Of a stretch of 64,000 bases of DNA, positions 1 through 64,000 are shown piece by piece. Both the position numbers and the translations under genes were made by a program. The first letter of the stretch is position 1. Each line of letters begins with the position of its first letter. This stretch comes from Actinoallomurus purpureus (GTDB taxonomy: Bacteria > Actinomycetota > Actinomycetes > Streptosporangiales > Streptosporangiaceae): NCBI RefSeq assembly GCF_024055795.1, contig NZ_JAMXMY010000029.1:1-64000 (forward strand). Reading direction: 5' to 3'. A model generated the notes under the pieces. That model ran no database searches and had not been told where the DNA came from. It saw only the letters and a list, made by a program, of their open reading frames with translations.

Positions 1-181
1 CAACAAGCCGACCGCCGGCCGGATCCGGTTCGTCCGAGCCGGCCACGACCGGGGCGGCGGTGAGCGGACGCCGCCTGCGGAGGTATACGTGGTAGCGCGG
101 GGCGCCCGTGGCCGTTTCACGGGTGCCGGCCGGCATGGCCTGGGAGGATCGTCGCCGTGGGCCTTTGCGAGAGGACCTGGG

Positions 182-853
182 ATGAGTGAGCTGAACCTGC
201 CGGCACTGGGGACGCGGCAGAACGTTCGCGAGCAGATCGCGCACGCGCTGCGTGCCTCGCTGGTGGCCGGAGAGATGCGCCCGGGCGTCGTGTACTCCGC
301 GCCCGCGCTGGCCGAACGCTTCGGTGTCTCGCCCACCCCCGTCCGCGAGGCGATGCTGGACCTGGTCAAAGAGGGCCTGGTCACCGTGGTGCGCAACAAG
401 GGCTTCCGGGTCACCGAGCTGTCCGACCGGGACCTGGACGACATCACCGAGGTGCGCGCCCTGATCGAGGTGCCGACCGTGGGCCGCGTCGCCGCGTCGC
501 CCGAAGGGGTCGAGGAGCTGCGTCCCCTCGCGGAGGCCATCGTGGCCGCCGCCGAACGCCGTGACATCCTCGCCTACATCGAGGCCGACCAGGCCTTCCA
601 CCTGGAGTTGCTCGCCCTGGCCGGCAACGCGCAGCTGGTCGAGGTGGTGCGCGAGCTGCGCCACCGCTCCCGGCTGTACGGGGTGCCGACCCTGGCCGAG
701 CGCGGCGAGCTGCTGCCCTCGGCGCGCGAGCACCTGAGCCTGCTCGACGTCGTCGCGCGCGGCGACGTCGAGGGCGCCGAGACGCTGATGCGCCACCACC
801 TGCGCCACGTCCGCGGCATCTGGGCCGGCCCCACCAAGGCCACCGGCAGCTGA
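182..853 (+). CDS. GntR/FCD-family transcriptional regulator
   Basis: This is a 223-residue DNA-binding repressor or activator of the FadR/FCD branch of GntR. Residues about 10-75 form the winged helix-turn-helix (VREQIAHALRASLVAGEMRPG, then the recognition stretch FGVSPTPVREAMLDLV). Residues about 85-210 are the all-helical FCD ligand domain, with the usual Asp and spaced His residues (DQAFH, REHL, HHLRH) that bind metal and carboxylate ligands in this family. The ATG at 182 is preferred over the in-frame start at 89 because the family begins just before the HTH and GGACCTGGG lies upstream. The ligand is unknown. The next gene is convergent, so the target is probably to the left of the window or elsewhere. 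Class confidence is high; target unknown. Confidence 0.88.
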   Translation: MSELNLPALGTRQNVREQIAHALRASLVAGEMRPGVVYSAPALAERFGVSPTPVREAMLDLVKEGLVTVVRNKGFRVTELSDRDLDDITEVRALIEVPTVGRVAASPEGVEELRPLAEAIVAAAERRDILAYIEADQAFHLELLALAGNAQLVEVVRELRHRSRLYGVPTLAERGELLPSAREHLSLLDVVARGDVEGAETLMRHHLRHVRGIWAGPTKATGS

Positions 854-869
854 CCTACTGACCGACGCT

Positions 870-1847
870 CTATGGCACCACGACAAGCTTCCCGGTGGCT
901 TGGTCGTTCTCCATGTACCGGTGGGCCGCGACGATGTCGTCCAGGCCGAAGACACGGTCGACGTTGGGTCGATAGACGCCGGCCTCGACCTCGTGGACGA
1001 TCCGCTGCAACATGGTCGTGCCCGCGCTGCCCTTGTAGTTGTCGCTGTGGAACGCCGTGAGCTTGGTTCCGGACGGGATCATCGCTACCGGTTGGAAGTC
1101 CGTGATCGCCCACCCACTGAGCGAGCCCGCCACACACACCGTCCCGCCACGACGGACCAGGTGCAGCGAGTCCACTGCCGTGCTCGCCCCGACGAGATCC
1201 AGAACATAGTCCGGACCCTCGGGCCAGACCGCGTGCATGCTCGCCGCCAGCGGTCCACCGGCGTCGACGAGTACGTGGTCGACGCCGACCGCGGTCAACG
1301 CGTCGATCTTGCCTTGCCGCCGAGTCGTGGCCGCGATCTCGACACCGTAGCCGGACGCGATCGATGCGGCCGCCATCCCTACCGACGAGGTCCCGCCACG
1401 GATCAGCAACCGCCCCTGGTCACCCGGCACGACCCCCAACGCGTCCAACGAGCCCTGCGCGGTCAAGTACGTCTCAGGTAGTGCCGCCAAGACGTCCCAC
1501 GGCAACGTGGTGGTGACCGGCATCAGCAGCGAGTTCGGCAACAACGCATACTCCGCATAGCCGCCGTCGAACTCCCTGCCCATCTCGCCCATCACCGCCG
1601 CGACGGTCGTCCCATCCGGCAACATCGGATCGGTCGAGGCCGCCACGATGCCCACACATTCGATCCCAAGCACACGCGGGAACGTCACGTTCGGGGAGTG
1701 CCCCTGGCGGGTCCTCAGCTCCGACCGGTTCAAGCCCGTGCCCTTCACCTGCACCAGGCTCCAGCCCTCCCGAACCGCTGGTACCGGCAGCTCACGGATC
1801 TCCAGCACCTCCGGGCCACCCGCCCCGACACAGACCGCCGCTCGCAT
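870..1847 (-). CDS. MDR-superfamily (quinone oxidoreductase-like) NADPH-dependent alcohol dehydrogenase
   Basis: This 325-residue protein belongs to the medium-chain dehydrogenase/reductase superfamily. The N-terminal GroES-like catalytic domain (MRAAVCVGAGGPEVLEI, later ELRTRQG and LGIECVG) is followed by a Rossmann domain with the dinucleotide-binding run LLIRGGTSSVGMAAASIA. Cysteine zinc ligands are absent, which points to the zinc-independent quinone oxidoreductase/enoyl reductase subgroup. Such enzymes reduce quinones or alpha,beta-unsaturated carbonyls with NADPH. Start ATG 1847 has a good GAGGTGAG ribosome site; the longer in-frame extension to 1895 has none. It is divergent from the AraC regulator, which is the natural candidate to control it. 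Substrate is not predictable. Confidence 0.85.
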   Translation of the reverse strand: MRAAVCVGAGGPEVLEIRELPVPAVREGWSLVQVKGTGLNRSELRTRQGHSPNVTFPRVLGIECVGIVAASTDPMLPDGTTVAAVMGEMGREFDGGYAEYALLPNSLLMPVTTTLPWDVLAALPETYLTAQGSLDALGVVPGDQGRLLIRGGTSSVGMAAASIASGYGVEIAATTRRQGKIDALTAVGVDHVLVDAGGPLAASMHAVWPEGPDYVLDLVGASTAVDSLHLVRRGGTVCVAGSLSGWAITDFQPVAMIPSGTKLTAFHSDNYKGSAGTTMLQRIVHEVEAGVYRPNVDRVFGLDDIVAAHRYMENDQATGKLVVVP

Positions 1848-1941
1848 CGTCGTACTCACCTCACACCATCTCGAGATCATCGCGCATACGTCCACTGTCG
1901 CCAGAAGGCGCTGTGTCCGGCCACCGGTAGAATGCCAACTT

Positions 1942-2772
1942 ATGCTCGTTGGCCGCCAACCTCCCCAGTCGGGTTCGACGTCACATCTATGGCCGTCCGG
2001 GGGGGTGCATCTATGGCCGTCGGGGGGAACAAGCTCAGTGCATTCCCATCCGCGTGGACAACTGGTGTACGCAGCCCGTGGCGTCCTATCAGTTCACACC
2101 GAACGTGGCACATCGATCGTTCCGGCCAATCGAGTCGCATGGACCCCCGCCGGGTTCACGCACTACCACCGCGCTCACGGCCACACCGATATGCGGATCC
2201 TCTTCCTACCGGCATCCCTCGCCCGGCTCGTACCAGGCCATCCTGCCGTGTTCATGGTCTCCGACCTCGCCCGCGAAATCCTGCTCACCCTCACGGGCCC
2301 ACGCAACTACGACCGCGCCGCGGGCAACTACGACCGCGCCGCGGGCAACTACGACCGCGCCGCGCGCGCTCGCCTCCGTCGCGTCCTCGTCGACGAACTC
2401 CACGAAGCACACGAGCAGCCACTGCAGCTGCCAGAACCACACGATGACCGATTGCAGGCCATTGCCCGGATGCTGTACGAGGAGCCCGGAGACAACGCCT
2501 CACTGGCCGAACTCGGGCAGGCGATCGGAGCCAGCGCCCGCACTCTCAGCCGACTGTTCCACAACGAACTCGGCATGACCTTCTATCAGTGGCGCACACA
2601 ACTACGCATTTTTCACGCACTCGTCCTTCTCGCCGACGGACACGACACGACCCACGTCGCCCACGCCTGCGGCTGGGCGAACCCCAGCAGCTTCATCGCA
2701 GCCTTCACCAAACTCATCGGCACCACCCCGGGCCGCTACCGAACCGGACGCGGCGTACTCCCGGGGGAGTAG
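1942..2772 (+). CDS. AraC-family regulator with N-terminal cupin and internal tandem repeats
   Basis: About 276 residues. Residues about 35-95 resemble the AraC_binding cupin (HPRGQLVYAARGVLSVHTERG, then WTPAGFTHYHRAHG); the C-terminal 100 residues carry two HTH motifs ending in the family signature GWANPSSFIAAFTKLIGTTPGRYR-like run. Two in-frame repeat blocks are unusual: HLWPSGG occurs twice near residue 15 (bases 1984-2030), and a seven-residue unit NYDRAAG/R occurs three times in the linker (bases 2302-2364). It lies divergent from the MDR oxidoreductase with only about 95 bp between the starts, so it probably regulates that gene. The start is uncertain; an ATG farther downstream is not available before the cupin. 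A perfect hairpin follows the stop codon. Confidence 0.85.
   Translation: MLVGRQPPQSGSTSHLWPSGGVHLWPSGGTSSVHSHPRGQLVYAARGVLSVHTERGTSIVPANRVAWTPAGFTHYHRAHGHTDMRILFLPASLARLVPGHPAVFMVSDLAREILLTLTGPRNYDRAAGNYDRAAGNYDRAARARLRRVLVDELHEAHEQPLQLPEPHDDRLQAIARMLYEEPGDNASLAELGQAIGASARTLSRLFHNELGMTFYQWRTQLRIFHALVLLADGHDTTHVAHACGWANPSSFIAAFTKLIGTTPGRYRTGRGVLPGE
1984..2030 (+). repeat. Two-copy 23-24 bp tandem repeat inside the AraC gene
   Basis: Two adjacent copies of a unit beginning CATCTATGGCCGTC and ending in a run of G. The copies differ by one base in the G tract and encode HLWPSGG twice. Slippage in the G run would shift the reading frame of the regulator near its N terminus. Confidence 0.8.
2302..2364 (+). 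repeat. Three-copy 21-bp tandem repeat inside the AraC gene
   Basis: Three head-to-tail copies of a 21-bp unit (core AACTACGACCGCGCCGCG) give three NYDRAA heptads in the linker between the cupin and HTH domains. The unit is a multiple of three, so copy-number change keeps the frame. Confidence 0.9.
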
Positions 2773-2778
2773 GCGTTT

Positions 2779-2803
2779 CACCGGCGGCCTACCGCCGCCG
2801 GTG
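2779..2803 (+). terminator. Terminator-like hairpin after the AraC gene
   Basis: CACCGGCGGC and GCCGCCGGTG form a perfect 10-bp stem with a 5-base loop seven bases after the AraC stop codon. No U tract follows, as is common in high-GC actinomycetes. Confidence 0.65.
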
Positions 2804-2884
2804 CAGTCTTGCTGCCTCTTCCCGCCCGATGACCGATCCTGGGCCGTCCGGCGATGCTTCGGGGGGAGCGAAGAGGAGGCCGAT

Positions 2885-3751
2885 ATGACGATCCTGCCGA
2901 CCGCCCGGACGAGAACGGCGGCCCACCCGAGCGTCCACGGCACCGAGGAGGCGGCCCGCGGCGTGGCCGGTGCGCTCAGGCAGGTGTTCGTCGATCGGGC
3001 ACAGGGCCGCTGGGCGGGTCTGCGCCCGATCGAGCGGGCGTGCCTCCTCATCGGGGCCGTGCTGATCGCCTCGGGCGTCTTCCACTTCGGGGTGTTCCTC
3101 GTCCGGGGTGGGCCGTGGGAGGGGCCGGTGTCCTGGCGCAAGCCGGCGACGTTCGGCCTGTCGTTCGGGCTGACCCTGATCTCCATCACGTGGGTCGCGT
3201 CGTATCTGATGCTGCGCCCGCGCGTACGGGCCTGGCTTCTCGGGGTCTTCGCGGCCGACTGCGTGCTGGAGGTCGCCGGCATCACGGTGCAGGCGTGGCG
3301 GCACGTCCCGTCCCACTTCAACACCGAGACGCCGTTCAGCACCGCGGTCGCGATGAGCCTCGCCTTCGGCGGCGCCGTCCTCATCGCCGTGCTCGGCACG
3401 CTGGCGGCCGTCGCGTTCCGGGGCAGGACGAGCGGACCGGCGGACCTGCGGCTGGCGCTGCGGGCGGGCTTCGGGCTCCTGGTGGTGGGCCTGGCGACCG
3501 GCGCGGCCATGATCGCGAAGGGGGAGGTGCTGATCCGGTCCGGGCACCGGCAGGAGGCGTACGAGACGGCCGGGTCGCTGAAGTGGGTGCACGGCATCAC
3601 CCTGCACGCGGTCCTCGTGCTCCCCGCCCTCACGGTGCTGCTGACCGCGCTGGATTGGGCGCCGGCACGCCGGTACAGGGCGGTCACCATCGCCGTCGCC
3701 CTCTACGTGACCGCTGCGGTCGCAGCCCTGGTGATCTCTCTCATCCGCTGA
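2885..3751 (+). CDS. Multi-pass membrane protein of unknown function
   Basis: A 288-residue integral membrane protein with about seven hydrophobic segments (for example ACLLIGAVLIASGVFHFGVF, then segments near residues 100, 120, 160, 200, 245 and 270). A soluble N-terminal region of about 45 residues precedes them. I do not recognise a functional family and no catalytic motif is evident. The ATG at 2885 is chosen because GAGGAGG lies six bases upstream. Its 3' end overlaps the convergent MerR gene by 11 bp. Confidence 0.7.
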   Translation: MTILPTARTRTAAHPSVHGTEEAARGVAGALRQVFVDRAQGRWAGLRPIERACLLIGAVLIASGVFHFGVFLVRGGPWEGPVSWRKPATFGLSFGLTLISITWVASYLMLRPRVRAWLLGVFAADCVLEVAGITVQAWRHVPSHFNTETPFSTAVAMSLAFGGAVLIAVLGTLAAVAFRGRTSGPADLRLALRAGFGLLVVGLATGAAMIAKGEVLIRSGHRQEAYETAGSLKWVHGITLHAVLVLPALTVLLTALDWAPARRYRAVTIAVALYVTAAVAALVISLIR

Positions 3752-4142
3752 GGTCGCCGCCTGCCCCCGCGATCCGATCGGTCAGGACGGCCTGGAAGTG
3801 AGGGCATCGGGTGAAGTCCTCGTGGTCGCAGTCCAGGGCCGCCTCGATCAGCCGGAGGGACGCCTGCGACCGGGCGATCCGCTCGGCCAGCTCACGCCGG
3901 TGACCTTCCATGATCGCCCGTCGTTCGGCCGGCCGCCGCACGGCGAACATCCGGCGGATGTCCTCCAACGCCAGCCCCGCCTCCTTGGCGCGAAGGATCA
4001 TCGCGACCCGGTAGAGGTCATCCGTCGTGTAGCGGCGGCGCCCGCCGGCCGCCCGGACGGGCGCGAGCAGCCCCATGGACTCCCAGTGCCGCAGGACATG
4101 CGTGGCCAGGCCGAACCGCTCGGCGATCTCACCGATGCTCAT
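3741..4142 (-). CDS. MerR-family transcriptional regulator
   Basis: A 133-residue MerR regulator. Residues 1-68 are the winged HTH (MSIGEIAERFGLATHVLRHWE, then GGRRRYTTDDL), followed by an antiparallel coiled-coil dimerisation helix and a short tail with Cys and His residues (CDHEDFTRCPHF) that could sense metal or redox state. The start at 4142 puts a 22-bp dyad (4153-4174) between this gene and the divergent methyltransferase gene, as expected for MerR control of a neighbour. Longer in-frame starts to 4241 would bury the operator and part of the methyltransferase gene. Confidence 0.87.
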   Translation of the reverse strand: MSIGEIAERFGLATHVLRHWESMGLLAPVRAAGGRRRYTTDDLYRVAMILRAKEAGLALEDIRRMFAVRRPAERRAIMEGHRRELAERIARSQASLRLIEAALDCDHEDFTRCPHFQAVLTDRIAGAGGDLSG

Positions 4143-4152
4143 CGAGGCGCTT

Positions 4153-4174
4153 GACTTCACGTCGACATTAAGTC
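4153..4174. promoter_or_regulatory. Predicted MerR operator between merR-like and methyltransferase genes
   Basis: A 22-bp inverted repeat with outer arms GACTT/AAGTC and a palindromic centre GTCGAC. TTGACT at 4151 overlaps it as a possible -35 box. MerR regulators bind such dyads inside a stretched promoter spacer, so this fits autoregulation plus control of the methyltransferase. Confidence 0.65.
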
Positions 4175-4179
4175 GCAGC

Positions 4180-4947
4180 ATGGCGCGCATGTCCACGAAC
4201 CACATCGATGACATCGACGTCCTCATCCGCACCCTCGACATCGCCGACGCCCTGCCCGGCGCCGCCGACCTGCGGGCCCGCTCCTACGAACTCCTTCGCC
4301 CGGCCCCGGACGCCCGCGTGGCCGACGTGGGATGCGGCGCGGGTCGTGCCGTCGCGGAGATGACCGAGCGCGGAGCGCGGGTGACCGGCGTCGACGTCAG
4401 CGAGCGCATGCTGGCGGTGGCGCGGCGGCGGTGGCCGGGCGCGGACGTCCGCGTGGCCGACGCCTGCCACCTTCCGTTCGACGATGGGGAACTGACGGGC
4501 TACCGGGCGGACAAGGTCTATCACGAGCTCCAGGACCCCGCCCGGGCAGCGGCGGAGGCCCGGCGCGTGCTCGCGCCGGGTGGGCGCGTCGTGCTCGTCG
4601 GCCAGGACTGGGACGCCTTCATCATCGACTCCGGCGACCCGGCGCTCACCCGCACCATCGTCCACACGCGCGCCGACCTGGTCGCCTCACCACGTGTCGC
4701 GCGTCACTTCCGGGGGCTGCTGCTCGACGCCGGGTTCGCGGAGGTCACCGTCGAGGTGCGGACCGGTGTGTTCACCGGGACGGCGATGCTGCCCATGGTC
4801 ACGGGGCTGGCCGAGGCGGCGAACGCGGCCGGCGCGATCACCGGCGAGCAGGCCGGCGGCTGGATCGCCGAGCAGACCGAACGCGCACGGGCCGACCGGT
4901 TGTTCCTCGCGGTCCCCTTGTTCCTGGCGGCGGCGCGCGTGGCCTGA
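4180..4947 (+). CDS. Class I SAM-dependent methyltransferase
   Basis: A 255-residue methyltransferase (252 if the second ATG at 4189 is used). Motif I is VADVGCGAGRAVAEM near residue 50, followed by the acidic end of strand 2 (VTGVDVSERML) and a motif II region (ADACHLPFDD). The UbiE/Methyltransf_11 pattern suggests a small-molecule acceptor, but nothing identifies it. The start lies only six bases beyond the MerR dyad, so the transcript has a very short leader or none. Convergent with the LURP-one-like gene downstream. Confidence 0.87.
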   Translation: MARMSTNHIDDIDVLIRTLDIADALPGAADLRARSYELLRPAPDARVADVGCGAGRAVAEMTERGARVTGVDVSERMLAVARRRWPGADVRVADACHLPFDDGELTGYRADKVYHELQDPARAAAEARRVLAPGGRVVLVGQDWDAFIIDSGDPALTRTIVHTRADLVASPRVARHFRGLLLDAGFAEVTVEVRTGVFTGTAMLPMVTGLAEAANAAGAITGEQAGGWIAEQTERARADRLFLAVPLFLAAARVA

Positions 4948-4956
4948 GCCCGGCCC

Positions 4957-5532
4957 CTACTCGTACAGCGCCAGGTCGAGCACGATGGTCGTCATGACGA
5001 TGAGAGTGCGGACCGGCTCGGGAGCGGAGCCGGAGAACGCGACCTTGTAATTGTCGGCCGGAGTGAGCCACTCCTTGACAGGGCCCGCCCATGTCTTGCT
5101 CACCTGAGCGATCCGGGCTTTCGAAGGCCCGGTGACGTGGAAGTGCTTCAGCGACAGCTCTCCGACGACGGTTCCCACCACCTGGTCCTGCTCGTCGGTG
5201 AGGGAGTAGTGACGTGTCGTCCCGGTCGCGAGGATCCGGCCGACCAGCTCCCCCTCCGGACGGTGGACCTCGGCGAGCCGCCCGTCCGGGTGGCGGGTCA
5301 GCACCAGGATCGGCTGGTCGTCGGCGTCCGTCACCGTGAGGATCCGGGCGTCCGTCGGCGGCGCGGTCGGCAGCGCCGCCTTCAGCATTTGCAGGCGCGT
5401 ACGCCTGTCGGTCTCGGCGACGGACGCCAGGCGATTGCGCTTGTCGCCGAAGATCTCGTATTTCGCCTGGGTGGGGAGGATCTTGCCGGGTTGCCGCACC
5501 CGCACGACGGGGGAATCGAAGAGCACGTCCAC
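4957..5532 (-). CDS. LURP-one-related / phospholipid scramblase-like protein
   Basis: A protein of about 191 residues matching the actinobacterial scramblase/LURP-one beta-barrel family: opening stretch DVLFDSPVVRVRQPGKI, a central PILVLTRHPDGRL, and the C-terminal signature SKTWAGPVKEWLTPADNY followed by a hydrophobic tail helix. Members fold as a tubby-like barrel around a C-terminal helix; bacterial function is not established. The reading frame continues open far upstream, but that stretch is a low-complexity shadow of the DUF72 gene. GTG at 5532 (or 5526) is the plausible start; its ribosome site is weak, so the start is uncertain. Confidence 0.75.
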   Translation of the reverse strand: MDVLFDSPVVRVRQPGKILPTQAKYEIFGDKRNRLASVAETDRRTRLQMLKAALPTAPPTDARILTVTDADDQPILVLTRHPDGRLAEVHRPEGELVGRILATGTTRHYSLTDEQDQVVGTVVGELSLKHFHVTGPSKARIAQVSKTWAGPVKEWLTPADNYKVAFSGSAPEPVRTLIVMTTIVLDLALYE

Positions 5533-5669
5533 AGACCGAGTATGCCTTGAGAATTTGCCCGACAGGGCCGGACCACGCGCGACATCTTTGATTCCCCGGC
5601 CGTTCGTCGCCGCACACCGGAGGCGACCCAATGGGGAGGATCGCTTACAACGCGAGTTCGTCGTGTCCG

Positions 5670-6527
5670 TCAGAACAGGGTCGGCGGCTCGGCCGGTGCC
5701 CGCATCGGTTCGGGGAGCGGCTCGATCTCGGGCAGCCGGGCCCGTACGTCCTCGTGAAACCGGCGGGCGAGCATCAGCGCGTCGGCGTTGTCGGGTGTGT
5801 GGATGAACACGGTCGGCGAACGACCCTCGCGGAGCCACTCGGTGACCTGGCCGACCCACCCCTGCCAGCCCTCGACCGTACGGTCGAGGGAGTCCCGGCC
5901 CATGTAGCGGACGATGGGGCGATCGGTCAGGGCGGCCGTCCGGCGTGCCACGCGCGGTTTGCGCGTCCACGCGTCCCGTTCCATGTCGCTGGTCGGCGGG
6001 CTCTGGAAGAGCGTCGTCGTGTCGAACGGGATCCACTCCGCGCCGACACCGGCGAGCGCCGTCTCGAGGAGCCGCGCGGCGCTTTCGTTCTCGAAGAACG
6101 CGCGGTGGCGCACCTCGACGGCGTACCGGTACGAGGGAGGGAGCCGGCGGAGAAAGCCCGCCAGCGCCCCGACGTCGGCCGGTGCGAACGCCGGCGGGAG
6201 CTGGATCCACAGCGCGTGCGCTCGCGGGCCGAGCGGCTCGATGGCGTGCAGGAAGGAACGCAGCTCCGCGCCGACATCGCCGAGGCGACGCTCGTGGGTG
6301 ATCGACCTGGGCAGCTTCAGGACGAAGCGGAAATCCGGGTACGTCTGGTCCGCCCAGGTCTCCACAGTGCCGCGCGCCGGAATGGCATAGAAGGTGGTGT
6401 TCCCCTCCACCGCGTTGCACCAGGTCGCATACGCCGTCAACCGTTCCTGCGGAGGCAGCGGATGGGGCAGGAAACGCCTTTGCCATGGCGCATGGGTCCA
6501 CATCGCACACCCCACATGAAGCGTCAC
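5670..6527 (-). CDS. DUF72 (YecE-like) family protein
   Basis: A 285-residue TIM-barrel-like DUF72 protein. It has the family's N-terminal HVGCAMWTHAPWQ, the EGNTTFYAIP strand, FVLKLPRSITHER, and later RHRAFF, FDTTTLF and VRYMGR; the C-terminal part includes TVFIHTPDNADAL. Function is unknown; the fold resembles glycosidases and xylose-isomerase-type barrels. GTG at 6527 is used because family members start just before LHVGC. It stands alone, with the LURP-one-like gene downstream on the same strand after a 137-bp gap. Confidence 0.85.
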   Translation of the reverse strand: MTLHVGCAMWTHAPWQRRFLPHPLPPQERLTAYATWCNAVEGNTTFYAIPARGTVETWADQTYPDFRFVLKLPRSITHERRLGDVGAELRSFLHAIEPLGPRAHALWIQLPPAFAPADVGALAGFLRRLPPSYRYAVEVRHRAFFENESAARLLETALAGVGAEWIPFDTTTLFQSPPTSDMERDAWTRKPRVARRTAALTDRPIVRYMGRDSLDRTVEGWQGWVGQVTEWLREGRSPTVFIHTPDNADALMLARRFHEDVRARLPEIEPLPEPMRAPAEPPTLF

Positions 6528-6725
6528 GCGGGCGACGTTACCGAACGGACCGGGGACGGCCGGCTTGACCTTGCCTTATGGCAGGTTCAGGAAATCTGAG
6601 CGCTCAGAGGCGGGCATACGCTGAGTGATGGAGCTGGTGGTCGGCGTCGCCGGTGCGTGGGATGATTGCCTGGTCAGGTGGCCTTTGGCCTGTTCCCCCT
6701 CTGGCCGCGTGAGGGAGGAGCTGGT

Positions 6726-7259
6726 ATGGACATCACGCCACAGGCGATGGTGATCCCCAAGGAGACCGACCACCTCGAACAGGGCAAGCACGGCCCCGTC
6801 TTCCCGAGGACCCCGGCGTGTTACGGGTTCACCATCATCGCCGACGTCAAACCCGGCCGGGCCGAGGCCATCCGTAACCACGGTCACGCGCTGGCCGAGG
6901 CCCTGGAAGCCGATCCGCATCTTCTGGCGCCGTTGAAGCTGCACTACCTGCGCTGGGTGCTGTTCGACGACGACACCCGGTTCATGTACCAGGGGATCTT
7001 CGACACCGACTTCGACAAGTACACCGAGGACGCCATCGCGTTGTTCAGCAAGGCGGGAGTGAGCACGGTGTTCGAGAACCTGGTGGGCTTCCCCGAGGAC
7101 TGGAGGACCAATCCCGAGGCGTTCGTCAGGTTCGTCCGCGAGCATCACTGCCCGAGCTTCATCGAGTACGGAGAGTACCCGTACGTGACCGCCGATGAGA
7201 TCAAAAAAGCGCTGCGGATCAAAAGCGCCCTGTCGGAGATGCTCGACCAGATGCAGTGA
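6726..7259 (+). CDS. Uncharacterised protein of the DyP peroxidase operon
   Basis: A 177-residue soluble protein that I cannot name. The middle part (YGFTIIADVKPGRAEAIR, then LHYLRWVLFDDDTRFMYQG and FDTDFDKYTEDA) has the alternating strand/helix pattern of a ferredoxin-like or dimeric alpha/beta-barrel fold, the same general fold as DyP peroxidase halves. That resemblance is inference from pattern. ATG 6726 has a strong GAGGGAGGAG site. It is the first gene of a co-directional set with the next protein (47 bp later), the DyP peroxidase and the transporter, so it probably serves the same pathway as the peroxidase. Confidence 0.72.
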   Translation: MDITPQAMVIPKETDHLEQGKHGPVFPRTPACYGFTIIADVKPGRAEAIRNHGHALAEALEADPHLLAPLKLHYLRWVLFDDDTRFMYQGIFDTDFDKYTEDAIALFSKAGVSTVFENLVGFPEDWRTNPEAFVRFVREHHCPSFIEYGEYPYVTADEIKKALRIKSALSEMLDQMQ

Positions 7260-7306
7260 GATCGGTCCGGCACCGCCGTCTTACCGCAGCCGATCGGAGG
7301 CGAGAT

Positions 7307-8326
7307 ATGGGTGAGTCGAGGACCGCGCGCACCTACAACCAGAACCACGTGCCGCGCCCCTGCACCCCGGGCCGGCGGCGGGTGAGCATCTACGTCTCGT
7401 GGAGCTATCCGGCCGAGGCGGGCAGGAACCCGGCCGAGCTCGACAACCGGTTCTCCACGATGACCGAAGTGCGGCGGGCCAACTGGCCGGCGTATGAGGA
7501 CCCCCGCTGGTGTGACCCGCTGCGCTTCCAGCAGGGCATCGCCGGATCGCTGGAGCTGTTCTTTTGGGGGTGGGCGCCGTTCCAGCAGTTCGCCGAGGAG
7601 ACCACCGGCCACCCCGTGCCGGTGTATCAGCGCGTCGACCAGGCCGGTTTCCGCACCCTGCTGGACGAGCGGGTGCTGGATGACACCGACACCCTGTTCG
7701 TCTTCGGCCTGGACCACATGATCACCGGGCAGGAGGCCGAGCCCGCAGAGATCGAGACGCTGCGGCACTTCCTGGCCCGGGAGGGCACCTGCCTGGTGCT
7801 GGGACCGCACCACGACGTGGGAGCCTCAGACGATCTGGCCGTGCGCGACGCCGAGTATCACCATCACGGAGACGCGCTGGTGCCCCGCCAGCAACGCTTC
7901 GCCCGCTACGTCCGCGGCCTGATGCGCGGGCTGGGCGTTCCGGTGGAGAACCGTTACGGGCTGCGGCCCGCGATGCAGGAGTCCAAGAAGATCGCGCCGT
8001 TGTCGGTCAACCGGGACCTGGATACCAGGGGATGGCTGGACGGGGTGACCACCTTCAACTTCCACATGCACCTGCCGCACTACGCGGTGACGACCGACGA
8101 ACCGGACCTCATCCACGTCCTGGCCAGGCAGCCGATCGACCCCTCCAGACCGGCGCACCCCTTCACCGAGGCCGGCAACACCGAGTTCAACATGTTCTTG
8201 TGGATGCCCCCCGCCGGGGAACGGGCCGGCGACGTGCTGCTGGCCGACTCCACGATCTTCAGTTCACTGTTCGGCGGCGATGAGAGCCTGCGCGCCTTCT
8301 GGAAGAACATCATCTCGGCGAAGTGA
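7307..8326 (+). CDS. Uncharacterised protein of the DyP peroxidase operon
   Basis: A 339-residue soluble protein with no family that I recognise. The region TLFVFGLDHMITGQEAEPAEIETLRHFL followed by EGTCLVLGPHHDVG looks like a Rossmann-type or glutamine-amidotransferase-like fold in which a helix follows a glycine-rich turn; several conserved-looking His residues (HHDVG, EYHHHGD, HMHLPH) could bind metal. That reading is inference. ATG 7307 follows GGAGGCGAG at good spacing. It lies between the small first gene and the DyP peroxidase (33 bp downstream), all co-directional, so a joint role is likely. Confidence 0.7.
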   Translation: MGESRTARTYNQNHVPRPCTPGRRRVSIYVSWSYPAEAGRNPAELDNRFSTMTEVRRANWPAYEDPRWCDPLRFQQGIAGSLELFFWGWAPFQQFAEETTGHPVPVYQRVDQAGFRTLLDERVLDDTDTLFVFGLDHMITGQEAEPAEIETLRHFLAREGTCLVLGPHHDVGASDDLAVRDAEYHHHGDALVPRQQRFARYVRGLMRGLGVPVENRYGLRPAMQESKKIAPLSVNRDLDTRGWLDGVTTFNFHMHLPHYAVTTDEPDLIHVLARQPIDPSRPAHPFTEAGNTEFNMFLWMPPAGERAGDVLLADSTIFSSLFGGDESLRAFWKNIISAK

Positions 8327-8359
8327 CGCCCAGCCACCGAGAGAGAGTGGGGAGAATCG

Positions 8360-9694
8360 GTGAACACGCGACCACCCGCCGTGCTCGAGCTCGACGACAT
8401 CCAACGCGGGGTCCTCAGCCCCCGGCCGACCCCGTACGCGGCCACCTACATCCTGTTTCGCATCGACGACCGGACACACGGCCGGGAGCTGATGCGGCGC
8501 GTGCGCGCCGTTGTGACCTCGGCCGCCGACACGACAAGCCCGCTGGGCGACGCCTGGGTGAGTGTCGCGCTCACCTTCCGCGGCCTCAAGGCCTTGGGGG
8601 TGCCACCGCACGCCTTGGAGACCTTCGCCTGGGAATTCCGGCAGGGGATGGCCGCTCGGGCCGCGGCACTCGGCGACGTCGGCGACAGCAGCCCCGAGCA
8701 CTGGGAGGCTCCGCTGGGCACACCCGACGTCCATGTCGTGCTCACGGCCCTGGCACCCGACAGCACCCGCCTGCAGGCGACCATCGACCGCGCTCGCCCG
8801 GCCTATCAGCGCCTGCCGGGGGTGAGCGCGATCTGGCGGCAGGACTGCCATGCGCTGCCCACCGAGACCGAACCCTTCGGCTACCGCGACGGCATCAGCC
8901 ACCCGGCCGTCGAAGGCAGCGGCATCACCGGCTCCAACCCGCTGGAAACACCGCTGAAGGCCGGGGAGTTCGTGCTCGGCTACCCCGACGAGCTCGGCGG
9001 CATTCGGACCCCGCAGCCCGAGATCCTGGGGCGCAACGGCACCTACGCGGCCTTTCGTAAGCTCCACCAGCGCGTCGCCGTCTTCCGCCGCTACCTCAGG
9101 GACAACGCCACCGGCCCCGAGGATGAGGAACTACTGGCCGCCAAGATCATGGGACGTTGGCGCAGCGGCGCCCCGCTGGCGCTCAGCCCCACGCGCGATG
9201 ACCCCGATCTGGGCGCCGACCCCCACCGCAACAACGCCTTCCTGTACGAACACCACGACCCGGCGGGGTTCATCACGCCCGGCGGCTGCCACATCCGCCG
9301 GGGCAACCCCCGGGATGCGGCGGTGGCCGGAGAGCCGAGGCTGCACCGGATGATCCGGCGCGGCACCGCCTACGGCCCGCCGCTGCCCGAAGGGATGCTG
9401 GAGGATGACGGGGCCGACCGCGGCCTGATGTTCGCCTTCATCGGAGCGCACCCGGGCCGGCAGTTCGAGTTCGTCCAGTCCGAGTGGATGAACGACGGTG
9501 TCTTCTTCGGCGCGGGCAATGCACGCGACCCTGTCATCGGCTCGGGCGACGGTCCCGATGAGTTCGCGATCCCGCGGCGGCCGTTGCGACGGCGCCTTCG
9601 GGCGCTGCCGCGTTTCGTCGTCACCCGCGGCGGCGAGTACTGCTTCATGCCCGGTCTGAACGCCCTGAGCTGGCTCGGTGATCTCCATGACTGA
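8360..9694 (+). CDS. DyP-type heme peroxidase
   Basis: A 444-residue dye-decolorising peroxidase. The diagnostic GXXDG motif is present as GYRDG at residues 174-178, whose Asp is the distal catalytic residue, and the proximal heme ligand is H311 in GGCHIRRGNPRD. The C terminus carries the usual Arg/Phe-rich heme-pocket strands (FVQSEWMNDG, FGAG). There is no Tat or Sec signal, so this is a cytoplasmic or encapsulated-type enzyme; no encapsulin gene is visible nearby. GTG 8360 has GGGGAGA upstream. DyPs use H2O2 to oxidise dyes, lignin units or heme-like molecules. It shares a strand with two unknown proteins upstream and a transporter downstream. Confidence 0.92.
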   Translation: MNTRPPAVLELDDIQRGVLSPRPTPYAATYILFRIDDRTHGRELMRRVRAVVTSAADTTSPLGDAWVSVALTFRGLKALGVPPHALETFAWEFRQGMAARAAALGDVGDSSPEHWEAPLGTPDVHVVLTALAPDSTRLQATIDRARPAYQRLPGVSAIWRQDCHALPTETEPFGYRDGISHPAVEGSGITGSNPLETPLKAGEFVLGYPDELGGIRTPQPEILGRNGTYAAFRKLHQRVAVFRRYLRDNATGPEDEELLAAKIMGRWRSGAPLALSPTRDDPDLGADPHRNNAFLYEHHDPAGFITPGGCHIRRGNPRDAAVAGEPRLHRMIRRGTAYGPPLPEGMLEDDGADRGLMFAFIGAHPGRQFEFVQSEWMNDGVFFGAGNARDPVIGSGDGPDEFAIPRRPLRRRLRALPRFVVTRGGEYCFMPGLNALSWLGDLHD

Positions 9695-9760
9695 GAGCGC
9701 GGCAAAGACCCACTGAGGCTTCGGCACATCGCCCGCGGCCGTCACCCCGGGGGGAAGATT

Positions 9761-10630
9761 ATGGAAACGCTGCATCTACTGTTCAACGCGATCACCGTGA
9801 TCTTCATCGCGGCCACCATGTTCGCCGCCGGCCTGGGAGCCACGCTGCCGGCGTTGCGCGCGATCCTCGCCGCCCCGTTACTGCTGGTCTTGGCGCTGGT
9901 GGCCAACCTGGTGGTCATCCCGCTGCTGGGCTGGGGCATTGCCACGCTGTTCGGCCTGCCCACCGCGGCCTTCACCGCGGTGGTGCTGGCCGCTTCATCA
10001 CCGGGCGGGCCATTCGGGGCGAAACTGGGAATGATCCTTAAAGGAGACGTGGTCGCGGCAGCGGCGATGCAAGTGCTGCTCGCAGCCGCCGGCAGCATCA
10101 CCTTCGGCCTGACGGCCAACGCCATCCTCACCGCGGCCAAGGTCGGAACCGGAATCTCCCTGCCCGTCGCGGCGCTGGTGCGGACCGTGGCCATCCTGCA
10201 GCTCATCCCGTTCGCAGTCGGGCTCATCCTCCGCCACTACGCATCAGCCACGGCACGGTCATGGCATTCCGTCGCCGTCACGGTCTCGAACGTGACGTTC
10301 CTGATCGTGCTGGCCGGAATGCTCCTGGGCAACTGGCGCGACGTCGTCGCGCTGATCGGCTCTCGCACCCCGATGGCCGGATTCGTCCTCGCCGCAGCCG
10401 CTTTCGCCACCGGCACCGTGCTCGCCACCGGGTCACCGGCACGCCGCACCACCATGGGAGGCGTCGCGGCCGTGCGCAACGCCGGCCCCGCCCTCGCCGC
10501 CGTCGGAATCGCCTTCGGCAACGCACCGGCCGTGCTGGGGGCACTGGCCACGGTCCTGCTCAGCGGCCTTGCCGCAGCCCTGCTGATCGCCGCAGTGCTC
10601 AGCCGCCGACAGGCCAACGACATCACCTGA
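9761..10630 (+). CDS. Bile acid:sodium symporter (BASS)-family transporter
   Basis: A 289-residue membrane protein with about nine or ten hydrophobic helices. Its pattern fits the SBF/BASS fold: a glycine-rich N-terminal core (MFAAGLGATL), the motif VVLAASSPGGPFGAKL in the unwound-helix position, and a second half with GGVAAVRNAGPALAAVGIAFG. BASS proteins move organic anions with Na+. The substrate is unknown, but position 66 bp after the DyP peroxidase suggests import of a peroxidase substrate or export of a product. A GGGGGGAAG ribosome site precedes the ATG. Confidence 0.8.
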   Translation: METLHLLFNAITVIFIAATMFAAGLGATLPALRAILAAPLLLVLALVANLVVIPLLGWGIATLFGLPTAAFTAVVLAASSPGGPFGAKLGMILKGDVVAAAAMQVLLAAAGSITFGLTANAILTAAKVGTGISLPVAALVRTVAILQLIPFAVGLILRHYASATARSWHSVAVTVSNVTFLIVLAGMLLGNWRDVVALIGSRTPMAGFVLAAAAFATGTVLATGSPARRTTMGGVAAVRNAGPALAAVGIAFGNAPAVLGALATVLLSGLAAALLIAAVLSRRQANDIT

Positions 10631-10642
10631 GGTCGAACCGGC

Positions 10643-11280
10643 TCATCGGGAATGAAGGAGACGTCCGGCGCGAGGCACATCGGTCTTCGGCGCGCCAGGG
10701 ATGAGGCTTTCGCGGAGCCTGCCGGCGACATAGCTTGCGCGGTCGCCGCCGACGGCGGCGTGCCAGCCGATTGCGGCAGCGTCGGAGATGCCGAGCAGAT
10801 CAGCGACCATCTTCCGGTGGGACGGTACCGACCCTGACAATCAGGGCGCCATTGCGGACCTGGCTCGGGGAGGTGACGCCGCGCTCGCGCGGGGTCGGCA
10901 GAGTCGAAGATGTTGCGCAGGACGGTCGGGGCGATCAGCAGCGGGTCGGTGGTCTCCGGTCGTCCGGTGGGGATCTTCGCGGCGGGGTTGGTGAAGGTCA
11001 GCTTGCGGGCTTTGAGGACTTTGAAGATGGACCGCAGGGATGTGCCGAGCAGTGCTCGGGGACTTCCCGAGCTGCGCGGGTTTCGCCTGACCACGGTCCC
11101 GGCGCAGATGCACCAAGAACCGGTCGGCGTCCTCGGGCAGCGCAGTCCACACCGGCCGCCCGAGGAACCGTGCGAACTCAAACACCGCCGCACGTTCCTC
11201 CGACACGTAGCCATCCGTGGCTCCGGACGCGGCCACCGCCAGCACTTACTGGTCGACCAACTCCTGCTCGAAGTCTTCCT
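10643..11280 (-). pseudogene. Decayed tyrosine recombinase (integrase-like)
   Basis: Three pieces of one protein lie in order on the minus strand but in two frames. An N-terminal SAM-like piece (AVFEFARFLGRPVWTALPED, then DADRFLVHLRRDRG) ends near 11040 with a stop codon at 11246-11248 just before it. A frame-shifted middle piece follows (SLRSIFKVLKARKLTFTNPA, to about 10890). After a deletion comes a C-terminal tail (LLGISDAAAIGWHAAVGGDR). The catalytic R-H-R-Y core is missing. The pieces match the general layout of actinobacterial transposon-associated tyrosine recombinases. It is clearly non-functional and marks past integration at this locus. Confidence 0.7.
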
Positions 11281-11283
11281 GCT

Positions 11284-11316
11284 CCTGGGAGCTCCGCAGG
11301 GAACGCGGAGCTCCCA
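11284..11316. repeat. Perfect 13-bp hairpin upstream of the recombinase relic
   Basis: CTGGGAGCTCCGC and GCGGAGCTCCCAG are exact reverse complements around a 7-base loop. It lies just beyond the N-terminal end of the recombinase relic and could be a recombination or terminator structure left by the lost element. Nothing else is recognisable between it and the MerR remnant at 11577. Confidence 0.7.
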
Positions 11317-11576
11317 GCGACCGCACCACCGCAAGGCCCATGGCCGCTCCAGATCGCCGAACCCGACCACCCATCGAGGATGCCGAGCATCCCTCAAGGA
11401 TCCCGACGAACCATCAACATCCATGCGAGATCTGGTCTCGATCGACTGGCCTGGAAGGAAACGCCACGTGGCCCAGCACGGCAATCACGAACTCGTAAGA
11501 GTTGCTGCACCCATGAGGGCAGGGTCTAGGTTCGTCGATATGGAGCAGAGGCGCGCGTCATCGCAGGTCGGTCGCC

Positions 11577-11747
11577 ATGAGGATCGGTGAGCTCGCACGA
11601 CTCGCAGGAGTCACCGCCAAGGCGATCAGGGACCTGAACGCGCGGATCGAGGCGCTGCCCGCGCGCCGGGATCTCCTCGCCCATCACCTGCGACAGGCCG
11701 CCTACCGCGGCGGCAGGTCCGGCGAGCCCTTCGGCGAAAGGACCATC
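11577..11747 (+). pseudogene. MerR regulator with internal deletion
   Basis: The first 18 codons are a textbook MerR start (MRIGELARLAGVTAKAIR). They are joined directly to the end of a MerR coiled-coil (DLNARIEALPARRDLLAHHL). About 75-85 residues, covering the recognition helix, wing and most of the dimerisation helix, are missing, yet the frame is preserved and runs on without stop into the peroxiredoxin. It cannot bind DNA as a normal MerR. In related actinomycetes a full MerR gene commonly sits directly before such a peroxiredoxin-like gene, which supports a deletion here. Confidence 0.65.
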
Positions 11748-12326
11748 ATGAGCGATCTGACGAAACTCCCCGCGGACCTGCCGGTTCCCGACGATGACGG
11801 CGCGGCCGATCACCTGCTGGGGCTGGTCGTCCCCTCTCTGCGACTGCCGAGCACGAGCGGCGACACGATCGACCTCGCGACGCTCGGGCGGCCGGGCCGG
11901 TCGGTCCTGTACGGCTACCCGCTCACCGGCAGGCCGGACACCGACCTGCCGGAGGGCTGGGACACCATCCCCGGGGCTCGCGGCTGCACCCCGGAGGCCT
12001 GCGCCTTCCGTGACCACCACGACGAACTCACGGCGGCCGGCGTGAGCGGTGTGTTCGGCCTGTCCAGCCAGGACACCGCCTACCAGCGGGAGCTCGTCGA
12101 CCGGCTCCACCTGCCCTTCGCCATGCTCTCCGACACCGGCTTCCGGCTGGCCGAGGCGCTCGACCTGCCGACCTTCCACGCCGGCAGGGTCAGGCTCTAC
12201 AAACGTCTGACCCTCGTCATCCGGCACGGGCGGATCGAGCACGCCTTCTACCCGGTCTTCCCGCCCGACCGGCACGCGGAGCAGGTGCTCGGCTGGCTGC
12301 ACGACAACCCCGTCGAAGGCCCATGA
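11748..12326 (+). CDS. Peroxiredoxin (PrxQ/BCP-like, AhpC/TSA fold)
   Basis: A 192-residue thiol peroxidase. The active-site segment GARGCTPEACAFRDHHDEL has the peroxidatic Cys at position 80 and a resolving Cys at 85, the spacing of the atypical two-Cys PrxQ/BCP group. An unusual feature is about 30 extra residues before the thioredoxin-fold strands. ATG 11748 is chosen because AAGGA lies upstream, but the frame is open back to 11577 through the MerR remnant, so a fusion protein of 249 residues is formally possible. It should detoxify peroxides in the cytoplasm. Confidence 0.85.
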   Translation: MSDLTKLPADLPVPDDDGAADHLLGLVVPSLRLPSTSGDTIDLATLGRPGRSVLYGYPLTGRPDTDLPEGWDTIPGARGCTPEACAFRDHHDELTAAGVSGVFGLSSQDTAYQRELVDRLHLPFAMLSDTGFRLAEALDLPTFHAGRVRLYKRLTLVIRHGRIEHAFYPVFPPDRHAEQVLGWLHDNPVEGP

Positions 12327-12419
12327 CCCTCTCGTGCGGCTCGGATCGGGGCACCCCAGAATGTCCGGACGCATCGCCCACGCGGCACGGGGCGAGCGTC
12401 CGACCGCAGGAGAGGTGAG

Positions 12420-12947
12420 ATGTTCAGCCGAACGCTGGGAGACGACGCCGAGTTGCGTCCGCTGGAGCCGTGGCAGGCGACCGAGTTCGCCGCGTACGCC
12501 GACCGGGTACGCGACGCGCTCACGCCGTGGATCCCGTGGGCCTACACCGTCGTGGACGAGGCGTCGGCCCGCGCCTACCTGCAGGGCTACGCCGACCGCC
12601 AGGCCACCGACACCGGCCGGATCTTCGGCCTGTACGTCTCGGGGGCCCTGCAGGGCGGCGTCATCTACCGTTCCTTCGACGCCGCTCAGGGCGTCTGCGA
12701 GATCGGCGTCTGGCTCGCTCCGGAGGTTCGCGGCAGAGGCCTGATCACCCGCGCCTGCCGCGTGCTCATCGACTGGGCGATCGACGCACGGGGGATGGTC
12801 CGCGTCGAGTGGCTGTGCGACCCTCGTAACGAGGCCAGCATCGCCGCTGCCCGGCGCCTCGGCTTCACTCATGAGGGCACTCACCGCAAGGCCTTCCACC
12901 TCGACGGCGAACACCGCGACGTGCAGGTCTGGGCCATCGTCACCTGA
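12420..12947 (+). CDS. GNAT-family N-acetyltransferase (RimJ/RimL-like)
   Basis: A 175-residue acetyltransferase. The acetyl-CoA pyrophosphate-binding loop is in EVRGRGLITRACRVLIDWA, and the C-terminal part has the family pattern RVEWLCDPRNEASIAAARRLGFTHEG. The RimL-type subgroup acetylates protein N termini, amino-glycosides or other amines; the substrate here is unknown. GAGGTGAG precedes the ATG. It stands 93 bp after the peroxiredoxin gene on the same strand and may or may not be co-transcribed. Confidence 0.88.
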   Translation: MFSRTLGDDAELRPLEPWQATEFAAYADRVRDALTPWIPWAYTVVDEASARAYLQGYADRQATDTGRIFGLYVSGALQGGVIYRSFDAAQGVCEIGVWLAPEVRGRGLITRACRVLIDWAIDARGMVRVEWLCDPRNEASIAAARRLGFTHEGTHRKAFHLDGEHRDVQVWAIVT

Positions 12948-13041
12948 GTCCCTCGGGGCCGGCGCGTGTCCGGGTGGCTCGAACCTACGCCGCCTCGGCC
13001 GACCGGGCTCTCGTCCGGAACCCGCAGTCTCAGGAGGAATC

Positions 13042-13461
13042 ATGGCCTCTCGGCTGAACCCATACCTCAGCTTCAACGGCAACGCCCGCCAGGCGATGGA
13101 GTTCTACGCCGGCGTGTTCGGCGGAAACCTCGCCGTCAACACCTTCGCCGGGTTCGGCGCCGAGGACTCACCCGACGCCGACCGGATCATGCACGCGATG
13201 CTGGAGACCGACGCCGGTTACACGATCATGGGCGCCGACGTCCCCAGCAGCATGGAGTACCGGCCCATGTCGGGTGTCTCGTTGAGTCTCAGCGGCGACG
13301 ACGCCGATCTGTTGCGCGGTTACTGGGAGAAGTTGTCCGCGAGCGGGACGACCACGATGCCGCTGCAGAAGCAGGCCTGGGGCGACGAGTTCGGCATGTG
13401 CGTCGACCAGTTCGGCGTCTCGTGGATGGTCAACATCAGCCGGCCGGCGGAAACCTCGTAG
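13042..13461 (+). CDS. VOC-family protein (PhnB-like)
   Basis: A 139-residue vicinal-oxygen-chelate fold protein of the PhnB/glyoxalase type: LNPYLSFNGNARQAMEFYAGVFGG at the start, a central DRIMHAMLETDAGYTIMGAD, and the tail WGDEFGMCVDQFGVSWMVNI. Only some metal ligands are recognisable (His in MHAM, Asp/Gln at the end), so catalytic activity is uncertain. GGAGGAATC precedes the ATG. Convergent with the TetR gene 73 bp downstream. Confidence 0.87.
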   Translation: MASRLNPYLSFNGNARQAMEFYAGVFGGNLAVNTFAGFGAEDSPDADRIMHAMLETDAGYTIMGADVPSSMEYRPMSGVSLSLSGDDADLLRGYWEKLSASGTTTMPLQKQAWGDEFGMCVDQFGVSWMVNISRPAETS

Positions 13462-13534
13462 TCGCGCCGGTACTCCCGCATTCGCCGCCGCGGCTCGGCG
13501 TGCCGGTTCGCGGGCCGGCCGCTGATCCGGCGTG

Positions 13535-14128
13535 TCAGTCCTGAGGGCCGACGGTGGTGGGCAGGAGGGCGAGCGCGGCCCGGCGGGCGTGCTCGCCCGC
13601 GCCGGTCGCGTCGTGATGGGCCGCGACGACGGTCGCGCCTTCGACCAGCATGAGCCACTGCCGTCCCAGGGCCTGGGGATCGGCTGCCCCGGCACGCCGG
13701 GCGATGCCGGTCAGGAGTTCGAGGTAGCCGTCCAGGTGGCGCGCGGTGATGGCGCGCACGGTCTCGACATGGTGCTGGGCGGCCGCGTTCAGCATCGCGC
13801 AGCCGCGGAAGACCGGGTCGTCATACCACCTTTGAAGGGCGTCGAACACCGCGGTGAGCTGGTCGGCGTGGTCCTGCCCGGCGGCCGTGACGGCCTCGGT
13901 CAGCCATCGGGTCACCCGTTCGCTGCGTGCCTCCAGCACCGCCTGCACGAGCCCGTCCTTGGTGCCGAAGTGCCGGTAGAGCGTCTCCTTGGAGACTCCG
14001 AGGCGGGCGCAGAGTTCGGCGACGCCGATGCCGTCGAGACCGCGCTCGTACAGCACGGGAGTGGCCGTCTCCAGGATGGCGGCACGGGTGCGGGACGGGT
14101 CGATCGTCGAGCCTTTGGGAACCGGCAT
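13535..14128 (-). CDS. TetR-family repressor of the divergent MFS gene
   Basis: A 197-residue TetR protein. The N-terminal HTH reads RAAILETATPVLYERGLDGIG followed by LGVSKETLYRHFGTKDGLV; the remaining helices form the ligand domain (CAMLNAAAQHH, WLMLVEGATVVAAHH). It is divergent from the MFS exporter/hydrolase pair, and the intergenic region has two 18-bp direct repeats that each contain an ACCGRTCGGT palindrome-like core, a good TetR operator candidate. It most likely represses the exporter until an inducing compound binds. Confidence 0.88.
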   Translation of the reverse strand: MPVPKGSTIDPSRTRAAILETATPVLYERGLDGIGVAELCARLGVSKETLYRHFGTKDGLVQAVLEARSERVTRWLTEAVTAAGQDHADQLTAVFDALQRWYDDPVFRGCAMLNAAAQHHVETVRAITARHLDGYLELLTGIARRAGAADPQALGRQWLMLVEGATVVAAHHDATGAGEHARRAALALLPTTVGPQD

Positions 14129-14138
14129 GACAGAGATG

Positions 14139-14195
14139 GTACCGGTCGGTTCGATCGACTGCTATCGTTCCGAGATCGTACCGATCGGTTCGATC
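14139..14195. promoter_or_regulatory. Two predicted TetR operators
   Basis: The sequences GTACCGGTCGGTTCGATC (14139-14156) and GTACCGATCGGTTCGATC (14178-14195) differ at one base and start 39 bp apart. The second contains the perfect palindrome ACCGATCGGT. They lie between the divergent TetR and MFS-side genes. Confidence 0.7.
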
Positions 14196-14206
14196 TTGGA
14201 GCTGCC

Positions 14207-14296
14207 ATGTCCGACCCTTTCGTCACCGGCCACTCTGATGACCGGGGCACACCGTTCAGCCGGAGCCGGTGGGCCGCACCGGGGCAGGACCGATGA
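14207..14296 (+). CDS. Possible 29-residue leader peptide coupled to the MFS gene
   Basis: A small open frame starts at ATG 14207, 18 nt after the operator, with TTGGAG six bases upstream. It encodes 29 residues beginning MSDPFVTGHSDD, and its stop codon overlaps the MFS start as ATGA (14293-14296). That geometry fits translational coupling. No family is recognised and it may be fortuitous; an alternative is simply an untranslated leader. Confidence 0.35.
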   Translation: MSDPFVTGHSDDRGTPFSRSRWAAPGQDR

Positions 14297-15546
14297 GTCC
14301 ACCGGCGCGGTCACCGATATGGCAGGCGGCGCGGCTGGCTCTGGGCACCGCCTCGGCGCTGGGATTGGCGCGCTTCGCGTACGGGCTGCTGCTACCGGCC
14401 ATGCGTGAGGATCTGCGCTGGAGCCTGGCCGAGGCCGGGGGGATGGGCACCGCCAATGGGCTGGGGTATCTCCTCGGCGCGCTGGTGACCGCCGTGCTCG
14501 TCCGCCGCTGGGGCACCGCCGCCGTCTTCCGGACGGGTATGGCCCTCACGGCCGTGTCGCTGGGCGCCACCGCCGCCGGCGACGACTACGTCACGCTGCT
14601 GGCCGCGCGGGTCGCGGCCGGTGCGACAGGGGCGGTCGTGTTCATCGCCGGCGGGGTGATCGCCTCGCGTATCGCCGTCCGGGCCGGCTCCGGCACGCCC
14701 ATCACCGTGTACTTCGCCGGCACGGGCCTGGGCATCGTCCTCAGCGGCGCCACCATCCCGGCGCTGGGTGAGCATTGGCGCGTGGCCTGGAGCGGCCTGG
14801 CGGTCGCCGCCGCGCTGGCGACGGCGGCGAGCTGGACCGCGACGGCCACGGAGGATGACGCGCGGGCCGCGACGTCCGGCCGGGCCCGCGTGGGCGCCCT
14901 GTGGGGGCCCGCCCTGGCCTACCTGCTGTTCGCCGCGGGATACATCACCTACATCACGTTCCTGTCCGCCTACCTCGCCGACCGGCACGCCTCGCTGGGG
15001 CAGGTGGTGCTCACCTGGACGACGCTGGGCCTGGCGGTCGTCGTGGCGCCCGCGCTGTGGAGCCGCCCGACCGGCCAGTGGCCAGGCACCCGCGCCCTGG
15101 CGACCCTGCTCGCGGTCCTGGGCGGTCGCGCGGCGCTGGCGCTGGTCGCACCCGCGCCACCGGTCATCATGGCGTCCGCGCTGGTCTACGGCGCGACGTT
15201 CATGGGGGTTCCCGCCGCCGTCACCGCCCTCATCAAGCGTCACGTCCCGCCCGCGGACTGGACCGCCACCCTCGCGGCCTTCACCACGGTGTTCGCCGCC
15301 GGACAGACCGCCGGACCCTGGATCGCCGGCGTGGTCGCCGACCGCACCTCCACCGAGGCCACTCTGGCGTGGACCGCGATCCTTTGCATCGCGGCGGCCG
15401 TGACAGCCGCCGCCGGAGGCCGTGTGCGACGCCGCCCGCCGCGACGCGTCGCCCCGTACGACACCGGCTCGCCCGACGAAGAGAGCGCCCATGCGGCCGG
15501 TGATCTCCCCGGCCGCGCCCCACGCGATGCGAATCGACAAGGATAG
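14293..15546 (+). CDS. MFS transporter (YbfB/YjiJ-like)
   Basis: A 417-residue 12-helix major facilitator. The N-terminal ARLALGTASALGLARFAYGLLLPAM with a conserved Arg in the first helix, the loop after helix 2 (LVRRWGTAAVFRTG), and helix 4 region LLAARVAAGATGA fit the YbfB/YjiJ group of putative drug or metabolite exporters. ATG 14293 has GGGGCAGGA upstream; a GTG at 14269 is the alternative. It is under a divergent TetR and 11 bp before a hydrolase, so it probably exports the TetR inducer or the hydrolase product. Confidence 0.85.
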   Translation: MSPPARSPIWQAARLALGTASALGLARFAYGLLLPAMREDLRWSLAEAGGMGTANGLGYLLGALVTAVLVRRWGTAAVFRTGMALTAVSLGATAAGDDYVTLLAARVAAGATGAVVFIAGGVIASRIAVRAGSGTPITVYFAGTGLGIVLSGATIPALGEHWRVAWSGLAVAAALATAASWTATATEDDARAATSGRARVGALWGPALAYLLFAAGYITYITFLSAYLADRHASLGQVVLTWTTLGLAVVVAPALWSRPTGQWPGTRALATLLAVLGGRAALALVAPAPPVIMASALVYGATFMGVPAAVTALIKRHVPPADWTATLAAFTTVFAAGQTAGPWIAGVVADRTSTEATLAWTAILCIAAAVTAAAGGRVRRRPPRRVAPYDTGSPDEESAHAAGDLPGRAPRDANRQG

Positions 15547-15557
15547 GAAGCAGGACG

Positions 15558-16235
15558 ATGGCGAACTTCGTGCTCATCCCCGGCATGTGCCACGGTGGCT
15601 GGTGTTTCGAGCAGCTCACCACCGGGCTCCGCGCCCAGGGACACGCCGTCCACCCGCTGACGCTGACCGGGCTCAGTGAGCGCGGCCATCTGCTGCACGG
15701 CGCGGTCAATCTCGACACCCACATCCAGGACGTGACCGGTGTGCTGGCGGCCGAGAACATCCGGGACGCGGTGCTGGTCGGCCACAGTTACGGGGGAATG
15801 GTGATCACCGGCGCCGCCGACCGCGCACCCGACCGCGTCGACTCCCTCGTGTACCTGGACGCCATGGTGCCGGAGGACGGCGACTCCTGCTGGACGCTGG
15901 TCACGGACCAGGAGCGGCGCTGGTACGCGGACGTGGTGGAGACCGGCTACGGCGTACGGCCGCTGCCGTTCTTCGACCCGCGCGCCACGCCACACCCGAT
16001 CGCCTCACTGCTGCAGCCGCTCCGGATGACGGGCGACCTCGCGCACATCCGGCGCAGGGTCTACGGGTACGCGGCGGGATGGGACGGCCCGTCCCCGTTC
16101 ACGCCCGCCTACGAACGGCTGCGAGAGGACCCCGCCTGGACGACGCACGCCCTGGCCGGCGGCCACAACCTCATGCGCGACGTCCCCCAGGACCTGCTGA
16201 AGATCCTCCTGGAGGTCGTGTCGAACCGGACGTGA
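15558..16235 (+). CDS. Alpha/beta hydrolase (hydroxynitrile lyase/esterase-like)
   Basis: A 225-residue alpha/beta hydrolase. The oxyanion segment is LIPGMCHGGWCFE, the nucleophile elbow is GHSYGG (Ser77), the acid is in the segment near TPAYERLREDPAW, and the base is His in LAGGHNLMRD. The short length and HGGWCFE resemble the salicylate-binding/hydroxynitrile lyase esterase group. The start is 11 bp after the MFS stop, with AGGA upstream, so both are one operon under the TetR repressor. It probably cleaves a small ester or amide. Confidence 0.87.
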   Translation: MANFVLIPGMCHGGWCFEQLTTGLRAQGHAVHPLTLTGLSERGHLLHGAVNLDTHIQDVTGVLAAENIRDAVLVGHSYGGMVITGAADRAPDRVDSLVYLDAMVPEDGDSCWTLVTDQERRWYADVVETGYGVRPLPFFDPRATPHPIASLLQPLRMTGDLAHIRRRVYGYAAGWDGPSPFTPAYERLREDPAWTTHALAGGHNLMRDVPQDLLKILLEVVSNRT

Positions 16236-16340
16236 GCCGACTCCCGCTGAGAACTCCAGCGGAATGATCCTGAGCGTGCGCGCGGACCGGGGCTGGTGAT
16301 CGTCGAATCCTGGCGCGAAGAGGCATGCGGCTCTAGCCGG

Positions 16341-16354
16341 TCGACATATGTCGA
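16341..16354. promoter_or_regulatory. Predicted PadR operator
   Basis: A perfect 14-bp palindrome TCGACATATGTCGA centred 28 bp before the PadR start codon. PadR repressors typically autoregulate through AT-centred palindromes of this kind. Confidence 0.6.
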
Positions 16355-16375
16355 TGATCAACCTATGCTCGCCTC

Positions 16376-16708
16376 ATGGCATCGAAGATGATGCAGGAGC
16401 CGACGCTGCTTCTGCTGACCGCCCTGGCCGATGAGCCTCGGCACGGGTACGCGCTGATCAAGGAGGTCGACACCATCTCTTCAGGGAGGGTCCGGCTCCG
16501 GACGGGGACGCTGTATGCGGCGCTGGCGCGTCTGCAGCAGCAAGGCTGGGTCCAGGTCACCGGCGAGGAGGTCGTGGACGGGCGGCATCGGCGCTATTAC
16601 GCGCTGACGAAGGACGGTGTCGACGCGCTGGTCGGGGAGACGGCCCGGCTGCGGGCCACGGTTCAGGAGGCGAACCGTCGCCTGCGGTTGAGGGGGGTCA
16701 CGGCGTGA
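16376..16708 (+). CDS. PadR-family transcriptional regulator
   Basis: A 110-residue PadR winged-helix protein: EPTLLLLTALADEPRHGYALIKEVD, the wing segment RTGTLYAALARLQQQGWV and RHRRYYALTKDGVDAL, with a short C-terminal dimerisation helix. It overlaps the following membrane-protein gene by four bases (GTGA), a standard arrangement in actinomycetes in which PadR controls a membrane partner or ABC system. A perfect palindrome lies upstream for autoregulation. Confidence 0.9.
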   Translation: MASKMMQEPTLLLLTALADEPRHGYALIKEVDTISSGRVRLRTGTLYAALARLQQQGWVQVTGEEVVDGRHRRYYALTKDGVDALVGETARLRATVQEANRRLRLRGVTA

Positions 16709-17664
16709 CGTCAGATCGCCTCTTCCGGCTGATCATCCGTCTCTACCCCGCGGCGTACCGCACCGCGCACGAAGCCGAGACGGTCAGCACGGCCCGTGAG
16801 TCCCTCGCCTCGCAGGGGCGCGTCGGCGCGACACGGGAGTTGGCCGACCTTACGGTCCATGCCCTCCGCGAGCGCACGAGGCTGACGGCCACCTCCGCGG
16901 TCGGTGCCGTAGCCGCCGTCGCGGCGCCTCTGGCCGCGGGGTCGGCCGTCGCGCTGTCCCTGGTGTTCACCGCCTTCGCGGAATGGACCAAGAGACGGGC
17001 CGGCAATTCGCAACCCGCCCACGGTTTCGGCCCGTTCGCCACGCTGGGAGCGATTCCCTACCTCATCTGGATCCTGGTGTTCCTGGCAGCCGTCTTCGGT
17101 AGGGGCGCCGCCGCTCGGCGACTGACGGGAATCGCCATGGCCGCGTCGGTCGCGCTCGTTCCGCTCGCCCACCTGACCCACATGGACCGGCCACGCCTGT
17201 ACGTGCTCGGGTCCCTGGTGCTGTTCGGGATGATCGTGCTGGCCGCCCCCATCGATCCGCTGGGGCGCTCACCGCTGGATCGCAGAGCCCTGACCGTCTG
17301 CACCCTCGTCATGACCGGGATCCTGTCCGGTATCTCGCTTGAATACGGACCTCTTTGGTACTGGGGCAACGACACGATCGACGCCATCGGAGCCCTTATG
17401 CCGGGCGCCCTCGGATTCCTGCTCCTCGTTTCCGTGCTCTGTATGCGACTCAACCGTCGGCTGCCCTTCGCCGTCATCGTCGTGATGTTCCCCTGGGGGG
17501 TGTTCTGCTACGGGACCCCCGGACGGCCGTCGCTCTTCTTCGGGGGCGTGGTCTGCGCGGCGGCGCTCGCAGGATTCGTTCTGCTGCTGCCGAAGATCGA
17601 CGTCGATCACCGTAGGGACCGCCCCACGCAGTCCGGACCGGTACCCCCGACCGACGCGGGATAG
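16705..17664 (+). CDS. PadR-associated multi-pass membrane protein
   Basis: A 319-residue membrane protein. A cytoplasmic start with the signature LFRLIIRLYPAAYRTAHEAE, common in proteins encoded after PadR genes, is followed by about eight hydrophobic segments (for example near residues 70, 115, 145, 170, 200, 235, 255 and 285). There is no transporter or enzyme motif that I recognise. The GTG start overlaps the PadR stop, so translation is coupled. Its role is unknown; similar proteins are often called permease-prefix or anti-sigma-like membrane proteins. Confidence 0.72.
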   Translation: MTSDRLFRLIIRLYPAAYRTAHEAETVSTARESLASQGRVGATRELADLTVHALRERTRLTATSAVGAVAAVAAPLAAGSAVALSLVFTAFAEWTKRRAGNSQPAHGFGPFATLGAIPYLIWILVFLAAVFGRGAAARRLTGIAMAASVALVPLAHLTHMDRPRLYVLGSLVLFGMIVLAAPIDPLGRSPLDRRALTVCTLVMTGILSGISLEYGPLWYWGNDTIDAIGALMPGALGFLLLVSVLCMRLNRRLPFAVIVVMFPWGVFCYGTPGRPSLFFGGVVCAAALAGFVLLLPKIDVDHRRDRPTQSGPVPPTDAG

Positions 17665-17669
17665 AAGAC

Positions 17670-18133
17670 AGGTCGCCGTGAAATGCCCAGGTGCCGTGAG
17701 AACTCCTCGGCCATCTCCGTCATGTCGACCGTGCGTGGCCCGGTCAGCTCGTAGACGTGCCCGACGTGCGGAGCCGGGTCGCGGACTACGGTGGCGACCA
17801 CGCGGGCGACGTCCTTCGCGGCGATCGGCGACGTGCGCCTGGTACCGAACGGCAGCGCGATGGTGCCGTTCTCCCGGATCGACCGCGCCGCCAGCGCGGT
17901 GAACAGCGGATTGTCCAGGAACGACGTCGGGCCTGCCGGATGTGAATCATCGGCAGGCCCGACCAGTTGAGCACCTGCTCCGCCAGCCAGTACAGCCGCT
18001 GCTGGTTCGACTCCGTGGTGCGGGTCGTGGTCATCTGCGACACCGTCATCTGTGACATGCCGACCAGGCCGGCCAGCTGCCCGTACGGCCCACGTCACCG
18101 ACACCGGCGATGAGAACGAGGTCACTGGCAACC
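17670..18133 (-). pseudogene. NmrA-like NAD(P)-binding protein, broken
   Basis: The minus strand holds pieces of an NmrA/SDR-like protein in different frames: a start with ASDLVLIAGVGDVGR (Rossmann glycine loop), then after a deletion MSQMTVSQMTTTRTTESNQQ and LNWSGLPMIHIR in another frame, then, after a frameshift, PTSFLDNPLFTALAARSIRE and TSPIAAKDVARVVATVV in a third. The substrate-domain end is truncated against the upstream membrane-protein gene. It is non-functional and has no obvious link to the nitrile hydratase genes it precedes divergently. Confidence 0.72.
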
Positions 18134-18200
18134 ATCGGTCGATCTCCTGCCGAGCTCCCGCTTTACGTTCGTTTTTGCGGCTGCGTGAAAGTGTGAATCC

Positions 18201-18866
18201 ATGGATCGGATCGCCGATATGGGGGGCACCGAGGGATGGGGCCCCGCTCATCCGCCGAGGGGTGATGAACCGGTCTTCGAGAAGCCCTGGCAGGGCCGGG
18301 CGTTCGCGCTGACGATGCTCTCCATCGGGGTGTCCGGGCGAAACGCGGACGCATTCCGGCACGCGCAAGAGCGCCTGGACCGGGCCGGCTACCTGGACGA
18401 CGGCTACTTCGGCCGCTGGCTCAACGCCGCGGAGCTGATGCTCACCGACAGCGCCATCCTGGCACCGGCTGCGATCGACGCCCGCGCCCGCAACCTGCGC
18501 GGCGAACACGTGGATGAACCACCGGTCCCCGAACCGGCCAGACCCCGCTACGCGCCGACCGCCGGGGGCTCGCTGCGCGCCGTGGACACCGCGCCGGCCT
18601 TCGCGATCGGCGAACGTGTGCGCGCCAGGGACATGTCGCCGCCCGGGCACACCAGACTGCCGGGCTACGCGCGGGGACACACCGGAGTCGTCGAGCTCAT
18701 CCAGCCGGCCGCAGTGCTGCCGGACACCAACGCGCACTTCCAGGGCGAGAACCCGCAGCACGTCTACTCGGTGCGGTTCGACTCCCGGGAGCTGTGGGGC
18801 GCCGACGCCGAACCCTTCGCGGTCACCGCGGAACTCTTCGAGACCTATCTGGAGAAAGTCTCATGA
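18201..18866 (+). CDS. nthB: Nitrile hydratase beta subunit
   Basis: The 221-residue beta subunit of nitrile hydratase, which with alpha forms the alpha-beta heterodimer that hydrates nitriles to amides in the cytoplasm. Family marks are the N-terminal [22 protein letters not shown], and the SH3-like C-terminal barrel with the usual [31 protein letters not shown] and [15 protein letters not shown]. The ATG at 18201 matches the family's expected start. Its stop overlaps the alpha start as ATGA, and the beta-alpha-activator order is the one known for cobalt-type enzymes. Confidence 0.93.
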
Positions 18867-19459
18867 CCGCCAGCGGATCCGGCGAACGCCTTCCCGCCGC
18901 CCTGCGTACCGAGGCGCTCGAGCAACTGCTCACCGAGCGGGGCCTGATCGACCCGAAGGTGATGGACGGGCTCATCACCGAATACGAGACCAACGTGGGC
19001 CCGCTCAACGGCGCCAAGGTCGTCGCACGAGCGTGGACCGACCCGGAGTACCGGCGACGGCTGCTCGACGACGGCACCGCCGCCATCAAGGAACTGGGCT
19101 TCATGGGACGTCAAGGCGAGCACATCGTCGTCGTGGAGAACACCGCGACCACTCACAACGTGGTGGTCTGCACGCTCTGCTCGTGCTATCCCTGGCCGGT
19201 GCTCGGCCTGCCGCCGAGCTGGTACAAGGACCCGGCCTACCGCGCGCGCATGGTCAAGGAGCCGCGAACGGTGCTGTCCGAGATGGGACTCGAACTCCCC
19301 GATGGCGTGCGGATAATCGTTCGCGACTCCACCAGTGAGGTGCGCTGGCTGGTGCTGCCCGAACGCCCGGCCGGCACCGAGCATCTGTCCGAAGAACAGC
19401 TCGTGCCCCTGGTGACCCGGGAGGCGATGGTCGGCGTGGCCAAGGTCAAGGCGCCATGA
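18863..19459 (+). CDS. nthA: Nitrile hydratase alpha subunit, cobalt type
   Basis: A 198-residue catalytic subunit. The metal claw is VCTLCSC with Cys103, Cys106 and Cys108 plus Ser107; Thr104 in place of Ser is the mark of the non-corrin cobalt class rather than the iron class. The first and last parts ([31 protein letters not shown]) fit the family, and length is normal. It overlaps both neighbours by four bases, so beta, alpha and activator are translationally coupled. The two oxidised cysteines form during maturation with the downstream activator. Confidence 0.95.
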
Positions 19460-19800
19460 CCGCCCCGCTGAACATCGAGGGCCCGGCCGCACCGCCCCGC
19501 TCCAACGGTGAGCTGGTGTTCGCCGAGCCGTGGGAGAGCCGCGCCTTCGGCATGGCCGTCACCCTGTACGAGTCGGGCGCGTTCACCTGGCGGCGATTCC
19601 AGGCCGCGCTGATCGCCCGGATCGCGGCCTGGGAGACCGCACCTGCGCAGGACGAGCCCTGGAACTATTACCGGCTCTGGCTGGCCGCACTGGAGGACGT
19701 CCTCGTCGGACAGGGCGCCGTGTCCGCCGACGAGGTGACCGCGCGTGCCCGAACCCTGGCCCGACGTCCGCCAGGCCACGACCACGGCCACTCGCACTGA
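19456..19800 (+). CDS. Nitrile hydratase activator / accessory protein
   Basis: A 114-residue accessory protein, homologous in its core to the N-terminal part of the beta subunit ([16 protein letters not shown], then [15 protein letters not shown]). In cobalt-type systems this protein delivers the metal-loaded alpha subunit by self-subunit swapping. The C terminus ends in a His-rich tail (GHDHGHSH) suited to Co binding. The ATG overlaps the alpha stop. No amidase, cobalt transporter or aldoxime dehydratase is encoded next to it, so the amide product must be processed elsewhere. Confidence 0.9.
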
Positions 19801-19881
19801 CGCATAACGCCTACTCGTATCTCTCCAGTGCGGCCCTGCGGCGACCGAGGAACGACCGGGGCTGGAGACACGAATGCGGCA

Positions 19882-19897
19882 CACCGGTACACCGGTG
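19882..19897. promoter_or_regulatory. Inverted repeat upstream of the VOC gene
   Basis: CACCGG and CCGGTG flank TACA in the 239-bp gap after the nitrile hydratase operon. It could be an operator for the downstream VOC gene. No regulator can be assigned. Confidence 0.3.
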
Positions 19898-20039
19898 CAT
19901 CAGGCATGGGCGCAGGCCGACGAGAGGCGCAGCGATGACGGCCCACAGCGCTCGTGGAAACACCGACAGGGGGTTGTCGCCACCGACCTCGAGAGTGTGA
20001 CGAGCCGGGACGCGCCTGGCACGACACGAGAGGGATGAC

Positions 20040-20423
20040 ATGCCTGGATTCAACGGCATCGGCTGGTTCGAGATCGGCACCGACGACCCGGCGGCCGCGG
20101 AGCGGTTCTACGGCGACGTGTTCGGCTGGACGGTCGCGCATGATGACACGGCGAGTACGGACCCGGCGTACCAGATCGTCAGTACGGGCGACGCGGAGGG
20201 ACTGCGTGGCGGACTCTTCGCGACGAAGGGGGAGATGCCGAACTATGCGGTCTTCGCCGTGCTGGTCGAGGACGTCGAGGCCGCGTGCCGGCGGGCCGAA
20301 GAGGCGGGTGGCAAGGTCCAGCGTGCGCCGCACGTCAACTCGGTCGGCGTGACCTTCGCGCACCTGCTCGACCCGGCCGGTAACCACTTCTCGGTCTTCA
20401 CGCCGCCGTCCGCCCGGCCCTGA
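20040..20423 (+). CDS. VOC-family protein (glyoxalase-like)
   Basis: A 127-residue single-domain-pair VOC protein: GWFEIGTDDPAAAERFYGDVFGW at the start, GGLFATKGEMPNYAVFAVLVEDVEA in the middle, and LLDPAGNHFSVFTPP at the end. The glyoxalase fold binds a divalent metal at the barrel mouth, but only part of the ligand set is evident, so the activity cannot be stated. GAGAGGGATGAC lies upstream of the ATG. Convergent with the WYL regulator, with a GC-rich terminator hairpin between. Confidence 0.87.
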   Translation: MPGFNGIGWFEIGTDDPAAAERFYGDVFGWTVAHDDTASTDPAYQIVSTGDAEGLRGGLFATKGEMPNYAVFAVLVEDVEAACRRAEEAGGKVQRAPHVNSVGVTFAHLLDPAGNHFSVFTPPSARP

Positions 20424-20432
20424 ACCGTCGTG

Positions 20433-20470
20433 CCGCCGGGCCGGCCCCTCGGCGGGGCGGGCCCAGGCGG
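20433..20470. terminator. Bidirectional terminator-like hairpin
   Basis: An inner stem GCCCC/GGGGC (20444-20448 with 20454-20458) sits inside an outer imperfect stem CCGCCGGGCC/GGGCCCAGGCGG. It lies between the convergent VOC and WYL genes. Confidence 0.6.
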
Positions 20471-20485
20471 CCGGGGATCCGGCTG

Positions 20486-21184
20486 TCAGCTCAAGGTGAG
20501 TTGATGAAGAATCCCGTGCGGGATGTCGAGATCCTCACCGCGCAGCGAGCGTGGCGGGGGCACCTCGGCGGTGACCGAGACCGAGGTGATCCGGTCGGTG
20601 CGGAAGACGCGCAGGGCGTCGCGCCGCCGGCACCAGGCCACCAGGTACCAGTGGGTCGTCTTGCCCACGTAGCCGAGCGGCTCGATCTCGCGCATTGTGA
20701 CGGCACCTTCGCGGTCGCGATAGCCGATGCGCAGGACGCGGCGGGTGGACAGCGCGTCGGCCACCATGCGCGGCACCGGCGGCACAATGACCCCGTCGCC
20801 GAGGAGGTGGACGCGGCCGGCCAGGTCGCGGGCCGCGGCGGCGTCGTCACTCTGCATCGCCGTGACCAGCTTGCGCAGCGCCGTGGCCGCGGGCGCCCGG
20901 AACGGCGTGCCCTCCAGTCGTTCCAGCGCCACCGCCATCGCGACGGCCTCGTCCGGCGTCAGGTTGACCGGCGGCAGCGTGCGCGCCTTGTCGAGGCAGT
21001 AGCCGCCCGTGCGGCCGGTCTCGGCATAGATCGGCACCCCCGACTGCTGCAACGCGCTGATGTCCCGTTCGACCGTGCGCACGCTGACCTCGAAACGACC
21101 GGCCAGCCAGCGCGCACTACGCGGACGAGGCGCGACGGCCCGCAGCTCCTCGACCAGTGCGTAGAGGCGATCGGTACGGTTCAC
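20486..21184 (-). CDS. WYL-domain transcriptional regulator (YafY-like)
   Basis: A 232-residue regulator with an N-terminal HTH (RLYALVEELRA, then ARWLAGRFEVSVRTVERDISALQQSG) and a C-terminal WYL domain (THWYLVAWCRRRDALRVFRTDRI). WYL domains are thought to sense nucleotides or small ligands. Start GTG 21184 is preferred as it lies just before the HTH; no strong ribosome site is seen. The next gene on the same strand is the SGNH hydrolase upstream, 43 bp away. Target genes cannot be assigned. Confidence 0.88.
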   Translation of the reverse strand: MNRTDRLYALVEELRAVAPRPRSARWLAGRFEVSVRTVERDISALQQSGVPIYAETGRTGGYCLDKARTLPPVNLTPDEAVAMAVALERLEGTPFRAPAATALRKLVTAMQSDDAAAARDLAGRVHLLGDGVIVPPVPRMVADALSTRRVLRIGYRDREGAVTMREIEPLGYVGKTTHWYLVAWCRRRDALRVFRTDRITSVSVTAEVPPPRSLRGEDLDIPHGILHQLTLS

Positions 21185-21227
21185 GCGCACCACTGTAGAA
21201 GCCGGGTACGACAAGGTCGTTCGATTC

Positions 21228-22007
21228 TCAACACCTGTTCGCGCTGTTGACGGGCTGCAACTGAGGGCGCTTGGCGGTGCGGCCGTCGCCGGAGGAGCGG
21301 CCTTGGAGGCGGCGGAGGAGCCAGGGGCCCAGGAAGGTGCCGACCCAGATGAGCTCGGTTGATGCGCGTCGCCATCTCGTATCGGGTGGAAGCGGTGGGA
21401 GGGGATCGGCCCAACTCGGGTCGGCGCCGGGGAGCTTCAGTGCGTGGGCGGCGGCCGCGGCGATGCGGGCGTGACCGAGTGGGGTCGCGTGGATGCGGTC
21501 ATCGCTCCACAGGCGGGGATCTGTGGTGACCGGGTGGTGGAACGTGTCGACCAGAATGGCGTCGTTGCGGTTGGCCATGGCGCGAATGCGGTCGTTGAAA
21601 TCGAGAACCCTTGGGCGCAGGTGGCGCACCAGGGGCGCGATTTTGGCGACGTCGGGAAAGGTGAAGGTGGCCACGGTCGCGCCGGAGGCCGTGAACGCCT
21701 TCAGCATGGCCTCCAGGTCGGCTGCCACGGCGGTGGGGTTGAAGCCGGGGCGGACCAGGTCGTTCATGCCCGCCATGACGGTGATCAGGTCGGGGTTCAG
21801 AGCGAGGGCGGCCTCGGTTTGTTCGGCTCTGATCTGAGCAGCCAGGCGGCCTCGGACGGCGAGGTTGGCGTACCGGAAATCCGGGTGGTGAGTGGCGAGG
21901 ACCTCGGCCAGGCGGTCGGCCCAGCCTCGGTAGCCGGTCTTTTCGGTGCCGTCGTTCAGTCCCTCGGTCTGGCTGTCGCCGACTGCGACATAGCGCTGGT
22001 AGGGCAT
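21228..22007 (-). CDS. SGNH/GDSL-family hydrolase
   Basis: A 259-residue SGNH hydrolase. Block I is YVAVGDSQTEGLND (nucleophile Ser), block II the Gly in LAVRGRL, block III GMNDLV, and block V WSDDRIHATPLGHARIA with the catalytic Asp-x-x-His. There is no signal peptide. The C-terminal 45 residues form a hydrophobic then basic tail (LIWVGTFLGPWLLRRLQGR), which may attach it to the membrane. It is 2 bp after a small conserved-looking 70-residue gene on the same strand. The ester substrate is not known. Confidence 0.87.
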   Translation of the reverse strand: MPYQRYVAVGDSQTEGLNDGTEKTGYRGWADRLAEVLATHHPDFRYANLAVRGRLAAQIRAEQTEAALALNPDLITVMAGMNDLVRPGFNPTAVAADLEAMLKAFTASGATVATFTFPDVAKIAPLVRHLRPRVLDFNDRIRAMANRNDAILVDTFHHPVTTDPRLWSDDRIHATPLGHARIAAAAAHALKLPGADPSWADPLPPLPPDTRWRRASTELIWVGTFLGPWLLRRLQGRSSGDGRTAKRPQLQPVNSANRC

Positions 22008-22009
22008 GG

Positions 22010-22222
22010 CTACTCCGCGGGGATGCTGGTGCGTTGATCGAGGATGTCCCAGGCCTGGCGGATCCAGCGGACGTTCTCGCGTTCGAACGCCAGGCCGCGT
22101 AGCAGGGTCAGATACGGGCCGACGCGGTCGGCCTGCGCGAGGTGCTCCTCCTCGGTGCGGCCGTTCAGGAGGCGCGCGCGGAAGCGTTCGAAGCGGGCGA
22201 TCTTGGCCTCGGCCCAGCTCAT
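22010..22222 (-). CDS. Small conserved-looking protein, unknown function
   Basis: A 70-residue, charged, helical protein (MSWAEAKIARFERFRARLLNG, ending LDQRTSIPAE) with no recognisable domain. AGGAGA lies eight bases before the ATG, and the stop codon is 2 bp from the SGNH hydrolase start, so the two genes form an operon. The tight spacing and good ribosome site support it as real. Confidence 0.6.
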   Translation of the reverse strand: MSWAEAKIARFERFRARLLNGRTEEEHLAQADRVGPYLTLLRGLAFERENVRWIRQAWDILDQRTSIPAE

Positions 22223-22345
22223 GCGTTCTCCTGCGCCGGCGGCCGTGCCTGGACGGGTCGCTGGTCCTCATTCGTGCGGTTCCGGCGTGATATCGCGATA
22301 TGCGGCCAGGCCGCGCACTGGCCGATCTCGCCGAGCAGAACTGAG

Positions 22346-23656
22346 TCAACGCAGCTCGAGGAACTTCGAAGACTCGACGCTGGGGTCAGCGGGGGATATC
22401 GGGCCGGGAGTTCTGATGGTCGACAGCCAGGCCGCGCACAGTGCGATGGCGAAAAGGCCGGTCAGTACGTAATAGTTGCCGAACACCAGGTCGGCGCCGT
22501 GCCAGGAGTACTCCTTGCGACCGTCGTGCGGGACGAGGCGCAGCCAGCCGCCAGGCAACCAGCGGGTGATGCCGTTGCTGGTGCGGGGCGTCGGCCACAT
22601 GATGAACAGGCCTAGAAGCACAGCCGTTCCCAGGGCGCGTCTCCCTGCCGTGGCGCGTCCCCCGCACAGCATCAGCGCCAGTCCTGGGATGACCCAGACC
22701 CAATGGTGACTCCACGAGATCGGTGACAGCAGCAGTCCGGTGACCCCGCACATCACCAGACCGAGGAGTTCCATGTTCCGGCGACTGGCGATCGTCGCGA
22801 CCGAAAGGCCGACACATCCCGTAACGACCATCGCGGCGATGATGCTCATGGGTAGCAGAAAGCCGTGCCCGTGCAGCAGGCGTTGGAACGTGCCATTGAG
22901 AGACTGGTCGACCAGCCGTCCGGGGCCATCACCCGGAGTGATGAAGCGGCCTCCCCAGTAGGCCGTGGAGGCGGCGGGCAAGGTGACGAAGCCCATCACG
23001 ATGGTGGTCGCGAAGCTCAGCAGAGCGACCCCCGCCGCCCGCATCCGTCGGGACGCGAACAGATAGGGCACGAAGATCAACGGTGTCAGTTTGATGCCGG
23101 CGGCGATCCCGATCCCGACGCCCTTGAAACGGTTGGAGTCAGGGAGGGCGAGGTCCGCGACGACGAGCGCGAGGAGGATCAGGTTGATCTGCCCGAAGAA
23201 CATCGTCATGTAGACGGGCTCGAGCCAGAGTGCGACCGAGGCCAGTGCCAGGGCGGAGGCGACGCGACGCGACCCGCTCATGTCGCCGTGGCGCAGGCAC
23301 AGGTAGCCGATGATCGGCAGCAGTGCCATGTCGAGCATGACCAGCGCGAGTTGCCAGGCACCAAAGGAGAACGGGCTGAGAATCGCGAATATCGACGCGG
23401 CGAAGGGTGGATAGGTGAACGGCAGTTGCTGCTGGCCGGGCGCGCTGAGCCGGACGTCGTAGAGGCTGGCCGGATGCCGGCGGGTCAGTGCCCCGGCCGC
23501 CCGGTAGACCCATTCGTCGGTGTGGGACCAGCTCCCGGTGTGGGAAACGATGAGATACCAGTACGCGGCTACGGACAGTACGAAGGCCGCGCCGGCAAGC
23601 ACTGCCCAACCATGCGCTCGAACGAATCTTATAGATTGAGCGGCACTCCATGACAT
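22346..23656 (-). CDS. GT87-family mannosyltransferase-like membrane protein (DUF2029)
   Basis: A 436-residue integral membrane glycosyltransferase of the GT-C fold. It has about ten hydrophobic helices, the loop EPFTYPPFAA-like segment (QLPFTYPPFAASIFAI) typical of DUF2029/GT87, FGQINLILLALVVADLAL, GIAAGIKLTPLIFVPYLF, and SPISWSHHWVW. Family members use polyprenyl-phosphate mannose to build lipoglycans or other envelope glycans outside the membrane. ATG 23656 is preferred; a longer in-frame start at 23788 adds a soluble, Cys-containing stretch that is atypical and has no better ribosome site. Confidence 0.83.
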   Translation of the reverse strand: MSWSAAQSIRFVRAHGWAVLAGAAFVLSVAAYWYLIVSHTGSWSHTDEWVYRAAGALTRRHPASLYDVRLSAPGQQQLPFTYPPFAASIFAILSPFSFGAWQLALVMLDMALLPIIGYLCLRHGDMSGSRRVASALALASVALWLEPVYMTMFFGQINLILLALVVADLALPDSNRFKGVGIGIAAGIKLTPLIFVPYLFASRRMRAAGVALLSFATTIVMGFVTLPAASTAYWGGRFITPGDGPGRLVDQSLNGTFQRLLHGHGFLLPMSIIAAMVVTGCVGLSVATIASRRNMELLGLVMCGVTGLLLSPISWSHHWVWVIPGLALMLCGGRATAGRRALGTAVLLGLFIMWPTPRTSNGITRWLPGGWLRLVPHDGRKEYSWHGADLVFGNYYVLTGLFAIALCAAWLSTIRTPGPISPADPSVESSKFLELR

Positions 23657-24064
23657 TCGCGGGATCTTAGCCCGAATAGTCTTATTGAGCCATTTCGGAC
23701 AGTGGCCATCGACGCCGCGTAGTCGTTTGGGGCATTTGGCGGCCTTAAAGGCGGAATGGGGGAGAGCCTCATCGGAGGTGACGTTCATCCGGTTCAGTGG
23801 CCTGGCGCATGTATATTATGCCATGTGCGGTGATTCCGCCTTTTTGTCCCTTCCCAAGAGTCCTGTGCCGGTACGACCGTCGACCGGGCGCGAGCTCGAC
23901 CAGGTGGAGCGCTTCGGCGACTACGGGGCGGATCGAACATCGCTCGGCGCGGACGGAAGTCTCGGCAAAGGGCGCTCGGCGGAGGTGCCGACCCCCTCCG
24001 TTGCGGGACCAATCGGCGTTTGGTCCGCGCGTTCGCCGAGCTCTCTGTACGGCCGTCCGCCGTT
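23657..24064. other. Gap without a supported gene
   Basis: About 400 bp between the GT87 gene and the small-protein pair. It includes the optional N-terminal extension of the GT87 gene (to 23788) and a locally AT-rich patch near 23810 (GCATGTATATTATG) that could hold a promoter. I see no supported gene. Confidence 0.5.
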
Positions 24065-24301
24065 TCACCCTGGAGGCGGTCGCCCCTCGGGCCGGGAACG
24101 CTTCTCGTGCTCGTAGAGCTGGAGACTTTTACGGGCGGCCTCCGGATACTTACGTACAAGGCGGTCGAGCTGGGTAAGCTCGCACGCCGCCGTCATGGCC
24201 GGCAGCCCGAGCCTGTCGATAGCGGCGTTGAAGGCCCGGACTGACGCCAAGGTCGCCTGGGCGACGGGGTCCGTCACTTCCCGCGGCTCGGTCACGGCCA
24301 T
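24065..24301 (-). CDS. Small protein, partner of the DUF5753 regulator locus
   Basis: A 78-residue helical protein (REVTDPVAQATLASVRAFNAA, then ACELTQLDRLVRKYPEAARKS) with no family that I recognise. Its ATG overlaps the last ten bases of the preceding 101-residue gene, so the two are co-translated. It lies divergent from the DUF5753 regulator and may be part of a small conserved module with it; the role is unknown. Confidence 0.6.
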   Translation of the reverse strand: MAVTEPREVTDPVAQATLASVRAFNAAIDRLGLPAMTAACELTQLDRLVRKYPEAARKSLQLYEHEKRSRPEGRPPPG

Positions 24302-24597
24302 CGCTTCAGCGGTATGGCGACGACCTGGACGATGGCCTCCACCAGGTCGTCGACCTCGTCCGGGGTGAGAATGCGCGCGGAGTCGTGCCGGTCGGCGATT
24401 GGCTTGCCCCACGACCACCACCATCGGAGGGCTCCGGCATCGTCGGGACGGCACTCGACTTCCTCGGTGAGAAAGTGGCAGCTCGCGATAATTCGGACCT
24501 TTGACCCGTACTGCTCCGCGCGAAGCCCGGCCTCCTGGCACGCCTGGGTGAGCCACTTGGCGAATGCGCTTATCTCTTCGCTCGTGTGCGGCCTCAT
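24292..24597 (-). CDS. Small protein, partner of the DUF5753 regulator locus
   Basis: A 101-residue soluble protein (EISAFAKWLTQACQEAGLRAEQ, then ALRWWWSWGKPIAD and VDDLVEAIVQVVAIPL). A cluster of Trp near residue 60 is distinctive. GGAGAA precedes the ATG. It is the first gene of a two-gene operon divergent from the regulator at 24715, with 117 bp between, where the shared promoter region should lie. Confidence 0.65.
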   Translation of the reverse strand: MRPHTSEEISAFAKWLTQACQEAGLRAEQYGSKVRIIASCHFLTEEVECRPDDAGALRWWWSWGKPIADRHDSARILTPDEVDDLVEAIVQVVAIPLKRWP

Positions 24598-24714
24598 GGT
24601 TATTCTCCTACCGTGAGATTCCTGCTACACAGCGTGGCGACAAGGGCTTAGGCTGTGAAGCGTTAACCCCCCGTCGCCTGCGAGTGAAGTCCCGACGGCC
24701 ATTCACGCGAGGAT

Positions 24715-25527
24715 GTGAACCCCCCGATGGCACCGAAACGAGAGACAGCGCTCGACGTGTGGGGCAGAGAGCTGGCCTACGCCTGCGAGGCGGCGGCCCT
24801 GACCGGCAAGCAGCTCGCAGAAAGACTCCACGTCGCGCCTTCCACCGTGAGCCAGTGGATGAACGGCCGCCGCACCCCCCACCTCGACGACGTCAACCGC
24901 TGCGACGAGGCGCTCGGCACCAACGGTTACCTCGGCCGCTACTTCGAGAAGTGGGTGACTCGCGAGATTCCTGCGGTGTGGACTGACAGGTGGCTGTCCG
25001 CGGAGGCTCACGCGAACATGATCCAGAACTATGATCTGGCGGTCATCCCTGGCCTGCTCCAAACGCCGGACTATGCTCGCGCGGTTATTCAGTTCAACCG
25101 GCACTTGTCGATCGACATCGATGAACTCGTACGTCGCAGAATGAGCCGACAGGCAATACTCAACGACGAGAATCCGCCGATGTGTATTTTCGTCATCGAC
25201 GAATATGTGCTTCGCCGAATGGTCGGCGACAAGAAGGTCATGTTCGACCAGTTGGCGCATGTTCGTGACCTGGCGCAGTGGTCGAACATCGTCGTGAAGA
25301 TAGTGCCTGCGGGCACCAATTGCTACGCAGGTGGCCCGTTCATGATCGCAAAGCTGGACGGAGTCGAGATTGCGAACTTGGACACCGCCCTCAGAGGGCA
25401 GGTCATTGAGAAACCGGAGCAGGTCGCGGAGATCGGTCGGATCTGGGAGGATATTCGCGAACTTGCCTTGTCTCCGAAGGACTCACTGACGTTGATCGAG
25501 AGGGTGGCCAAAGAGTGGGAAGCCTGA
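24715..25527 (+). CDS. XRE-type regulator with DUF5753 domain
   Basis: A 270-residue regulator. The N-terminal HTH_31/XRE part is WGRELAYACEAAALTGKQLAERL followed by HVAPSTVSQWMNGRRTP; the C-terminal about 170 residues are DUF5753 (VIPGLLQTPDYARAVI, RRMSRQAIL, and LAQWSNIVVKIVPAG). Actinomycete genomes hold many of these, usually with a DUF397 protein immediately downstream; none is encoded here. GTG 24715 has GAGGA close upstream; ATG 24727 is the alternative. Regulatory targets are unknown; the divergent two small genes are the obvious candidates. Confidence 0.88.
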   Translation: MNPPMAPKRETALDVWGRELAYACEAAALTGKQLAERLHVAPSTVSQWMNGRRTPHLDDVNRCDEALGTNGYLGRYFEKWVTREIPAVWTDRWLSAEAHANMIQNYDLAVIPGLLQTPDYARAVIQFNRHLSIDIDELVRRRMSRQAILNDENPPMCIFVIDEYVLRRMVGDKKVMFDQLAHVRDLAQWSNIVVKIVPAGTNCYAGGPFMIAKLDGVEIANLDTALRGQVIEKPEQVAEIGRIWEDIRELALSPKDSLTLIERVAKEWEA

Positions 25528-25613
25528 CCTGGAGAAAGTCGTCGCGCAGTGGGTCCAATGCTGAACAGTGCGTTGAGGTCGCCGTTGTGGAGAAGAGGGG
25601 GCAGTAGGTCCGC

Positions 25614-25740
25614 TCAGGAACGGAAGGCGCCGGTGGGGGCGGCGTAGGCCATGGCGTGGAGGAGTCCGGCCATGGTGTCGCGGCTGAGGTCGCCGGTGCT
25701 GTGCGGGGCGCCGCGTGGGTGGCGGAGTGGGCGCTGTCCC
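25614..25740 (-). pseudogene. 3' remnant of a TetR gene, paralogue of the neighbour
   Basis: On the minus strand this stretch reads PHSTGDLSRDTMAGLLHAMA then TGAFRS and stop, matching the C terminus of the intact TetR at 26465 (PHSTGDLDRDTMTELLHAMA, ending AGAFRS). The similarity continues at base level for about 120 bp with a deletion of about 25 bp. It is a truncated duplicate; the rest of that TetR is gone. Confidence 0.75.
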
Positions 25741-25822
25741 TGGAGAGCGGCTGAGTACATGCGGGGGCGCCCAAGCGCACGCCCCCGCGTGGGTCACTGA
25801 GCAGCCGCGGACGCCGTGCGCG

Positions 25823-26275
25823 TCACCAGTCGTCCGAGCGCTCTTCGGCCAGCTTGATCAGGCCGGCGTCGGTGAGGTCGTAGCGGTTCATCACGGTGAG
25901 CCGTGGTGAGTACACGTGAACGCTGACCGCAGGGGCGGTCGAGGCGTTGGTGACCGAATGGATGTAGTCCGGCCCGAACTCGCGGAAGTCGCCGGGGGCG
26001 AGGTCGCGCTCGGTGGTCAGGTCGTGTTCGCGCAGGCTTCCGAGGGCGACGGCGAAGGCGCCCCGGGAACCACCGTGGTCGTGGAAGCCGGTCGACTGGC
26101 CCGGCAGCCAGCTGAGCAGCCAGATCTCGTGATCGTCGTCCTGGTGGAGGCGCTCGTACCAGCGACCTTCGGTGCTCAGGCGTACGCGGTGGATCCACTC
26201 GTCGGGGGCGGTCGCCAGCCGCCGGGCGGTTTCGGCCAGGCGGACTCGAGTCGGCGCGGATGTGCTCGCGGCCAT
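25823..26275 (-). CDS. Cysteine dioxygenase-family cupin
   Basis: A 150-residue type I cysteine dioxygenase-like protein. The iron ligands are His65 and His67 in STGFHDHGGSRGAF and His106 in YIHSV, the three-His facial triad of thiol dioxygenases; RWYERL and WLLSWLPGQ are family strands. It would oxidise cysteine (or a related thiol such as 3-mercaptopropionate) to the sulfinate with O2. AGGAG lies nine bases before the ATG. A leaderless-type leader peptide with a cysteine codon lies 36 bp upstream on the same strand, which suggests expression responds to cysteine. Confidence 0.9.
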   Translation of the reverse strand: MAASTSAPTRVRLAETARRLATAPDEWIHRVRLSTEGRWYERLHQDDDHEIWLLSWLPGQSTGFHDHGGSRGAFAVALGSLREHDLTTERDLAPGDFREFGPDYIHSVTNASTAPAVSVHVYSPRLTVMNRYDLTDAGLIKLAEERSDDW

Positions 26276-26311
26276 GTACTGCTGCTCCTGTTCACTCTGA
26301 GGCTGTTCGGC

Positions 26312-26401
26312 TCACGCGGGTACGGGGGTGGTACACAGCGCGCTGGCCTGCCGTCGGAGATCGACGTGCAGGTTCAGCCAACGGGGAACCTCGGAGTGCA
26401 T
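26312..26401 (-). CDS. Putative cysteine-sensing leader peptide of the dioxygenase gene
   Basis: A 29-codon frame, ATG to TGA, that reads MHSEVPRWLN followed by LHVDLRRQASALC and a short tail. The HVDLxRxxSxLC pattern is that of the actinobacterial leader peptides that stand upstream of sulfur and cysteine genes and act in attenuation. The single Cys codon is TGT, near the end. There is no Shine-Dalgarno sequence; instead promoter elements end six bases before the ATG, so the RNA should start at the A of ATG and be leaderless. The next gene, 36 bp on, is the cysteine dioxygenase. Confidence 0.72.
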   Translation of the reverse strand: MHSEVPRWLNLHVDLRRQASALCTTPVPA

Positions 26402-26437
26402 GCGCCGAGCATGGCGCAAGATTCCCTAGTAAGTCAA
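26402..26437 (-). promoter_or_regulatory. Predicted promoter of the leader peptide/cysteine dioxygenase transcript
   Basis: On the minus strand TTGACT (26432-26437) and CATGCT (26408-26413) are 18 bp apart, and the -10 box ends six bases before the leader ATG. This predicts a transcript beginning at the start codon. An overlapping dyad AGTCAAT/ATTGACT (26432-26459) could bind a regulator. Confidence 0.5.
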
Positions 26438-26464
26438 TCTGGATAGTTGAAAATTGACTCCCGG

Positions 26465-27046
26465 CTACGACCGGAACGCGCCGGCGAACGCCTCGGAGGC
26501 CATGGCGTGCAGGAGTTCCGTCATGGTGTCGCGGTCGAGGTCGCCGGTGCTGTGCGGCGTGGAGTTGAGCAGGCCGAAGACCGCATGGGTGGCGGAGCGG
26601 GCGCGGTCGTCGGTCGACTCCGGGTGGATGAGGCGCAGCACCCGCACCCACTCCTCGGCGTAGGCGCGCTGCAGGCGGCGGATCTCGCGGCGCTGCGGCT
26701 GCGGGACGTTGCTCAGCTCCCGTACGTGCACCGTGATCAGCGCCGGGTTGTCGAGGGCGAAGTCGATGTGCCAGCGCAGCAGCGCGTCCAGGGCCAGGGC
26801 CGGGCTGTCGGCGGCCTCGGCGCGTCGTTCGCCCTCGGTGAGGAGGCGGTCGCTGATGTCGAGCAGCATCTCGGCGAGCAGGGCCTCCTTGCCCCGGAAA
26901 TGGCGGTAGAGCGCGGGGCCGGTGAGGCCGACGGCGCGGCCGAGGTCGCCGATGGACACGCCGTGGTAGCCGCGCCGGGCGAACAGCTCCGCCGCCGCGG
27001 AGAGGATCTCCAGCCGGCGGGTCGGGGGAGCGGTCACCTCTGCCAT
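26465..27046 (-). CDS. TetR-family regulator of the leucine-catabolism operon
   Basis: A 193-residue TetR protein: EILSAAAELFARRGYHGVSIG and VGLTGPALYRHFRGKEALL form the HTH, followed by a helical ligand domain likely to bind an acyl-CoA. It is divergent from the carboxylase operon, and two GTTAAC-based palindromes lie in the 75-bp gap between the start codons. By position and analogy with acyl-CoA-responsive TetR proteins it should repress the operon until a pathway CoA ester accumulates. Confidence 0.88.
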   Translation of the reverse strand: MAEVTAPPTRRLEILSAAAELFARRGYHGVSIGDLGRAVGLTGPALYRHFRGKEALLAEMLLDISDRLLTEGERRAEAADSPALALDALLRWHIDFALDNPALITVHVRELSNVPQPQRREIRRLQRAYAEEWVRVLRLIHPESTDDRARSATHAVFGLLNSTPHSTGDLDRDTMTELLHAMASEAFAGAFRS

Positions 27047-27068
27047 GCCACGAGTCTAGACGATACCT

Positions 27069-27109
27069 GTTAACGTTGATTAACATCGGACTTGTTAACG
27101 AGCGTTAAC
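27069..27109. promoter_or_regulatory. Two TetR operators controlling the leucine-catabolism operon
   Basis: GTTAACGTTGATTAAC (27069-27084) and GTTAACGAGCGTTAAC (27094-27109) share the GTTAAC-N4-TTAAC form; the second has perfect 7-bp arms around AG. Their centres are 25 bp apart, and the second ends one base before the GGAGG ribosome site. Confidence 0.82.
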
Positions 27110-27121
27110 AGGAGGCCTGTC

Positions 27122-28726
27122 TTGGAAGCTCCGCGGCTGGGGACCCGCGCGGACGTACGCGGTGCGGCGTTCCAGCGCAACGCCGAGGAGAACCTCGCGC
27201 TCGCCACCGAGCTGCGCGAGCACCTCGCTCAGGCGGCCCAGGGGGGCTCCGAGCGCGCCCGTCAGCGGCACGTCGCGCGCGGGAAGTTGCTCCCACGCGA
27301 CCGGGTGGACTCCCTGCTCGACCCGGGCTCGCCGTTGCTGGAGCTTTCGCCGCTGGCGGCCACCGGGATGTACGACGACGAGGCCCCGGCGGCGGGCATC
27401 ATCACGGGTGTCGGGCGGGTGTCCGGGCGGGAGTGCGTGATCGTCGCTAACGACGCGACCGTCAAGGGCGGCACGTACTACCCGGTCACCGTGAAGAAGC
27501 ACCTGCGCGCCCAGGAGGTGGCGTTGCACAACCGGCTGCCGTGCGTCTACCTCGTCGACTCCGGGGGAGCGTTCCTGCCCAAACAGGACGAGGTCTTCCC
27601 CGACCGGGAGCACTTCGGCCGGATCTTCTTCAACCAGGCGACCATGTCCGAGCGGGGCATCCCGCAGATCGCGGCCGTGCTCGGCTCCTGCACGGCCGGC
27701 GGCGCGTACGTCCCGGCGATGAGCGACGAGACCGTCATCGTCCGGGAGCAGGGCACGATCTTCCTCGGCGGCCCGCCGCTGGTGAAGGCCGCTACCGGCG
27801 AGGTCGTCAGCGCGGAGGAGCTGGGCGGCGGGGACGTGCACTCGCGCGTCTCCGGCGTCGTCGACCACCTCGCCGACGACGACGCCCACGCGCTGCGCAT
27901 CGTCCGGTCGATCGTCTCCACGCTTGAGCCGCCGGGCCCCGCGCCGTGGGCGACCGTACGGCCCGAGGAGCCCGCCGCCGACCCCGGAGAGCTGCGCGGC
28001 ATCGTCCCGCCCGACCCCCGGACGCCGTACGACGTGCGCGAGGTGATCGCGCGGATCGTGGACGGCAGCCGGTTCCACGAGTTCAAGGAGCGGTACGGGC
28101 CGACGCTCGTCACCGGGTTCGCCCACATCCACGGGCAGCCCGTCGGGATCGTCGCCAACAACGGCATCCTGTTCAGCGAGTCGGCGCTCAAGGGCGCGCA
28201 CTTCATCGAACTGTGCGACCGGCGCTCGATCCCCCTGGTGTTCCTGCAGAACATCACCGGGTTCATGGTCGGCCGTGAGTACGAGGCCGGCGGCATCGCC
28301 AAGCACGGGGCCAAGATGGTCACGGCCGTCGCGTGCGCGCGGGTACCGAAGCTCACCGTGATCATCGGTGGGTCGTTCGGCGCCGGGAACTACGCGATGT
28401 GCGGTCGCGCCTATTCGCCGCGCTTCCTGTGGATGTGGCCGAACGCCCGGATCTCGGTCATGGGCGGGGAGCAGGCCGCGTCGGTGCTGGCGACCGTACG
28501 CCGCGACCAGCTCGGCGACGCGTGGACGGCCGAGGAGGAAGAGGAGTTCAAGAAGCCGATCCGGGAACAGTACGAGCGGCAGGGCAGCCCGTACTACTCC
28601 ACGGCGCGGATCTGGGACGACGGCGTGATCGACCCCCTCGACACGCGCCGGGTGCTCGGCCTCGCTCTGGCGACCTGCGCGAACGCACCACTCGAACCCG
28701 TCGGCTACGGCATCTTCCGGATGTGA
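27122..28726 (+). CDS. accD1: Acyl-CoA carboxylase beta subunit (methylcrotonoyl-CoA carboxyltransferase)
   Basis: A 534-residue carboxyltransferase. Marks include [25 protein letters not shown] at the start, [24 protein letters not shown], the oxyanion-hole region [15 protein letters not shown], and the second-half [17 protein letters not shown] with [24 protein letters not shown] and [11 protein letters not shown] are typical of methylcrotonoyl-CoA carboxylase rather than propionyl-CoA carboxylase. TTG at 27122 is the start because GGAGG lies six bases upstream and just past the operator. It is the first of four coupled genes for isovaleryl-CoA to acetoacetate plus acetyl-CoA. Confidence 0.92.
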
Positions 28727-28728
28727 CC

Positions 28729-30720
28729 ATGTTCAACGCCGTCCTGATCGCCAACCGTGGCGAGATCGCCTGCCGGATCATCCGTACGCTGCGCCGGCTC
28801 GAGATCCGCTCCATCGTGACCTACACCGACGCGGACGCCGACGCCCGGCACGTGCGGGAGGCCGACGCCGCCCTGCGGGTGAACAGTTACCTCGACATCA
28901 TGGACGTCGTCGGGGCGGCCCTGGAGACGGGTGCCGAGGCGGTGCACCCCGGCTACGGGTTCCTGGCCGAGAATCCCGAGCTCGCCCAGGCGTGCGCCGA
29001 CTACGGGATCGTCTTCGTCGGCCCGCCGCCGGACGCCATCGCCGCGATGGGGGACAAGATCCGGGCCAAGCGCACCGTCGCCGCCGCCGGTGTCCCCGTC
29101 GTGCCGGGGCGAGACGAGCCGGAGCTGAGCGACGACGGGCTGGCCGCCGCCGCGATGGAGATCGGGCTGAACGCCGGCGCGACGGTCCTGCTCAAGCCGT
29201 CGGCGGGCGGCGGAGGCAAGGGCATGCGCCGGGTCCAGGACCCGGGCGAACTGCGGGAGGCGATCGCGGCGGCCCGGCGGGAGGCGCGCGGGGCGTTCGG
29301 GGACGACACGCTCCTCGTCGAGCGGTACATCGACAACCCCCGGCACATCGAGATCCAGGTGTTCGCCGACGCGCACGGGAACGCCGTCCACCTCGGCGAG
29401 CGCGAGTGCAGCCTGCAGCGCCGCCACCAGAAGATCGTCGAAGAGGCGCCGTCGCCGCTGCTCGGCACCGGCCCGGAGGGCGAGGCGATCCGCGCCGCGA
29501 TGGGGGCGAGCGCCGTCGCCGCCGCCCGGTCCGTGGGCTACGTCGGCGCGGGCACGGTGGAGTACATCGTCTCCGCCGACCGCCCCGACGAGTACTTCTT
29601 CATGGAGATGAACACCCGCCTGCAGGTCGAACACCCGGTGACCGAGGGCGCGGTCACGATCGACGCGCGGCCGGGCCTCGACCTGGTCGAACTGCAGCTG
29701 CGCGTCGCGGCGGGGGAGCCGCTGCCGTTCGGGCAGGACGCCGTCGCGTTCGCCGGGCACGCGGTCGAGGCGCGGGTGTACGCCGAGGACCCCGCCCGGG
29801 GCTTCCTGCCGACCGGCGGCCGGGTGCTGCGGCTGGACGAGCCGGAAGGCCCCGACGTGCGGGTCGATTCGGGCCTGGTCGAGGGGACCGTCGTCGGCGG
29901 CTCGTACGACCCGATGCTGGCCAAGGTCATCGCCCGCGGGCCGGACCGCGCGACCGCGCTCCGCCGGCTCGACCGGGCGCTGGCCTCGTACACGCTGCTG
30001 GGCGTCGGCACCAACGTGGCGTTCCTGCGGTCCCTGCTGGCCGACCCCGACGTGGTCGCCGGGAGGCTCGACACGGGCCTCGTCGAGCGCCGTCCCGCCG
30101 AGCCGGCGGACGCCGAGGTCCCCCACGACGTGCTCGCCGCCGCCGCGCTGGAGCGGGTGCTCGCACTGGAGGTGCCCGACCCCGGCCCCTGGGACATCCG
30201 GGACGGCTGGCGTGTCGGCGAGCCCGCCTGGACCACCTGGCGGATCGCCGGGCGCGAGGTGCGGATCCGCGGCCGCGCCCTTGACGCGGAGGTGTCGGTC
30301 GACGGCGGCAAACCGATGCGGGTCGCGGCCCGCCGCGACGGCGCGGACCTGCTCGTGGTCGACATCGGGGGCCGTACCCGCTTCGCCTGCGCCCGCGACG
30401 GGGACGTCTGCTGGCTCGGCCGCGACGGCCGGGTCTGGTCGCTGAAGGAGACCGAGCCGCTCGCCGCCCGCGCCACCGAGACCACCGCCTCCGCCGGTGC
30501 CGTACGCAGCCCGATGCCCGGTACCGTCGCGGCCGTCAAGGCGGCCGACGGAGACGAGGTGGCGGCCGGTCAGGCGCTCGTGATCGTCGAGGCGATGAAG
30601 ATGGAGCACACCGTCACCGCGCCCGTCGACGGCGTCGTCAGCGGGCTGACCGTCCAGCCCGGCGCGCAGGTCGCCCTCGACGAGGTCCTCGCCGTCGTCA
30701 CCCCGAAGGGAGATCACTGA
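28729..30720 (+). CDS. accA1: Acyl-CoA carboxylase alpha subunit (biotin carboxylase/biotin carrier)
   Basis: A 663-residue protein. Residues 1-450 are biotin carboxylase (VLIANRGEIACRIIRTLRR at the start, KPSAGGGGKGMR ATP loop, NTRLQVEHPVTE catalytic strand). The C-terminal 75 residues are the carrier domain with the biotinylation site EAMKMEH. The middle 150 residues are the BT linker that contacts the carboxyltransferase. It begins two bases after the beta gene's stop and its own stop overlaps the next start, so the operon is tightly coupled. It carboxylates 3-methylcrotonyl-CoA with the upstream subunit. Confidence 0.93.
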   Translation: MFNAVLIANRGEIACRIIRTLRRLEIRSIVTYTDADADARHVREADAALRVNSYLDIMDVVGAALETGAEAVHPGYGFLAENPELAQACADYGIVFVGPPPDAIAAMGDKIRAKRTVAAAGVPVVPGRDEPELSDDGLAAAAMEIGLNAGATVLLKPSAGGGGKGMRRVQDPGELREAIAAARREARGAFGDDTLLVERYIDNPRHIEIQVFADAHGNAVHLGERECSLQRRHQKIVEEAPSPLLGTGPEGEAIRAAMGASAVAAARSVGYVGAGTVEYIVSADRPDEYFFMEMNTRLQVEHPVTEGAVTIDARPGLDLVELQLRVAAGEPLPFGQDAVAFAGHAVEARVYAEDPARGFLPTGGRVLRLDEPEGPDVRVDSGLVEGTVVGGSYDPMLAKVIARGPDRATALRRLDRALASYTLLGVGTNVAFLRSLLADPDVVAGRLDTGLVERRPAEPADAEVPHDVLAAAALERVLALEVPDPGPWDIRDGWRVGEPAWTTWRIAGREVRIRGRALDAEVSVDGGKPMRVAARRDGADLLVVDIGGRTRFACARDGDVCWLGRDGRVWSLKETEPLAARATETTASAGAVRSPMPGTVAAVKAADGDEVAAGQALVIVEAMKMEHTVTAPVDGVVSGLTVQPGAQVALDEVLAVVTPKGDH

Positions 30721-31652
30721 TGCGCGTGCCGATCGAGGGGCTGCCCTCCCGCGTCACCGTCTACGAGGTCGGGGCGCGGGACGGCCTGCAGAACGAGTCG
30801 GCGATCGTCCCGGTCGAGGTGAAGCGGGAGTTCATCACCCGGCTCGCCGGGGCCGGGCTGCGGGTGATCGAGGCGACGAGCTTCGTGCACCCGAAATGGG
30901 TGCCGCAGCTGGCCGACGCCGCCGAACTGCTCGGCGGGCTGGAGCGTGCCGAGGGCGTCCGCCATCCGGTGCTGGTGCCCAACGAGCGCGGTCTGGACCG
31001 GGCCCTCGAGGCGGGCGTCACCGAGATCGCGATCTTCGGCAGCGCGACCGAGACCTTCGCCCGTCGCAACCTCAACCGGACGATCGACGAGTCGGTCGCG
31101 ATGTTCGCGCCCGTCGTCGAGCGGGCTCGCGCCGCCGGCCTGGACGTGCGCGCGTACGTGTCGATGTGCTTCGGTGACCCGTGGGAGGGCGACGTGCCGA
31201 TCGAGCAGGTCGTCTCGGTCGCCACCCGCCTGATGGCCCTCGGCTGCACGGAGCTGTCCCTGGGCGACACCATCGGCGTCGCGACACCCGGGCACGTCAT
31301 GGCCCTCATCCCGAAGCTGACGGCCGCCGGTGTCGACGCCGACCGGCTCGCCGTGCACTTCCACGACACCTACGGGCAGGCGCTGGCCAACACCCTGGCC
31401 GCGCTGCGCTGCGGCGTGACGACCGTCGACGCCTCGGCGGGCGGCCTCGGCGGCTGTCCGTACGCCAAGAGCGCGACGGGGAACCTGGCCACCGAGGACC
31501 TCGTGTGGATGCTCGACGGACTGGGCATCGAGACCGGCGTCGACGTGCGCCGCCTCGCCGAGACCAGCCGCTGGATGGCCGAACGCCTCGGACGCCCCAG
31601 CCCGTCCCGCGTCGTCCAGGCCCTGACCAGAGAACAAGGGAGCGACCAATGA
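30720..31652 (+). CDS. Hydroxymethylglutaryl-CoA lyase
   Basis: A 310-residue TIM-barrel lyase that splits HMG-CoA to acetoacetate and acetyl-CoA, the last step of leucine breakdown. The N-terminal VYEVGARDGLQNE supplies metal and catalytic residues (Arg and Asp), FVHPKWVPQL follows, HFHDTYGQALAN provides the His ligands, and the family signature GLGGCPYAKSATGN carries the catalytic Cys. The ATG overlaps the carboxylase stop by one base. A 3-methylglutaconyl-CoA hydratase, the missing step between carboxylase and lyase, is not encoded in this window. Confidence 0.94.
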   Translation: MRVPIEGLPSRVTVYEVGARDGLQNESAIVPVEVKREFITRLAGAGLRVIEATSFVHPKWVPQLADAAELLGGLERAEGVRHPVLVPNERGLDRALEAGVTEIAIFGSATETFARRNLNRTIDESVAMFAPVVERARAAGLDVRAYVSMCFGDPWEGDVPIEQVVSVATRLMALGCTELSLGDTIGVATPGHVMALIPKLTAAGVDADRLAVHFHDTYGQALANTLAALRCGVTTVDASAGGLGGCPYAKSATGNLATEDLVWMLDGLGIETGVDVRRLAETSRWMAERLGRPSPSRVVQALTREQGSDQ

Positions 31653-32797
31653 TCGGATTCACGCTCGACGACGAATACGAGGCGCTGCGCCGTACCGTCG
31701 AGACGTTCGCCCGTGACGAGGTGGCGCCGGTCATCGGCGACTACTACGAGCGGGGCGCGTTCCCGTACGACATCATCGCCCGGATGGGGAAGATGGGCCT
31801 GTTCGGGCTGCCCTTCCCCGAGGAGTTCGGCGGGATGGGCGGCGACTACTTCGCTCTGTGCGTCGCGCTGGAGGAGCTCGCCCGCGTCGACTCCTCGGTG
31901 GCGATCACTCTGGAGGCCGGCGTCTCCCTCGGTGCCATGCCGATCTTCCGGTTCGGCACGGAGGAGCAGAAGCGGGAGTGGCTGCCGCGACTGTGCTCGG
32001 GGGAGCGGCTGGCCGCCTTCGGGCTGACCGAGCCCGGTGGCGGCACCGACGTGCCCGGCGGCATGCGCACCACCGCGCGGCTCGAGGACGGGCACTGGGT
32101 GATCAACGGGTCGAAGGCCTTCATCACCAACGCGGGCACCGATGTCACCGTCGCGGTCACGGTCGCCGCGCTGACGGGCGACGGCGAGATCTCCACCATC
32201 ATCGTGCCGTCCGGCACTCCCGGCTTCACCGTCGGGAAGAAGTACTCCAAGGTCGGCTGGTCCGCCTCCGACACCCGTGAGCTGTCCTTCACCGACGTCC
32301 GCGTACCCGAGGGGAACCTCGTGGGGGAGCGCGGCCGGGGGTACGCCCAGTTCCTGCGGATCCTCGACGAGGGGCGCATCGCGATCGCCGCGCTGTCGGT
32401 CGGCCTCGCCCAGGGCTGCGTCGACGAGTGCCTGAAGTACGTGCGGGAGCGCGAGGCGTTCGGCCGGGCGATCGGGGAGTACCAGGCCATCCAGTTCAAG
32501 GTCGCGGACATGGAGACGCGGGCGCACACGGCGCGGCTCGCCTACTACGCTGCGGCGGCCCGGCTGCTGGCGGGGGAGCCGTTCAAGAAGGAGGCCGCCA
32601 TCGCCAAGCTCGTGGCCTCCAACGCCGCCATGGACAACGCCCGCGACGCCACCCAGATCTTCGGCGGCTACGGCTTCATGAACGAGTACCCGGTCGGCCG
32701 CTTCTACCGGGACGCCAAGATCCTGGAGGTCGGCGAGGGCACGTCCGAGGTCCAGCGGATGCTCATCGCCCGCCACCTCGGCTTGCCCGCCCGCTGA
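31649..32797 (+). CDS. Acyl-CoA dehydrogenase (isovaleryl-CoA dehydrogenase-like)
   Basis: A 382-residue FAD enzyme. The FAD/substrate signature is FGLTEPGGGTDVPGGMRTTA, followed by WVINGSKAFITNAGTD; the second signature is IFGGYGFMNEYPVGRFYRDAK, and the base should be Glu in ILEVGEGTSEVQRMLI. Given its operon partners, the likely substrate is isovaleryl-CoA. Four-base overlap (ATGA) with the HMG-CoA lyase gene. It is the last gene; a long inverted repeat follows the stop codon. Confidence 0.92.
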   Translation: MIGFTLDDEYEALRRTVETFARDEVAPVIGDYYERGAFPYDIIARMGKMGLFGLPFPEEFGGMGGDYFALCVALEELARVDSSVAITLEAGVSLGAMPIFRFGTEEQKREWLPRLCSGERLAAFGLTEPGGGTDVPGGMRTTARLEDGHWVINGSKAFITNAGTDVTVAVTVAALTGDGEISTIIVPSGTPGFTVGKKYSKVGWSASDTRELSFTDVRVPEGNLVGERGRGYAQFLRILDEGRIAIAALSVGLAQGCVDECLKYVREREAFGRAIGEYQAIQFKVADMETRAHTARLAYYAAAARLLAGEPFKKEAAIAKLVASNAAMDNARDATQIFGGYGFMNEYPVGRFYRDAKILEVGEGTSEVQRMLIARHLGLPAR

Positions 32798-32885
32798 GGC
32801 ACGCCACCGCCGACGGACCCCGGGTGCGCGTACTGCGGGCTCGGGGGAGGGGGTCTTCCTCCTGTCGACCGGCGGTGGGCGTGCC
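32798..32885. repeat. Long-looped inverted repeat after the leucine operon
   Basis: GGCACGCCACCGCCG (32798-32812) and CGGCGGTGGGCGTGCC (32870-32885) are reverse complements with one extra G, separated by 57 bp. It begins one base after the last operon stop codon and could act in 3'-end formation. Confidence 0.5.
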
Positions 32886-33034
32886 GAAGACTCGGTAAAG
32901 GTGATCGACAGGTTCCGAAACCGGGCTCTTTGCGCCGGTTCGCCGGCCACCGACGCAGGCGTTCACCGAGCGTTCTGTTCGGGCGGCCTACGGCCCCGGG
33001 TAGGCGTCACGCGACTCGGGGTAGGGACCGACCT

Positions 33035-33589
33035 GTGACGTCGCTGGACGGAACCGGTCGCGCGGTGCTCGTGGTGGGCGCCCTGCTGGTCGCCGTCGGC
33101 TGCGGGGGGAGCGTGGTCACGCCGCGTACGGTCCCGTCACAGACGCCTGCACCGGGCGGCGCCGAACCCACGCCGCGGACCTCCGGACCGGGCGGCGGCG
33201 AACCCACGCCGCGCGCCTCGGTGAACTCTTCGTACGGCGGGCGGACGCGCGATCCCGAGGCACGGATGTCTCCGCATCCGACCCTTACCGTGCGGCTGCC
33301 CGCCGCGGCGGACGGTACCGACCTCAGAGCGTGCCGGGACGGACGGTGCGAGGTCCAGGTGTCCCCGCACGACAGGATCCCCGCGCCCTCGGGGATGGGC
33401 ATCGACACGATCACGGTCACCGCGATCACGGCGGACGGCATCACCCTGACGGGTACGGGCCCCGGCACGGTCGTCAGCGTGGCGTGGGGAGGTTCCGGGC
33501 AGACCTCCTACCTGAACGACCTCGCGATCACGCTGGTCGCGGTGGCCGACGGCAGGGCGGTCCTGCGCCTCGAGCGGAGATCCCGCTGA
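33035..33589 (+). CDS. Secreted lipoprotein of unknown function
   Basis: A 184-residue predicted lipoprotein. GTG 33035 with AGGGA upstream gives a short basic start, a hydrophobic run (AVLVVGALLVAVGC) and a lipobox ending in Cys at about residue 24. A Pro/Thr/Gly spacer follows in which PGGAEPTPR and PGGGEPTPR are near repeats; then a C-terminal beta-rich domain of about 100 residues (PTLTVRLPAAADGTDLRACRDG). The function of that domain is not recognised. It is anchored outside the membrane. Convergent with the lanthipeptide MFS gene. Confidence 0.72.
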   Translation: MTSLDGTGRAVLVVGALLVAVGCGGSVVTPRTVPSQTPAPGGAEPTPRTSGPGGGEPTPRASVNSSYGGRTRDPEARMSPHPTLTVRLPAAADGTDLRACRDGRCEVQVSPHDRIPAPSGMGIDTITVTAITADGITLTGTGPGTVVSVAWGGSGQTSYLNDLAITLVAVADGRAVLRLERRSR

Positions 33590-33661
33590 TCACGGGCTCG
33601 GCGCACTCGGTATCTTGAGCTGGGGTCTATGCAGTAGCGCGTATCCCGTACGCAGTATCCC

Positions 33662-34954
33662 TTAGCGGGCCGGAGCGGGAGGCGGCTCCGCGGCCGTGGG
33701 TTGACCGACGGTTGCCGCCGTGGGCGGTCCTGCGGAGGAATCGGTCGCGGGCGCGTCGAACAGGTGCCGTTTCGCTGTGTTGACGCCTGCGATCGCGCAG
33801 AGGAACAGCCCGAAGACCACGAACGCCACGGCCGCGCCGAGCCCGCCGAGCAGCGCTCCGGCGAGCATCGGGCCGACCGGCGCCAGGGACATGGCGGTGA
33901 AGCCGACGGTGTTCTGCACCCGGCCCTGCAGGTGGTCGGGGGTCATCCGCAGCAGCGTGCTCCCGAAGACGACGTTGAGCGCGGGGATGAGCAGACCGCT
34001 CACCGCGAGGAGCGCACCCAGCACGAGGGGCCGCGAGGTGGTCGCCATCAGCAGCGTGAGAACGGCGTCGACCCACCCGACCGCGAGAACGATCTGCCGG
34101 GTGCCGAGCCGCCCGATCGCCCGTGGCGCGAACAGCGAACCGACCAGGGAGCCGAGGCCGGACAGCGTGACGATCGTCCCGACGGACAGCCCGGACGACC
34201 CGCCCTCGTAGCTCGCCGCCACGGCGACGAGGACGATGCCACCGTAGGTGAAGTTGCTCGCCGTGGCGTTGAGCACGACGTTGCGCAGGTACGCCGAGCG
34301 CATGACGAACCCGAGCCCTTCGGCGGTGTCCTTCCAGAACCCGTTCTCTTTGTCGCCGTGCGACCGCCGCGCCGTCATGGACGTGCGGATCGCCAGCACG
34401 GCCGCCATCGAGAACAGGTACGACCCGGCGTCGGCGACGAACGGGACGACCGGGGACAGCTCGAACAGCAGCCCGCCGAGGGCGGGACCGGCCGTGTAGA
34501 CGGCGGCGTTGCGGGCCTGGATCAGCGCGACGGCGGAGGAGAACTGCTCCTCGGGCACGATGCGGCGTACGGCACCGCTCACCGCCCCGGCGAAGGTGCT
34601 CGTGCAGGCGCCGTCGAGCGCCGCGACCCCGAGGATGAGCGGCAGCACCGCGTGATGGACGGCCACGGAGTACGCCAGCGCCGCCATGCCGACCGCCCGC
34701 ACGACGTCACAGGTGAGCATTGTCCGGCGCCGGTCGTGCCGATCGGAGAACGTTCCGCCGGGGAGCAGGAAGGCGACCTCCGCCGCTCCTTTGACGAAGC
34801 CGACCAGACCCGCCTGGGCGGGGGAGTGCGTCAGGGAGAGCACGAGGAGGGGCAACGCGAGGTACGACGCCTGCGACCCCAGTTTGGACAGCGCCTGCGC
34901 GACCCAGAGGTTGCGGAACTCGTTGTTGGCGCGCAGCGGCTCGGAGGTTTTCAC
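33662..34954 (-). CDS. MFS exporter of the lanthipeptide cluster
   Basis: A 430-residue 12-helix MFS protein of the drug/macrolide-efflux type (FRNLWVAQALSKLGSQASYLA in helix 1, LLPGGTFSDRHDRRRTML as the A-motif after helix 2, and later FTYGGIVLVAVAASYEGG). It is the last gene of the leftward LanKC-precursor transcript, separated from the precursor gene by a hairpin, so it most likely exports the modified peptide or gives self-protection. An MFS in place of the usual ABC transporter is uncommon in such clusters. The C-terminal 30 residues are a Pro/Ala-rich tail. Confidence 0.87.
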   Translation of the reverse strand: MKTSEPLRANNEFRNLWVAQALSKLGSQASYLALPLLVLSLTHSPAQAGLVGFVKGAAEVAFLLPGGTFSDRHDRRRTMLTCDVVRAVGMAALAYSVAVHHAVLPLILGVAALDGACTSTFAGAVSGAVRRIVPEEQFSSAVALIQARNAAVYTAGPALGGLLFELSPVVPFVADAGSYLFSMAAVLAIRTSMTARRSHGDKENGFWKDTAEGLGFVMRSAYLRNVVLNATASNFTYGGIVLVAVAASYEGGSSGLSVGTIVTLSGLGSLVGSLFAPRAIGRLGTRQIVLAVGWVDAVLTLLMATTSRPLVLGALLAVSGLLIPALNVVFGSTLLRMTPDHLQGRVQNTVGFTAMSLAPVGPMLAGALLGGLGAAVAFVVFGLFLCAIAGVNTAKRHLFDAPATDSSAGPPTAATVGQPTAAEPPPAPAR

Positions 34955-35001
34955 GCCATTCTCCCGATCGATGAGCGGAGGGCCTGCGGTCGTCGTGGCG
35001 G

Positions 35002-35041
35002 GGCGGCGGTGCCGAGCGCTGATGACGCCGGCACCGCCGCC
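35002..35041 (-). terminator. Attenuator-like hairpin between precursor and exporter genes
   Basis: GGCGGCGGTGCCG and CGGCACCGCCGCC are perfect 13-bp complements around a 14-base loop, starting eight bases after the precursor stop codon. In many lanthipeptide operons such a partial terminator gives high precursor expression and low read-through to the downstream genes. Confidence 0.72.
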
Positions 35042-35048
35042 TGTGTGA

Positions 35049-35147
35049 TCAGTTGGTCTGAATGCAGCAGATGACGCTCTTGTTGCTCGAGAGCGGCGGC
35101 GCGGGGGCCTCCGTCTTCAGGTCCTGCAGGTCGAGGATCGCCTTCAT
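35049..35147 (-). CDS. lanA: Class III lanthipeptide precursor peptide
   Basis: A 32-codon gene too short for usual gene calling. The leader has ILDLQDL near the N terminus, the conserved helix of class III leaders that LanKC recognises. After TEAPAPPL the core begins, with SSNKSVICC and the ending IQTN. It holds the Ser-x-x-Ser-(x)2-Cys pattern needed for labionin or lanthionine formation, here with two adjacent Cys. GGAGGTGA precedes the ATG, and it starts five bases after the LanKC stop. The leader is unusually short. Cleavage site and mature ring are not determined. Confidence 0.88.
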   Translation of the reverse strand: MKAILDLQDLKTEAPAPPLSSNKSVICCIQTN

Positions 35148-35152
35148 GTCGT

Positions 35153-37714
35153 TCACCTCCGTCCGGTTCCGAGGGTCGGGATCACGGCGGTCGCCGGGTG
35201 CCCGGCGGTCAGGAACGGCAGTGGGCCGCCGGGCGTCCCTTCGACCGCCGCGTGCACGGCGAGCAGGATCCCTGCGGATCCCGTCGCCAGGTCTGTGGAG
35301 AGCCGGAGCATGCCTTCTCCCGGGAAGAAGACCGCGCCCCGGTGTTCGACGACGTGCCAGAACATGCGTCGCAGGTGCAGGTCGACCCCGGCGTCGTGGC
35401 CGTCGCCGAGGTGGCGCGCGCAGGTCATGAGCCCGGTACGCCCCGAGAACAGGCCGGGCAGCGCGACGAACTCGGCGCGGCAGGTGTCCCGGATCAGGTC
35501 ATGGGCCTGCGTGAACTCCGGGTCCGGGCGATGGCGGAGGTACTCGTGCAGCGCGATGCCGATCCCGCCGCTGCCGTCCCCGAGGTACGGCAGGATGCGC
35601 GACGGCTGATCCACGTACAGGCCGTCGAGGGCCTCCTTGCATCCCTCCAGGTCGCGTCGCAGCGCCTTGGCGGCGACGTCGAGATACCCGGGGTCTCCGG
35701 TGGTCTCGAAGAGGCGTACGAAGAACAGCGCCACGCCGCTGAACCCGTGCATCAGCCCGGGTTGCTCGGGCGGCGCGAGGTCCGATCCGTCCTCGGCGAC
35801 GGCGCGGGCGAGTCGCGCCGCGTACACGAGAGGCTCCTCCAACAGCACCCGGTCGCCGGTCAGGCCGGCGAAGTGCAGGATGTTGAGGCCCACTCCCGAC
35901 AGCCCGCCGAACAGGTCGACCGTCCGTACGGTGTCGAGCATGTCCTGGGCCCGCTCGAACACGGCCAGAGACTCGTCCCGCCGACCGAGCCGGTCCAGGG
36001 CGAAGGCGATGCCGTGCAGGCCGTTGTAGAAGCCCGCGTGGGGGCGAGGAGTGCCCCGGCAGGAGCGCACCACCCAGTCCACGTGCTCGGCGAACTCCGG
36101 GTAGTCGGCCCGCCCGATCGTCGCGAGTGCGTACAGCACTCCGGCGGCGCCGTACGCGAGGTTCGTGCCGCCGGAACGGAACTGTTCGATGTCACCCGGG
36201 AACAGCCGGTCTCTCCGCTCGGGCGTCGCACTGGACACGATCCCGGCCACCGCCGAGTCGAAAAGGGAGCCCCAGTCGGGGATGGTCGCGTGCCGCCTCC
36301 TGGGGACGTACGGCTCGTTCAGGTGGAGCCCGCGGCTGACGGTCGCGGCGAAGTCGGTGGGCACGGGGAACCGGTCGACTATGACGTCGAGCAGGTCCAG
36401 CGCCTTGCGGGGCTCCCACTGCGTCATCGCGGTGAGGGGCAGGAACGCCGCGAGCCGAAGGCACGCCAGCGCGTACTCGTCGATGTCGAAACCGGTGAGC
36501 GTGTCCGGCCCGGCGAAGCCCGTTGCGACCAAGCCTGGCCGGTGGTTCTCGGTGATGTGTGCGGACGATTCGAAGTCGACCAGCGCGATGCTGTCATCGG
36601 GGCGGACGATCACGTTCGACGAGTGCAGGTCGCCGTAGACGATCCCCTCGGCGTGCATGGCGCGTAGCGCCGATTCCACCTGGGTGATGATGTGCAGCAC
36701 CCATTCGGTGTATTCGGCGATCTCTCGTCGGCCGGGGCTGTGGTGGATCAGCGGATCCCGGAGCCCGCCGGCGCGGAAGAACGTTTCGCCCTCGATGTAC
36801 TCCAGGGCGAGGAAGTGGTGCTCCCAGTACCGCGCGGACTCTACGAGCGCCGGCACGAAAGGGTGGCCGGACAGGAGCCGGAGGGCGTGCTCCTCACGCG
36901 CCATGCGGGCGACCGCGTCGTCGCCGTTGCGGTCGAGGCCCGCGTGCGGCCTGGCCTCCTTGAGGACGACCCGCTCCCCAGAACGCGGGTCCACGGCCAG
37001 GTAGACGCCGCCGGCGTTGGAGAAGTGAAGGGCCTCCTCGACGCGGTACGGGAACTCCCCGTCCGACTCCGAACCCGCCGACTGCTGGGACGCGATGAAG
37101 TCCGGCACGGTAACCCAGGACGGCACGCGGAAGGACGGCTGCCGCTCGTCGGGGACCAGCCGCCCGGCCGGGTCCTCGATGGCCGGCAGCAGTTCCCCGT
37201 TGTCGGAGACGCAGTACCGCAGGGTGAACCCGCCGTACCGCACGTGGAGCGGGCCGTTCCGCCAACGCAGATCGCTGAGGATGTACGGTCCGGGGAATCC
37301 GGCGAGCTTCCCGTCGAGCTCCTCCAGCGTCGTGCGCAGCTCGTTCTCGTCGCGCGGATAAATGGTTATCAGTTTCCCGCTGGAGCCGCGATGCGCGTAC
37401 TTGAAATTCGACATGAGCGCCATCGGGCGGCTGCGCAGGAATTTGAAGGCGATTCCCCGGGACACGCAGTGATCCCAGACGATGTCGATCATCTCCACGG
37501 CATCGTCCAGGCGTGCGCCGGCGTGGATCTTCCATCCCTGGTCGGGTAGCCGAACGTCCAGTGGCCGGACGTAGACCCACTCCCGTAGCTGCTCCAGTTT
37601 CCAGCCGTCCGGCACCGGTCGGCTCGCGGCGGCGAACCGCATGTTCTCGTCCGGCATTCTCTCCAGGCTGTCGTAAAAATCGGGATCGGAGGCCGTGTAA
37701 AGGGTGTGCGACAT
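35153..37714 (-). CDS. lanKC: Class III lanthipeptide synthetase LanKC
   Basis: An 853-residue trifunctional synthetase. Residues 1-220 are the OspF-like lyase domain, with the hallmark KYAHRGSSGKLITIYPRDEN at 105-124. Residues 225-520 are the Ser/Thr kinase domain: Lys252 in VVLKEARP, catalytic YGDLHSSN (Asp362) and a metal-binding DFE at 380-382 where most kinases have DFG. From about 530 the LanC-like cyclase repeats follow (GLHGIAFALDRLG, GLMHGFSGVALFF, GDGSGGIGIALHEY), without the Cys-His zinc ligands, as usual for class III. It phosphorylates and eliminates Ser/Thr, then forms thioether rings in the precursor encoded just downstream. Confidence 0.95.
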   Translation of the reverse strand: MSHTLYTASDPDFYDSLERMPDENMRFAAASRPVPDGWKLEQLREWVYVRPLDVRLPDQGWKIHAGARLDDAVEMIDIVWDHCVSRGIAFKFLRSRPMALMSNFKYAHRGSSGKLITIYPRDENELRTTLEELDGKLAGFPGPYILSDLRWRNGPLHVRYGGFTLRYCVSDNGELLPAIEDPAGRLVPDERQPSFRVPSWVTVPDFIASQQSAGSESDGEFPYRVEEALHFSNAGGVYLAVDPRSGERVVLKEARPHAGLDRNGDDAVARMAREEHALRLLSGHPFVPALVESARYWEHHFLALEYIEGETFFRAGGLRDPLIHHSPGRREIAEYTEWVLHIITQVESALRAMHAEGIVYGDLHSSNVIVRPDDSIALVDFESSAHITENHRPGLVATGFAGPDTLTGFDIDEYALACLRLAAFLPLTAMTQWEPRKALDLLDVIVDRFPVPTDFAATVSRGLHLNEPYVPRRRHATIPDWGSLFDSAVAGIVSSATPERRDRLFPGDIEQFRSGGTNLAYGAAGVLYALATIGRADYPEFAEHVDWVVRSCRGTPRPHAGFYNGLHGIAFALDRLGRRDESLAVFERAQDMLDTVRTVDLFGGLSGVGLNILHFAGLTGDRVLLEEPLVYAARLARAVAEDGSDLAPPEQPGLMHGFSGVALFFVRLFETTGDPGYLDVAAKALRRDLEGCKEALDGLYVDQPSRILPYLGDGSGGIGIALHEYLRHRPDPEFTQAHDLIRDTCRAEFVALPGLFSGRTGLMTCARHLGDGHDAGVDLHLRRMFWHVVEHRGAVFFPGEGMLRLSTDLATGSAGILLAVHAAVEGTPGGPLPFLTAGHPATAVIPTLGTGRR

Positions 37715-37786
37715 GCTTCCCCCGGCGTGCTGGAATAGTTTCGGAAAATCGCTTCATCTGGAGACTAGAAGGAGCGCCGATCGCGG

Positions 37787-37806
37787 TACATCGGCCGAAT
37801 CATGTA
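37787..37806. promoter_or_regulatory. Possible regulator dyad upstream of lanKC
   Basis: TACAT and ATGTA arms, ten bases apart, lie 73 bp before the LanKC start, in the 118-bp gap after the LuxR gene. LuxR-type regulators bind short dyads of this sort. The spacing and sequence are only suggestive. Confidence 0.3.
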
Positions 37807-37832
37807 GTTCCGATTCCGGAGGATGGGTCGTT

Positions 37833-39611
37833 CTACCCACGCGGTGGGGCGGCGAGCCCGTGCTCGAAGGCGTAGGCCGCCGCGGCGGTACGCGAGGACA
37901 GGCCGAGCTTGGTGAAGATGTTCGACAGGTGCCGCGCCACCGTCTTCTCGCTCAGGCGCAGAGCGTTCGCGACCTTCCGGTTGCTGTCTCCGCCGGCGAC
38001 ATGGCGCAGCACTTCGGCCTCACGCTCGGTCAGCCCGTCGGGAAGCGACGTCCGCCCGTCGGCCGGACGTCCGTCACGGGGCGGCGCGGCGGCCCGGCGC
38101 GGGTCGCGGGGTGGCGCGCCCAGGTCCCGCAGCCGGTCGCAGGCGGCCTCCCACTCCAGGTGCGCGGCGTCCTCGTCGCCCAGAGCCCGGTACGCCTCGG
38201 CGAGCAGCAGACGTGTCCGCGCGACGGCGTACGGCGCGTCGAGCTCCTGCCAGATCCGGCGCGCGGTCCGCAGGACGGCCAGCGCGTCGTCGGCCTTCCC
38301 GTCGGCGAGCAGGACCGCGCCGAGCGCCTGTGCCGCCTCGGCCCGCAGACCGGAGCTGCCGTAGGTCGCGGCCGTGGCGTCGAGCTCCGCGGCCGAGGCC
38401 CGGGCCGTGGCCAGGTCGCCCGTGGCGAGCGCGATCTCCACCTGGGCGGGGTGCAGCCGCGCCCGTGCGAGGGTGTTCCCGGCCTCGGCGACGAGCGCCG
38501 CCCGGACGGACGCCGCGGCGGCGTCCGTCCGGCCCTGGTCGAGCCGGAGCAGCGCCAGCCCCGGCTGCGGATCGCGGCCGAGCTGATGGGCCCGCCGGAA
38601 GAAGTCCTCGGCGGCGGTCAGGTCGCCACGGAGCCGGCGGACCTCGCCGGCCTCGTACAGCGCCTCGGCGAGCACGCCGACGCGAACGTACGCCCGGTCC
38701 TCCGCGGCCCGCTCGGCCACGCGTCCGGCCGGTCCCCATGCTCCTCGCATCCGCAGGACCCGCGCCCGGTGGACCCGCCAGGCGCCGCGATAGGGCACGG
38801 TCGCGGGGACCACGTCGGACCACCGGGTCGCGGTCCGCGCCCACTCGGCGGCGCGCGTCAGGTCGCCCAGTTCGTGGCAGACGTCCATCAGGTTGCAGAA
38901 GAGAGCACCGGACCATATCGGGTGCAGCCCGTCGGAGAACGCCGTGAGCATCGCCTCGTCGAGCAGCGGGAGCCCGTCGCCCCCACGGCCCAGGCCGACC
39001 AGCGCCCGTCCCTCGCCGAGCAGGCCGGCGGCGAGCAGGCGCGCGTCGCCGTACCGGCGGCCGATGTTCTGCATCCTCCGGGCATGGTCGGCGGCCTCGT
39101 CGTGCCGCCCGCACGCCAGCGCGGACGCGATGTCGAAGTAGATCGGGTAACCCTGCTCGGCGCAGTCCGCCTCGTCGCGCAGCAGGCGGTGCGCCCGCCT
39201 CATCCAGCCCGAGCCGATCGTGCCGTCCCCCCACTCCAGGTGGTGCACGGCCAGGAGCATCGCCGTCATCGCGGCCGGGCGCGGTCGTCCCTCCCGCTGG
39301 TACAGCCGGTACGCGTCGGTGAAAGCGGCCAGTGACTCGTCGATCTCACCCACCCGCCATGCCGCCTCGGCGAGCGTATGCTGGTCGTCGGCCGACAGCG
39401 GCTCGCTCTCGCGGGCCTTGTCGAACCCGCTCCACGCGTCGAGCCAGGCGCGGCGCTCGAAGGCGGACCGGGCCGCCTCGAGCTCGCCGACCACCTCGCC
39501 CGATTCGAGATCCCCCCTGGTCCCGATCACGCCGTCCGATTCCGCCGCCGTACCGGCACATGCTCCTCGCGGGCGCGCGGCCCGGACCGGCGCGTTCGAC
39601 CCCGTTGTCAT
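37833..39611 (-). CDS. LuxR-type regulator with TPR-like array, lanthipeptide cluster
   Basis: A 592-residue protein. About 500 residues of helical hairpins resemble tetratricopeptide repeats (for example FDIASALACGRHDEAADHARRM and AEAQ/ALGAVLLADGKADDALAVL patterns). The C-terminal 65 residues are a LuxR HTH (LTEREAEVLRHVAGGDSNRK, then LSEKTVARHLSNIFTKLGL). There is no ATPase or receiver domain. ATG 39611 follows AAGGGGG; a longer open frame upstream is low-complexity. It is directly upstream of lanKC on the same strand and is the best candidate for its activator. Confidence 0.85.
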   Translation of the reverse strand: MTTGSNAPVRAARPRGACAGTAAESDGVIGTRGDLESGEVVGELEAARSAFERRAWLDAWSGFDKARESEPLSADDQHTLAEAAWRVGEIDESLAAFTDAYRLYQREGRPRPAAMTAMLLAVHHLEWGDGTIGSGWMRRAHRLLRDEADCAEQGYPIYFDIASALACGRHDEAADHARRMQNIGRRYGDARLLAAGLLGEGRALVGLGRGGDGLPLLDEAMLTAFSDGLHPIWSGALFCNLMDVCHELGDLTRAAEWARTATRWSDVVPATVPYRGAWRVHRARVLRMRGAWGPAGRVAERAAEDRAYVRVGVLAEALYEAGEVRRLRGDLTAAEDFFRRAHQLGRDPQPGLALLRLDQGRTDAAAASVRAALVAEAGNTLARARLHPAQVEIALATGDLATARASAAELDATAATYGSSGLRAEAAQALGAVLLADGKADDALAVLRTARRIWQELDAPYAVARTRLLLAEAYRALGDEDAAHLEWEAACDRLRDLGAPPRDPRRAAAPPRDGRPADGRTSLPDGLTEREAEVLRHVAGGDSNRKVANALRLSEKTVARHLSNIFTKLGLSSRTAAAAYAFEHGLAAPPRG

Positions 39612-39785
39612 GGAACCCCCTTGTTCCCCGGTGTTTGTCCCCTGACCCCTACGGCGTGACGTGGACGGGGAAGGGTGTGCCGCGCCATGGCACACCGGCA
39701 CGACGTCGGCGAGCTGGCCGTATCCGGCCACTTCTTCCGGCGGCTGCCCGGCGCGGCCCCGGACCCTGGATGACACGATGACGGC

Positions 39786-42700
39786 ATGGCGGGGGATGAT
39801 CATCACCTTGTCGGCCGGAGGAGAGAACTCCGTCTGCTCGATGACGCCCTGACCGCGGCCCGCGGCGGCGAAGGCCGACTGATGATCGTGGCCGGCGACC
39901 CGGGGGTCGGCAAGACCCGCCTGTGCCGGGAGATCGCCTCCCATGCGGAGGGCGCGGGCTTCGCGGTCGGCTGGGGAACCTGCTGGCCCGAGGGCGGCGC
40001 TCCGCCGCTGTGGCCATGGCAGGCCGTCCTGACCGGCCTGGGCCGGGAAACGGCGACGGACCTGCTCGGAGGTGACCGCGGCGGGCCGGTCGTCGACCCC
40101 GAGCGGTTCGCGCGGTTCGCGGCGGTCGGCGAGGAATTCGCGCGTGCCTGTGACGACTCACCGGTGCTGGTCGTCATCGACGACATCCATGTGGCGGCCC
40201 CGGGAGCGGTTCTGCTCGCCCGATTCCTCGCCCGTGACCTCGCCCGGCGGCCCCTGGCACTGGTCTTCACCCGCCGGCACGGCGAGGCCGGCCGCCCGCC
40301 GGCCGCCGGGCTGCTGGACGAACTCGAGGGGCAGGCCGGATCGCTGACGCTGCGCCCCCTCGACGTCGACGAGACCGCCCTCTTCCTCCGGTCGTACGGC
40401 TATCGCGACGTCGATCCGGATCTGCGGCGCACGCTGTGGCGGCTCACTGGCGGGAACCCGCTGTTCTTGCACCGGATGATCGCCCTGGGACCGGCCGATC
40501 CCGGAGGCGGGGGGCTGCCTCCGGAGGACGTACGGGCCGCGATCGTGCAGGCCGTGGACCGGCTGGGCGGAAGGGCGCGGCTGGTCCTCAGCCGTTCGTC
40601 CGTGCTCGGCTCTTCGGTTCTCGTCGCCCACGCGGCCGCCGTCGCCGATTGCACGACGGCCGAATTAGGCGAGGCGCTGGCCGACGCCGAGCGGGCAGGA
40701 CTGGTCGGACCGTCCGGACAGGGCGGCTTCACATTCACCCACGAGCTCGTCCGCGAGTCGCTGCAGGAGCTTTTGACGGTCGACGAGCGGTGCGCGGCGC
40801 ACGCCAGGGCGGCCGACGTCCTCGCCCCGCCGCTCACCGCCTCACCGCCCCCCGGCCGGCCGCCCGTGGTCCCGGCCTCCCGCCGGCTCACGCGTTACGC
40901 CTACCACGCCCTGCGGGCGGCGCCCCGCTCGCCGGAGGACGGACGTCGCGCGATCGCCGCCTGCCGAGCCGCCGCCAGGGCCATGGCCGGCGGCTTCGAC
41001 TACGAGCAGGCTGCCTCGACTCTGGAGGCGGCCGTGAACGTGCACGAAGAGGCGGGCCTGGCCGACCCGGTCGCGGCGTTGCTGGTCGAATGGGCACAGA
41101 CGGTGCTCATGTCTGGCCGGCTGGCCGACGCCCGCGTGCTGTTCGGCCGGGCGGTCGACGCCGCGACCACCGAGAGGGACCCGATCGAGCTCGCCCGCGC
41201 GGCGCTCGGCCTCGGTGGCGTGTGGGTGAACGAACACCGCTCCCGGTCCGACCGCGAACGCGTTCTCGGCCTGCAGCGCCGGGCGCTGGCGGCGCTGCCC
41301 CCCGACGAGCACCGGCTGCGCTGCCGCCTCGCCGTTCGGCTGGCGGCCGAGGACGTGTACCAGGGCGGGCCGGTCGAAGCCGTCCTCGACGCCCTCGCGG
41401 AGACGCGGCGGCTCGGTCACAGCGACGTGCTGGCCGAGGCGCTCTCCCTCACCCACCACGCGCTGCTCGCCCCCAGGTACACGCGGACCCGGCTGACGAT
41501 GGCCGAGGAACTGATCGCGGTCGCGTCACCGGCGGGCGAGGGGATGCTCGTGCTGATGGGCCTGTGCTGGCGGGCGGTCGACCTGTTCCACCTCGGCGAC
41601 CCCCGGGCGCCGCGGGCCCTCGCCGAGCTGCGCGACCGGGCGGACGCCCTGAACTGCCGCAGTGTCCTGTACATCGCCGAGGTGATGGAGACGACGCTCC
41701 TCATCCGCGCCGGTCGGCTGGACGACGCGGAGGCGAGGGCCACCGAGTGCTTCGAGCTCGGCAGTGAGGTCGGCGACGCCGACGCGTTCGCCTACCTGGG
41801 CGCGCAGCTGGTCACCATTCGCTGGCTCCAGGAGCGTGACGCGGAGATGCTCCCCCTGCTCGAGGAGATCGTCGCCTCACCGACGCTCATCCCGGCCGAG
41901 TTCGGGCTCCAGGCGACCACCGCGGTCCTGGCGGCCCGGGTGGGCGAGCACGACAAGGCCCGGCGCGTCCTCGACGAGCTCACCGCCTCCGGACCCGCCG
42001 CCCTGCCCGAGTCGAGCACCTGGCTGGGCGGGATGATGTCGATCATGGAGACGGCGTTCCTCCTCGGTGACGCCGCCGTCGCCCGGGAGTGCTATGACCT
42101 GCTCGCCCCGTACGCCGAGCTCACGATCACGCCGTCGCTGGCGGTGACCTGCCTCGGCTCGGTCGAACGCCCCCTCGGAATGGCCGCCCTCGCCTTCGGC
42201 CGCCCCGACCGTGCCGTCGAACACCTCGAGCGCGCCGTGACCGCCGATCGTCTCCTGAGGAACCGGCCGCTGACCGCGGTCACCCTGGGAGACCTCGCCG
42301 AGGCGCTGCTCCGGCGCCGCAGGCCGGGCGACCGCGAGCGAGCGACCGACCTCATCGAGCAGGCACGGCACGAGGCCGAGGCGATCGGGCTGAAGTCGCG
42401 CGCCGACGGCTTCGCCCGGCGCATCCGCCGGCTCGACGAAGGCCATGCCACGATCCGCCGCCAGGGGCGCGTGTGGGTCCTGTCGCTGGGGGACCACCAG
42501 GCGGTCGTCCCGCACCGTCTCGGCGTCGGGTACCTCGCGCGACTGCTGACCAGCCCGCACCGGCCGATCTCCGCCCTCGAGCTGGCCGCGCCCGACACCG
42601 GTGACACCGCCCTCGTCGAACCGACACGTCAGCCGATGGTCGACGAAAGGGCGCGAAGCGCCTACCGGAGGCGGACCGAAGAGCTGACCCGCCGGCTCGC

Positions 42701-43010
42701 GCAGGCCGCCTCGGCCGACCCGGACCCGGACGAGCGGTTGCGGGCCGAGCGCGACGCTCTGCTGCGCGAGCTGAGCCGGACGGCCGACAGGGGCGGTCGC
42801 ACCCGGTCGTTCCCCGACCCGCGAGAACGCGCCCGCACCGCCGTACGGAAAGCGATCAAACGGGCGATCGACGACATCTCCGCCGCCGACGCCACCATCG
42901 GCGGCCTCCTGCGATCCTCGATCACGACCGGTGCCACCTGCTGCTACGTCCCCGACGCCGAACGCCCTCTCACCTGGTCGGCCGGTGGCGGCCGGGACGA
43001 CGCCGGATAG
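39786..43010 (+). CDS. Large AAA/NTPase regulator-like protein without a LuxR HTH
   Basis: A 1,074-residue STAND-like protein. Residues 8-45 hold the opening LVGRRRELRLLDDAL and the Walker A VAGDPGVGKTRLCREI; Walker B is VLVVIDDIHVAAPGA. A long helical repeat region (about 420-890) follows. The C terminus is not a LuxR HTH: it has VWVLSLGDHQAVVPH, then YLARLLTSPHRPISALELA and a basic helix RERARTAVRKAIKRAIDDI, a domain seen at the end of some actinobacterial ATPase regulators. It is divergent from the lanthipeptide LuxR gene, so it may belong to the cluster. Function inferred. Confidence 0.78.
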   Translation: MAGDDHHLVGRRRELRLLDDALTAARGGEGRLMIVAGDPGVGKTRLCREIASHAEGAGFAVGWGTCWPEGGAPPLWPWQAVLTGLGRETATDLLGGDRGGPVVDPERFARFAAVGEEFARACDDSPVLVVIDDIHVAAPGAVLLARFLARDLARRPLALVFTRRHGEAGRPPAAGLLDELEGQAGSLTLRPLDVDETALFLRSYGYRDVDPDLRRTLWRLTGGNPLFLHRMIALGPADPGGGGLPPEDVRAAIVQAVDRLGGRARLVLSRSSVLGSSVLVAHAAAVADCTTAELGEALADAERAGLVGPSGQGGFTFTHELVRESLQELLTVDERCAAHARAADVLAPPLTASPPPGRPPVVPASRRLTRYAYHALRAAPRSPEDGRRAIAACRAAARAMAGGFDYEQAASTLEAAVNVHEEAGLADPVAALLVEWAQTVLMSGRLADARVLFGRAVDAATTERDPIELARAALGLGGVWVNEHRSRSDRERVLGLQRRALAALPPDEHRLRCRLAVRLAAEDVYQGGPVEAVLDALAETRRLGHSDVLAEALSLTHHALLAPRYTRTRLTMAEELIAVASPAGEGMLVLMGLCWRAVDLFHLGDPRAPRALAELRDRADALNCRSVLYIAEVMETTLLIRAGRLDDAEARATECFELGSEVGDADAFAYLGAQLVTIRWLQERDAEMLPLLEEIVASPTLIPAEFGLQATTAVLAARVGEHDKARRVLDELTASGPAALPESSTWLGGMMSIMETAFLLGDAAVARECYDLLAPYAELTITPSLAVTCLGSVERPLGMAALAFGRPDRAVEHLERAVTADRLLRNRPLTAVTLGDLAEALLRRRRPGDRERATDLIEQARHEAEAIGLKSRADGFARRIRRLDEGHATIRRQGRVWVLSLGDHQAVVPHRLGVGYLARLLTSPHRPISALELAAPDTGDTALVEPTRQPMVDERARSAYRRRTEELTRRLAQAASADPDPDERLRAERDALLRELSRTADRGGRTRSFPDPRERARTAVRKAIKRAIDDISAADATIGGLLRSSITTGATCCYVPDAERPLTWSAGGGRDDAG

Positions 43011-43037
43011 GCGTCCTGTGGCACGGGGCAGGGGTTC

Positions 43038-43120
43038 GTGCGCGGCACGGCCGCATTGCGGCAGCGCTGCCCTAAGCCGTGCGCGGCACCGGCCGCCTCG
43101 CGGCAGCACTGCCCTGGGCC
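43038..43120 (+). repeat. Two-copy 41-bp tandem repeat
   Basis: Two adjacent imperfect copies, 43038-43078 and 43079-43120, each starting GTGCGCGGCAC and containing CGGCAGC then CTGCCCT. They lie between the ATPase gene and the first glycosyltransferase gene and are probably non-coding. Confidence 0.75.
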
Positions 43121-43234
43121 GCGCGCTGCGGGCCGTCCCACGACCGTCGAAGCGCGGCTCGCCGGGCGTTGTCGATCTCGTTCTCTGGATGTTCGCCCCG
43201 GCGGAACCGCGAGGCGGTCCGGTGGTCGTCCGGC

Positions 43235-44371
43235 ATGGTCAGGCTCACGGTCGTGAAGGTCGCCATCGTGACCGAGTCGTTCCTGCCCCGCGTGAACGGG
43301 GTGACGAACTCTGTATGCCGTGTGGTGGAGCATCTCGCCGGGCGTGGCCATGAGGTGCTGGTGGTCGCACCGGGACCGGGCCCTGACGGCCATGCGGGCC
43401 AGCCGGTACGGCTGACGCGAGGGGTCGCGCTGCCGTTCTACCGTTCGTTCGTCGTCGGGATACCGAGCCGCCAGGTGACCGCCGTGCTGAGCGACTTCGG
43501 CCCGGACGTGATCCATCTGGCCGCTCCCCTGACGCTCGGCGCCTCCGGCATCGCGGCCGCGCGGCGGCTGGACGTTCCGACGGTCGCGGTCTTCCAGACC
43601 GACGTGGTGGGCTTCGCCCGCCGGTACGGCCTGCGGGGCGCCGACCACCTCGTCTGGTCGTGGCTCCGCCGTATCCATGAACAGGCCGACCGCACCCTGG
43701 CGCCGTCCCGGCCCACGCTGGACGAGCTCCACCGGCGCGGCGTTCCCCGGCTGGCGCTGTGGGCGCGGGGAGTCGACGATGAGCGCTTCCACCCACGGCA
43801 TCGGTCGGCCGCGCTGCGCGCGCGGCTCGCCCCCGACGGGCAGGTGGTGGTCGGCTACGTCGGCCGGCTGGCCGTCGAGAAACGCCCTTCCCTGCTGCGG
43901 CACCTGGCCGACACGCCCGGTGTACGGCTCGTCGTGGTCGGCGACGGCCCGGCCGGGCGGCGGCTGCAGCGCATGCTGCCGGAGGCCGTCTTCACCGGGT
44001 TCCGCACCGGCCACGAGCTGTCAGAGCTGGTCGCCTCGCTCGACGTCTTCGTGCACACCGGCGCGGATGAGACCTTCTGCCAGGCCGTTCAGGAGGCTTT
44101 GGCTGCGGGTGTGCCCGTGGTGGCGCCGGCCGCCGGCGGACCGCTCGACCTCGTCCGGCCCGGCCACAACGGCCTGCTGTATCCCCCGGACGATGTCGGC
44201 GCGCTCCGGGCGGCGGTGGCCGGCTTGGTGGCCGACCCCGCGATGCGGCGCGGGCTGGCGGCCCGGGCCCGGCCGTCCGTGCGCGGGCGGGACTGGACCA
44301 CCGTCTGCGAGGAACTGGTCGGTCATTACGACGCCGTCCGGTTCGGCCGGTCCGCGAGACAGGCGGCCTGA
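43235..44371 (+). CDS. GT4-family glycosyltransferase (mannosyltransferase-like)
   Basis: A 378-residue GT-B glycosyltransferase. The N-terminal VKVAIVTESFLPRVNGVTNSV and GHEVLVVAPGPGP match the actinobacterial alpha-mannosyltransferase (PimB/MgtA-like) group; the C-terminal donor domain has VGYVGRLAVEKR, LVVVGDGPAGR and the EX7E-like motif in DVFVHTGADETFCQAVQEALA. ATG 43235 and GTG 43253 are both possible starts. It is followed by a DUF2334 protein and a second GT4 enzyme, probably for a glycolipid or cell-surface glycan made on the inner face of the membrane. Confidence 0.87.
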   Translation: MVRLTVVKVAIVTESFLPRVNGVTNSVCRVVEHLAGRGHEVLVVAPGPGPDGHAGQPVRLTRGVALPFYRSFVVGIPSRQVTAVLSDFGPDVIHLAAPLTLGASGIAAARRLDVPTVAVFQTDVVGFARRYGLRGADHLVWSWLRRIHEQADRTLAPSRPTLDELHRRGVPRLALWARGVDDERFHPRHRSAALRARLAPDGQVVVGYVGRLAVEKRPSLLRHLADTPGVRLVVVGDGPAGRRLQRMLPEAVFTGFRTGHELSELVASLDVFVHTGADETFCQAVQEALAAGVPVVAPAAGGPLDLVRPGHNGLLYPPDDVGALRAAVAGLVADPAMRRGLAARARPSVRGRDWTTVCEELVGHYDAVRFGRSARQAA

Positions 44372-44543
44372 TGGCGTTCGGGCACCGGCGCGCGGCGTGA
44401 TGCTGGGTCACGGAATGGCCGGGTGCCCCGAACGTTCCCCTTCCCGTTGCCGGACCGTACCCTCCTCGTCCGTCACTCCGATTATCGTCCCGCCAACCGA
44501 AGATCCCGAACACACAGGGGGACAGGATGGCCGAGGGTCGGCG

Positions 44544-45278
44544 GTGCGGCGCGCCGTGACACAACTGGTGGTGAGCGTCCACGATGTCGCTCCCGCGACC
44601 GCCGAGCACACCCGGCGCTGGTGCGCGGACACGGACGCGCTGGGCATCCCCGCGTCGCTGCTCGTGATCCCCGGTCCGTGGCGCGGTGCCTCGCTCGCCG
44701 ACGAGCCGGGGTACGCCGAGGTGCTCCGGGGCCGGGCCGTGCGCGGCGACGAACTGGTGATGCACGGATGGAGTCACCAGGCCGGCCCGGAGGGGTCCTT
44801 GCTGCGCCGTTCGGTGGGCCGGATGGTGGCTCGTGGCGCGGCCGAGTTCGGCGCGCTCGACGAGGTGGAGGCGGCCGACCGGCTGATGTCAGGCCGTGCC
44901 GTCCTGCGGGAACTGGGCCTGGCCGCGCGGGGCTTCACACCACCGGGCTGGCTGGCCTCCGCCGCCACGAACCGGGCGCTGCGCCAGGCGGGGTTCCGGT
45001 ACACCACGTCGCACTTCGGCGTGCACGACCTGCGGACCGGGCGGCTGTGGCGGGGCTTCGCGCTCTCCCACCGGCCCGGCGCCACGGGCGAACGACTCGG
45101 TGCCGCCCTCGTCAAGGAGTGGGCACGGTGGAGGGCGAACCGCGGCGGACTGGTCCGCATCGCCCTGCACCCCGACGACCTCGACCGGCCGGGTCTGCGC
45201 GACACCACGTTGCGCGCGATCGAAACGGTGCTCGCGGCGGGAGGACGGGCGATGACCTACTCGGATGTGGTCCGTTGA
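44544..45278 (+). CDS. DUF2334 polysaccharide deacetylase-like protein
   Basis: A 244-residue protein of the NodB-like deacetylase superfamily: LVVSVHDVAPATAEHTRRW carries the first Asp and His metal ligands, GDELVMHGWSHQAG the His-x3-His pair, and GFTPPGWLAS and LVRIALHPDDL later motifs. It has no signal peptide. GTG 44544 is chosen with GAGGG upstream; GTG 44556 is an alternative. Its stop overlaps the next gene's TTG start (TTGA), so it is co-translated with the second glycosyltransferase. It probably removes acetyl groups from a sugar intermediate. Confidence 0.83.
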   Translation: MRRAVTQLVVSVHDVAPATAEHTRRWCADTDALGIPASLLVIPGPWRGASLADEPGYAEVLRGRAVRGDELVMHGWSHQAGPEGSLLRRSVGRMVARGAAEFGALDEVEAADRLMSGRAVLRELGLAARGFTPPGWLASAATNRALRQAGFRYTTSHFGVHDLRTGRLWRGFALSHRPGATGERLGAALVKEWARWRANRGGLVRIALHPDDLDRPGLRDTTLRAIETVLAAGGRAMTYSDVVR

Positions 45279-46432
45279 GGATCGTGCAGGTCGCAAATTT
45301 CTACACCCCGACGTCCGGTGGCCAGCGCATCGCGCTCGACGAGGTCGGCCGTGGCTACCGGCAGGCCGGTCATGAGCGGGTCCTCATCGTGCCCGGGCGC
45401 GCCGAGGCGGTGGAGCGGACACCGTCCGGGCAGCGCATCACGGTGCGGGGCCTGAGCCTGCCCGGTCTCGGTGACTACCGGATCCTCACCGGCCGGCGGC
45501 GGGTGCTCCGGCTGCTGGACGCCACGCCACCCGACGTGCTCGAGGTCAGCGACAAGATCAGTCTTGTCTGGCTGGCCCGGTGGAGCCGCCGGCGCGGGGT
45601 GCCGCTCGTGCTGTTCTCGCATGAGCGCCTGGACGCGATCCTGCGATCGAGGGTGCCCCGCTGGTTCCCGTTGCGCGTGGCGGCGAACGCCGTCAACCGC
45701 CGCCTCAGCGGCATCGCCGACCGGGTCATCGTCACCTCCGCCTTCTCGGCCGCCGAGTTCGAGCGGATCCACGCGCCCAACGTCCACCGGATACCGCTCG
45801 GCGTCGACCTCGGCGCGTTCCGCCCGGCGTCCGATGACCCGACGTCGTCGGCCACCGCCGGAGATCCGGAGGGTGACCGGCCGGTGGTCCTCGTCACGGT
45901 CACCCGCCTGTCACGGGAGAAGCGCCCGGAGGCCGCGATCGAGGCCCTGGCCGTGCTGCGCGAGCGGGGCGTCGACGCCACCCTGGTCGTGATCGGTGAC
46001 GGCCCGCAGCGGGAGCGGCTTCGGCGACGCGCGCGCGGCCTGCCCGTCACCTTCCTCGGGCACCTGTCCGACCGGCGGGCCGTGGCCGAGCGGGTCGCCG
46101 CCGCCGACGTCGCGCTGTTCCCCTCCCCGGCGGAGACCTTCGGACTGGCGACGCTGGAGGCACTGGCGTGCGGCACACCGGTCGTGGTGCCACCGGAGGG
46201 AGCGGCCCGGGAACTCCTGCGCGGCCCCGGCTCCGGGGTGGTCAGCGACGGTACGCCGAGCGGGATGGCGGAGGCGGTCCGCGGGCTCCTGTCGATGCCG
46301 GAGGCTCCGCGGCGCGCCGCCGCACGGGCCGCCGCCGAGCGTTATCCCTGGGCGGGGACCGTCGCCGGGCTGCTGCACTGCTACGAGGTGATCGGCTGCC
46401 GCTCCGATGCGGAGATCTCACCGTCTCGATGA
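45275..46432 (+). CDS. GT4-family glycosyltransferase
   Basis: A 385-residue GT-B enzyme: RIVQVANFYTPTSGGQRIALDE at the start, then LVTVTRLSREKRPEAAIEAL, LVVIGDGPQRERLRRRA and the donor motif ALFPSPAETFGLATLEALACG at the C-terminal side. TTG 45275 is used because the frame overlaps the previous stop codon and the family begins with this strand. With the other glycosyltransferase and the deacetylase-like gene it forms a three-gene set. Its last 15 bp overlap the convergent transporter gene. Confidence 0.87.
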   Translation: MRIVQVANFYTPTSGGQRIALDEVGRGYRQAGHERVLIVPGRAEAVERTPSGQRITVRGLSLPGLGDYRILTGRRRVLRLLDATPPDVLEVSDKISLVWLARWSRRRGVPLVLFSHERLDAILRSRVPRWFPLRVAANAVNRRLSGIADRVIVTSAFSAAEFERIHAPNVHRIPLGVDLGAFRPASDDPTSSATAGDPEGDRPVVLVTVTRLSREKRPEAAIEALAVLRERGVDATLVVIGDGPQRERLRRRARGLPVTFLGHLSDRRAVAERVAAADVALFPSPAETFGLATLEALACGTPVVVPPEGAARELLRGPGSGVVSDGTPSGMAEAVRGLLSMPEAPRRAAARAAAERYPWAGTVAGLLHCYEVIGCRSDAEISPSR

Positions 46433-47398
46433 CGAGCGCCGCTCATCGTGCAGGGTGGGTGAGGTGGCCAGTGCCGCGGCTCCGGCCGCGATGAGCGCGA
46501 TCGCGAGCGCGCTCCCCCAGAGGGCGCCCGCTCGCGCCGTCCGTGGGACGTCGAACACCGCCATGCCCACGACCCAGCCGGCGATCGGGTCGGTGATGGT
46601 CATCGACGTCATGGCGGTGGGCAGTGAGCCGCCGGCGAAGGCGGCCTGCACCAGCACCGTGCCCAGCGCCGTCGAGGCGGCCAGCGCGGCCGGCGGCCAG
46701 TCGAGGGCGACGGCGAGGAGACCGCGCCGGGTCAGGTCGTCGCCGGCGAACACGAGGAACACGGCCGTCATGCAGAAGCAGACACCGGCCGCGACGGCGA
46801 GCACGGCCGTACGGGACTGCGCGCGCGACCGGAGCAACCGGGCGGTGAGGACGAGCAGCCCGATGAGCGCCGCCGCCGCCGCGACCACCGGTCCCAGGTC
46901 GGCTCGCCGCCCCGCGCTTCGCGGTACCTCACCGTGGACGGTCACCAGCAGGACCAGCCCGGCGCAGACCATGGCGGCACCCGCCCAGTCCCGTGGCAGC
47001 GGCCGGCGACCGTTCACCACCGCGTTGAGCGGGAGCGCGAACAGCAGCTGGGTGACGAGCAGCGACTGAACGACGACGAGAGACCCGAGATGCAGGGCCA
47101 GCGCCTGGGCACCGAAGCCGGCGATGCCCGCCGTCCAGCCCAGCAGCCACAGCGGATCACGCGCGAGCCGGACCAGCAGCGTCGACACGCGCAGCGGCGG
47201 AGGAGTCTTTTCCGAGAACACCCGCCGGCGGGTTCCACCGAGCGGAGCACCGCCAGGAGTCGTGGCCGCCCGGCGTCCTGCGCCGGCGCGGCCCGGGGCC
47301 GGACGCCGCGCGGCGGAGCGGGCCGCGTGCTGCTGCAGGGCGGCCGACACCGCGAACAGCATCGCGCCGAGCAACGCGAGCGGAACACCGAACCCCAT
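46418..47398 (-). CDS. DMT/EamA-like membrane transporter
   Basis: A 326-residue membrane protein with about nine hydrophobic helices and a basic, Pro-rich loop after the first (residues 25-65). The pattern GAQALALHLGSLVVVQSLLVTQLLFALPL and AGAAMVCAGLVLLV fits the DMT superfamily, near the NIPA/EamA type, in which ten helices are usual. Substrate is unknown. It stands convergent to the glycosyltransferase operon, perhaps unrelated to it. Confidence 0.75.
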   Translation of the reverse strand: MGFGVPLALLGAMLFAVSAALQQHAARSAARRPAPGRAGAGRRAATTPGGAPLGGTRRRVFSEKTPPPLRVSTLLVRLARDPLWLLGWTAGIAGFGAQALALHLGSLVVVQSLLVTQLLFALPLNAVVNGRRPLPRDWAGAAMVCAGLVLLVTVHGEVPRSAGRRADLGPVVAAAAALIGLLVLTARLLRSRAQSRTAVLAVAAGVCFCMTAVFLVFAGDDLTRRGLLAVALDWPPAALAASTALGTVLVQAAFAGGSLPTAMTSMTITDPIAGWVVGMAVFDVPRTARAGALWGSALAIALIAAGAAALATSPTLHDERRSSSRR

Positions 47399-47787
47399 CA
47401 GGGGGATCCGGGACCGGCGCGCCGTCCGCCGCGAGCATCATCCTTCGCGAAGTCGTCCACATGGGGAACATCTCCACGCCGCGCACCCGCCCGACGACGG
47501 CGAGATGAGCAGACGGCGAATCCTCGCGGACGGGGGCCGATGGCGAAGCTCGGGTCGATGCCGCCGGGCGAACGGCGGGTCGGTCTCCGTCCGGGTGACC
47601 TGCTTGGCCCGGTCGTACGCGTAGTCCAGGCACCGCTGTCGCCGAGGTAATCAATTCGGCAAGGTTTGGGATCACCCGCATGCCGGTTTCCGTGTGCGCG
47701 GCCGCGTGTGCCGACGGTGGTGATCGTGACCGATCGGCGGTCATCGAACGCAGCGGCTTCGTCGATACCCGGCTGAGGAGAAGCGCG
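47399..47787. other. Gap upstream of the S53 protease gene
   Basis: About 390 bp between divergent genes, presumably holding both promoters. Both strands have open frames, but none has a credible start and domain pattern, so I assign no gene. Confidence 0.5.
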
Positions 47788-49779
47788 ATGTCCCACGGTA
47801 AGCCGCCTCGGGCGGGGCGAGTCTGGTTTCCGGTGCTGGTCGGGCTCGTCCTGGCCGGCGGACTCCTGGCCTGTCCGGCCACGGCGCGCGCCGTGACCCC
47901 TCCCGCGCGGTGGGGGAGCGCACCCGCCGCCGCGCGTACGGAGTTCCCCGCCGCAAGGGCACTGACCAGGCGGGCGTGTGCCCGGCCGAGATACCGGCAT
48001 GAGATGGCGTGCCTCGCGTTGATCCGCACCGACGTCCAGCCGCTGCGCGGGATTCAGCACCTGGCCGCGCCTTCCGGCCTCGCACCGGCCGACCTCCGGA
48101 GCGCGTACGCGCTGCCGTCCTCCGGCGGGTCCGGACAGACGATCGCCATCGTCGACGCGTACGACGATCCGAACGCCGAGGCCGACCTCGCGGTCTACCG
48201 GTCGCAGTACGGCCTCCCGCCGTGCACGACCGCGAACGGCTGTTTCCGGAAGGTCGATCAGAACGGGGGCGGATCCCTGCCCGCCGCCGATGCCGGCTGG
48301 GCGATGGAGGAATCGCTGGACCTGGACATGGCGTCCGCGATCTGCCCGAGTTGCCGGCTGCTGCTCGTCGAGGCCGGCCGGCCGTACACGTCCGACCTCG
48401 GCACGGCGGTCAACACGGCCGTCCGTCTGGGTGCCAAGTACGTCTCCAACAGCTATGGCGGGTCGGAGTCCTCCGACCAGACACAATCCGACGCCGCGTA
48501 CTTCGACCATCCAGGGGTGGCGATCACCGCCTCGTCCGGCGATTCGGGATACGAGACGCTGTATCCGGCGGCGTCGCGCAATGTCACCGCCGTCGGCGGC
48601 ACCAGGCTGTCCAGGTCGGCCGCCGCGCGGGGCTGGAGCGAGTCGGCGTGGAGCGGCTCGGGGTCCGGATGCTCCGCCTACGACGCCAAACCAGCGTGGC
48701 AGACCGACACCGGCTGCCCCAGACGCACGACCGCGGACGTGTCCGCGGTCGCCGACCCCGCCACCGGGGTGGCGGTCTACTGCACCTACCAGGCCGGCGG
48801 CTGGCAGGTCGTCGGAGGCACCAGCGCCTCGGCCCCGATCGTCGCGGGCGTGTACGCGCTGGCCGGGCCGCCGCCGGCGCAGGGCTACCCGGCCTCATCG
48901 CCGTACCAGCACAGGGCCGGGTTGTTCGACATCACCTCCGGCAGCAACGGTGCCTGCACCCCGGCCTATCTGTGCACCGCCGTTCCCGGCTACGACGGGC
49001 CGACCGGTCTGGGCACGCCGAACGGCCTCACCGCCTTCCGGGCGGGCACCGGCAACGTCGTCTCCGTCACCGGCCCCGGCAACCAGACGTCCGTCGTCGG
49101 CACCGCCGTCAGCCTGGCGATCCGCGCGAGCGACTCCGCCTCCGGCCAGACCCTGACCTACACCGCCTCCGGGCTTCCGGCCGGACTCTCCATCAACGCG
49201 GCGACGGGGCAGATCTCCGGACGTCCGACCACGGTCGGCACCTCGACCGTGACCGTCACGGCGAGGGACACCACGGGCGCCGCCGGCTCGACCTCCTTCG
49301 CCTGGCAGATCGTCCCGGCCGGCTGCGCCTCGCCCGGCAACAAGATCGTCAACGGCGGGTTCGAGAACGGCGCGTCGCCCTGGACCACCACGCCGAACGT
49401 GATCCTGGCCAACGGCAGCGGTGAAACGGCCCATTCGGGAACCCATTTCGCCTGGCTGGGCGGTTATGGCACGGCCCACACCGACAGCGCGGCGCAGACG
49501 GTCACCATCCCGGCGGGATGCAGGGCCGTACTCAGCCTCTGGCTGCACATCGACACCGCCGAGACCGACGGCGGCGCCTACGACACCCTGACCATCAAGA
49601 TCGGCACCCGGACCCTCGCCACCTACACGAATCTCAACGCCGCTCCGGGGTACCGCTCCGTCGCCCTTGACATGTCGTCCTTCGCGGGCCAGACCGTGAC
49701 CCTGTCCTTCACCGGCACCGAGGACGCCTCCCTGCAGACCGGCTTCGTCATCGACGACGTCGCGCTGAACGCCTCATGA
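47788..49779 (+). CDS. Secreted S53-family (sedolisin-like) serine protease with Ig-like and C-terminal beta domains
   Basis: A 663-residue secreted enzyme. ATG 47788 with GAGGAGAAG upstream gives a signal peptide ([21 protein letters not shown], cleavage after ATARA). Residues about 75-415 are the S53 peptidase: Glu and Asp of the triad in [11 protein letters not shown], oxyanion-side Asp in ASSGDSG, and Ser in [13 protein letters not shown] propeptide is short or lacking. An Ig-like putative domain ([15 protein letters not shown]) follows, then a C-terminal beta-sandwich ([15 protein letters not shown]) that often binds carbohydrate or cell wall. Acidic-pH proteolysis is usual for the family, but not shown here. 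Confidence 0.87.
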
Positions 49780-49793
49780 CCCGGCCCGGCCGG

Positions 49794-51467
49794 TCAGCCC
49801 CGGGCGGCGCGCACGGCCCGAAGGGTCCGCAACGCGCGGGTGGCGAGCTGGAGGTTGAAACAGACGTCCGGATCGTTGAGATCGTGGCCTGAGATCTCCC
49901 TGATCCGTTGGATCCGGTACTTGAGCGTACTGCGATGGATCGCCAGCGCCGCCGTGGTCGCCTGGTAGCCACGCCCGCATTCGAGATAACGGCTCAGGGT
50001 CATGACCAGGTCGGACCGCCGGTGCTCGTCGTAGTCCAGCAGGGCACCCAGCCACTCGTGGACGAACCGTTCGACGCCGTCCTGGTCCTCGATCTCGGCG
50101 AGCAGCCGGTAGACACCGAGGCGGTCGAACTCGATGATCTTCCCTTCGCCTTCGTACCTGGCCTGGAGCCGCAGTGCCAGCCGGGCCTCATGGTAGGAGC
50201 GGGAGAAGTCCGCCGGCCTGTCGTACTTCCCGCCGACGCCGAGCCTGCACGGTCCGCCGCCGAACCTGCGCCGGATCGCGGCCTGAAGGTGCGGCCAGGG
50301 CCGGTCCGCGTTCGTCAGGACGACGACCTCCCCGTCGCGGACGGCGAGCAGCGAGCCGACGCCGACGTCGTGGGCCGCGTCTCGTACGGCGTCGAGGAGC
50401 TCCTCGACGTCCGCCCCGGGGGACACCTCCGCGACGACCACCGCTCGATGCGCACGCCGCAGGTCGTACCCGAGCGTCTCGGCGCGGGTCAGGGCGGTCT
50501 CCTCGTCGGCGCCGGCGAGCAGCGCGTCGGCCAGGTCGCGGCCGAGGCGATCCTCCGCGAGGCCGTTCAGGCGGGCGAGCCGGAGGGCGAGCACGGTGGC
50601 GGCGTGTTCGAGGGCGGTGAACTCCTGCGGACCGGCGGCGCCGTCGGGGTCGACGAGAGCGAGGACGCCCAGCACCTCTCCGGGCGGGCCGGCCGGCATG
50701 ACCACCCTGTCATGGTGCCGGACCGGCCGGGCGGTCCGCGCCGACTCCCGCAGCATCTCCTCCCGGTCGGCGTGCTCCTGCCGGGGACAAGGGCCAGGCC
50801 GGCCCGAACCCGCCCATGCGCGGAGGTTCCCGTGGCGGTCCTCGACCACGATCGGGTACCCGGTGAGTTCGTGCAGGGCCTCGGCGATGCCTTCGGGCCC
50901 CTCGCCCGCCGCGGCCACCGCGGCGAGGCGCTCATGGATGTTCGTGCTGTACCGCAGCGTGGCGACGGTCTGGGCCAGCGCCGTGTTCGCGACCCGCAAC
51001 TGGTCCGCGGTCGCCCGCTGCCGCGTGCGGCGCCGCGCGTTGGTGATCGCGATCCCGGTCTGCTGGGCCAGGACGCGCAGCAGGAACTGCTCGCCGGACG
51101 AGGGCTCGGCGGCGGCACCGACCACCAGGTAGCCCAGATGGTCGCCCAGGCTGCGCAGCGGATAGGCCCACGCCCACGCCTCCCCCAGCACGGCGACCGC
51201 GCCGCCCGCGACACTGAGCACGGCGAACTGCGTCTCGAGATCGTCGTGTGCGTCGGCCTCGTCGGCGGCGCCTCGCACCTGCTGCCAGCCCGTTCCGTTC
51301 AGGTAGGCGCCGTGGAAGCGGGAACGCCCCAGAGAGGGGATCGACGTCACGGCGAGATGAACGATGCGGTCGGGGTCGTCGCATTCGGCCATCACCATGG
51401 ACAGCGCGAGGAGCGAGCGCATGCTCGAGGCCGGATCCTCTGGCGTCGGGTCGGATCGAGGCGCCAT
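49794..51467 (-). CDS. PucR/CdaR-type regulator with GAF domain
   Basis: A 557-residue regulator. The N-terminal half has GAF-like stretches (PSLGRSRFHGAYLNG, then VLAQQTGIAITNARR), the middle a GGDEF-like CdaR domain (LRRAHRAVVVAEVS, GGKYDRPADFSRSYHEARLAL), and the C terminus the PucR HTH_30 (ECGRGYQATTAALAIHRSTLKYRIQRIREI). ATG 51467 is strongly supported by GGAGGTGA upstream. It is divergent from a LuxR-ATPase regulator. Such proteins usually control catabolic or secondary-metabolism genes; targets unknown. Confidence 0.9.
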   Translation of the reverse strand: MAPRSDPTPEDPASSMRSLLALSMVMAECDDPDRIVHLAVTSIPSLGRSRFHGAYLNGTGWQQVRGAADEADAHDDLETQFAVLSVAGGAVAVLGEAWAWAYPLRSLGDHLGYLVVGAAAEPSSGEQFLLRVLAQQTGIAITNARRRTRQRATADQLRVANTALAQTVATLRYSTNIHERLAAVAAAGEGPEGIAEALHELTGYPIVVEDRHGNLRAWAGSGRPGPCPRQEHADREEMLRESARTARPVRHHDRVVMPAGPPGEVLGVLALVDPDGAAGPQEFTALEHAATVLALRLARLNGLAEDRLGRDLADALLAGADEETALTRAETLGYDLRRAHRAVVVAEVSPGADVEELLDAVRDAAHDVGVGSLLAVRDGEVVVLTNADRPWPHLQAAIRRRFGGGPCRLGVGGKYDRPADFSRSYHEARLALRLQARYEGEGKIIEFDRLGVYRLLAEIEDQDGVERFVHEWLGALLDYDEHRRSDLVMTLSRYLECGRGYQATTAALAIHRSTLKYRIQRIREISGHDLNDPDVCFNLQLATRALRTLRAVRAARG

Positions 51468-51816
51468 CGTCACCTCCGCGAGGCCTTCCCCGGAGGCTCG
51501 TCGACGTGGTCGCCGCCTCCGCGCCGTGCCGCGGGCCCGGTGCTGTGGAACCGGTCGTGACCTGCCATGTTCCCCCCTCATGAGGATAGGACGGCGACCG
51601 CTCGGGCCGGTCACCGGGGGACCAGGTCGGCTGATCGAATCCGTCCGCCAGGACGGTTCGTCGAGACGCCGCTCGCGAGCTCAGGGCGAAAAGGGGACGG
51701 TTCTTGGGCAGGTATTTGGTCCTGTCGTGACCTGGTTCCCGCGCATCCACCGCCGCAATCTGACTCTCATGGCCACTGTGCGGTCGCGGAGCGAGAAGAC
51801 GGGCCCCGGGAGGACG
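51468..51816. other. Intergenic region between the PucR and LuxR genes
   Basis: About 350 bp between divergent regulators. Long open frames run through it on both strands, but the best starts are at its edges, so I regard it as regulatory. I see no clear dyad. Confidence 0.45.
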
Positions 51817-54576
51817 ATGCGCGGCCGCGAACGTGCGTGGAACTCCGTCATGAACCTCATGCGGGCGGAACCGGCAGGGCGGTCCCCGGTCCTTCTGATC
51901 GACGGCGAGGCGGGGACGGGCAAGAGTCTCCTGCTCGCGAAGGCGGCCGCCGCCGCGGCGGCGCTGGGTTTCTCGATCGCGACCGGCGGAGTGCGGGAGT
52001 TCGCGGACGTGGCGCCGTTCGAGCCGCTGCTGTCCGCGCTCGTCGGCCTCGCGGCCGTCTGTGACGGAGGGGCGAGCGGCCGGCCGGGCCGGGCGCGGCC
52101 ACGGAGCATCGAGGAGATCCGGTCCACACTGGAGGGACACGGCGACGAAGGCCCCGTGTGGGTGAGCCTGGACGATCTGCAGCGGGCCGGCCCGGCCACG
52201 CTGACGGCGATCCACACCTTGACGCGGCAGCCCACCTCCCGTCCCGTCGTGTGGCTGCTGGCCCGCTGCACGACCGGGCGCGCGGTCGAGGCCGACCGTC
52301 TGTTCGATCTGCTGGAGCGTGACGGCGCGACGCGGCTCACGCTGCCGCCGTTCGACGACACCACCGTGCGCGAGGTCGTGATCGACACGCTGGGGGCCGT
52401 GCCCGACCCGGATCTGCTGACCCTGGCGTCGGAGGCGGGCGGCAACCCCGCCCTGCTCATCGAGCTCCTTTCCGGGTTGAGGGACGAAGAAGCGATCCGG
52501 ATCGCCGATGGGCACGTGCGCCTGGTGACCCCCCGGATCCCGGTAAGGATCCAGTCCGACATCAGGCACCGCCTGGACCGCGTGGACCCGGCGACACGTC
52601 ACCTGCTGAGCGTCGGCGCGATCATCGGACGGTCGTTCTCCCCCGAGGACGCGGCCGAGGTGCTCGGCACGACACCGGCGGCCCTCCTCCCTCGACTCGA
52701 TGAGGCGTTCTCCGCCGGGTTCCTCGTCGCCACACCGGACGAACTCGCGTTCCGGAACGGCCTGGTGTGGCGGGTCGTCACCGACCGCATGCCCGCGCCG
52801 ATCCGGCGGGCGCTGCACCGTCAGGTCGGGGACCTCCTGATGGAGCGGGGCGGGAGCGCCGTGCCGGCCGCCGCCTCCCACCTCATGCAGGGGGTCCGGG
52901 GCGGTGACGCCCGTGCCCTGACCGGCCTCGACCGGGCGGTCACCGAGGTGCTTCCGGCGTCCCCGCGAGCCGCGGCGGCCCTCGCCGCGCATGCGCTCCG
53001 GCTCACCGACTCGGCGGAAGCGGCCTGGCCCGCCCGTACTCTGGCGGCGGTGCGCGCCCTGAGCACGGCGGGCCGGCTGAGGGAGGCGCTCGATCTCGTG
53101 GACTCGGCGCTCATGACGCCGTTGCCCGGGGACACTTCCGTACGACTGCGCTGTCTGCGATCCGCGATCCTGCGCCTGACGGGCCGGACGGCCGAGGCCG
53201 CGACCGAGGCGACCACCGTCCTCGCCGTGCCGGGCCTGTCCGGCGAACTCCACGACGAGGCCGAACTCGCGCTGCTCAACGCGCAGGCGGGGACGGGCGA
53301 CGACGCGGGCGCGCGCGAGCGGGCGGAACGGATCATGTCCGCGGCGGACGGCCACGGTGACGCTCTGCTCACCGGCGCGCTGATCACCCTGGCGCTGGCG
53401 GACTGGGACTCGGGACGGTTGACCGACGGGCTGCGGCTCGCCCGCGAAGCCGTACACCACGCGAAGTCGGCGGACGCGCGCGGCCTTCACCCCCGGATGA
53501 CCCTGGCGATGCTGCTGATCGACGTCCGCCGTCTGGAAGAGGCTCGGGCGGTGATGGCAAGCACGGGGGAGGAGCCCGAAACGACCGGCCACCTGGCCTG
53601 GGCCGCGGCCCCCGCGGTCCTTCGCGCTCGACTGCATCTGGCCGCGGGCCGGTTCGACGACGCCGCCGCCGAGGCCGAAGCCGGCCTGGCGATCACCAGT
53701 GAGCTCGGACCGCACGTGCTGACCTCGACCACGCTGTCAGTGCTGGCTACGGCGAGGCTGCGGGCGGGCGATCTGAACGCCGCCCAAGGATACGTCGGAG
53801 GAGACCGGCCCTCGCTGTGCCACTGCGGATCGCCGTACGCGGAGGCCCGGCTCCTCCTCGTCAGGGCGCAGATCATGGTGGCACGCGAAGGGGTGGCCGC
53901 CGCGGCGGAGACCGTCGGGCGGCTCTGCGACGACCTCGCGACGCACCGCTGGGCGCTGATCAGCGAACCCACCGCCGCGCCGTGGCTCGTACGGACGGCG
54001 CTCACCCTGGGCGACCGCGCACGCGCCGAGAGAGTGGCCGCGGCCATGGACCGGCTGGCCGGTGACCATCCCGTCTTCGCGAGCGTCGGCGTCACCGCCG
54101 TGCACGCACGCGGCCTGCTCGACCGGGACCGGAGCGCTCTCGCGCGAGCCGCCGCCGAGCACGCCGACCCATGGGCCCGCGCCTCGGCGGCGGAGGATCT
54201 GGGGACGTTGATCGCCGGCGAGGGTCCCGCCCTGCGGCGGGACGCCGTCGCGGGCCTGGACATGGCGCTCACGGCCTATACGGACCTCGGCGCGGCCCGC
54301 GACGCGGCCCGGGTACGCCGCCGGCTGCGGCGGTTGGGCATCCGGCGCCGTCACTGGAGCCAGGCCGACCGGCCCGTCTCGGGCTGGGCGAGCCTCACCG
54401 ACACCGAGCGGAGCGTCTCCGAGCTCGTCGCCCAGGGCCTCACCAACCGCCAGGTGGCCGATCAGCTGTTCATGAGCGTCCATACCGTGGCCTTCCACCT
54501 GCGCCACATCTTCCGCAAGCTGGAGGTGGCCTCCCGCGTCGAGCTAGCCCGGCTCACCATGGAGGCGGCCACCTGA
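51817..54576 (+). CDS. LuxR-family regulator of the large ATPase (LAL) type
   Basis: A 919-residue regulator. The N-terminal MRGRERAWNSVMNLMRAEPAG leads to the Walker A GEAGTGKSLLLAKAA and a Walker B near VWVSLDDLQ. A helical repeat region follows, and the C-terminal LuxR HTH is LTDTERSVSELVAQGLTNRQ then MSVHTVAFHLRHIFRKLEVA. ATG 51817 is chosen because GGGAGGA lies six bases upstream; a longer frame to 51364 exists. LAL proteins are often pathway activators of secondary metabolism. It is convergent to nothing close; a gap of 500 bp follows. Confidence 0.9.
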   Translation: MRGRERAWNSVMNLMRAEPAGRSPVLLIDGEAGTGKSLLLAKAAAAAAALGFSIATGGVREFADVAPFEPLLSALVGLAAVCDGGASGRPGRARPRSIEEIRSTLEGHGDEGPVWVSLDDLQRAGPATLTAIHTLTRQPTSRPVVWLLARCTTGRAVEADRLFDLLERDGATRLTLPPFDDTTVREVVIDTLGAVPDPDLLTLASEAGGNPALLIELLSGLRDEEAIRIADGHVRLVTPRIPVRIQSDIRHRLDRVDPATRHLLSVGAIIGRSFSPEDAAEVLGTTPAALLPRLDEAFSAGFLVATPDELAFRNGLVWRVVTDRMPAPIRRALHRQVGDLLMERGGSAVPAAASHLMQGVRGGDARALTGLDRAVTEVLPASPRAAAALAAHALRLTDSAEAAWPARTLAAVRALSTAGRLREALDLVDSALMTPLPGDTSVRLRCLRSAILRLTGRTAEAATEATTVLAVPGLSGELHDEAELALLNAQAGTGDDAGARERAERIMSAADGHGDALLTGALITLALADWDSGRLTDGLRLAREAVHHAKSADARGLHPRMTLAMLLIDVRRLEEARAVMASTGEEPETTGHLAWAAAPAVLRARLHLAAGRFDDAAAEAEAGLAITSELGPHVLTSTTLSVLATARLRAGDLNAAQGYVGGDRPSLCHCGSPYAEARLLLVRAQIMVAREGVAAAAETVGRLCDDLATHRWALISEPTAAPWLVRTALTLGDRARAERVAAAMDRLAGDHPVFASVGVTAVHARGLLDRDRSALARAAAEHADPWARASAAEDLGTLIAGEGPALRRDAVAGLDMALTAYTDLGAARDAARVRRRLRRLGIRRRHWSQADRPVSGWASLTDTERSVSELVAQGLTNRQVADQLFMSVHTVAFHLRHIFRKLEVASRVELARLTMEAAT

Positions 54577-55074
54577 TCGGCGACTCAGGGGTTCTCGTAC
54601 GAGACGACGAGCTCGTCGCCGGCCAGGTTCACCCGGATGACCGCGCCGTCGAGGATCTCCTCGGACAGCCGTGCGATCTACTCGGGGTCCAGGCTCACTT
54701 CTTTTCTTGGTCACTCTTGGTGATCCCATGATATCGTTCTGTCATTAGCAAGCCCCGTGCCCAGGCGACGCGGGGCACCCTCCTCGGTCCGATAGCTGTG
54801 CAGGCTGGACCGATAGCGTCCGGAGGGACGTGCCACGCGGGTCGGCGGCTCTGCTTGCCGACACCAGGGCACGAAGACGATCGGCACATGCCCAGCATCC
54901 AGCCGGGACGACTCCTGAGGACTCCTCAGGATCGCTAAGCCAATCAGAGACGCTGTTCGCCCTTCGGGAACGCCGTCACATCCTCAGTCTTGGTAGATAT
55001 CACGCCCGCTTGGTAGACATCACGCCCGGCCCTGCGCCCCGATGGTGGAGCGCCGCCGCGTCAGGGCAGGCGGG
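54577..55074. other. Gap with gene remnant and tandem repeat
   Basis: About 500 bp with no intact gene. On the minus strand 54587-54702 reads as the end of a protein (RLSEEILDGAVIRVNLAGDE, ending YENP and stop) with an in-frame TAG before it, possibly the tail of a Clp/AAA-like protein. A GCCCCG/CGGGGC stem (54752-54776) lies after the LuxR gene. A 20-bp tandem repeat lies at 54989-55028. Confidence 0.4.
54989..55028 (+). repeat. 20-bp tandem repeat
   Basis: Two adjacent copies of CTTGGTAGAYATCACGCCCG, differing at one base (T/C). They lie 47 bp from the 3' end of the beta-helix gene and have no evident coding role. Confidence 0.75.
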
Positions 55075-56718
55075 TCAGGAGCGCTCGCCGGGGCACCCGT
55101 CGATCCCGTGGTTGTGGTGCCAGCAACCCCCGGAGGGTTCGGTCTCGAAACGGGTCGCGGCGACGGCGTTGCCCGTCAGATCGTTGTCGTGGACCCAGGC
55201 GGCGCCGCAGGTGCCGCGCTCGGCGATGACGAATCCGTGGGTTTGGGTCTTGCGAGGCTGGCCGTCCCACACCCGGTTGTCGCGGATCGTGGGGCTGTGG
55301 ACGCCGGCGGCCAGCGTGATGCCGGCTCTGACCGTGGGGGCGTCGGGCAGTCTGTACGTGGCGCCGGGACTCGGGGTGCCTTCGGGCCACGCGGTGGTGG
55401 CACCGGGGCGGACGGGGGCGAGGGCGAGCTCCGTCGGGCCGTTGCCCATGACGATGGCCTGCTGCGCGCCCGCGGTGACCCACTTGCCGATGTGCCCCTG
55501 CGGTCGCCAGTCGGCCGCCGTGTCGATCAACGACTCCGAGGTGTAGAAGACCGTCGCGCCCTCCCCTCCGGTCGCGGGTTCGCACTGCCGGCCGTTGCCG
55601 CGGAGCCGGTTCCCGGCGATGTCGGGGTCTGTGAGCGCGGAGTCGATGAAGATCCCGTCCAGGCCGTTGTCCCAGAACTCGTTGGCATCGATGATCATGT
55701 TCCCGGCCGACTCCTGGGGGCCGCCGGCCAGGTTGTGCTGCCAGTATCCATAACGGCCGTTCCTGCTGATGCGGTTATCCGTCAGGGTGTACGGCCCCGG
55801 GGTGTTGCCGATCGCGACACCGTCCCAGACGTTGTCCTCGATGACGCATCCGGTCACGATCCCGCCCCGTCCGGCGACCGCGGACGTGCCCAGCGCCGAG
55901 ACGTCGTAGCCGGCCTGGTGGTTCCCGATCAACGTGCATCCGGTGACGACCAGCCCGTCGGCGCCCCAGTCGGACACGCCGAACCGGTTGCCCTCCGAAT
56001 GACAGCCGATCACGCGGATGCCGCGGGTGGGGGTCCAGCGCCGGTCCTGGAGTTCGAAGAAGATGCCGTTGGTACCGTTGCGCACGGTCGTGCACGAGGA
56101 GACGGTGCACCGCTCGACGGAGCCCCAGCCGCCGGTGCCGATGCCGATGCCCGCGCCGCCGAGCCACTCGCCGTGTTCGAGCCGCCCGCAGTGCACGACC
56201 AGGAGGTTCTCGACGAAGGTGTCCTGCAGGAAGTCGCAGCCGAAGCCGGTCGCGGGCGTGTCGTGGATGTACAGATCACGGAACCGGCCCCGGAGGACGT
56301 ACTGCAGGCCGAGCCCCTTGGCCAGCACCTTGTACTCGGACAGGATCATCCCCGAGCCGTCGATCTCGAAGTGCGCGAAGGTGCAGTCCGCGATGTGGTT
56401 TCCGCGGCCGGCGCCGTGCTCGATGGCCGTGAAGTAGGCCAGCGGAGTCGCCGCGGCCGGGTTGCCGGGGTTGGCCAGGGCGAACCGCGTGGCGGCCGGC
56501 CCGTCACCGATCAGGGAGATCCCGCTCCGCCAGACGGTGCCCTGGTCGCGGATCGAGTACACCCCCGATGGGCAGTAGATCGTGCGCGGCCGGCCATCGA
56601 CCGCATAGGCGGACCCGAGTTCGTCGACGAGGGCCTGCAGGGCGGGCTGGTCGTTGACCTTTCCGTCTCCGACCAGCCCGTGATCGAGCGCGTTGTGGAC
56701 GAAACGGGCCGCCGGCAT
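55075..56718 (-). CDS. Right-handed parallel beta-helix (pectate-lyase-like) protein
   Basis: A 547-residue protein. The N-terminal LDHGLVGDGKVNDQPALQAL is the pectate-lyase-3/phage-tailspike style start, and the rest is a beta-helix of repeated Asn-ladder turns (for example CVIEDNVWDGVAIGN, NRISRNGRYGYW, NEFWDNGLDGIFIDS). No signal peptide is seen. The start is overlapped by the stop of the upstream pyruvyl transferase gene, so the two are co-translated. A carbohydrate lyase, epimerase or binding protein acting on a pyruvylated glycan is a reasonable guess; catalytic residues are not assigned. Confidence 0.82.
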   Translation of the reverse strand: MPAARFVHNALDHGLVGDGKVNDQPALQALVDELGSAYAVDGRPRTIYCPSGVYSIRDQGTVWRSGISLIGDGPAATRFALANPGNPAAATPLAYFTAIEHGAGRGNHIADCTFAHFEIDGSGMILSEYKVLAKGLGLQYVLRGRFRDLYIHDTPATGFGCDFLQDTFVENLLVVHCGRLEHGEWLGGAGIGIGTGGWGSVERCTVSSCTTVRNGTNGIFFELQDRRWTPTRGIRVIGCHSEGNRFGVSDWGADGLVVTGCTLIGNHQAGYDVSALGTSAVAGRGGIVTGCVIEDNVWDGVAIGNTPGPYTLTDNRISRNGRYGYWQHNLAGGPQESAGNMIIDANEFWDNGLDGIFIDSALTDPDIAGNRLRGNGRQCEPATGGEGATVFYTSESLIDTAADWRPQGHIGKWVTAGAQQAIVMGNGPTELALAPVRPGATTAWPEGTPSPGATYRLPDAPTVRAGITLAAGVHSPTIRDNRVWDGQPRKTQTHGFVIAERGTCGAAWVHDNDLTGNAVAATRFETEPSGGCWHHNHGIDGCPGERS

Positions 56719-57860
56719 CAGGCCACCGGGTCCAGGCGGTCGATGAGCGCACGGCACCGCTCCTGGTTTTCTCGGGCGCGCTCCCGCAGGACCTGGAATC
56801 GCTGCCGCAGACGGTAGGTCCAGGCCTTCCGCTCGTCCCAGAGCCGATCGAGCTCCGCCAGCAGCGGTCCGGCCTGCCCTTTGGCGATACCGGTCAGCAC
56901 CGGCGCGCCCACCGTCTGCGCGAAGTCGAACACCTTTCCGGCGTACGGCAGGGGCAGCACGGGCACCCCGGCGCCGGCGGCGAATATCAGGAAGTGCAGC
57001 CGCATGCCGACCGCGAAGTCCAGGTGCCGCATCAGCCCGGCGATCTGGGCGGGGGTGTAGGTCCGGTTGAGGACCCGAGCGTTCTCCGGCGCGCTCATCG
57101 CCGACAGCACCGCGTGGGCATGGGCGATGTCGCACCGTTCCATCGGAACGAACACGGCCTGGGCGTTGTACCGGCACGTCATGAAGTCCGCGACCTCCGC
57201 CAGCAGACCGTGATAGCTGTTCTCGTCGAGGTTGTCGGCCGCTTGCCCCGGTTCGCGCACCGAGATCCCGACGAGCCGGACGTGGCTGTCGATCCCCTCC
57301 CGGATCAGCATCTCCTCGGTGAACTCCTCCGGCTCCAGCAGCACCGCCGCGTCGGCGGTCGCCGAGATCTGCCGGTTCACGCCCATTCCCTCGAGGACGA
57401 GGATGGACTCCTGGTCCCTGACGGTCAGGTCGGTCATCTGGTCGATGGTCTCCCGTACGACGTCGATCTCCTCATGACCGGTCAGCGGCCCGGCCCCGAT
57501 CGCGTAGCCGAAGGTGGGGATCCCCAGCTGGTGGGCCAGCCGTACCGGCCGCATGACCGAGCCGGCCTGACCGTCGTGCAGGATCCCGCCTCCGCCGAGA
57601 AGGAGCAGGTCCAGCCCGGTCTCCGCCTCGACGAGCTGCCCCTGGGAGACCCCGGTGTAGGCCACCGCCGGGACGCCGAAACGCTCACGTGTGTGTTGGG
57701 GCTGCCGGCTGAAGACGATCCTTTCCGCCGTCGGCCGTATCTGCCGCAGGCTGTCCAGGACGCAGGCGAGGATCGCCTCATCGCCGAGATTGAGCCCCCC
57801 GTAGGACCCGAGCACCCCGATCCGGAGTTCGTGCCGGTGATCCGACATCTGATCCGACAT
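56718..57860 (-). CDS. Polysaccharide pyruvyl transferase-family protein
   Basis: A 380-residue GT-B-like protein: IGVLGSYGGLNLGDEAILACVLDSL at the start, LLLLGGGGILHDG, IGAGPLTGHEE, LTVRDQESILVLE, and C-terminal VGMRLHFLIFAAGAGVPVLPLPYAGKV. This matches the CsaB/WcaK family that adds ketal pyruvate from PEP to surface glycans. Start codons MSDQMSD allow ATG 57860. It forms an operon with the beta-helix protein. With no polymerase or flippase nearby, the glycan is made elsewhere. Confidence 0.87.
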   Translation of the reverse strand: MSDQMSDHRHELRIGVLGSYGGLNLGDEAILACVLDSLRQIRPTAERIVFSRQPQHTRERFGVPAVAYTGVSQGQLVEAETGLDLLLLGGGGILHDGQAGSVMRPVRLAHQLGIPTFGYAIGAGPLTGHEEIDVVRETIDQMTDLTVRDQESILVLEGMGVNRQISATADAAVLLEPEEFTEEMLIREGIDSHVRLVGISVREPGQAADNLDENSYHGLLAEVADFMTCRYNAQAVFVPMERCDIAHAHAVLSAMSAPENARVLNRTYTPAQIAGLMRHLDFAVGMRLHFLIFAAGAGVPVLPLPYAGKVFDFAQTVGAPVLTGIAKGQAGPLLAELDRLWDERKAWTYRLRQRFQVLRERARENQERCRALIDRLDPVA

Positions 57861-58135
57861 TCAGTCCACCTCCCCTCGGTTCCGGTGAGTCGGACGAGGA
57901 ACACGCGGTGCGCCGGGCAGGACGGCCGCCGACCGGGGCCCACCGGCACCAGAAGGCCGTTCAAGCCGATGCGCGGGCCGCGCCGACCTGCACACACTCA
58001 TGGTGACCGCACCGGGGGACCGCCACATCCTCACATCATGTAGTCACTCGCCGTATCCGCAGGTGACGGCCGGCCCGGCGGGGGATGGGGGCGTGGAAAG
58101 ACCGGGTGGCCGTTACATTCGTACGAGTCCCCGCA

Positions 58136-58795
58136 TCAGCGCCCACCGATCGACCCACCGGGCGTGCGCGGGCCGAGCAGGGCGATCGAGGCCTGGACCG
58201 CGATGTCGGTGACCTCGCTCATCCGTCCGCCGTCCTCGACGGTGGTCGCCGTCAGCTCGCGCAGCCCGCCGAGCAGCATGATGGCGAGCTGCCGCGACAG
58301 CGGTCCGATACCGGCGGCACGCCACTCGTCGGTGTCGCAGAACGTCTGGATCGTGTCGACGAAGGCCTCCAGCACGTCGCGCTGCAGCCGGCGCGCCGCG
58401 TCGCCGAGCGAGGGCACGTCGCGGATCCAGCTCAGCATGATGGCCGGCTCGGATTCCGCGCAGGCGATCCACGCCTCGATGGCCTGTCGCACCTGGGTGT
58501 TCCAGGGGGCGCGCTGGTCGACGGCGTCGGAGATCCGGCGGATCATCTCGGTGTTGGCGTCGGTCAGGAGCGCGACGAAACAGGCTTCCTTGTCGGCGAA
58601 ATGCTCGTAGAACGTGCGCCGGGACGTGCGCGCGCGGCGGACGATGTCGGCGATCGTGGTGGTGCGGTAGCCCTTCTCGACGATCGACGCGGCGAGGCCG
58701 TCGAGGAGCCGTCGGCGGAATCCACCCGCGCCATCGTCCGTGGGCGCCGTCCTGTCGGGATGGCGCCGGTGCCGCACGGTCGTCACCGTGGTCAC
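58136..58795 (-). CDS. TetR-family regulator of the P450 operon
   Basis: A 219-residue TetR protein: FRRRLLDGLAASIVEKGYRTT followed by IVRRARTSRRTFYEHFADKEA for the HTH; the ligand domain has PAIMLSWIRDVPSLG. GTG 58795 with GAGAGG upstream is the preferred start; a longer in-frame start at 58897 lies in the P450 gene. It is divergent from the P450 gene, and two GGTAC-N6-GTACC sites lie between the starts. It probably represses the P450 and ferredoxin genes. Confidence 0.87.
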   Translation of the reverse strand: MTTVTTVRHRRHPDRTAPTDDGAGGFRRRLLDGLAASIVEKGYRTTTIADIVRRARTSRRTFYEHFADKEACFVALLTDANTEMIRRISDAVDQRAPWNTQVRQAIEAWIACAESEPAIMLSWIRDVPSLGDAARRLQRDVLEAFVDTIQTFCDTDEWRAAGIGPLSRQLAIMLLGGLRELTATTVEDGGRMSEVTDIAVQASIALLGPRTPGGSIGGR

Positions 58796-58832
58796 GTTAT
58801 ACCTCTCGTCCCGGGGAGCCCTTGAACCGAAT

Positions 58833-58871
58833 GGTACATCGGCGTACCGTGCGGTGGTACGGCCGTGTACC
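58833..58871. promoter_or_regulatory. Two predicted TetR operators of the P450 operon
   Basis: GGTACATCGGCGTACC (58833-58848) and GGTACGGCCGTGTACC (58856-58871) each have GGTAC/GTACC arms and six central bases, with starts 23 bp apart. They lie 24-62 bp before the P450 start and 38 bp from the TetR start. Confidence 0.75.
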
Positions 58872-58895
58872 ACACGCCGGGAAGGGATGACCTCC

Positions 58896-60275
58896 ATGAC
58901 GGCTGTGACGCTCCCTGCAGGCCCGCCGACGCCGCGCTTCGTGCAGGGCGCCTACGCGTTGACCGCTCCGTCGCACGGGATCCGCCGGTTGCGGGTCCGC
59001 TATGGGGACGCCTTCACCATCAACGTTCCGGTCTTCGGCCGCGCGCTGGTCATCAGCGATCCGGCGGAGGTCAAGCAGCTGTTCACGGCAGGTCCCGAGG
59101 CCGTGGAGAACCTGGACCCGAATCTCGGGCGGGTGCTCGGCCCCGGCTCGCTGTTCGCGCTCACCGGGGATGAGCACCGTAAGCAGCGCAAGCTGCTGGT
59201 CCCGCCGTTCCATGGCCGCCGCCTCGCGGCGTACGAGAAGATCGTCGAGGACGAGACGGTGCGCGAGCTGGCGTCGTGGCCGCAGGGCCGGGTGTTCGCG
59301 ACGCTGCCGTCGATGATGCGCATCACGATCAATGTCATCCTGCGGGCGGTGTTCGGCGCGGAAGGCGCCGAATTCGCCCGGCTGCGTGCGCTGCTGCCGC
59401 CGTTGGTCACCCTCGGCTCCCGGCTGGCCGTGCTGCCGGTCCCCGAGCTCCCCTTCGGGCGGTTGAGCCCGTGGAACCGGTTCCGGGCGATGCGCCGCGA
59501 GTACGACGCGATCGTCGAACGGCTGATCGCCAGGGCGACGGGGGAGGGCCTCGACGAGCGTGACGACGTCCTCGCGCTGCTGCTGCAGAGTCGCTATGAG
59601 GACGGCTCGCGGATGAGCCACGGTCAGATCGCCGACCAGTTGCTCACCCTGCTGGCCGCAGGGCACGAGACGACGGCGACGACGCTCGCCTGGGCGGTCG
59701 AGCGGCTGCGCCGTCACCCCGCCGTCCTGCGGGAGCTCGTCACAGAGGTGGATGCGGAGGGAGGCGCCGGGGGAGGCGCGTTCCGCGACGCGACGATCCT
59801 CGAGGTGCAGCGCACCCGCCCGGTCATCGACCTGGTGGGCCGCGTGGTGAGGACGGACGGCTACCGCCTCGGACGATGGACGCTGCCAGAGGGGTACACG
59901 GTGATCGTGAGCGTCGTTCTGCTCCACGACGACGAGTCGCTCTTCCCGAACGCCCGGGAGTTCGACCCGTCCCGTTTCCTGCAGGCCAGGCCGGACCTGT
60001 ACCAGTGGATCCCGTTCGGCGGTGGCACCCGGCGCTGCATCGGCGCGGCGTTCGCGACCTTGGAGATGAACGTCGTCCTGCGTACCCTGCTGCGTGACCT
60101 CACCCTGATGCCGACGACCGAACGCGACGAGCGATGGCATTCGCGCGGAATCACCAACGCCCCGGCGAAGGGAGGCCGGGCGATCGTCCGCCGCCGGTCC
60201 GTGACCCGCGAGGTCGTCCACTCCGCCCGGCCGCCGGCGGACCGACGGCACACCTCAGACGGGAGAGACCGGTGA
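58896..60275 (+). CDS. Cytochrome P450
   Basis: A 459-residue P450. The I-helix oxygen motif is AGHETT (255-260), the K-helix ExxR is E303-R306 (EVQRTR), and the heme loop is FGGGTRRCIG with the axial ligand Cys381. The start resembles CYP110/CYP135-type bacterial enzymes (GPPTPRFVQGAY, GDAFTINVPVFGRALVISDP, LGPGSLFALTGDEHRKQRKLL). ATG 58896 has GAAGGG at better spacing than ATG 58887. A GTGA overlap couples it to the ferredoxin gene. The substrate is unknown; fatty acids or terpenoids are common for this group. Confidence 0.93.
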   Translation: MTAVTLPAGPPTPRFVQGAYALTAPSHGIRRLRVRYGDAFTINVPVFGRALVISDPAEVKQLFTAGPEAVENLDPNLGRVLGPGSLFALTGDEHRKQRKLLVPPFHGRRLAAYEKIVEDETVRELASWPQGRVFATLPSMMRITINVILRAVFGAEGAEFARLRALLPPLVTLGSRLAVLPVPELPFGRLSPWNRFRAMRREYDAIVERLIARATGEGLDERDDVLALLLQSRYEDGSRMSHGQIADQLLTLLAAGHETTATTLAWAVERLRRHPAVLRELVTEVDAEGGAGGGAFRDATILEVQRTRPVIDLVGRVVRTDGYRLGRWTLPEGYTVIVSVVLLHDDESLFPNAREFDPSRFLQARPDLYQWIPFGGGTRRCIGAAFATLEMNVVLRTLLRDLTLMPTTERDERWHSRGITNAPAKGGRAIVRRRSVTREVVHSARPPADRRHTSDGRDR

Positions 60276-60628
60276 GAGTACGGATCGAATCCGAGCGTTG
60301 CCACGGGCGCGGCCGCTGTTACGACCTGGCCCCCGACCTGTTCGTCGAGGACGACGAGGGCTTCGGGAAGGTCCTCGGCGACGGCACCGTGCCGCCGGAC
60401 GAGGAGCAGCACGCACGCCGCGCGGTGTCCAACTGCCCCGAGCGCGCGATCGACCTTCTCGGAGATGCATCCACCGCTGCGTGGGCTCGCACCTGGCGCG
60501 CATGGAGCTTCGGGTCGCCCTGGAGGTCTGGCTCGAACGGATCCCGGTGTTCACCTAGTCCTCCGGAGGATGCCCCGGCCTTCAGGCCGGGGAGGAATCC
60601 GGACTCCGTCAGGAGCGGCCCGGCGTAG
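60272..60628 (+). CDS. [3Fe-4S] ferredoxin with run-on C terminus
   Basis: A small P450-partner ferredoxin: residues 1-66 are complete (RIESERCHGRGRC with Cys10 and Cys16, then NCPERAIDLLGD with the third cluster Cys). Members normally end there. Here the stop is missing: the frame runs out of frame through the 3' piece of a second P450 gene and then into the left end of an IS element, adding about 52 unrelated residues before a stop at 60628. The core may still work. Electron transfer to the P450 upstream is the likely role. Confidence 0.8.
   Translation: MRVRIESERCHGRGRCYDLAPDLFVEDDEGFGKVLGDGTVPPDEEQHARRAVSNCPERAIDLLGDASTAAWARTWRAWSFGSPWRSGSNGSRCSPSPPEDAPAFRPGRNPDSVRSGPA
60472..60554 (+). 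pseudogene. 3' fragment of a second P450, part 1
   Basis: In a frame different from the ferredoxin this reads HRCVGSHLARMELRVALEVW then LERIPVF, the heme-Cys helix region of a bacterial P450. The rest of the gene is deleted on the left, where the ferredoxin joins. The IS element interrupts it after TTCAC at 60550-60554. Confidence 0.88.
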
Positions 60629-61982
60629 CCGGGACGGCCGGTGAACGGAGTCCGCCGGCATTCGGTCATTCGCCTTACATGGGAGCGCGACAGTTGTAAG
60701 GTGTCGGTCATGCGGACGGCGTACAAGTGCCGGGCCTACCCGGACCCCGAGCAAGCGGCGGTGTTCAGCCGCACGTTCGGGTGTGTGCGCCTGGTGTGGA
60801 ACAAGACCCTGGCCGAACGCCACGCGGCCTACCACCAGCGAGGGAAGAAGACCTCTTACAAGCAGACCGACGCCGCGTTGACCGGATGGAAGAAGACCGA
60901 GGACCTGGCGTTTCTGTCGGAGGTGTCCTCGGTTCCGCTGCAGCAGACGCTGCGGCACCAGCATGCGGCGTTCGCGAACTTCTTCGCCGGCCGCACCAAG
61001 TACCCGCGGTTCAAGAACCGCGACTCCCGGCAGACCGCGCACTACACCCGCTCGGCGTTCCGCATGAAGAACGGCGAACTGCACATGGCCAAGACCACCA
61101 CGCCGCTGCGGTTCGTGTGGTCTTTCGAGGACGTGAACCCCGCCACGCTCGACCCCACCATGGTCGTCATCTCCCGGGATCCGGACGGCCGCTGGTACGT
61201 CACCTTCGCCATCGACACCGACGTACCCGACCCCATGGACGAGGCCGGGCACGCCATCGGTATCGATCTTGGGATCAAGGACTTCGCGGTCACCTCCGAC
61301 GGGGAACGCATCGCCAACCCCCGGCATCTGGAGCGCAAGGCCCGCAACCTGGCCCGGTATCAGCGGCGGATGGCTCGCTGCGAGCGCGGGAGCGCCAACC
61401 GGCGCAAGGCCAAGGCGAAGGTGGCCCGCGCCCACCGCAAGGTCCGCAACGCCCGCGCCGACTTCCTGCACCGCACCAGCACCAACCTGATCCGCCGGGC
61501 CGACACCATCGTCATCGAAGACCTCGCGGTCACCAACATGGTCAAGAACCGCGCTCTGGCGCGCGTCATCAGCGACGCGGGATGGGGGGAGTTCCGCCGG
61601 CAGCTGGAGTACAAGGCCGAACGCGCCGGGCGCACCCTCGTGGTCATCGACCGCTGGTACCCCTCCTCCAAGACCTGCTCGGCTTGCGGGCACCTGCTCG
61701 CGGAGCTGAGTCTTTCCACCCGGCACTGGACGTGTCCGGGCTGCCGCACCCGGCACGACCGGGACATCAACGCGGCCAAGAACATCCTTGCGGCTGGTCG
61801 AGCCGTAGCCGGGGAGAGATCCTCTGGTGATGCCTGTGGAGCTGGTGTCAGACGGCAAGGGTCCTCCCTTCCGCAGTCGGCGCTGAAACAGGAAACCCGC
61901 GCCGTGAGGCGCCCGGCCTGAAGGCCGGATCGGCCGCAAGGCCGATGGGAATCCCCTTTCTTCAGAAGGGGGAGGAAGTCAA
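60555..61982 (+). mobile_element. TnpB-only IS200/IS605-family element, 1,428 bp
   Basis: The element carries only tnpB. Its left flank is TTCAC and its right end finishes with TCAA, the kind of cleavage sites used by this family, which leaves no terminal inverted repeats or target duplication. Removing 60555-61982 rejoins TTCAC to TCTCGGTGAT and restores a P450 reading frame (VFTLGDPHAVTW), which fixes both ends. The left end folds into a hairpin (CCCCGGCC-TTCA-GGCCGGGG, 60573-60592) and a second arm pair (60600-60609 with 60645-60654). The right end has three hairpins (61913-61928, 61929-61946, 61953-61971). Confidence 0.88.
60710..61921 (+). CDS. tnpB: TnpB, RNA-guided nuclease of IS200/IS605 elements
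   Basis: A 403-residue TnpB. The N-terminal RTAYKCRAYPDPEQAAVFSR and VRLVWNKTLAERHAAY are the typical helix-turn-helix/WED part; RuvC catalytic residues are Asp186 (IGIDLGIKDFA), Glu270 (IVIEDLAV) and Asp352 (HDRDINAAKNI); the zinc ribbon is Cys323, Cys326, Cys342, Cys345. All are intact, so it is probably active. ATG 60710 has AAGG upstream. No TnpA is present, so movement needs a partner in trans. The last 45 residues overlap the predicted guide RNA. Confidence 0.95.
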   Translation: MRTAYKCRAYPDPEQAAVFSRTFGCVRLVWNKTLAERHAAYHQRGKKTSYKQTDAALTGWKKTEDLAFLSEVSSVPLQQTLRHQHAAFANFFAGRTKYPRFKNRDSRQTAHYTRSAFRMKNGELHMAKTTTPLRFVWSFEDVNPATLDPTMVVISRDPDGRWYVTFAIDTDVPDPMDEAGHAIGIDLGIKDFAVTSDGERIANPRHLERKARNLARYQRRMARCERGSANRRKAKAKVARAHRKVRNARADFLHRTSTNLIRRADTIVIEDLAVTNMVKNRALARVISDAGWGEFRRQLEYKAERAGRTLVVIDRWYPSSKTCSACGHLLAELSLSTRHWTCPGCRTRHDRDINAAKNILAAGRAVAGERSSGDACGAGVRRQGSSLPQSALKQETRAVRRPA

Positions 61983-62002
61983 TCTCGGTGATCCGCACGC
62001 GG
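61800..62002 (+). ncRNA. Predicted omega RNA (reRNA) of the TnpB element
   Basis: TnpB guides come from the element's right end: a structured scaffold inside the 3' part of tnpB and the right end, followed by about 16-20 bases of flanking DNA as guide. Here the three right-end hairpins form the scaffold to 61982, and the guide would begin TCTCGGTGATCCGCAC at 61983. The 5' limit is a guess. Confidence 0.5.
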
Positions 62003-62061
62003 TGACCTGGGCCGCGGGACAGGTGCGCGGGCCCCGTACGCTCCCCCTCCGCGTCGGCTGA
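61983..62061 (+). pseudogene. 3' fragment of a second P450, part 2
   Basis: The frame rejoined across the IS reads TLGDPHAVTWAAGQVRGPRT then LPLRVG and stop, the usual end of a bacterial P450 (the VTW-GGQVRGPR strand). Together with 60472-60554 it gives about 53 residues; the first 85 percent of the gene is missing. Confidence 0.88.
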
Positions 62062-62177
62062 CCCCGCTCGCGGAGGTCGAGGCACGGACCTCGGGCGCGG
62101 CCACGCCAGGGTCGACCCCGGCTCCCGTAGTCGCTGGTCACCGGCCTGATGCCGCGACCACGGGGTAGGAAGTAAGG

Positions 62178-63308
62178 ATGCGGCTTCGGGAGCGGCTGCA
62201 CGAGGTCCGCCCGTCGTGGCAGCCGGCTCATGCCCTGCTGGCGATACCGCTCGCGTTCATCGCACTGATCACCGTGGCCGACGTGCTGTCACCCGAGACC
62301 ATCCACCTGGGACCGCTCCTCGTCGTGGCGCCCGCGCTCACGGCCTCGTTCGCCGGTCCCGTGGAGACCGGCTTCATCGCCGTCCTGGCCGTGGTGGCAC
62401 AAGTGATCATCGCGTTCCTGCACGGCGGCATCGGCACGCTCAACCACCAGGTGCAGATCGTGGCGCTGCTGCTGGTCTCGGCGATCGTGGTCACCTTCCG
62501 TTACGTGCGCGAGCACTACCGGATACAGCTCACGCACGTCCGGTCGGTGTCGGAGGTCGCGCAGCGCGTCATCCTGCGCCCGCTGCCCCGCAGGATCGGC
62601 CCGTTGCGCATCGCATCGATGTACATCGCCGCCGCCGCCGAGGCCCGGATCGGCGGTGACCTGTACGCGGCCGCGCGCACGATGGGCGGCACCCGTCTCC
62701 TCATCGGTGACGTGCGCGGGAAGGGCCTGGCCTCGGTCAGCGACGCGGCACTGCTCCTGTGCGCCTTCCGCGAGGCGTCGCACCACCATGCGACCCTGCC
62801 CAGGCTCGTGACGCATCTGGAGTCCAGCGTCTGCCGGAACCTGGCCGAACTCACCGAGACCGGCGAGGACGCCACGGAGTGCTTCGTCACCGCCCTGATC
62901 ATCGACATACCCGACGCCGAGCCGGTGGCGCACGTGATCGACTGCGGCCATCCGCCGCCGCTGCTGCTGCGCGGCGACCGGGTGGTGGCCCTGACCCCGG
63001 ACCAGACGGCTCCGCCGCTGGGCCTGGGAGAGTTCGCCGCCGGCGACCATCAGCCCGGGACGTTCGGCTTCGAGCCCGGCGACATCCTGCTGCTCTACAC
63101 CGACGGCGTCATCGAGTGCCGCGACCATACGGGCGCGTTCTACCCCCTCGCCGAACGCCTGCCTCTGTGGGCGGGCGAGGACGCCGCCACGCTCGTCGAG
63201 CGGCTCCACGACGATCTCCTCGACCACGTCGGCGGCCGGCTGGACGACGACGCCGCGGCCATCGCGATCGAACGCCTGACGGCCGAGCCCACCGGCCGCC
63301 CGCACTGA
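62178..63308 (+). CDS. Membrane-anchored PP2C/SpoIIE-type protein phosphatase
   Basis: A 376-residue protein. Residues 18-110 form four hydrophobic helices (ALLAIPLAFIALITVADVL, then PLLVVAPALTASFAG, TGFIAVLAVVAQVIIAFL, IVALLLVSAIVVTF). The SpoIIE domain follows (150-365): ASMYIAAAAEARIGGDLYAA with metal Asp, LLIGDVRGKGLASV with Asp-Gly-like, HVIDCGHPPPLLL, and LLLYTDGVIECRD. Such RsbU-like phosphatases reactivate anti-anti-sigma factors or control development. No sigma regulator gene is adjacent in the window. GGAAGTAAGG lies before the ATG. Confidence 0.9.
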   Translation: MRLRERLHEVRPSWQPAHALLAIPLAFIALITVADVLSPETIHLGPLLVVAPALTASFAGPVETGFIAVLAVVAQVIIAFLHGGIGTLNHQVQIVALLLVSAIVVTFRYVREHYRIQLTHVRSVSEVAQRVILRPLPRRIGPLRIASMYIAAAAEARIGGDLYAAARTMGGTRLLIGDVRGKGLASVSDAALLLCAFREASHHHATLPRLVTHLESSVCRNLAELTETGEDATECFVTALIIDIPDAEPVAHVIDCGHPPPLLLRGDRVVALTPDQTAPPLGLGEFAAGDHQPGTFGFEPGDILLLYTDGVIECRDHTGAFYPLAERLPLWAGEDAATLVERLHDDLLDHVGGRLDDDAAAIAIERLTAEPTGRPH

Positions 63309-63650
63309 CGCGCCATCCGCCCGCCGGGGCACCCCCGCATGGAACGATGATCAAACCTGTCATCGGCATGCCCTCGCCCCGACACCCGTGGCTGCGGGCC
63401 GCCGTCGATCGGTAACGGGACCGCCCCCGGCCCGGATCGACCGGCGGGGACACCCCCCCGGTATCCGTCGCTGGCCGACTCCTGACCCGTCAGCACCGTA
63501 CGGCGGGCCGCGGTGGGGGGACCGTTCCGGAACCCCGCGGCCGTCCTCCCGGCGACGGACGTCGGCGGGACCACCGACCTGCCGTGAGCAGGCGATCGAA
63601 GCCGGCCCCGCGGCCATGGGCCGCGGGGCCGGAACGGAGCCGGGCGAGGG
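63309..63650. other. Gap between the phosphatase and MFS genes
   Basis: About 340 bp between convergent genes. It holds the hairpin at 63602-63632 and no gene that I can support. Confidence 0.5.
63602..63632. terminator. Strong terminator hairpin after the MFS gene
   Basis: CCGGCCCCGCGGCC and GGCCGCGGGGCCGG form a perfect 14-bp stem with the loop ATG, 18 bases after the MFS stop codon on the minus strand. It can also serve the convergent phosphatase transcript. Confidence 0.75.
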
Positions 63651-64000
63651 TCAGTGCATCGGCATCGGCGCGCCGTCCGGCACGTCGGCCGGCTTGTGCC
63701 GCGGCAGCAGCAGCGCCGGGATGAATGCCAGTGCCAGCAGGCCCACCGCCCACCAGTAGGTGCTCTGGAAGGCGTCCGCCATCGGGCCGACGATCTTCTG
63801 CATGACCTGCGGCGGGACCTTCTGGGTGGCGGACAGGCCGCCGCTCGCCGAGCCTCCGAGCTTGTCGGCCAGGGAGTTGGCGAGCAGCACGGACATCAGC
63901 GCGGTACCGATGGAGGCGGACACCTGCTGGATGATGTTCAGCATGGTGCTGGCCTTGGGCACCTCGTCGTGGACGAGCGTCTGGATCGCGGCCGCCATGG
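63651..64000 (-). CDS. DHA2-type MFS exporter, 3' part only
   Basis: The last 116 or so residues of a 14-helix EmrB/QacA-type exporter: AASTMLNIIQQVSASIG-like stretch (VPKASTMLNIIQQVSASIGT) and MSVLLANSL, a loop region DKLGGSASGGL, then the final helices (STYWWAVGLLALAFIPALLL) and the tail PRHKPADVPDG. The remainder of the gene lies outside the window, upstream on the minus strand. It would be a proton-driven drug exporter. The internal ATG at 63998 is not the start. Confidence 0.82.
   Translation of the reverse strand, partial: MAAAIQTLVHDEVPKASTMLNIIQQVSASIGTALMSVLLANSLADKLGGSASGGLSATQKVPPQVMQKIVGPMADAFQSTYWWAVGLLALAFIPALLLPRHKPADVPDGAPMPMH

Follow-up and report, generated by a model that had tools for sequence, protein, structure and literature searches.

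The window analysed here, 64,000 nucleotides of Actinoallomurus purpureus DNA (contig NZ_JAMXMY010000029.1), carries a minus-strand run of four genes in which a LuxR-type gene is followed by a LanKC gene, a 32-codon precursor gene and an MFS gene. All four genes, with the order and motifs that an initial annotation had claimed for them, were re-found in the sequence. The features of the locus, together with a neighboring divergent gene and non-coding elements, several of them identical or alignable in an orthologous locus of Actinomadura sp. DC4, are as follows.

33662..34954, minus strand: MFS transporter gene, 430 aa (MFS_1 and MFS_3 matches), probably the product exporter
35002..35041, minus strand: G+C-rich hairpin between the precursor and MFS genes, found by folding; possible attenuator or processing site
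35049..35147, minus strand: LanA precursor gene (lanA), 32 codons, ATG at 35147, stop at 35049 (leader motif, core, homologues)
35153..37714, minus strand: LanKC, class III lanthionine synthetase, 853 aa (NF038151, catalytic residues, orthologue)
35156..35160, minus strand: GGAGG, likely ribosome-binding site of lanA, within the LanKC 3' end; identical in Actinomadura sp. DC4
37825..37840, minus strand: inverted repeat TGGGT-N6-ACCCA, located upstream of lanKC at the luxR stop codon; weak, partly coding candidate operator, identical in Actinomadura sp. DC4
37833..39611, minus strand: TPR and LuxR-type HTH regulator, 592 aa (GerE, TPR_12, orthologue)
39612..39785, unstranded: divergent intergenic region between the luxR-type and ATPase genes, probably a promoter region; aligns over its full length with Actinomadura sp. 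DC4
39786..43010, plus strand: AAA_16/TPR ATPase gene, 1074 aa, within the conserved block (AAA_16, TPR_12, orthologue)

The synthetase scored 973 bits against the NCBIfam class III LanKC model NF038151, far above the cut-off of 575, and Pfam assigned it RamC_N, Pkinase and LANC_like domains; the lyase stretch HRGSSGKLITIYP and the kinase motif YGDLHSSN, both reported earlier, are present. Lyase residues equivalent to ThurKC K65, H67, K94, K108, K117, D152, R163, and R191 are all kept, as are the kinase residues K252, D362, N367, D380, and E382, while the zinc-ligand positions of the LanC-like domain are occupied by G712, F756, and S757, leaving no zinc ligands. A contig search with the single LanKC sequence as query gave no match; with a two-row LanKC alignment, 196 stretches matched, 149 of them relatives, and among the best 80 of these 149 one (L071) is 79% identical to the window LanKC and the other 79 are at most 48% identical. 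In the LanKC tree, the window protein falls within a 16-row clade (SH-aLRT 98). A plasmid home of the cassette was rejected, as 91 of 72,556 plasmid records matched LanKC and none did so at 60% identity or more.

Five bases (35148-35152) separate the LanKC stop codon from lanA, which encodes the 32-residue peptide MKAILDLQDLKTEAPAPPLSSNKSVICCIQTN. Both the ILDLQDL motif and the SSNKSVICC segment previously described are found in it, which supports the claim of a cognate precursor with an (I/L)LDLQ class III leader. Leader residues M1, I4, L5, L7, and Q8 have the spacing of M-22, V-19, L-18, L-16, and Q-15 in the ThurA1 leader, and M-x-x-(I/V)-L-x-L-Q marks contact or mutation-sensitive leader positions in excerpts of the ThurKC work (PMC10604976). 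The peptide probably divides into a leader of about 19 residues, MKAILDLQDLKTEAPAPP(L), and a core, (L)SSNKSVICCIQTN, giving a product core of roughly 13 residues. This core holds one Ser/Ser/Cys unit and one adjacent Cys pair, ends in CCIQTN and contains no His. The calculated monoisotopic neutral mass of the untagged precursor is 3440.77 Da before modification and would fall to 3422.76, 3404.75, and 3386.74 Da with one, two, and three dehydrations.

Against the SapB/AmfS models NF033212 and PF19402, the precursor reached 14.5 of 25 and 16.2 of 24.3 bits, both below cut-off, and its two homologues reached 17.3 and 10.6 bits against NF033212 (cut-off 25). This cut-off was passed by two controls, a SapB-like precursor (L040, 42.3 bits) and the L076 precursor of Actinomadura flavalba (32.7 bits), which we take to be labyrinthopeptin-like. 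Scores against Lanthi_III_b (NF038159) and Lanthi_III_c (NF038160) were 16.5 of 30 and 11.9 of 27, and neither Lanthi_III_a (NF038154) nor the noursin model NF050143 was among the precursor matches listed up to E 10, HMMER filters dropping most weak ones. No curated precursor model that lists the peptide, RamS included, scores it above cut-off, in keeping with the remark of the initial annotation that the product was unfamiliar. Scores of this kind would also fit a 32-codon frame that is not a precursor, another peptide being the substrate, but we consider this very improbable: the leader motif, Shine-Dalgarno site, position, conservation, and duplication in Actinomadura sp. DC4 all fit a precursor, and motif scans of the locus (window 33656-39214) yielded no other precursor candidate.

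The orthologous locus of Actinomadura sp. DC4 (G006) contains LanKC, the regulator and two precursor copies. Since both copies resemble the window peptide (75 and 81% identity) and sit in the corresponding position after a LanKC of 79% identity, the window frame is not a chance one. Homologues lacking the peptide at this place had been named beforehand as grounds against the cluster; the sole close homologue found carries the peptide twice. Between the window peptide and the two tandem copies behind the orthologous LanKC in the second species, residues M1-L10, E13-A16, L19-N22, S24, I26-I29, and T31 are invariant, so that the core SSNxSxICCIxT is fixed in the three peptides, including each core Ser (S20, S21, and S24) and each Cys (C27 and C28). 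Relative to the window copy, precursor dN was 0.15-0.18 and dS 0.28-0.56, with differences too few for a strong test; dN was also below dS for the LanKC, LuxR-type, and MFS genes (0.11 and 0.38 for the last). The LuxR-type orthologue lies upstream of LanKC, with 400 of 568 aligned residues identical, and the ATPase orthologue matches AAA_16 at 62.6 bits. DNA homology between the two species covers 35026-42994 at 81% and 33708-35009 at 84% and goes no further across the DNA compared, stopping at the MFS gene end on one side and at 42994, inside the end of the ATPase gene, on the other. The conserved block thus spans five genes (33662-43010), the divergent ATPase gene among them. Earlier described as a small, complete cluster, the locus is indeed a compact cassette, but that description leaves out the ATPase gene of the conserved block, and Pfam detected no peptidase among the five genes. 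Lack of a clustered peptidase is usual for actinobacterial class III clusters, according to the portions consulted of two sources (PMC7268733 and PMC10885120).

The gene order, a synthetase with its catalytic residues, the leader motif, the conserved core and the conserved block are all read directly from the sequence, and we put the probability that this cassette directs the biosynthesis of a class III lanthipeptide at roughly 0.85. The cassette was found in only two species: a peptide profile matched 2 of 341 family genomes, and in a class sample 4 of 394 genomes matched at E 0.01, only A. purpureus itself at full length, the other three being partial matches of 13-20 residues (E 0.0016-0.0064) taken as chance. 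The profile search may have missed copies, its initial step being a loose one. The gene set appears intact and its machinery belongs to a known type, but no family model tried accepts the peptide, which turned up in just one other strain. Its leader had been called unusually short, a view we reject: of 103 LanKC genes examined, 82 had a precursor by motif scan and 21 had none, and 17 of the 82 pair with a precursor of at most 32 aa, some of 27-31 aa (the 17 include the Actinomadura sp. DC4 orthologue, the paired locus L132 and an uninspected 32-aa match in L051).

For such a cassette, the likely course of dehydration, ring formation, leader removal, transport, regulation, and activity can be proposed. 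LanKC would bind the ILDLQDL leader and phosphorylate core Ser residues, the lyase domain would eliminate phosphate to give dehydroalanine, and the zinc-free cyclase would add Cys thiol, giving SSNKSVICC a single ring system of labionin or lanthionine type. The leader would be trimmed by a peptidase, likely of M1 type, whose gene lies at another site in the genome, and the MFS protein would export the ∼13-residue product or protect the producer from it, with expression controlled by the TPR-LuxR protein and the divergent AAA/TPR ATPase. The best reading of the product is a further class III lanthipeptide with one small ring system, predicted to form from S20/S21/S24 and C27/C28.

How these residues would be joined admits several patterns. 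One or two Ser-Cys thioether rings without labionin is a tentative but serious possibility. Class III peptides with SxxSxxxC cores differ in whether these yield lanthionine or labionin, as stated in part of one source (PMC7268733), and Ser757 occupies the position of ThurKC D771, whose alanine variant produced no labionin in the excerpted ThurKC work (PMC10604976). However, the D771 position predicts little, because it varies widely among the 126 LanKCs compared (R 28, N 24, S 15, T 12, A 12, and M 7). Half a labyrinthopeptin is possible, though on the unlikely side; a single labionin would be formed from S21, S24, and C27 or C28, the other Cys being free or in a disulfide (as a dimer or with a small thiol). 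This pattern is suggested by the likeness of SNGSVWECC in the A. flavalba precursor to SNKSVICC in the window and by the invariance of both Cys and the three core Ser residues. Labyrinthopeptins contain labionin and a disulfide, as given in excerpts of one report (PMC10676316). Those of Actinomadura (L072 and L076) likewise pair a class III LanKC with an S-N-x-S-V-...-C-C core start and an ILELQ-type leader, but their cores comprise two labionin-containing ring halves and a closing disulfide, whereas the window core has a single adjacent Cys pair and the second half is absent. Their LanKCs, 46 and 48% identical to the window LanKC, belong to another tree clade, although they rank fourth and fifth nearest by path. 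Quite unlikely, in our estimate, is a nested bicycle of ∼13 residues, with an S21/S24/C27 labionin inside an S20-C28 lanthionine, no free thiol and MFS export; this topology was not found for class III lanthipeptides in the open-access literature consulted, mostly listings. Whichever pattern applies, the cassette brings together an enzyme and a substrate of 32 residues, with a single ring unit and five invariant Ser/Cys positions, as a very small, self-contained system outside the curated precursor families tested, and these properties make it a handy test of the LanKC choice between lanthionine and labionin and of the fate of the second adjacent Cys.

The protein encoded after the precursor matches MFS_1 at 106 bits and MFS_3 at 93 bits (Pfam), as the initial annotation had proposed, and its use in place of an ABC transporter had been called unusual. 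Among the 94 LanKC genes followed by at least 2.5 kb of sequence, crude screens detected an ABC-signature ORF behind 46, an MFS ORF of the window type behind 4 and neither behind 44; the ABC screen relies on motif matching and undercounts, having missed ABC domains that Pfam detects next to L086 and L135, and in L170 it wrongly labelled a radical SAM ORF as ABC. ABC genes are thus commoner, as stated, but the MFS gene is uncommon rather than unique. Its relatives lie directly downstream of LanKC at G000:C4 and in Actinophytocola xanthii (L132), with 35 and 36% identity by BLAST, and Pfam identified other MFS proteins near L116, L125, and L170. No solved structure resembled the protein by sequence at E 0.001, and the open-access literature consulted, mostly listings in which absence is weak evidence, yielded no MFS export route for class III lanthipeptides. 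We regard it as unlikely that the gene has no link to the cluster, or serves resistance, while the class III product leaves by another route. Consistent with that alternative, the gene starts 94 bases past lanA with a strong hairpin between them, the NCBIfam models it matches best describe drug and proton antiporters (all below their cut-offs), and the 44 LanKC genes with neither screen match imply that a clustered exporter may be unneeded. Arguing against it are the relatives directly behind LanKC in G000:C4 and A. xanthii, the end of homology at the MFS gene end, and an 82% identical MFS orthologue in the second cassette species. That orthologue is at the end of a separate contig (C81), and we infer rather than read its place behind the precursors because the contigs differ and both ends are C/G-run sequence. 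If the MFS protein is the exporter, class III products need not exit via ABC transporters.

The hairpin behind lanA (35002..35041) has a 17-pair stem, and the folding energy of the 97-base stretch is -47.5 kcal/mol (z -2.62), a value reached by 2 of 200 shuffled sequences; a different hairpin lies 3' of precursor copy 1 in Actinomadura sp. DC4 (z -3.21, 0 of 200 shuffles as good). The 19-base stretch of the inverted repeat upstream of lanKC matches the window at one place only, with 0.03 expected at up to 3 mismatches. Pfam placed GerE (61.8 bits) and TPR_12 on the LuxR-type protein, confirming the regulator class assigned earlier, and AAA_16 (67.2 bits) and TPR_12 on the ATPase, which is possibly a partner of the regulator.

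Lipolanthines (avionin) have a C-terminal Cys and a LanD-type decarboxylase, whereas the window core ends in CCIQTN and none of the block's five genes is a decarboxylase by Pfam. Noursin-family cores (NF050143) carry a His cross-link, unlike the His-free window core, which has no listed match to that model; in the work on noursin, labyrinthopeptin A2 was the labionin standard for analysis by hydrolysis and derivatisation (PMC10206099). SapB/AmfS (ram/amf) systems share the KC-A-transporter order and an LDLQ-like leader with the window, an order also seen in many of the ABC-type LanKC loci compared, but SapB-like cores contain two SxxS(x)nC units rather than one. A. purpureus itself has a separate SapB-like locus (C2, L040), with an ABC gene behind in place of the MFS gene, and a SapB-like precursor occurs in 8 of 8 genus genomes, its own included. 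Short-precursor Streptomyces loci (L116, L124, L138, and L140; 27-30 aa) have one SxxSxxC unit with the S21/S24/C27 spacing of the window, but their Cys is at or next to the C terminus instead of in an internal CC followed by four residues, and they lie on different tree branches. The loci at G000:C4 and A. xanthii belong to the same 16-row LanKC clade as the window; in contrast to it, each has two LanKCs, one with altered catalytic residues, and a core with a single Cys ahead of several Ser/Thr residues. Paired LanKCs of this kind occur in three genera, one member being without lyase and kinase catalytic residues. They may be more novel than the window cassette itself and would make a division of labor between dehydration and cyclisation testable.

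This class III lanthipeptide cassette is genuine and conserved, though rare; the Actinoallomurus purpureus assembly that carries it spans 9.25 Mb across 52 contigs. All four genes named in the initial annotation, encoding the LuxR-type protein, the synthetase LanKC, the precursor, and the MFS protein, were found where it had placed them, and five bases separate the stop codon of LanKC from the ATG of the precursor gene, as it had stated, with the GGAGG site of the precursor gene lying within the LanKC end. The nearest named relative at the locus is Actinomadura sp. DC4, whose contig NZ_JAUEQY010000018.1 (L071; 230,517 bases) carries two precursor peptides. By blastn (E 1e-10), window positions 35026–42994 are homologous to DC4 DNA in a single piece (81%) and positions 33708–35009 to DC4 DNA on a 4.3 kb contig (84%), the one further match being the second precursor copy. 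This DNA-level comparison extended ∼3.7 kb beyond the ATPase gene in DC4 and 2.7 kb beyond the MFS gene there, and homology on the window side stops where the MFS gene and the divergent AAA_16/TPR gene (39786–43010) end, indicating that the shared unit comprises five genes. Flanking ORFs outside this block with a Pfam family were as follows:

27092–28726, carboxyltransferase, MFS side
43079–44371, glycosyltransferase, ATPase-gene side
44423–46432, glycosyltransferase, ATPase-gene side

The other seven of the ten flanking ORFs tested, a set covering opposite-strand overlapping ORFs in part, matched no Pfam family. The ends of both DC4 contigs here (L037 1–220 and L157 1–310) are rich in extended runs of C/G, which are probably artefacts of assembly, and divide the orthologous cluster between the precursor and MFS genes.

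The synthetase scored 973 bits against the class III LanKC model NF038151 (cut-off 575) and 382 bits against the class IV model (cut-off 650), and matched the structure entry of the class III enzyme ThurKC, 8sap, at E 7.6e-93. Catalytic roles have been proposed for the closely conserved ThurKC lyase residues K65, H67, K94, K108, K117, D152, R163, and R191 (PMC10604976). Their window equivalents relative to 8sap are, in order, K62, H64, K91, K105, K114, D148, R159, and R191; the kinase residues K252, D362, and N367 and the DFE motif (D380/E382) are likewise present, and the window's letter is the commonest at each tested lyase or kinase position of a 126-row LanKC alignment. Zinc-ligand positions are occupied by G, F, and S, as would be expected of a metal-free class III cyclase.

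The precursor leader retains M1, I4, L5, L7, and Q8, with spacing equal to that of M(−22), V(−19), L(−18), L(−16), and Q(−15) in the ThurKC substrate ThurA1, which are described as ThurKC contact or mutation-sensitive positions (PMC10604976). At the orthologous locus, two tandem precursor genes (L037 428–526 and 230–328) encode peptides 81 and 75% identical to that of the window, and M1–L10, E13–A16, L19–N22, S24, I26–I29, and T31 are unchanged across all three. These peptides fell under the cut-off of every precursor model listing them (SapB/AmfS, lanthi_III_b, lanthi_III_c, and Pfam RamS). The positive controls, namely the SapB-like precursor encoded by the A. purpureus genome and the labyrinthopeptin-like precursor of Actinomadura flavalba (L076), passed NF033212 with 42.3 and 32.7 bits (cut-off 25).

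The initial annotation had regarded MFS rather than ABC export as unusual. Among 94 LanKC genes followed by 2.5 kb or more of available sequence, window and DC4 copies left out, 46 had an ABC-signature ORF downstream, four an MFS ORF of the same type as that in the window, and 44 neither. The four cases come from two double-LanKC loci, on contig C4 of the A. purpureus genome and in Actinophytocola xanthii, and Pfam identified further MFS proteins near LanKC in loci L116, L125, and L170; an MFS gene beside LanKC is thus uncommon, as claimed, yet found repeatedly. The protein most likely serves in export, with self-protection a possible role.

Two consecutive LanKC genes (KC1 and KC2) with a short peptide gene between them occur in three genomes, the peptide containing a single Cys in each case:

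L041, 7345–13969, A. purpureus, contig C4
L132, 4499–11680, Actinophytocola xanthii
L170, 8254–13503, genome G696, contig C2

At ThurKC activity-essential positions, KC1 of L041, L132, and L170, respectively, has M, R, and R for K65, E, D, and D for K94, and A throughout for D152; the kinase catalytic D is E in all three, and H67 is retained in two of the three. In the 126-row alignment, with L170 left out, departures at the K65, K94, and D152 positions are confined to the two KC1 rows. The KC1 proteins are mutually 53 to 55% identical, so the loss of these residues is old and has been kept; that of A. purpureus still scores 797 bits with NF038151. At E 1e-180, KC1 matched three of the 394 class genomes searched; one of these matches (G022, 42%) falls where an ordinary LanKC locus lies. 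KC2 retains the catalytic D of the kinase and every one of the eight lyase residues, with R replacing the kinase Lys (window K252), as in 6/126 rows. A natural reading of these sequences is a division of labour in which KC2 dehydrates and KC1 cyclises or assists, perhaps as a pairing of a pseudo-LanKC with an active LanKC. In the open-access literature, LanKC together with pseudokinase was not found, nor was "two LanKC" among the matches listed (25 of 75). Two of the three paired loci have an MFS gene of the window's type; in L170 a different MFS protein is encoded on the opposite strand. A radical SAM gene (L170 6970–8220) lies directly upstream of the paired genes in G696 and possibly provides an extra modification of the peptide. 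Genome G028 has two adjacent LanKC matches at search level.

In a quick maximum likelihood tree (126 rows, 863 columns, LG+G4, SH-aLRT support only), the window and DC4 LanKCs joined at 100 inside a 16-row clade (98), several rows of which are long-branched and, by the program's warning, possibly falsely joined. Its other members are both LanKCs of two paired loci, Streptomyces sp. NRRL S-31, a Kitasatospora, G003, and seven genomes of the window's taxonomic family with HPC-type precursors, in all seven of which an ABC-signature ORF lies downstream. Precursors found in the clade are short (31–40 aa); the Kitasatospora row yielded none. Same-clade precursors also scored under the model cut-offs (L041, 23.3/27; L132, 14.2/22; L170, 17.8/40 or 17.6/22; L039, 14.8/40). 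Those of G003 and the paired loci carry Cys ahead of most Ser/Thr; in the 31-residue G003 peptide (L038 10977–11072; MSKILKMQGMTSEKAPADFCVCVWTIVSSWA), both Cys precede the core Ser/Thr, the reverse of the usual order. Elsewhere in the tree, the LanKC of Rhodococcus sp. IEGM 1379 (L137) sits on short branches beside another Rhodococcus LanKC; its cyanobacterial family in the origin table is probably a name clash in lookup. RamC_N, the LanKC N-terminal domain, matches six places in the A. purpureus genome, and the C2 locus there is a SapB-like system whose precursor type occurs in each of the eight genus genomes compared, its own included.

By Pfam, the TPR-LuxR protein is without a nucleotide-binding domain and the AAA/TPR protein without a DNA-binding domain; as a pair they would resemble an AAA-TPR-LuxR regulator divided between two proteins. 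A 17-pair hairpin lies between the precursor and MFS genes (z −2.62; 2/200 shuffles equally good), and in DC4 the first precursor copy is followed by another strong hairpin, distinct from this one (z −3.21; 0/200). Hairpins of this kind may govern how much precursor transcript is made relative to the downstream one. An inverted repeat, TGGGT-N6-ACCCA, lies at the luxR stop codon (37825–37840), in one copy in the window and identically in DC4.

Judged from its sequence, the locus combines an enzyme that has its catalytic residues, a matching leader, conserved substrate residues, and a conserved cassette. In the proposed pathway, S21 and S24, and perhaps S20, would be phosphorylated and then eliminated, and a thioether or labionin would form with C27 or C28; the second Cys may stay free, enter a disulfide, or close a second ring. 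The product would leave via the MFS protein, under regulation by the LuxR/ATPase pair, and the leader would be trimmed by a peptidase encoded elsewhere. AplP-type M1 peptidases outside the cluster are described as a route for several class III peptides, not a universal one (PMC10885120, PMC8960859). Seven matches to M1 peptidases occur in the A. purpureus genome, of which two are strong and span almost the full profile (205 and 200 bits).
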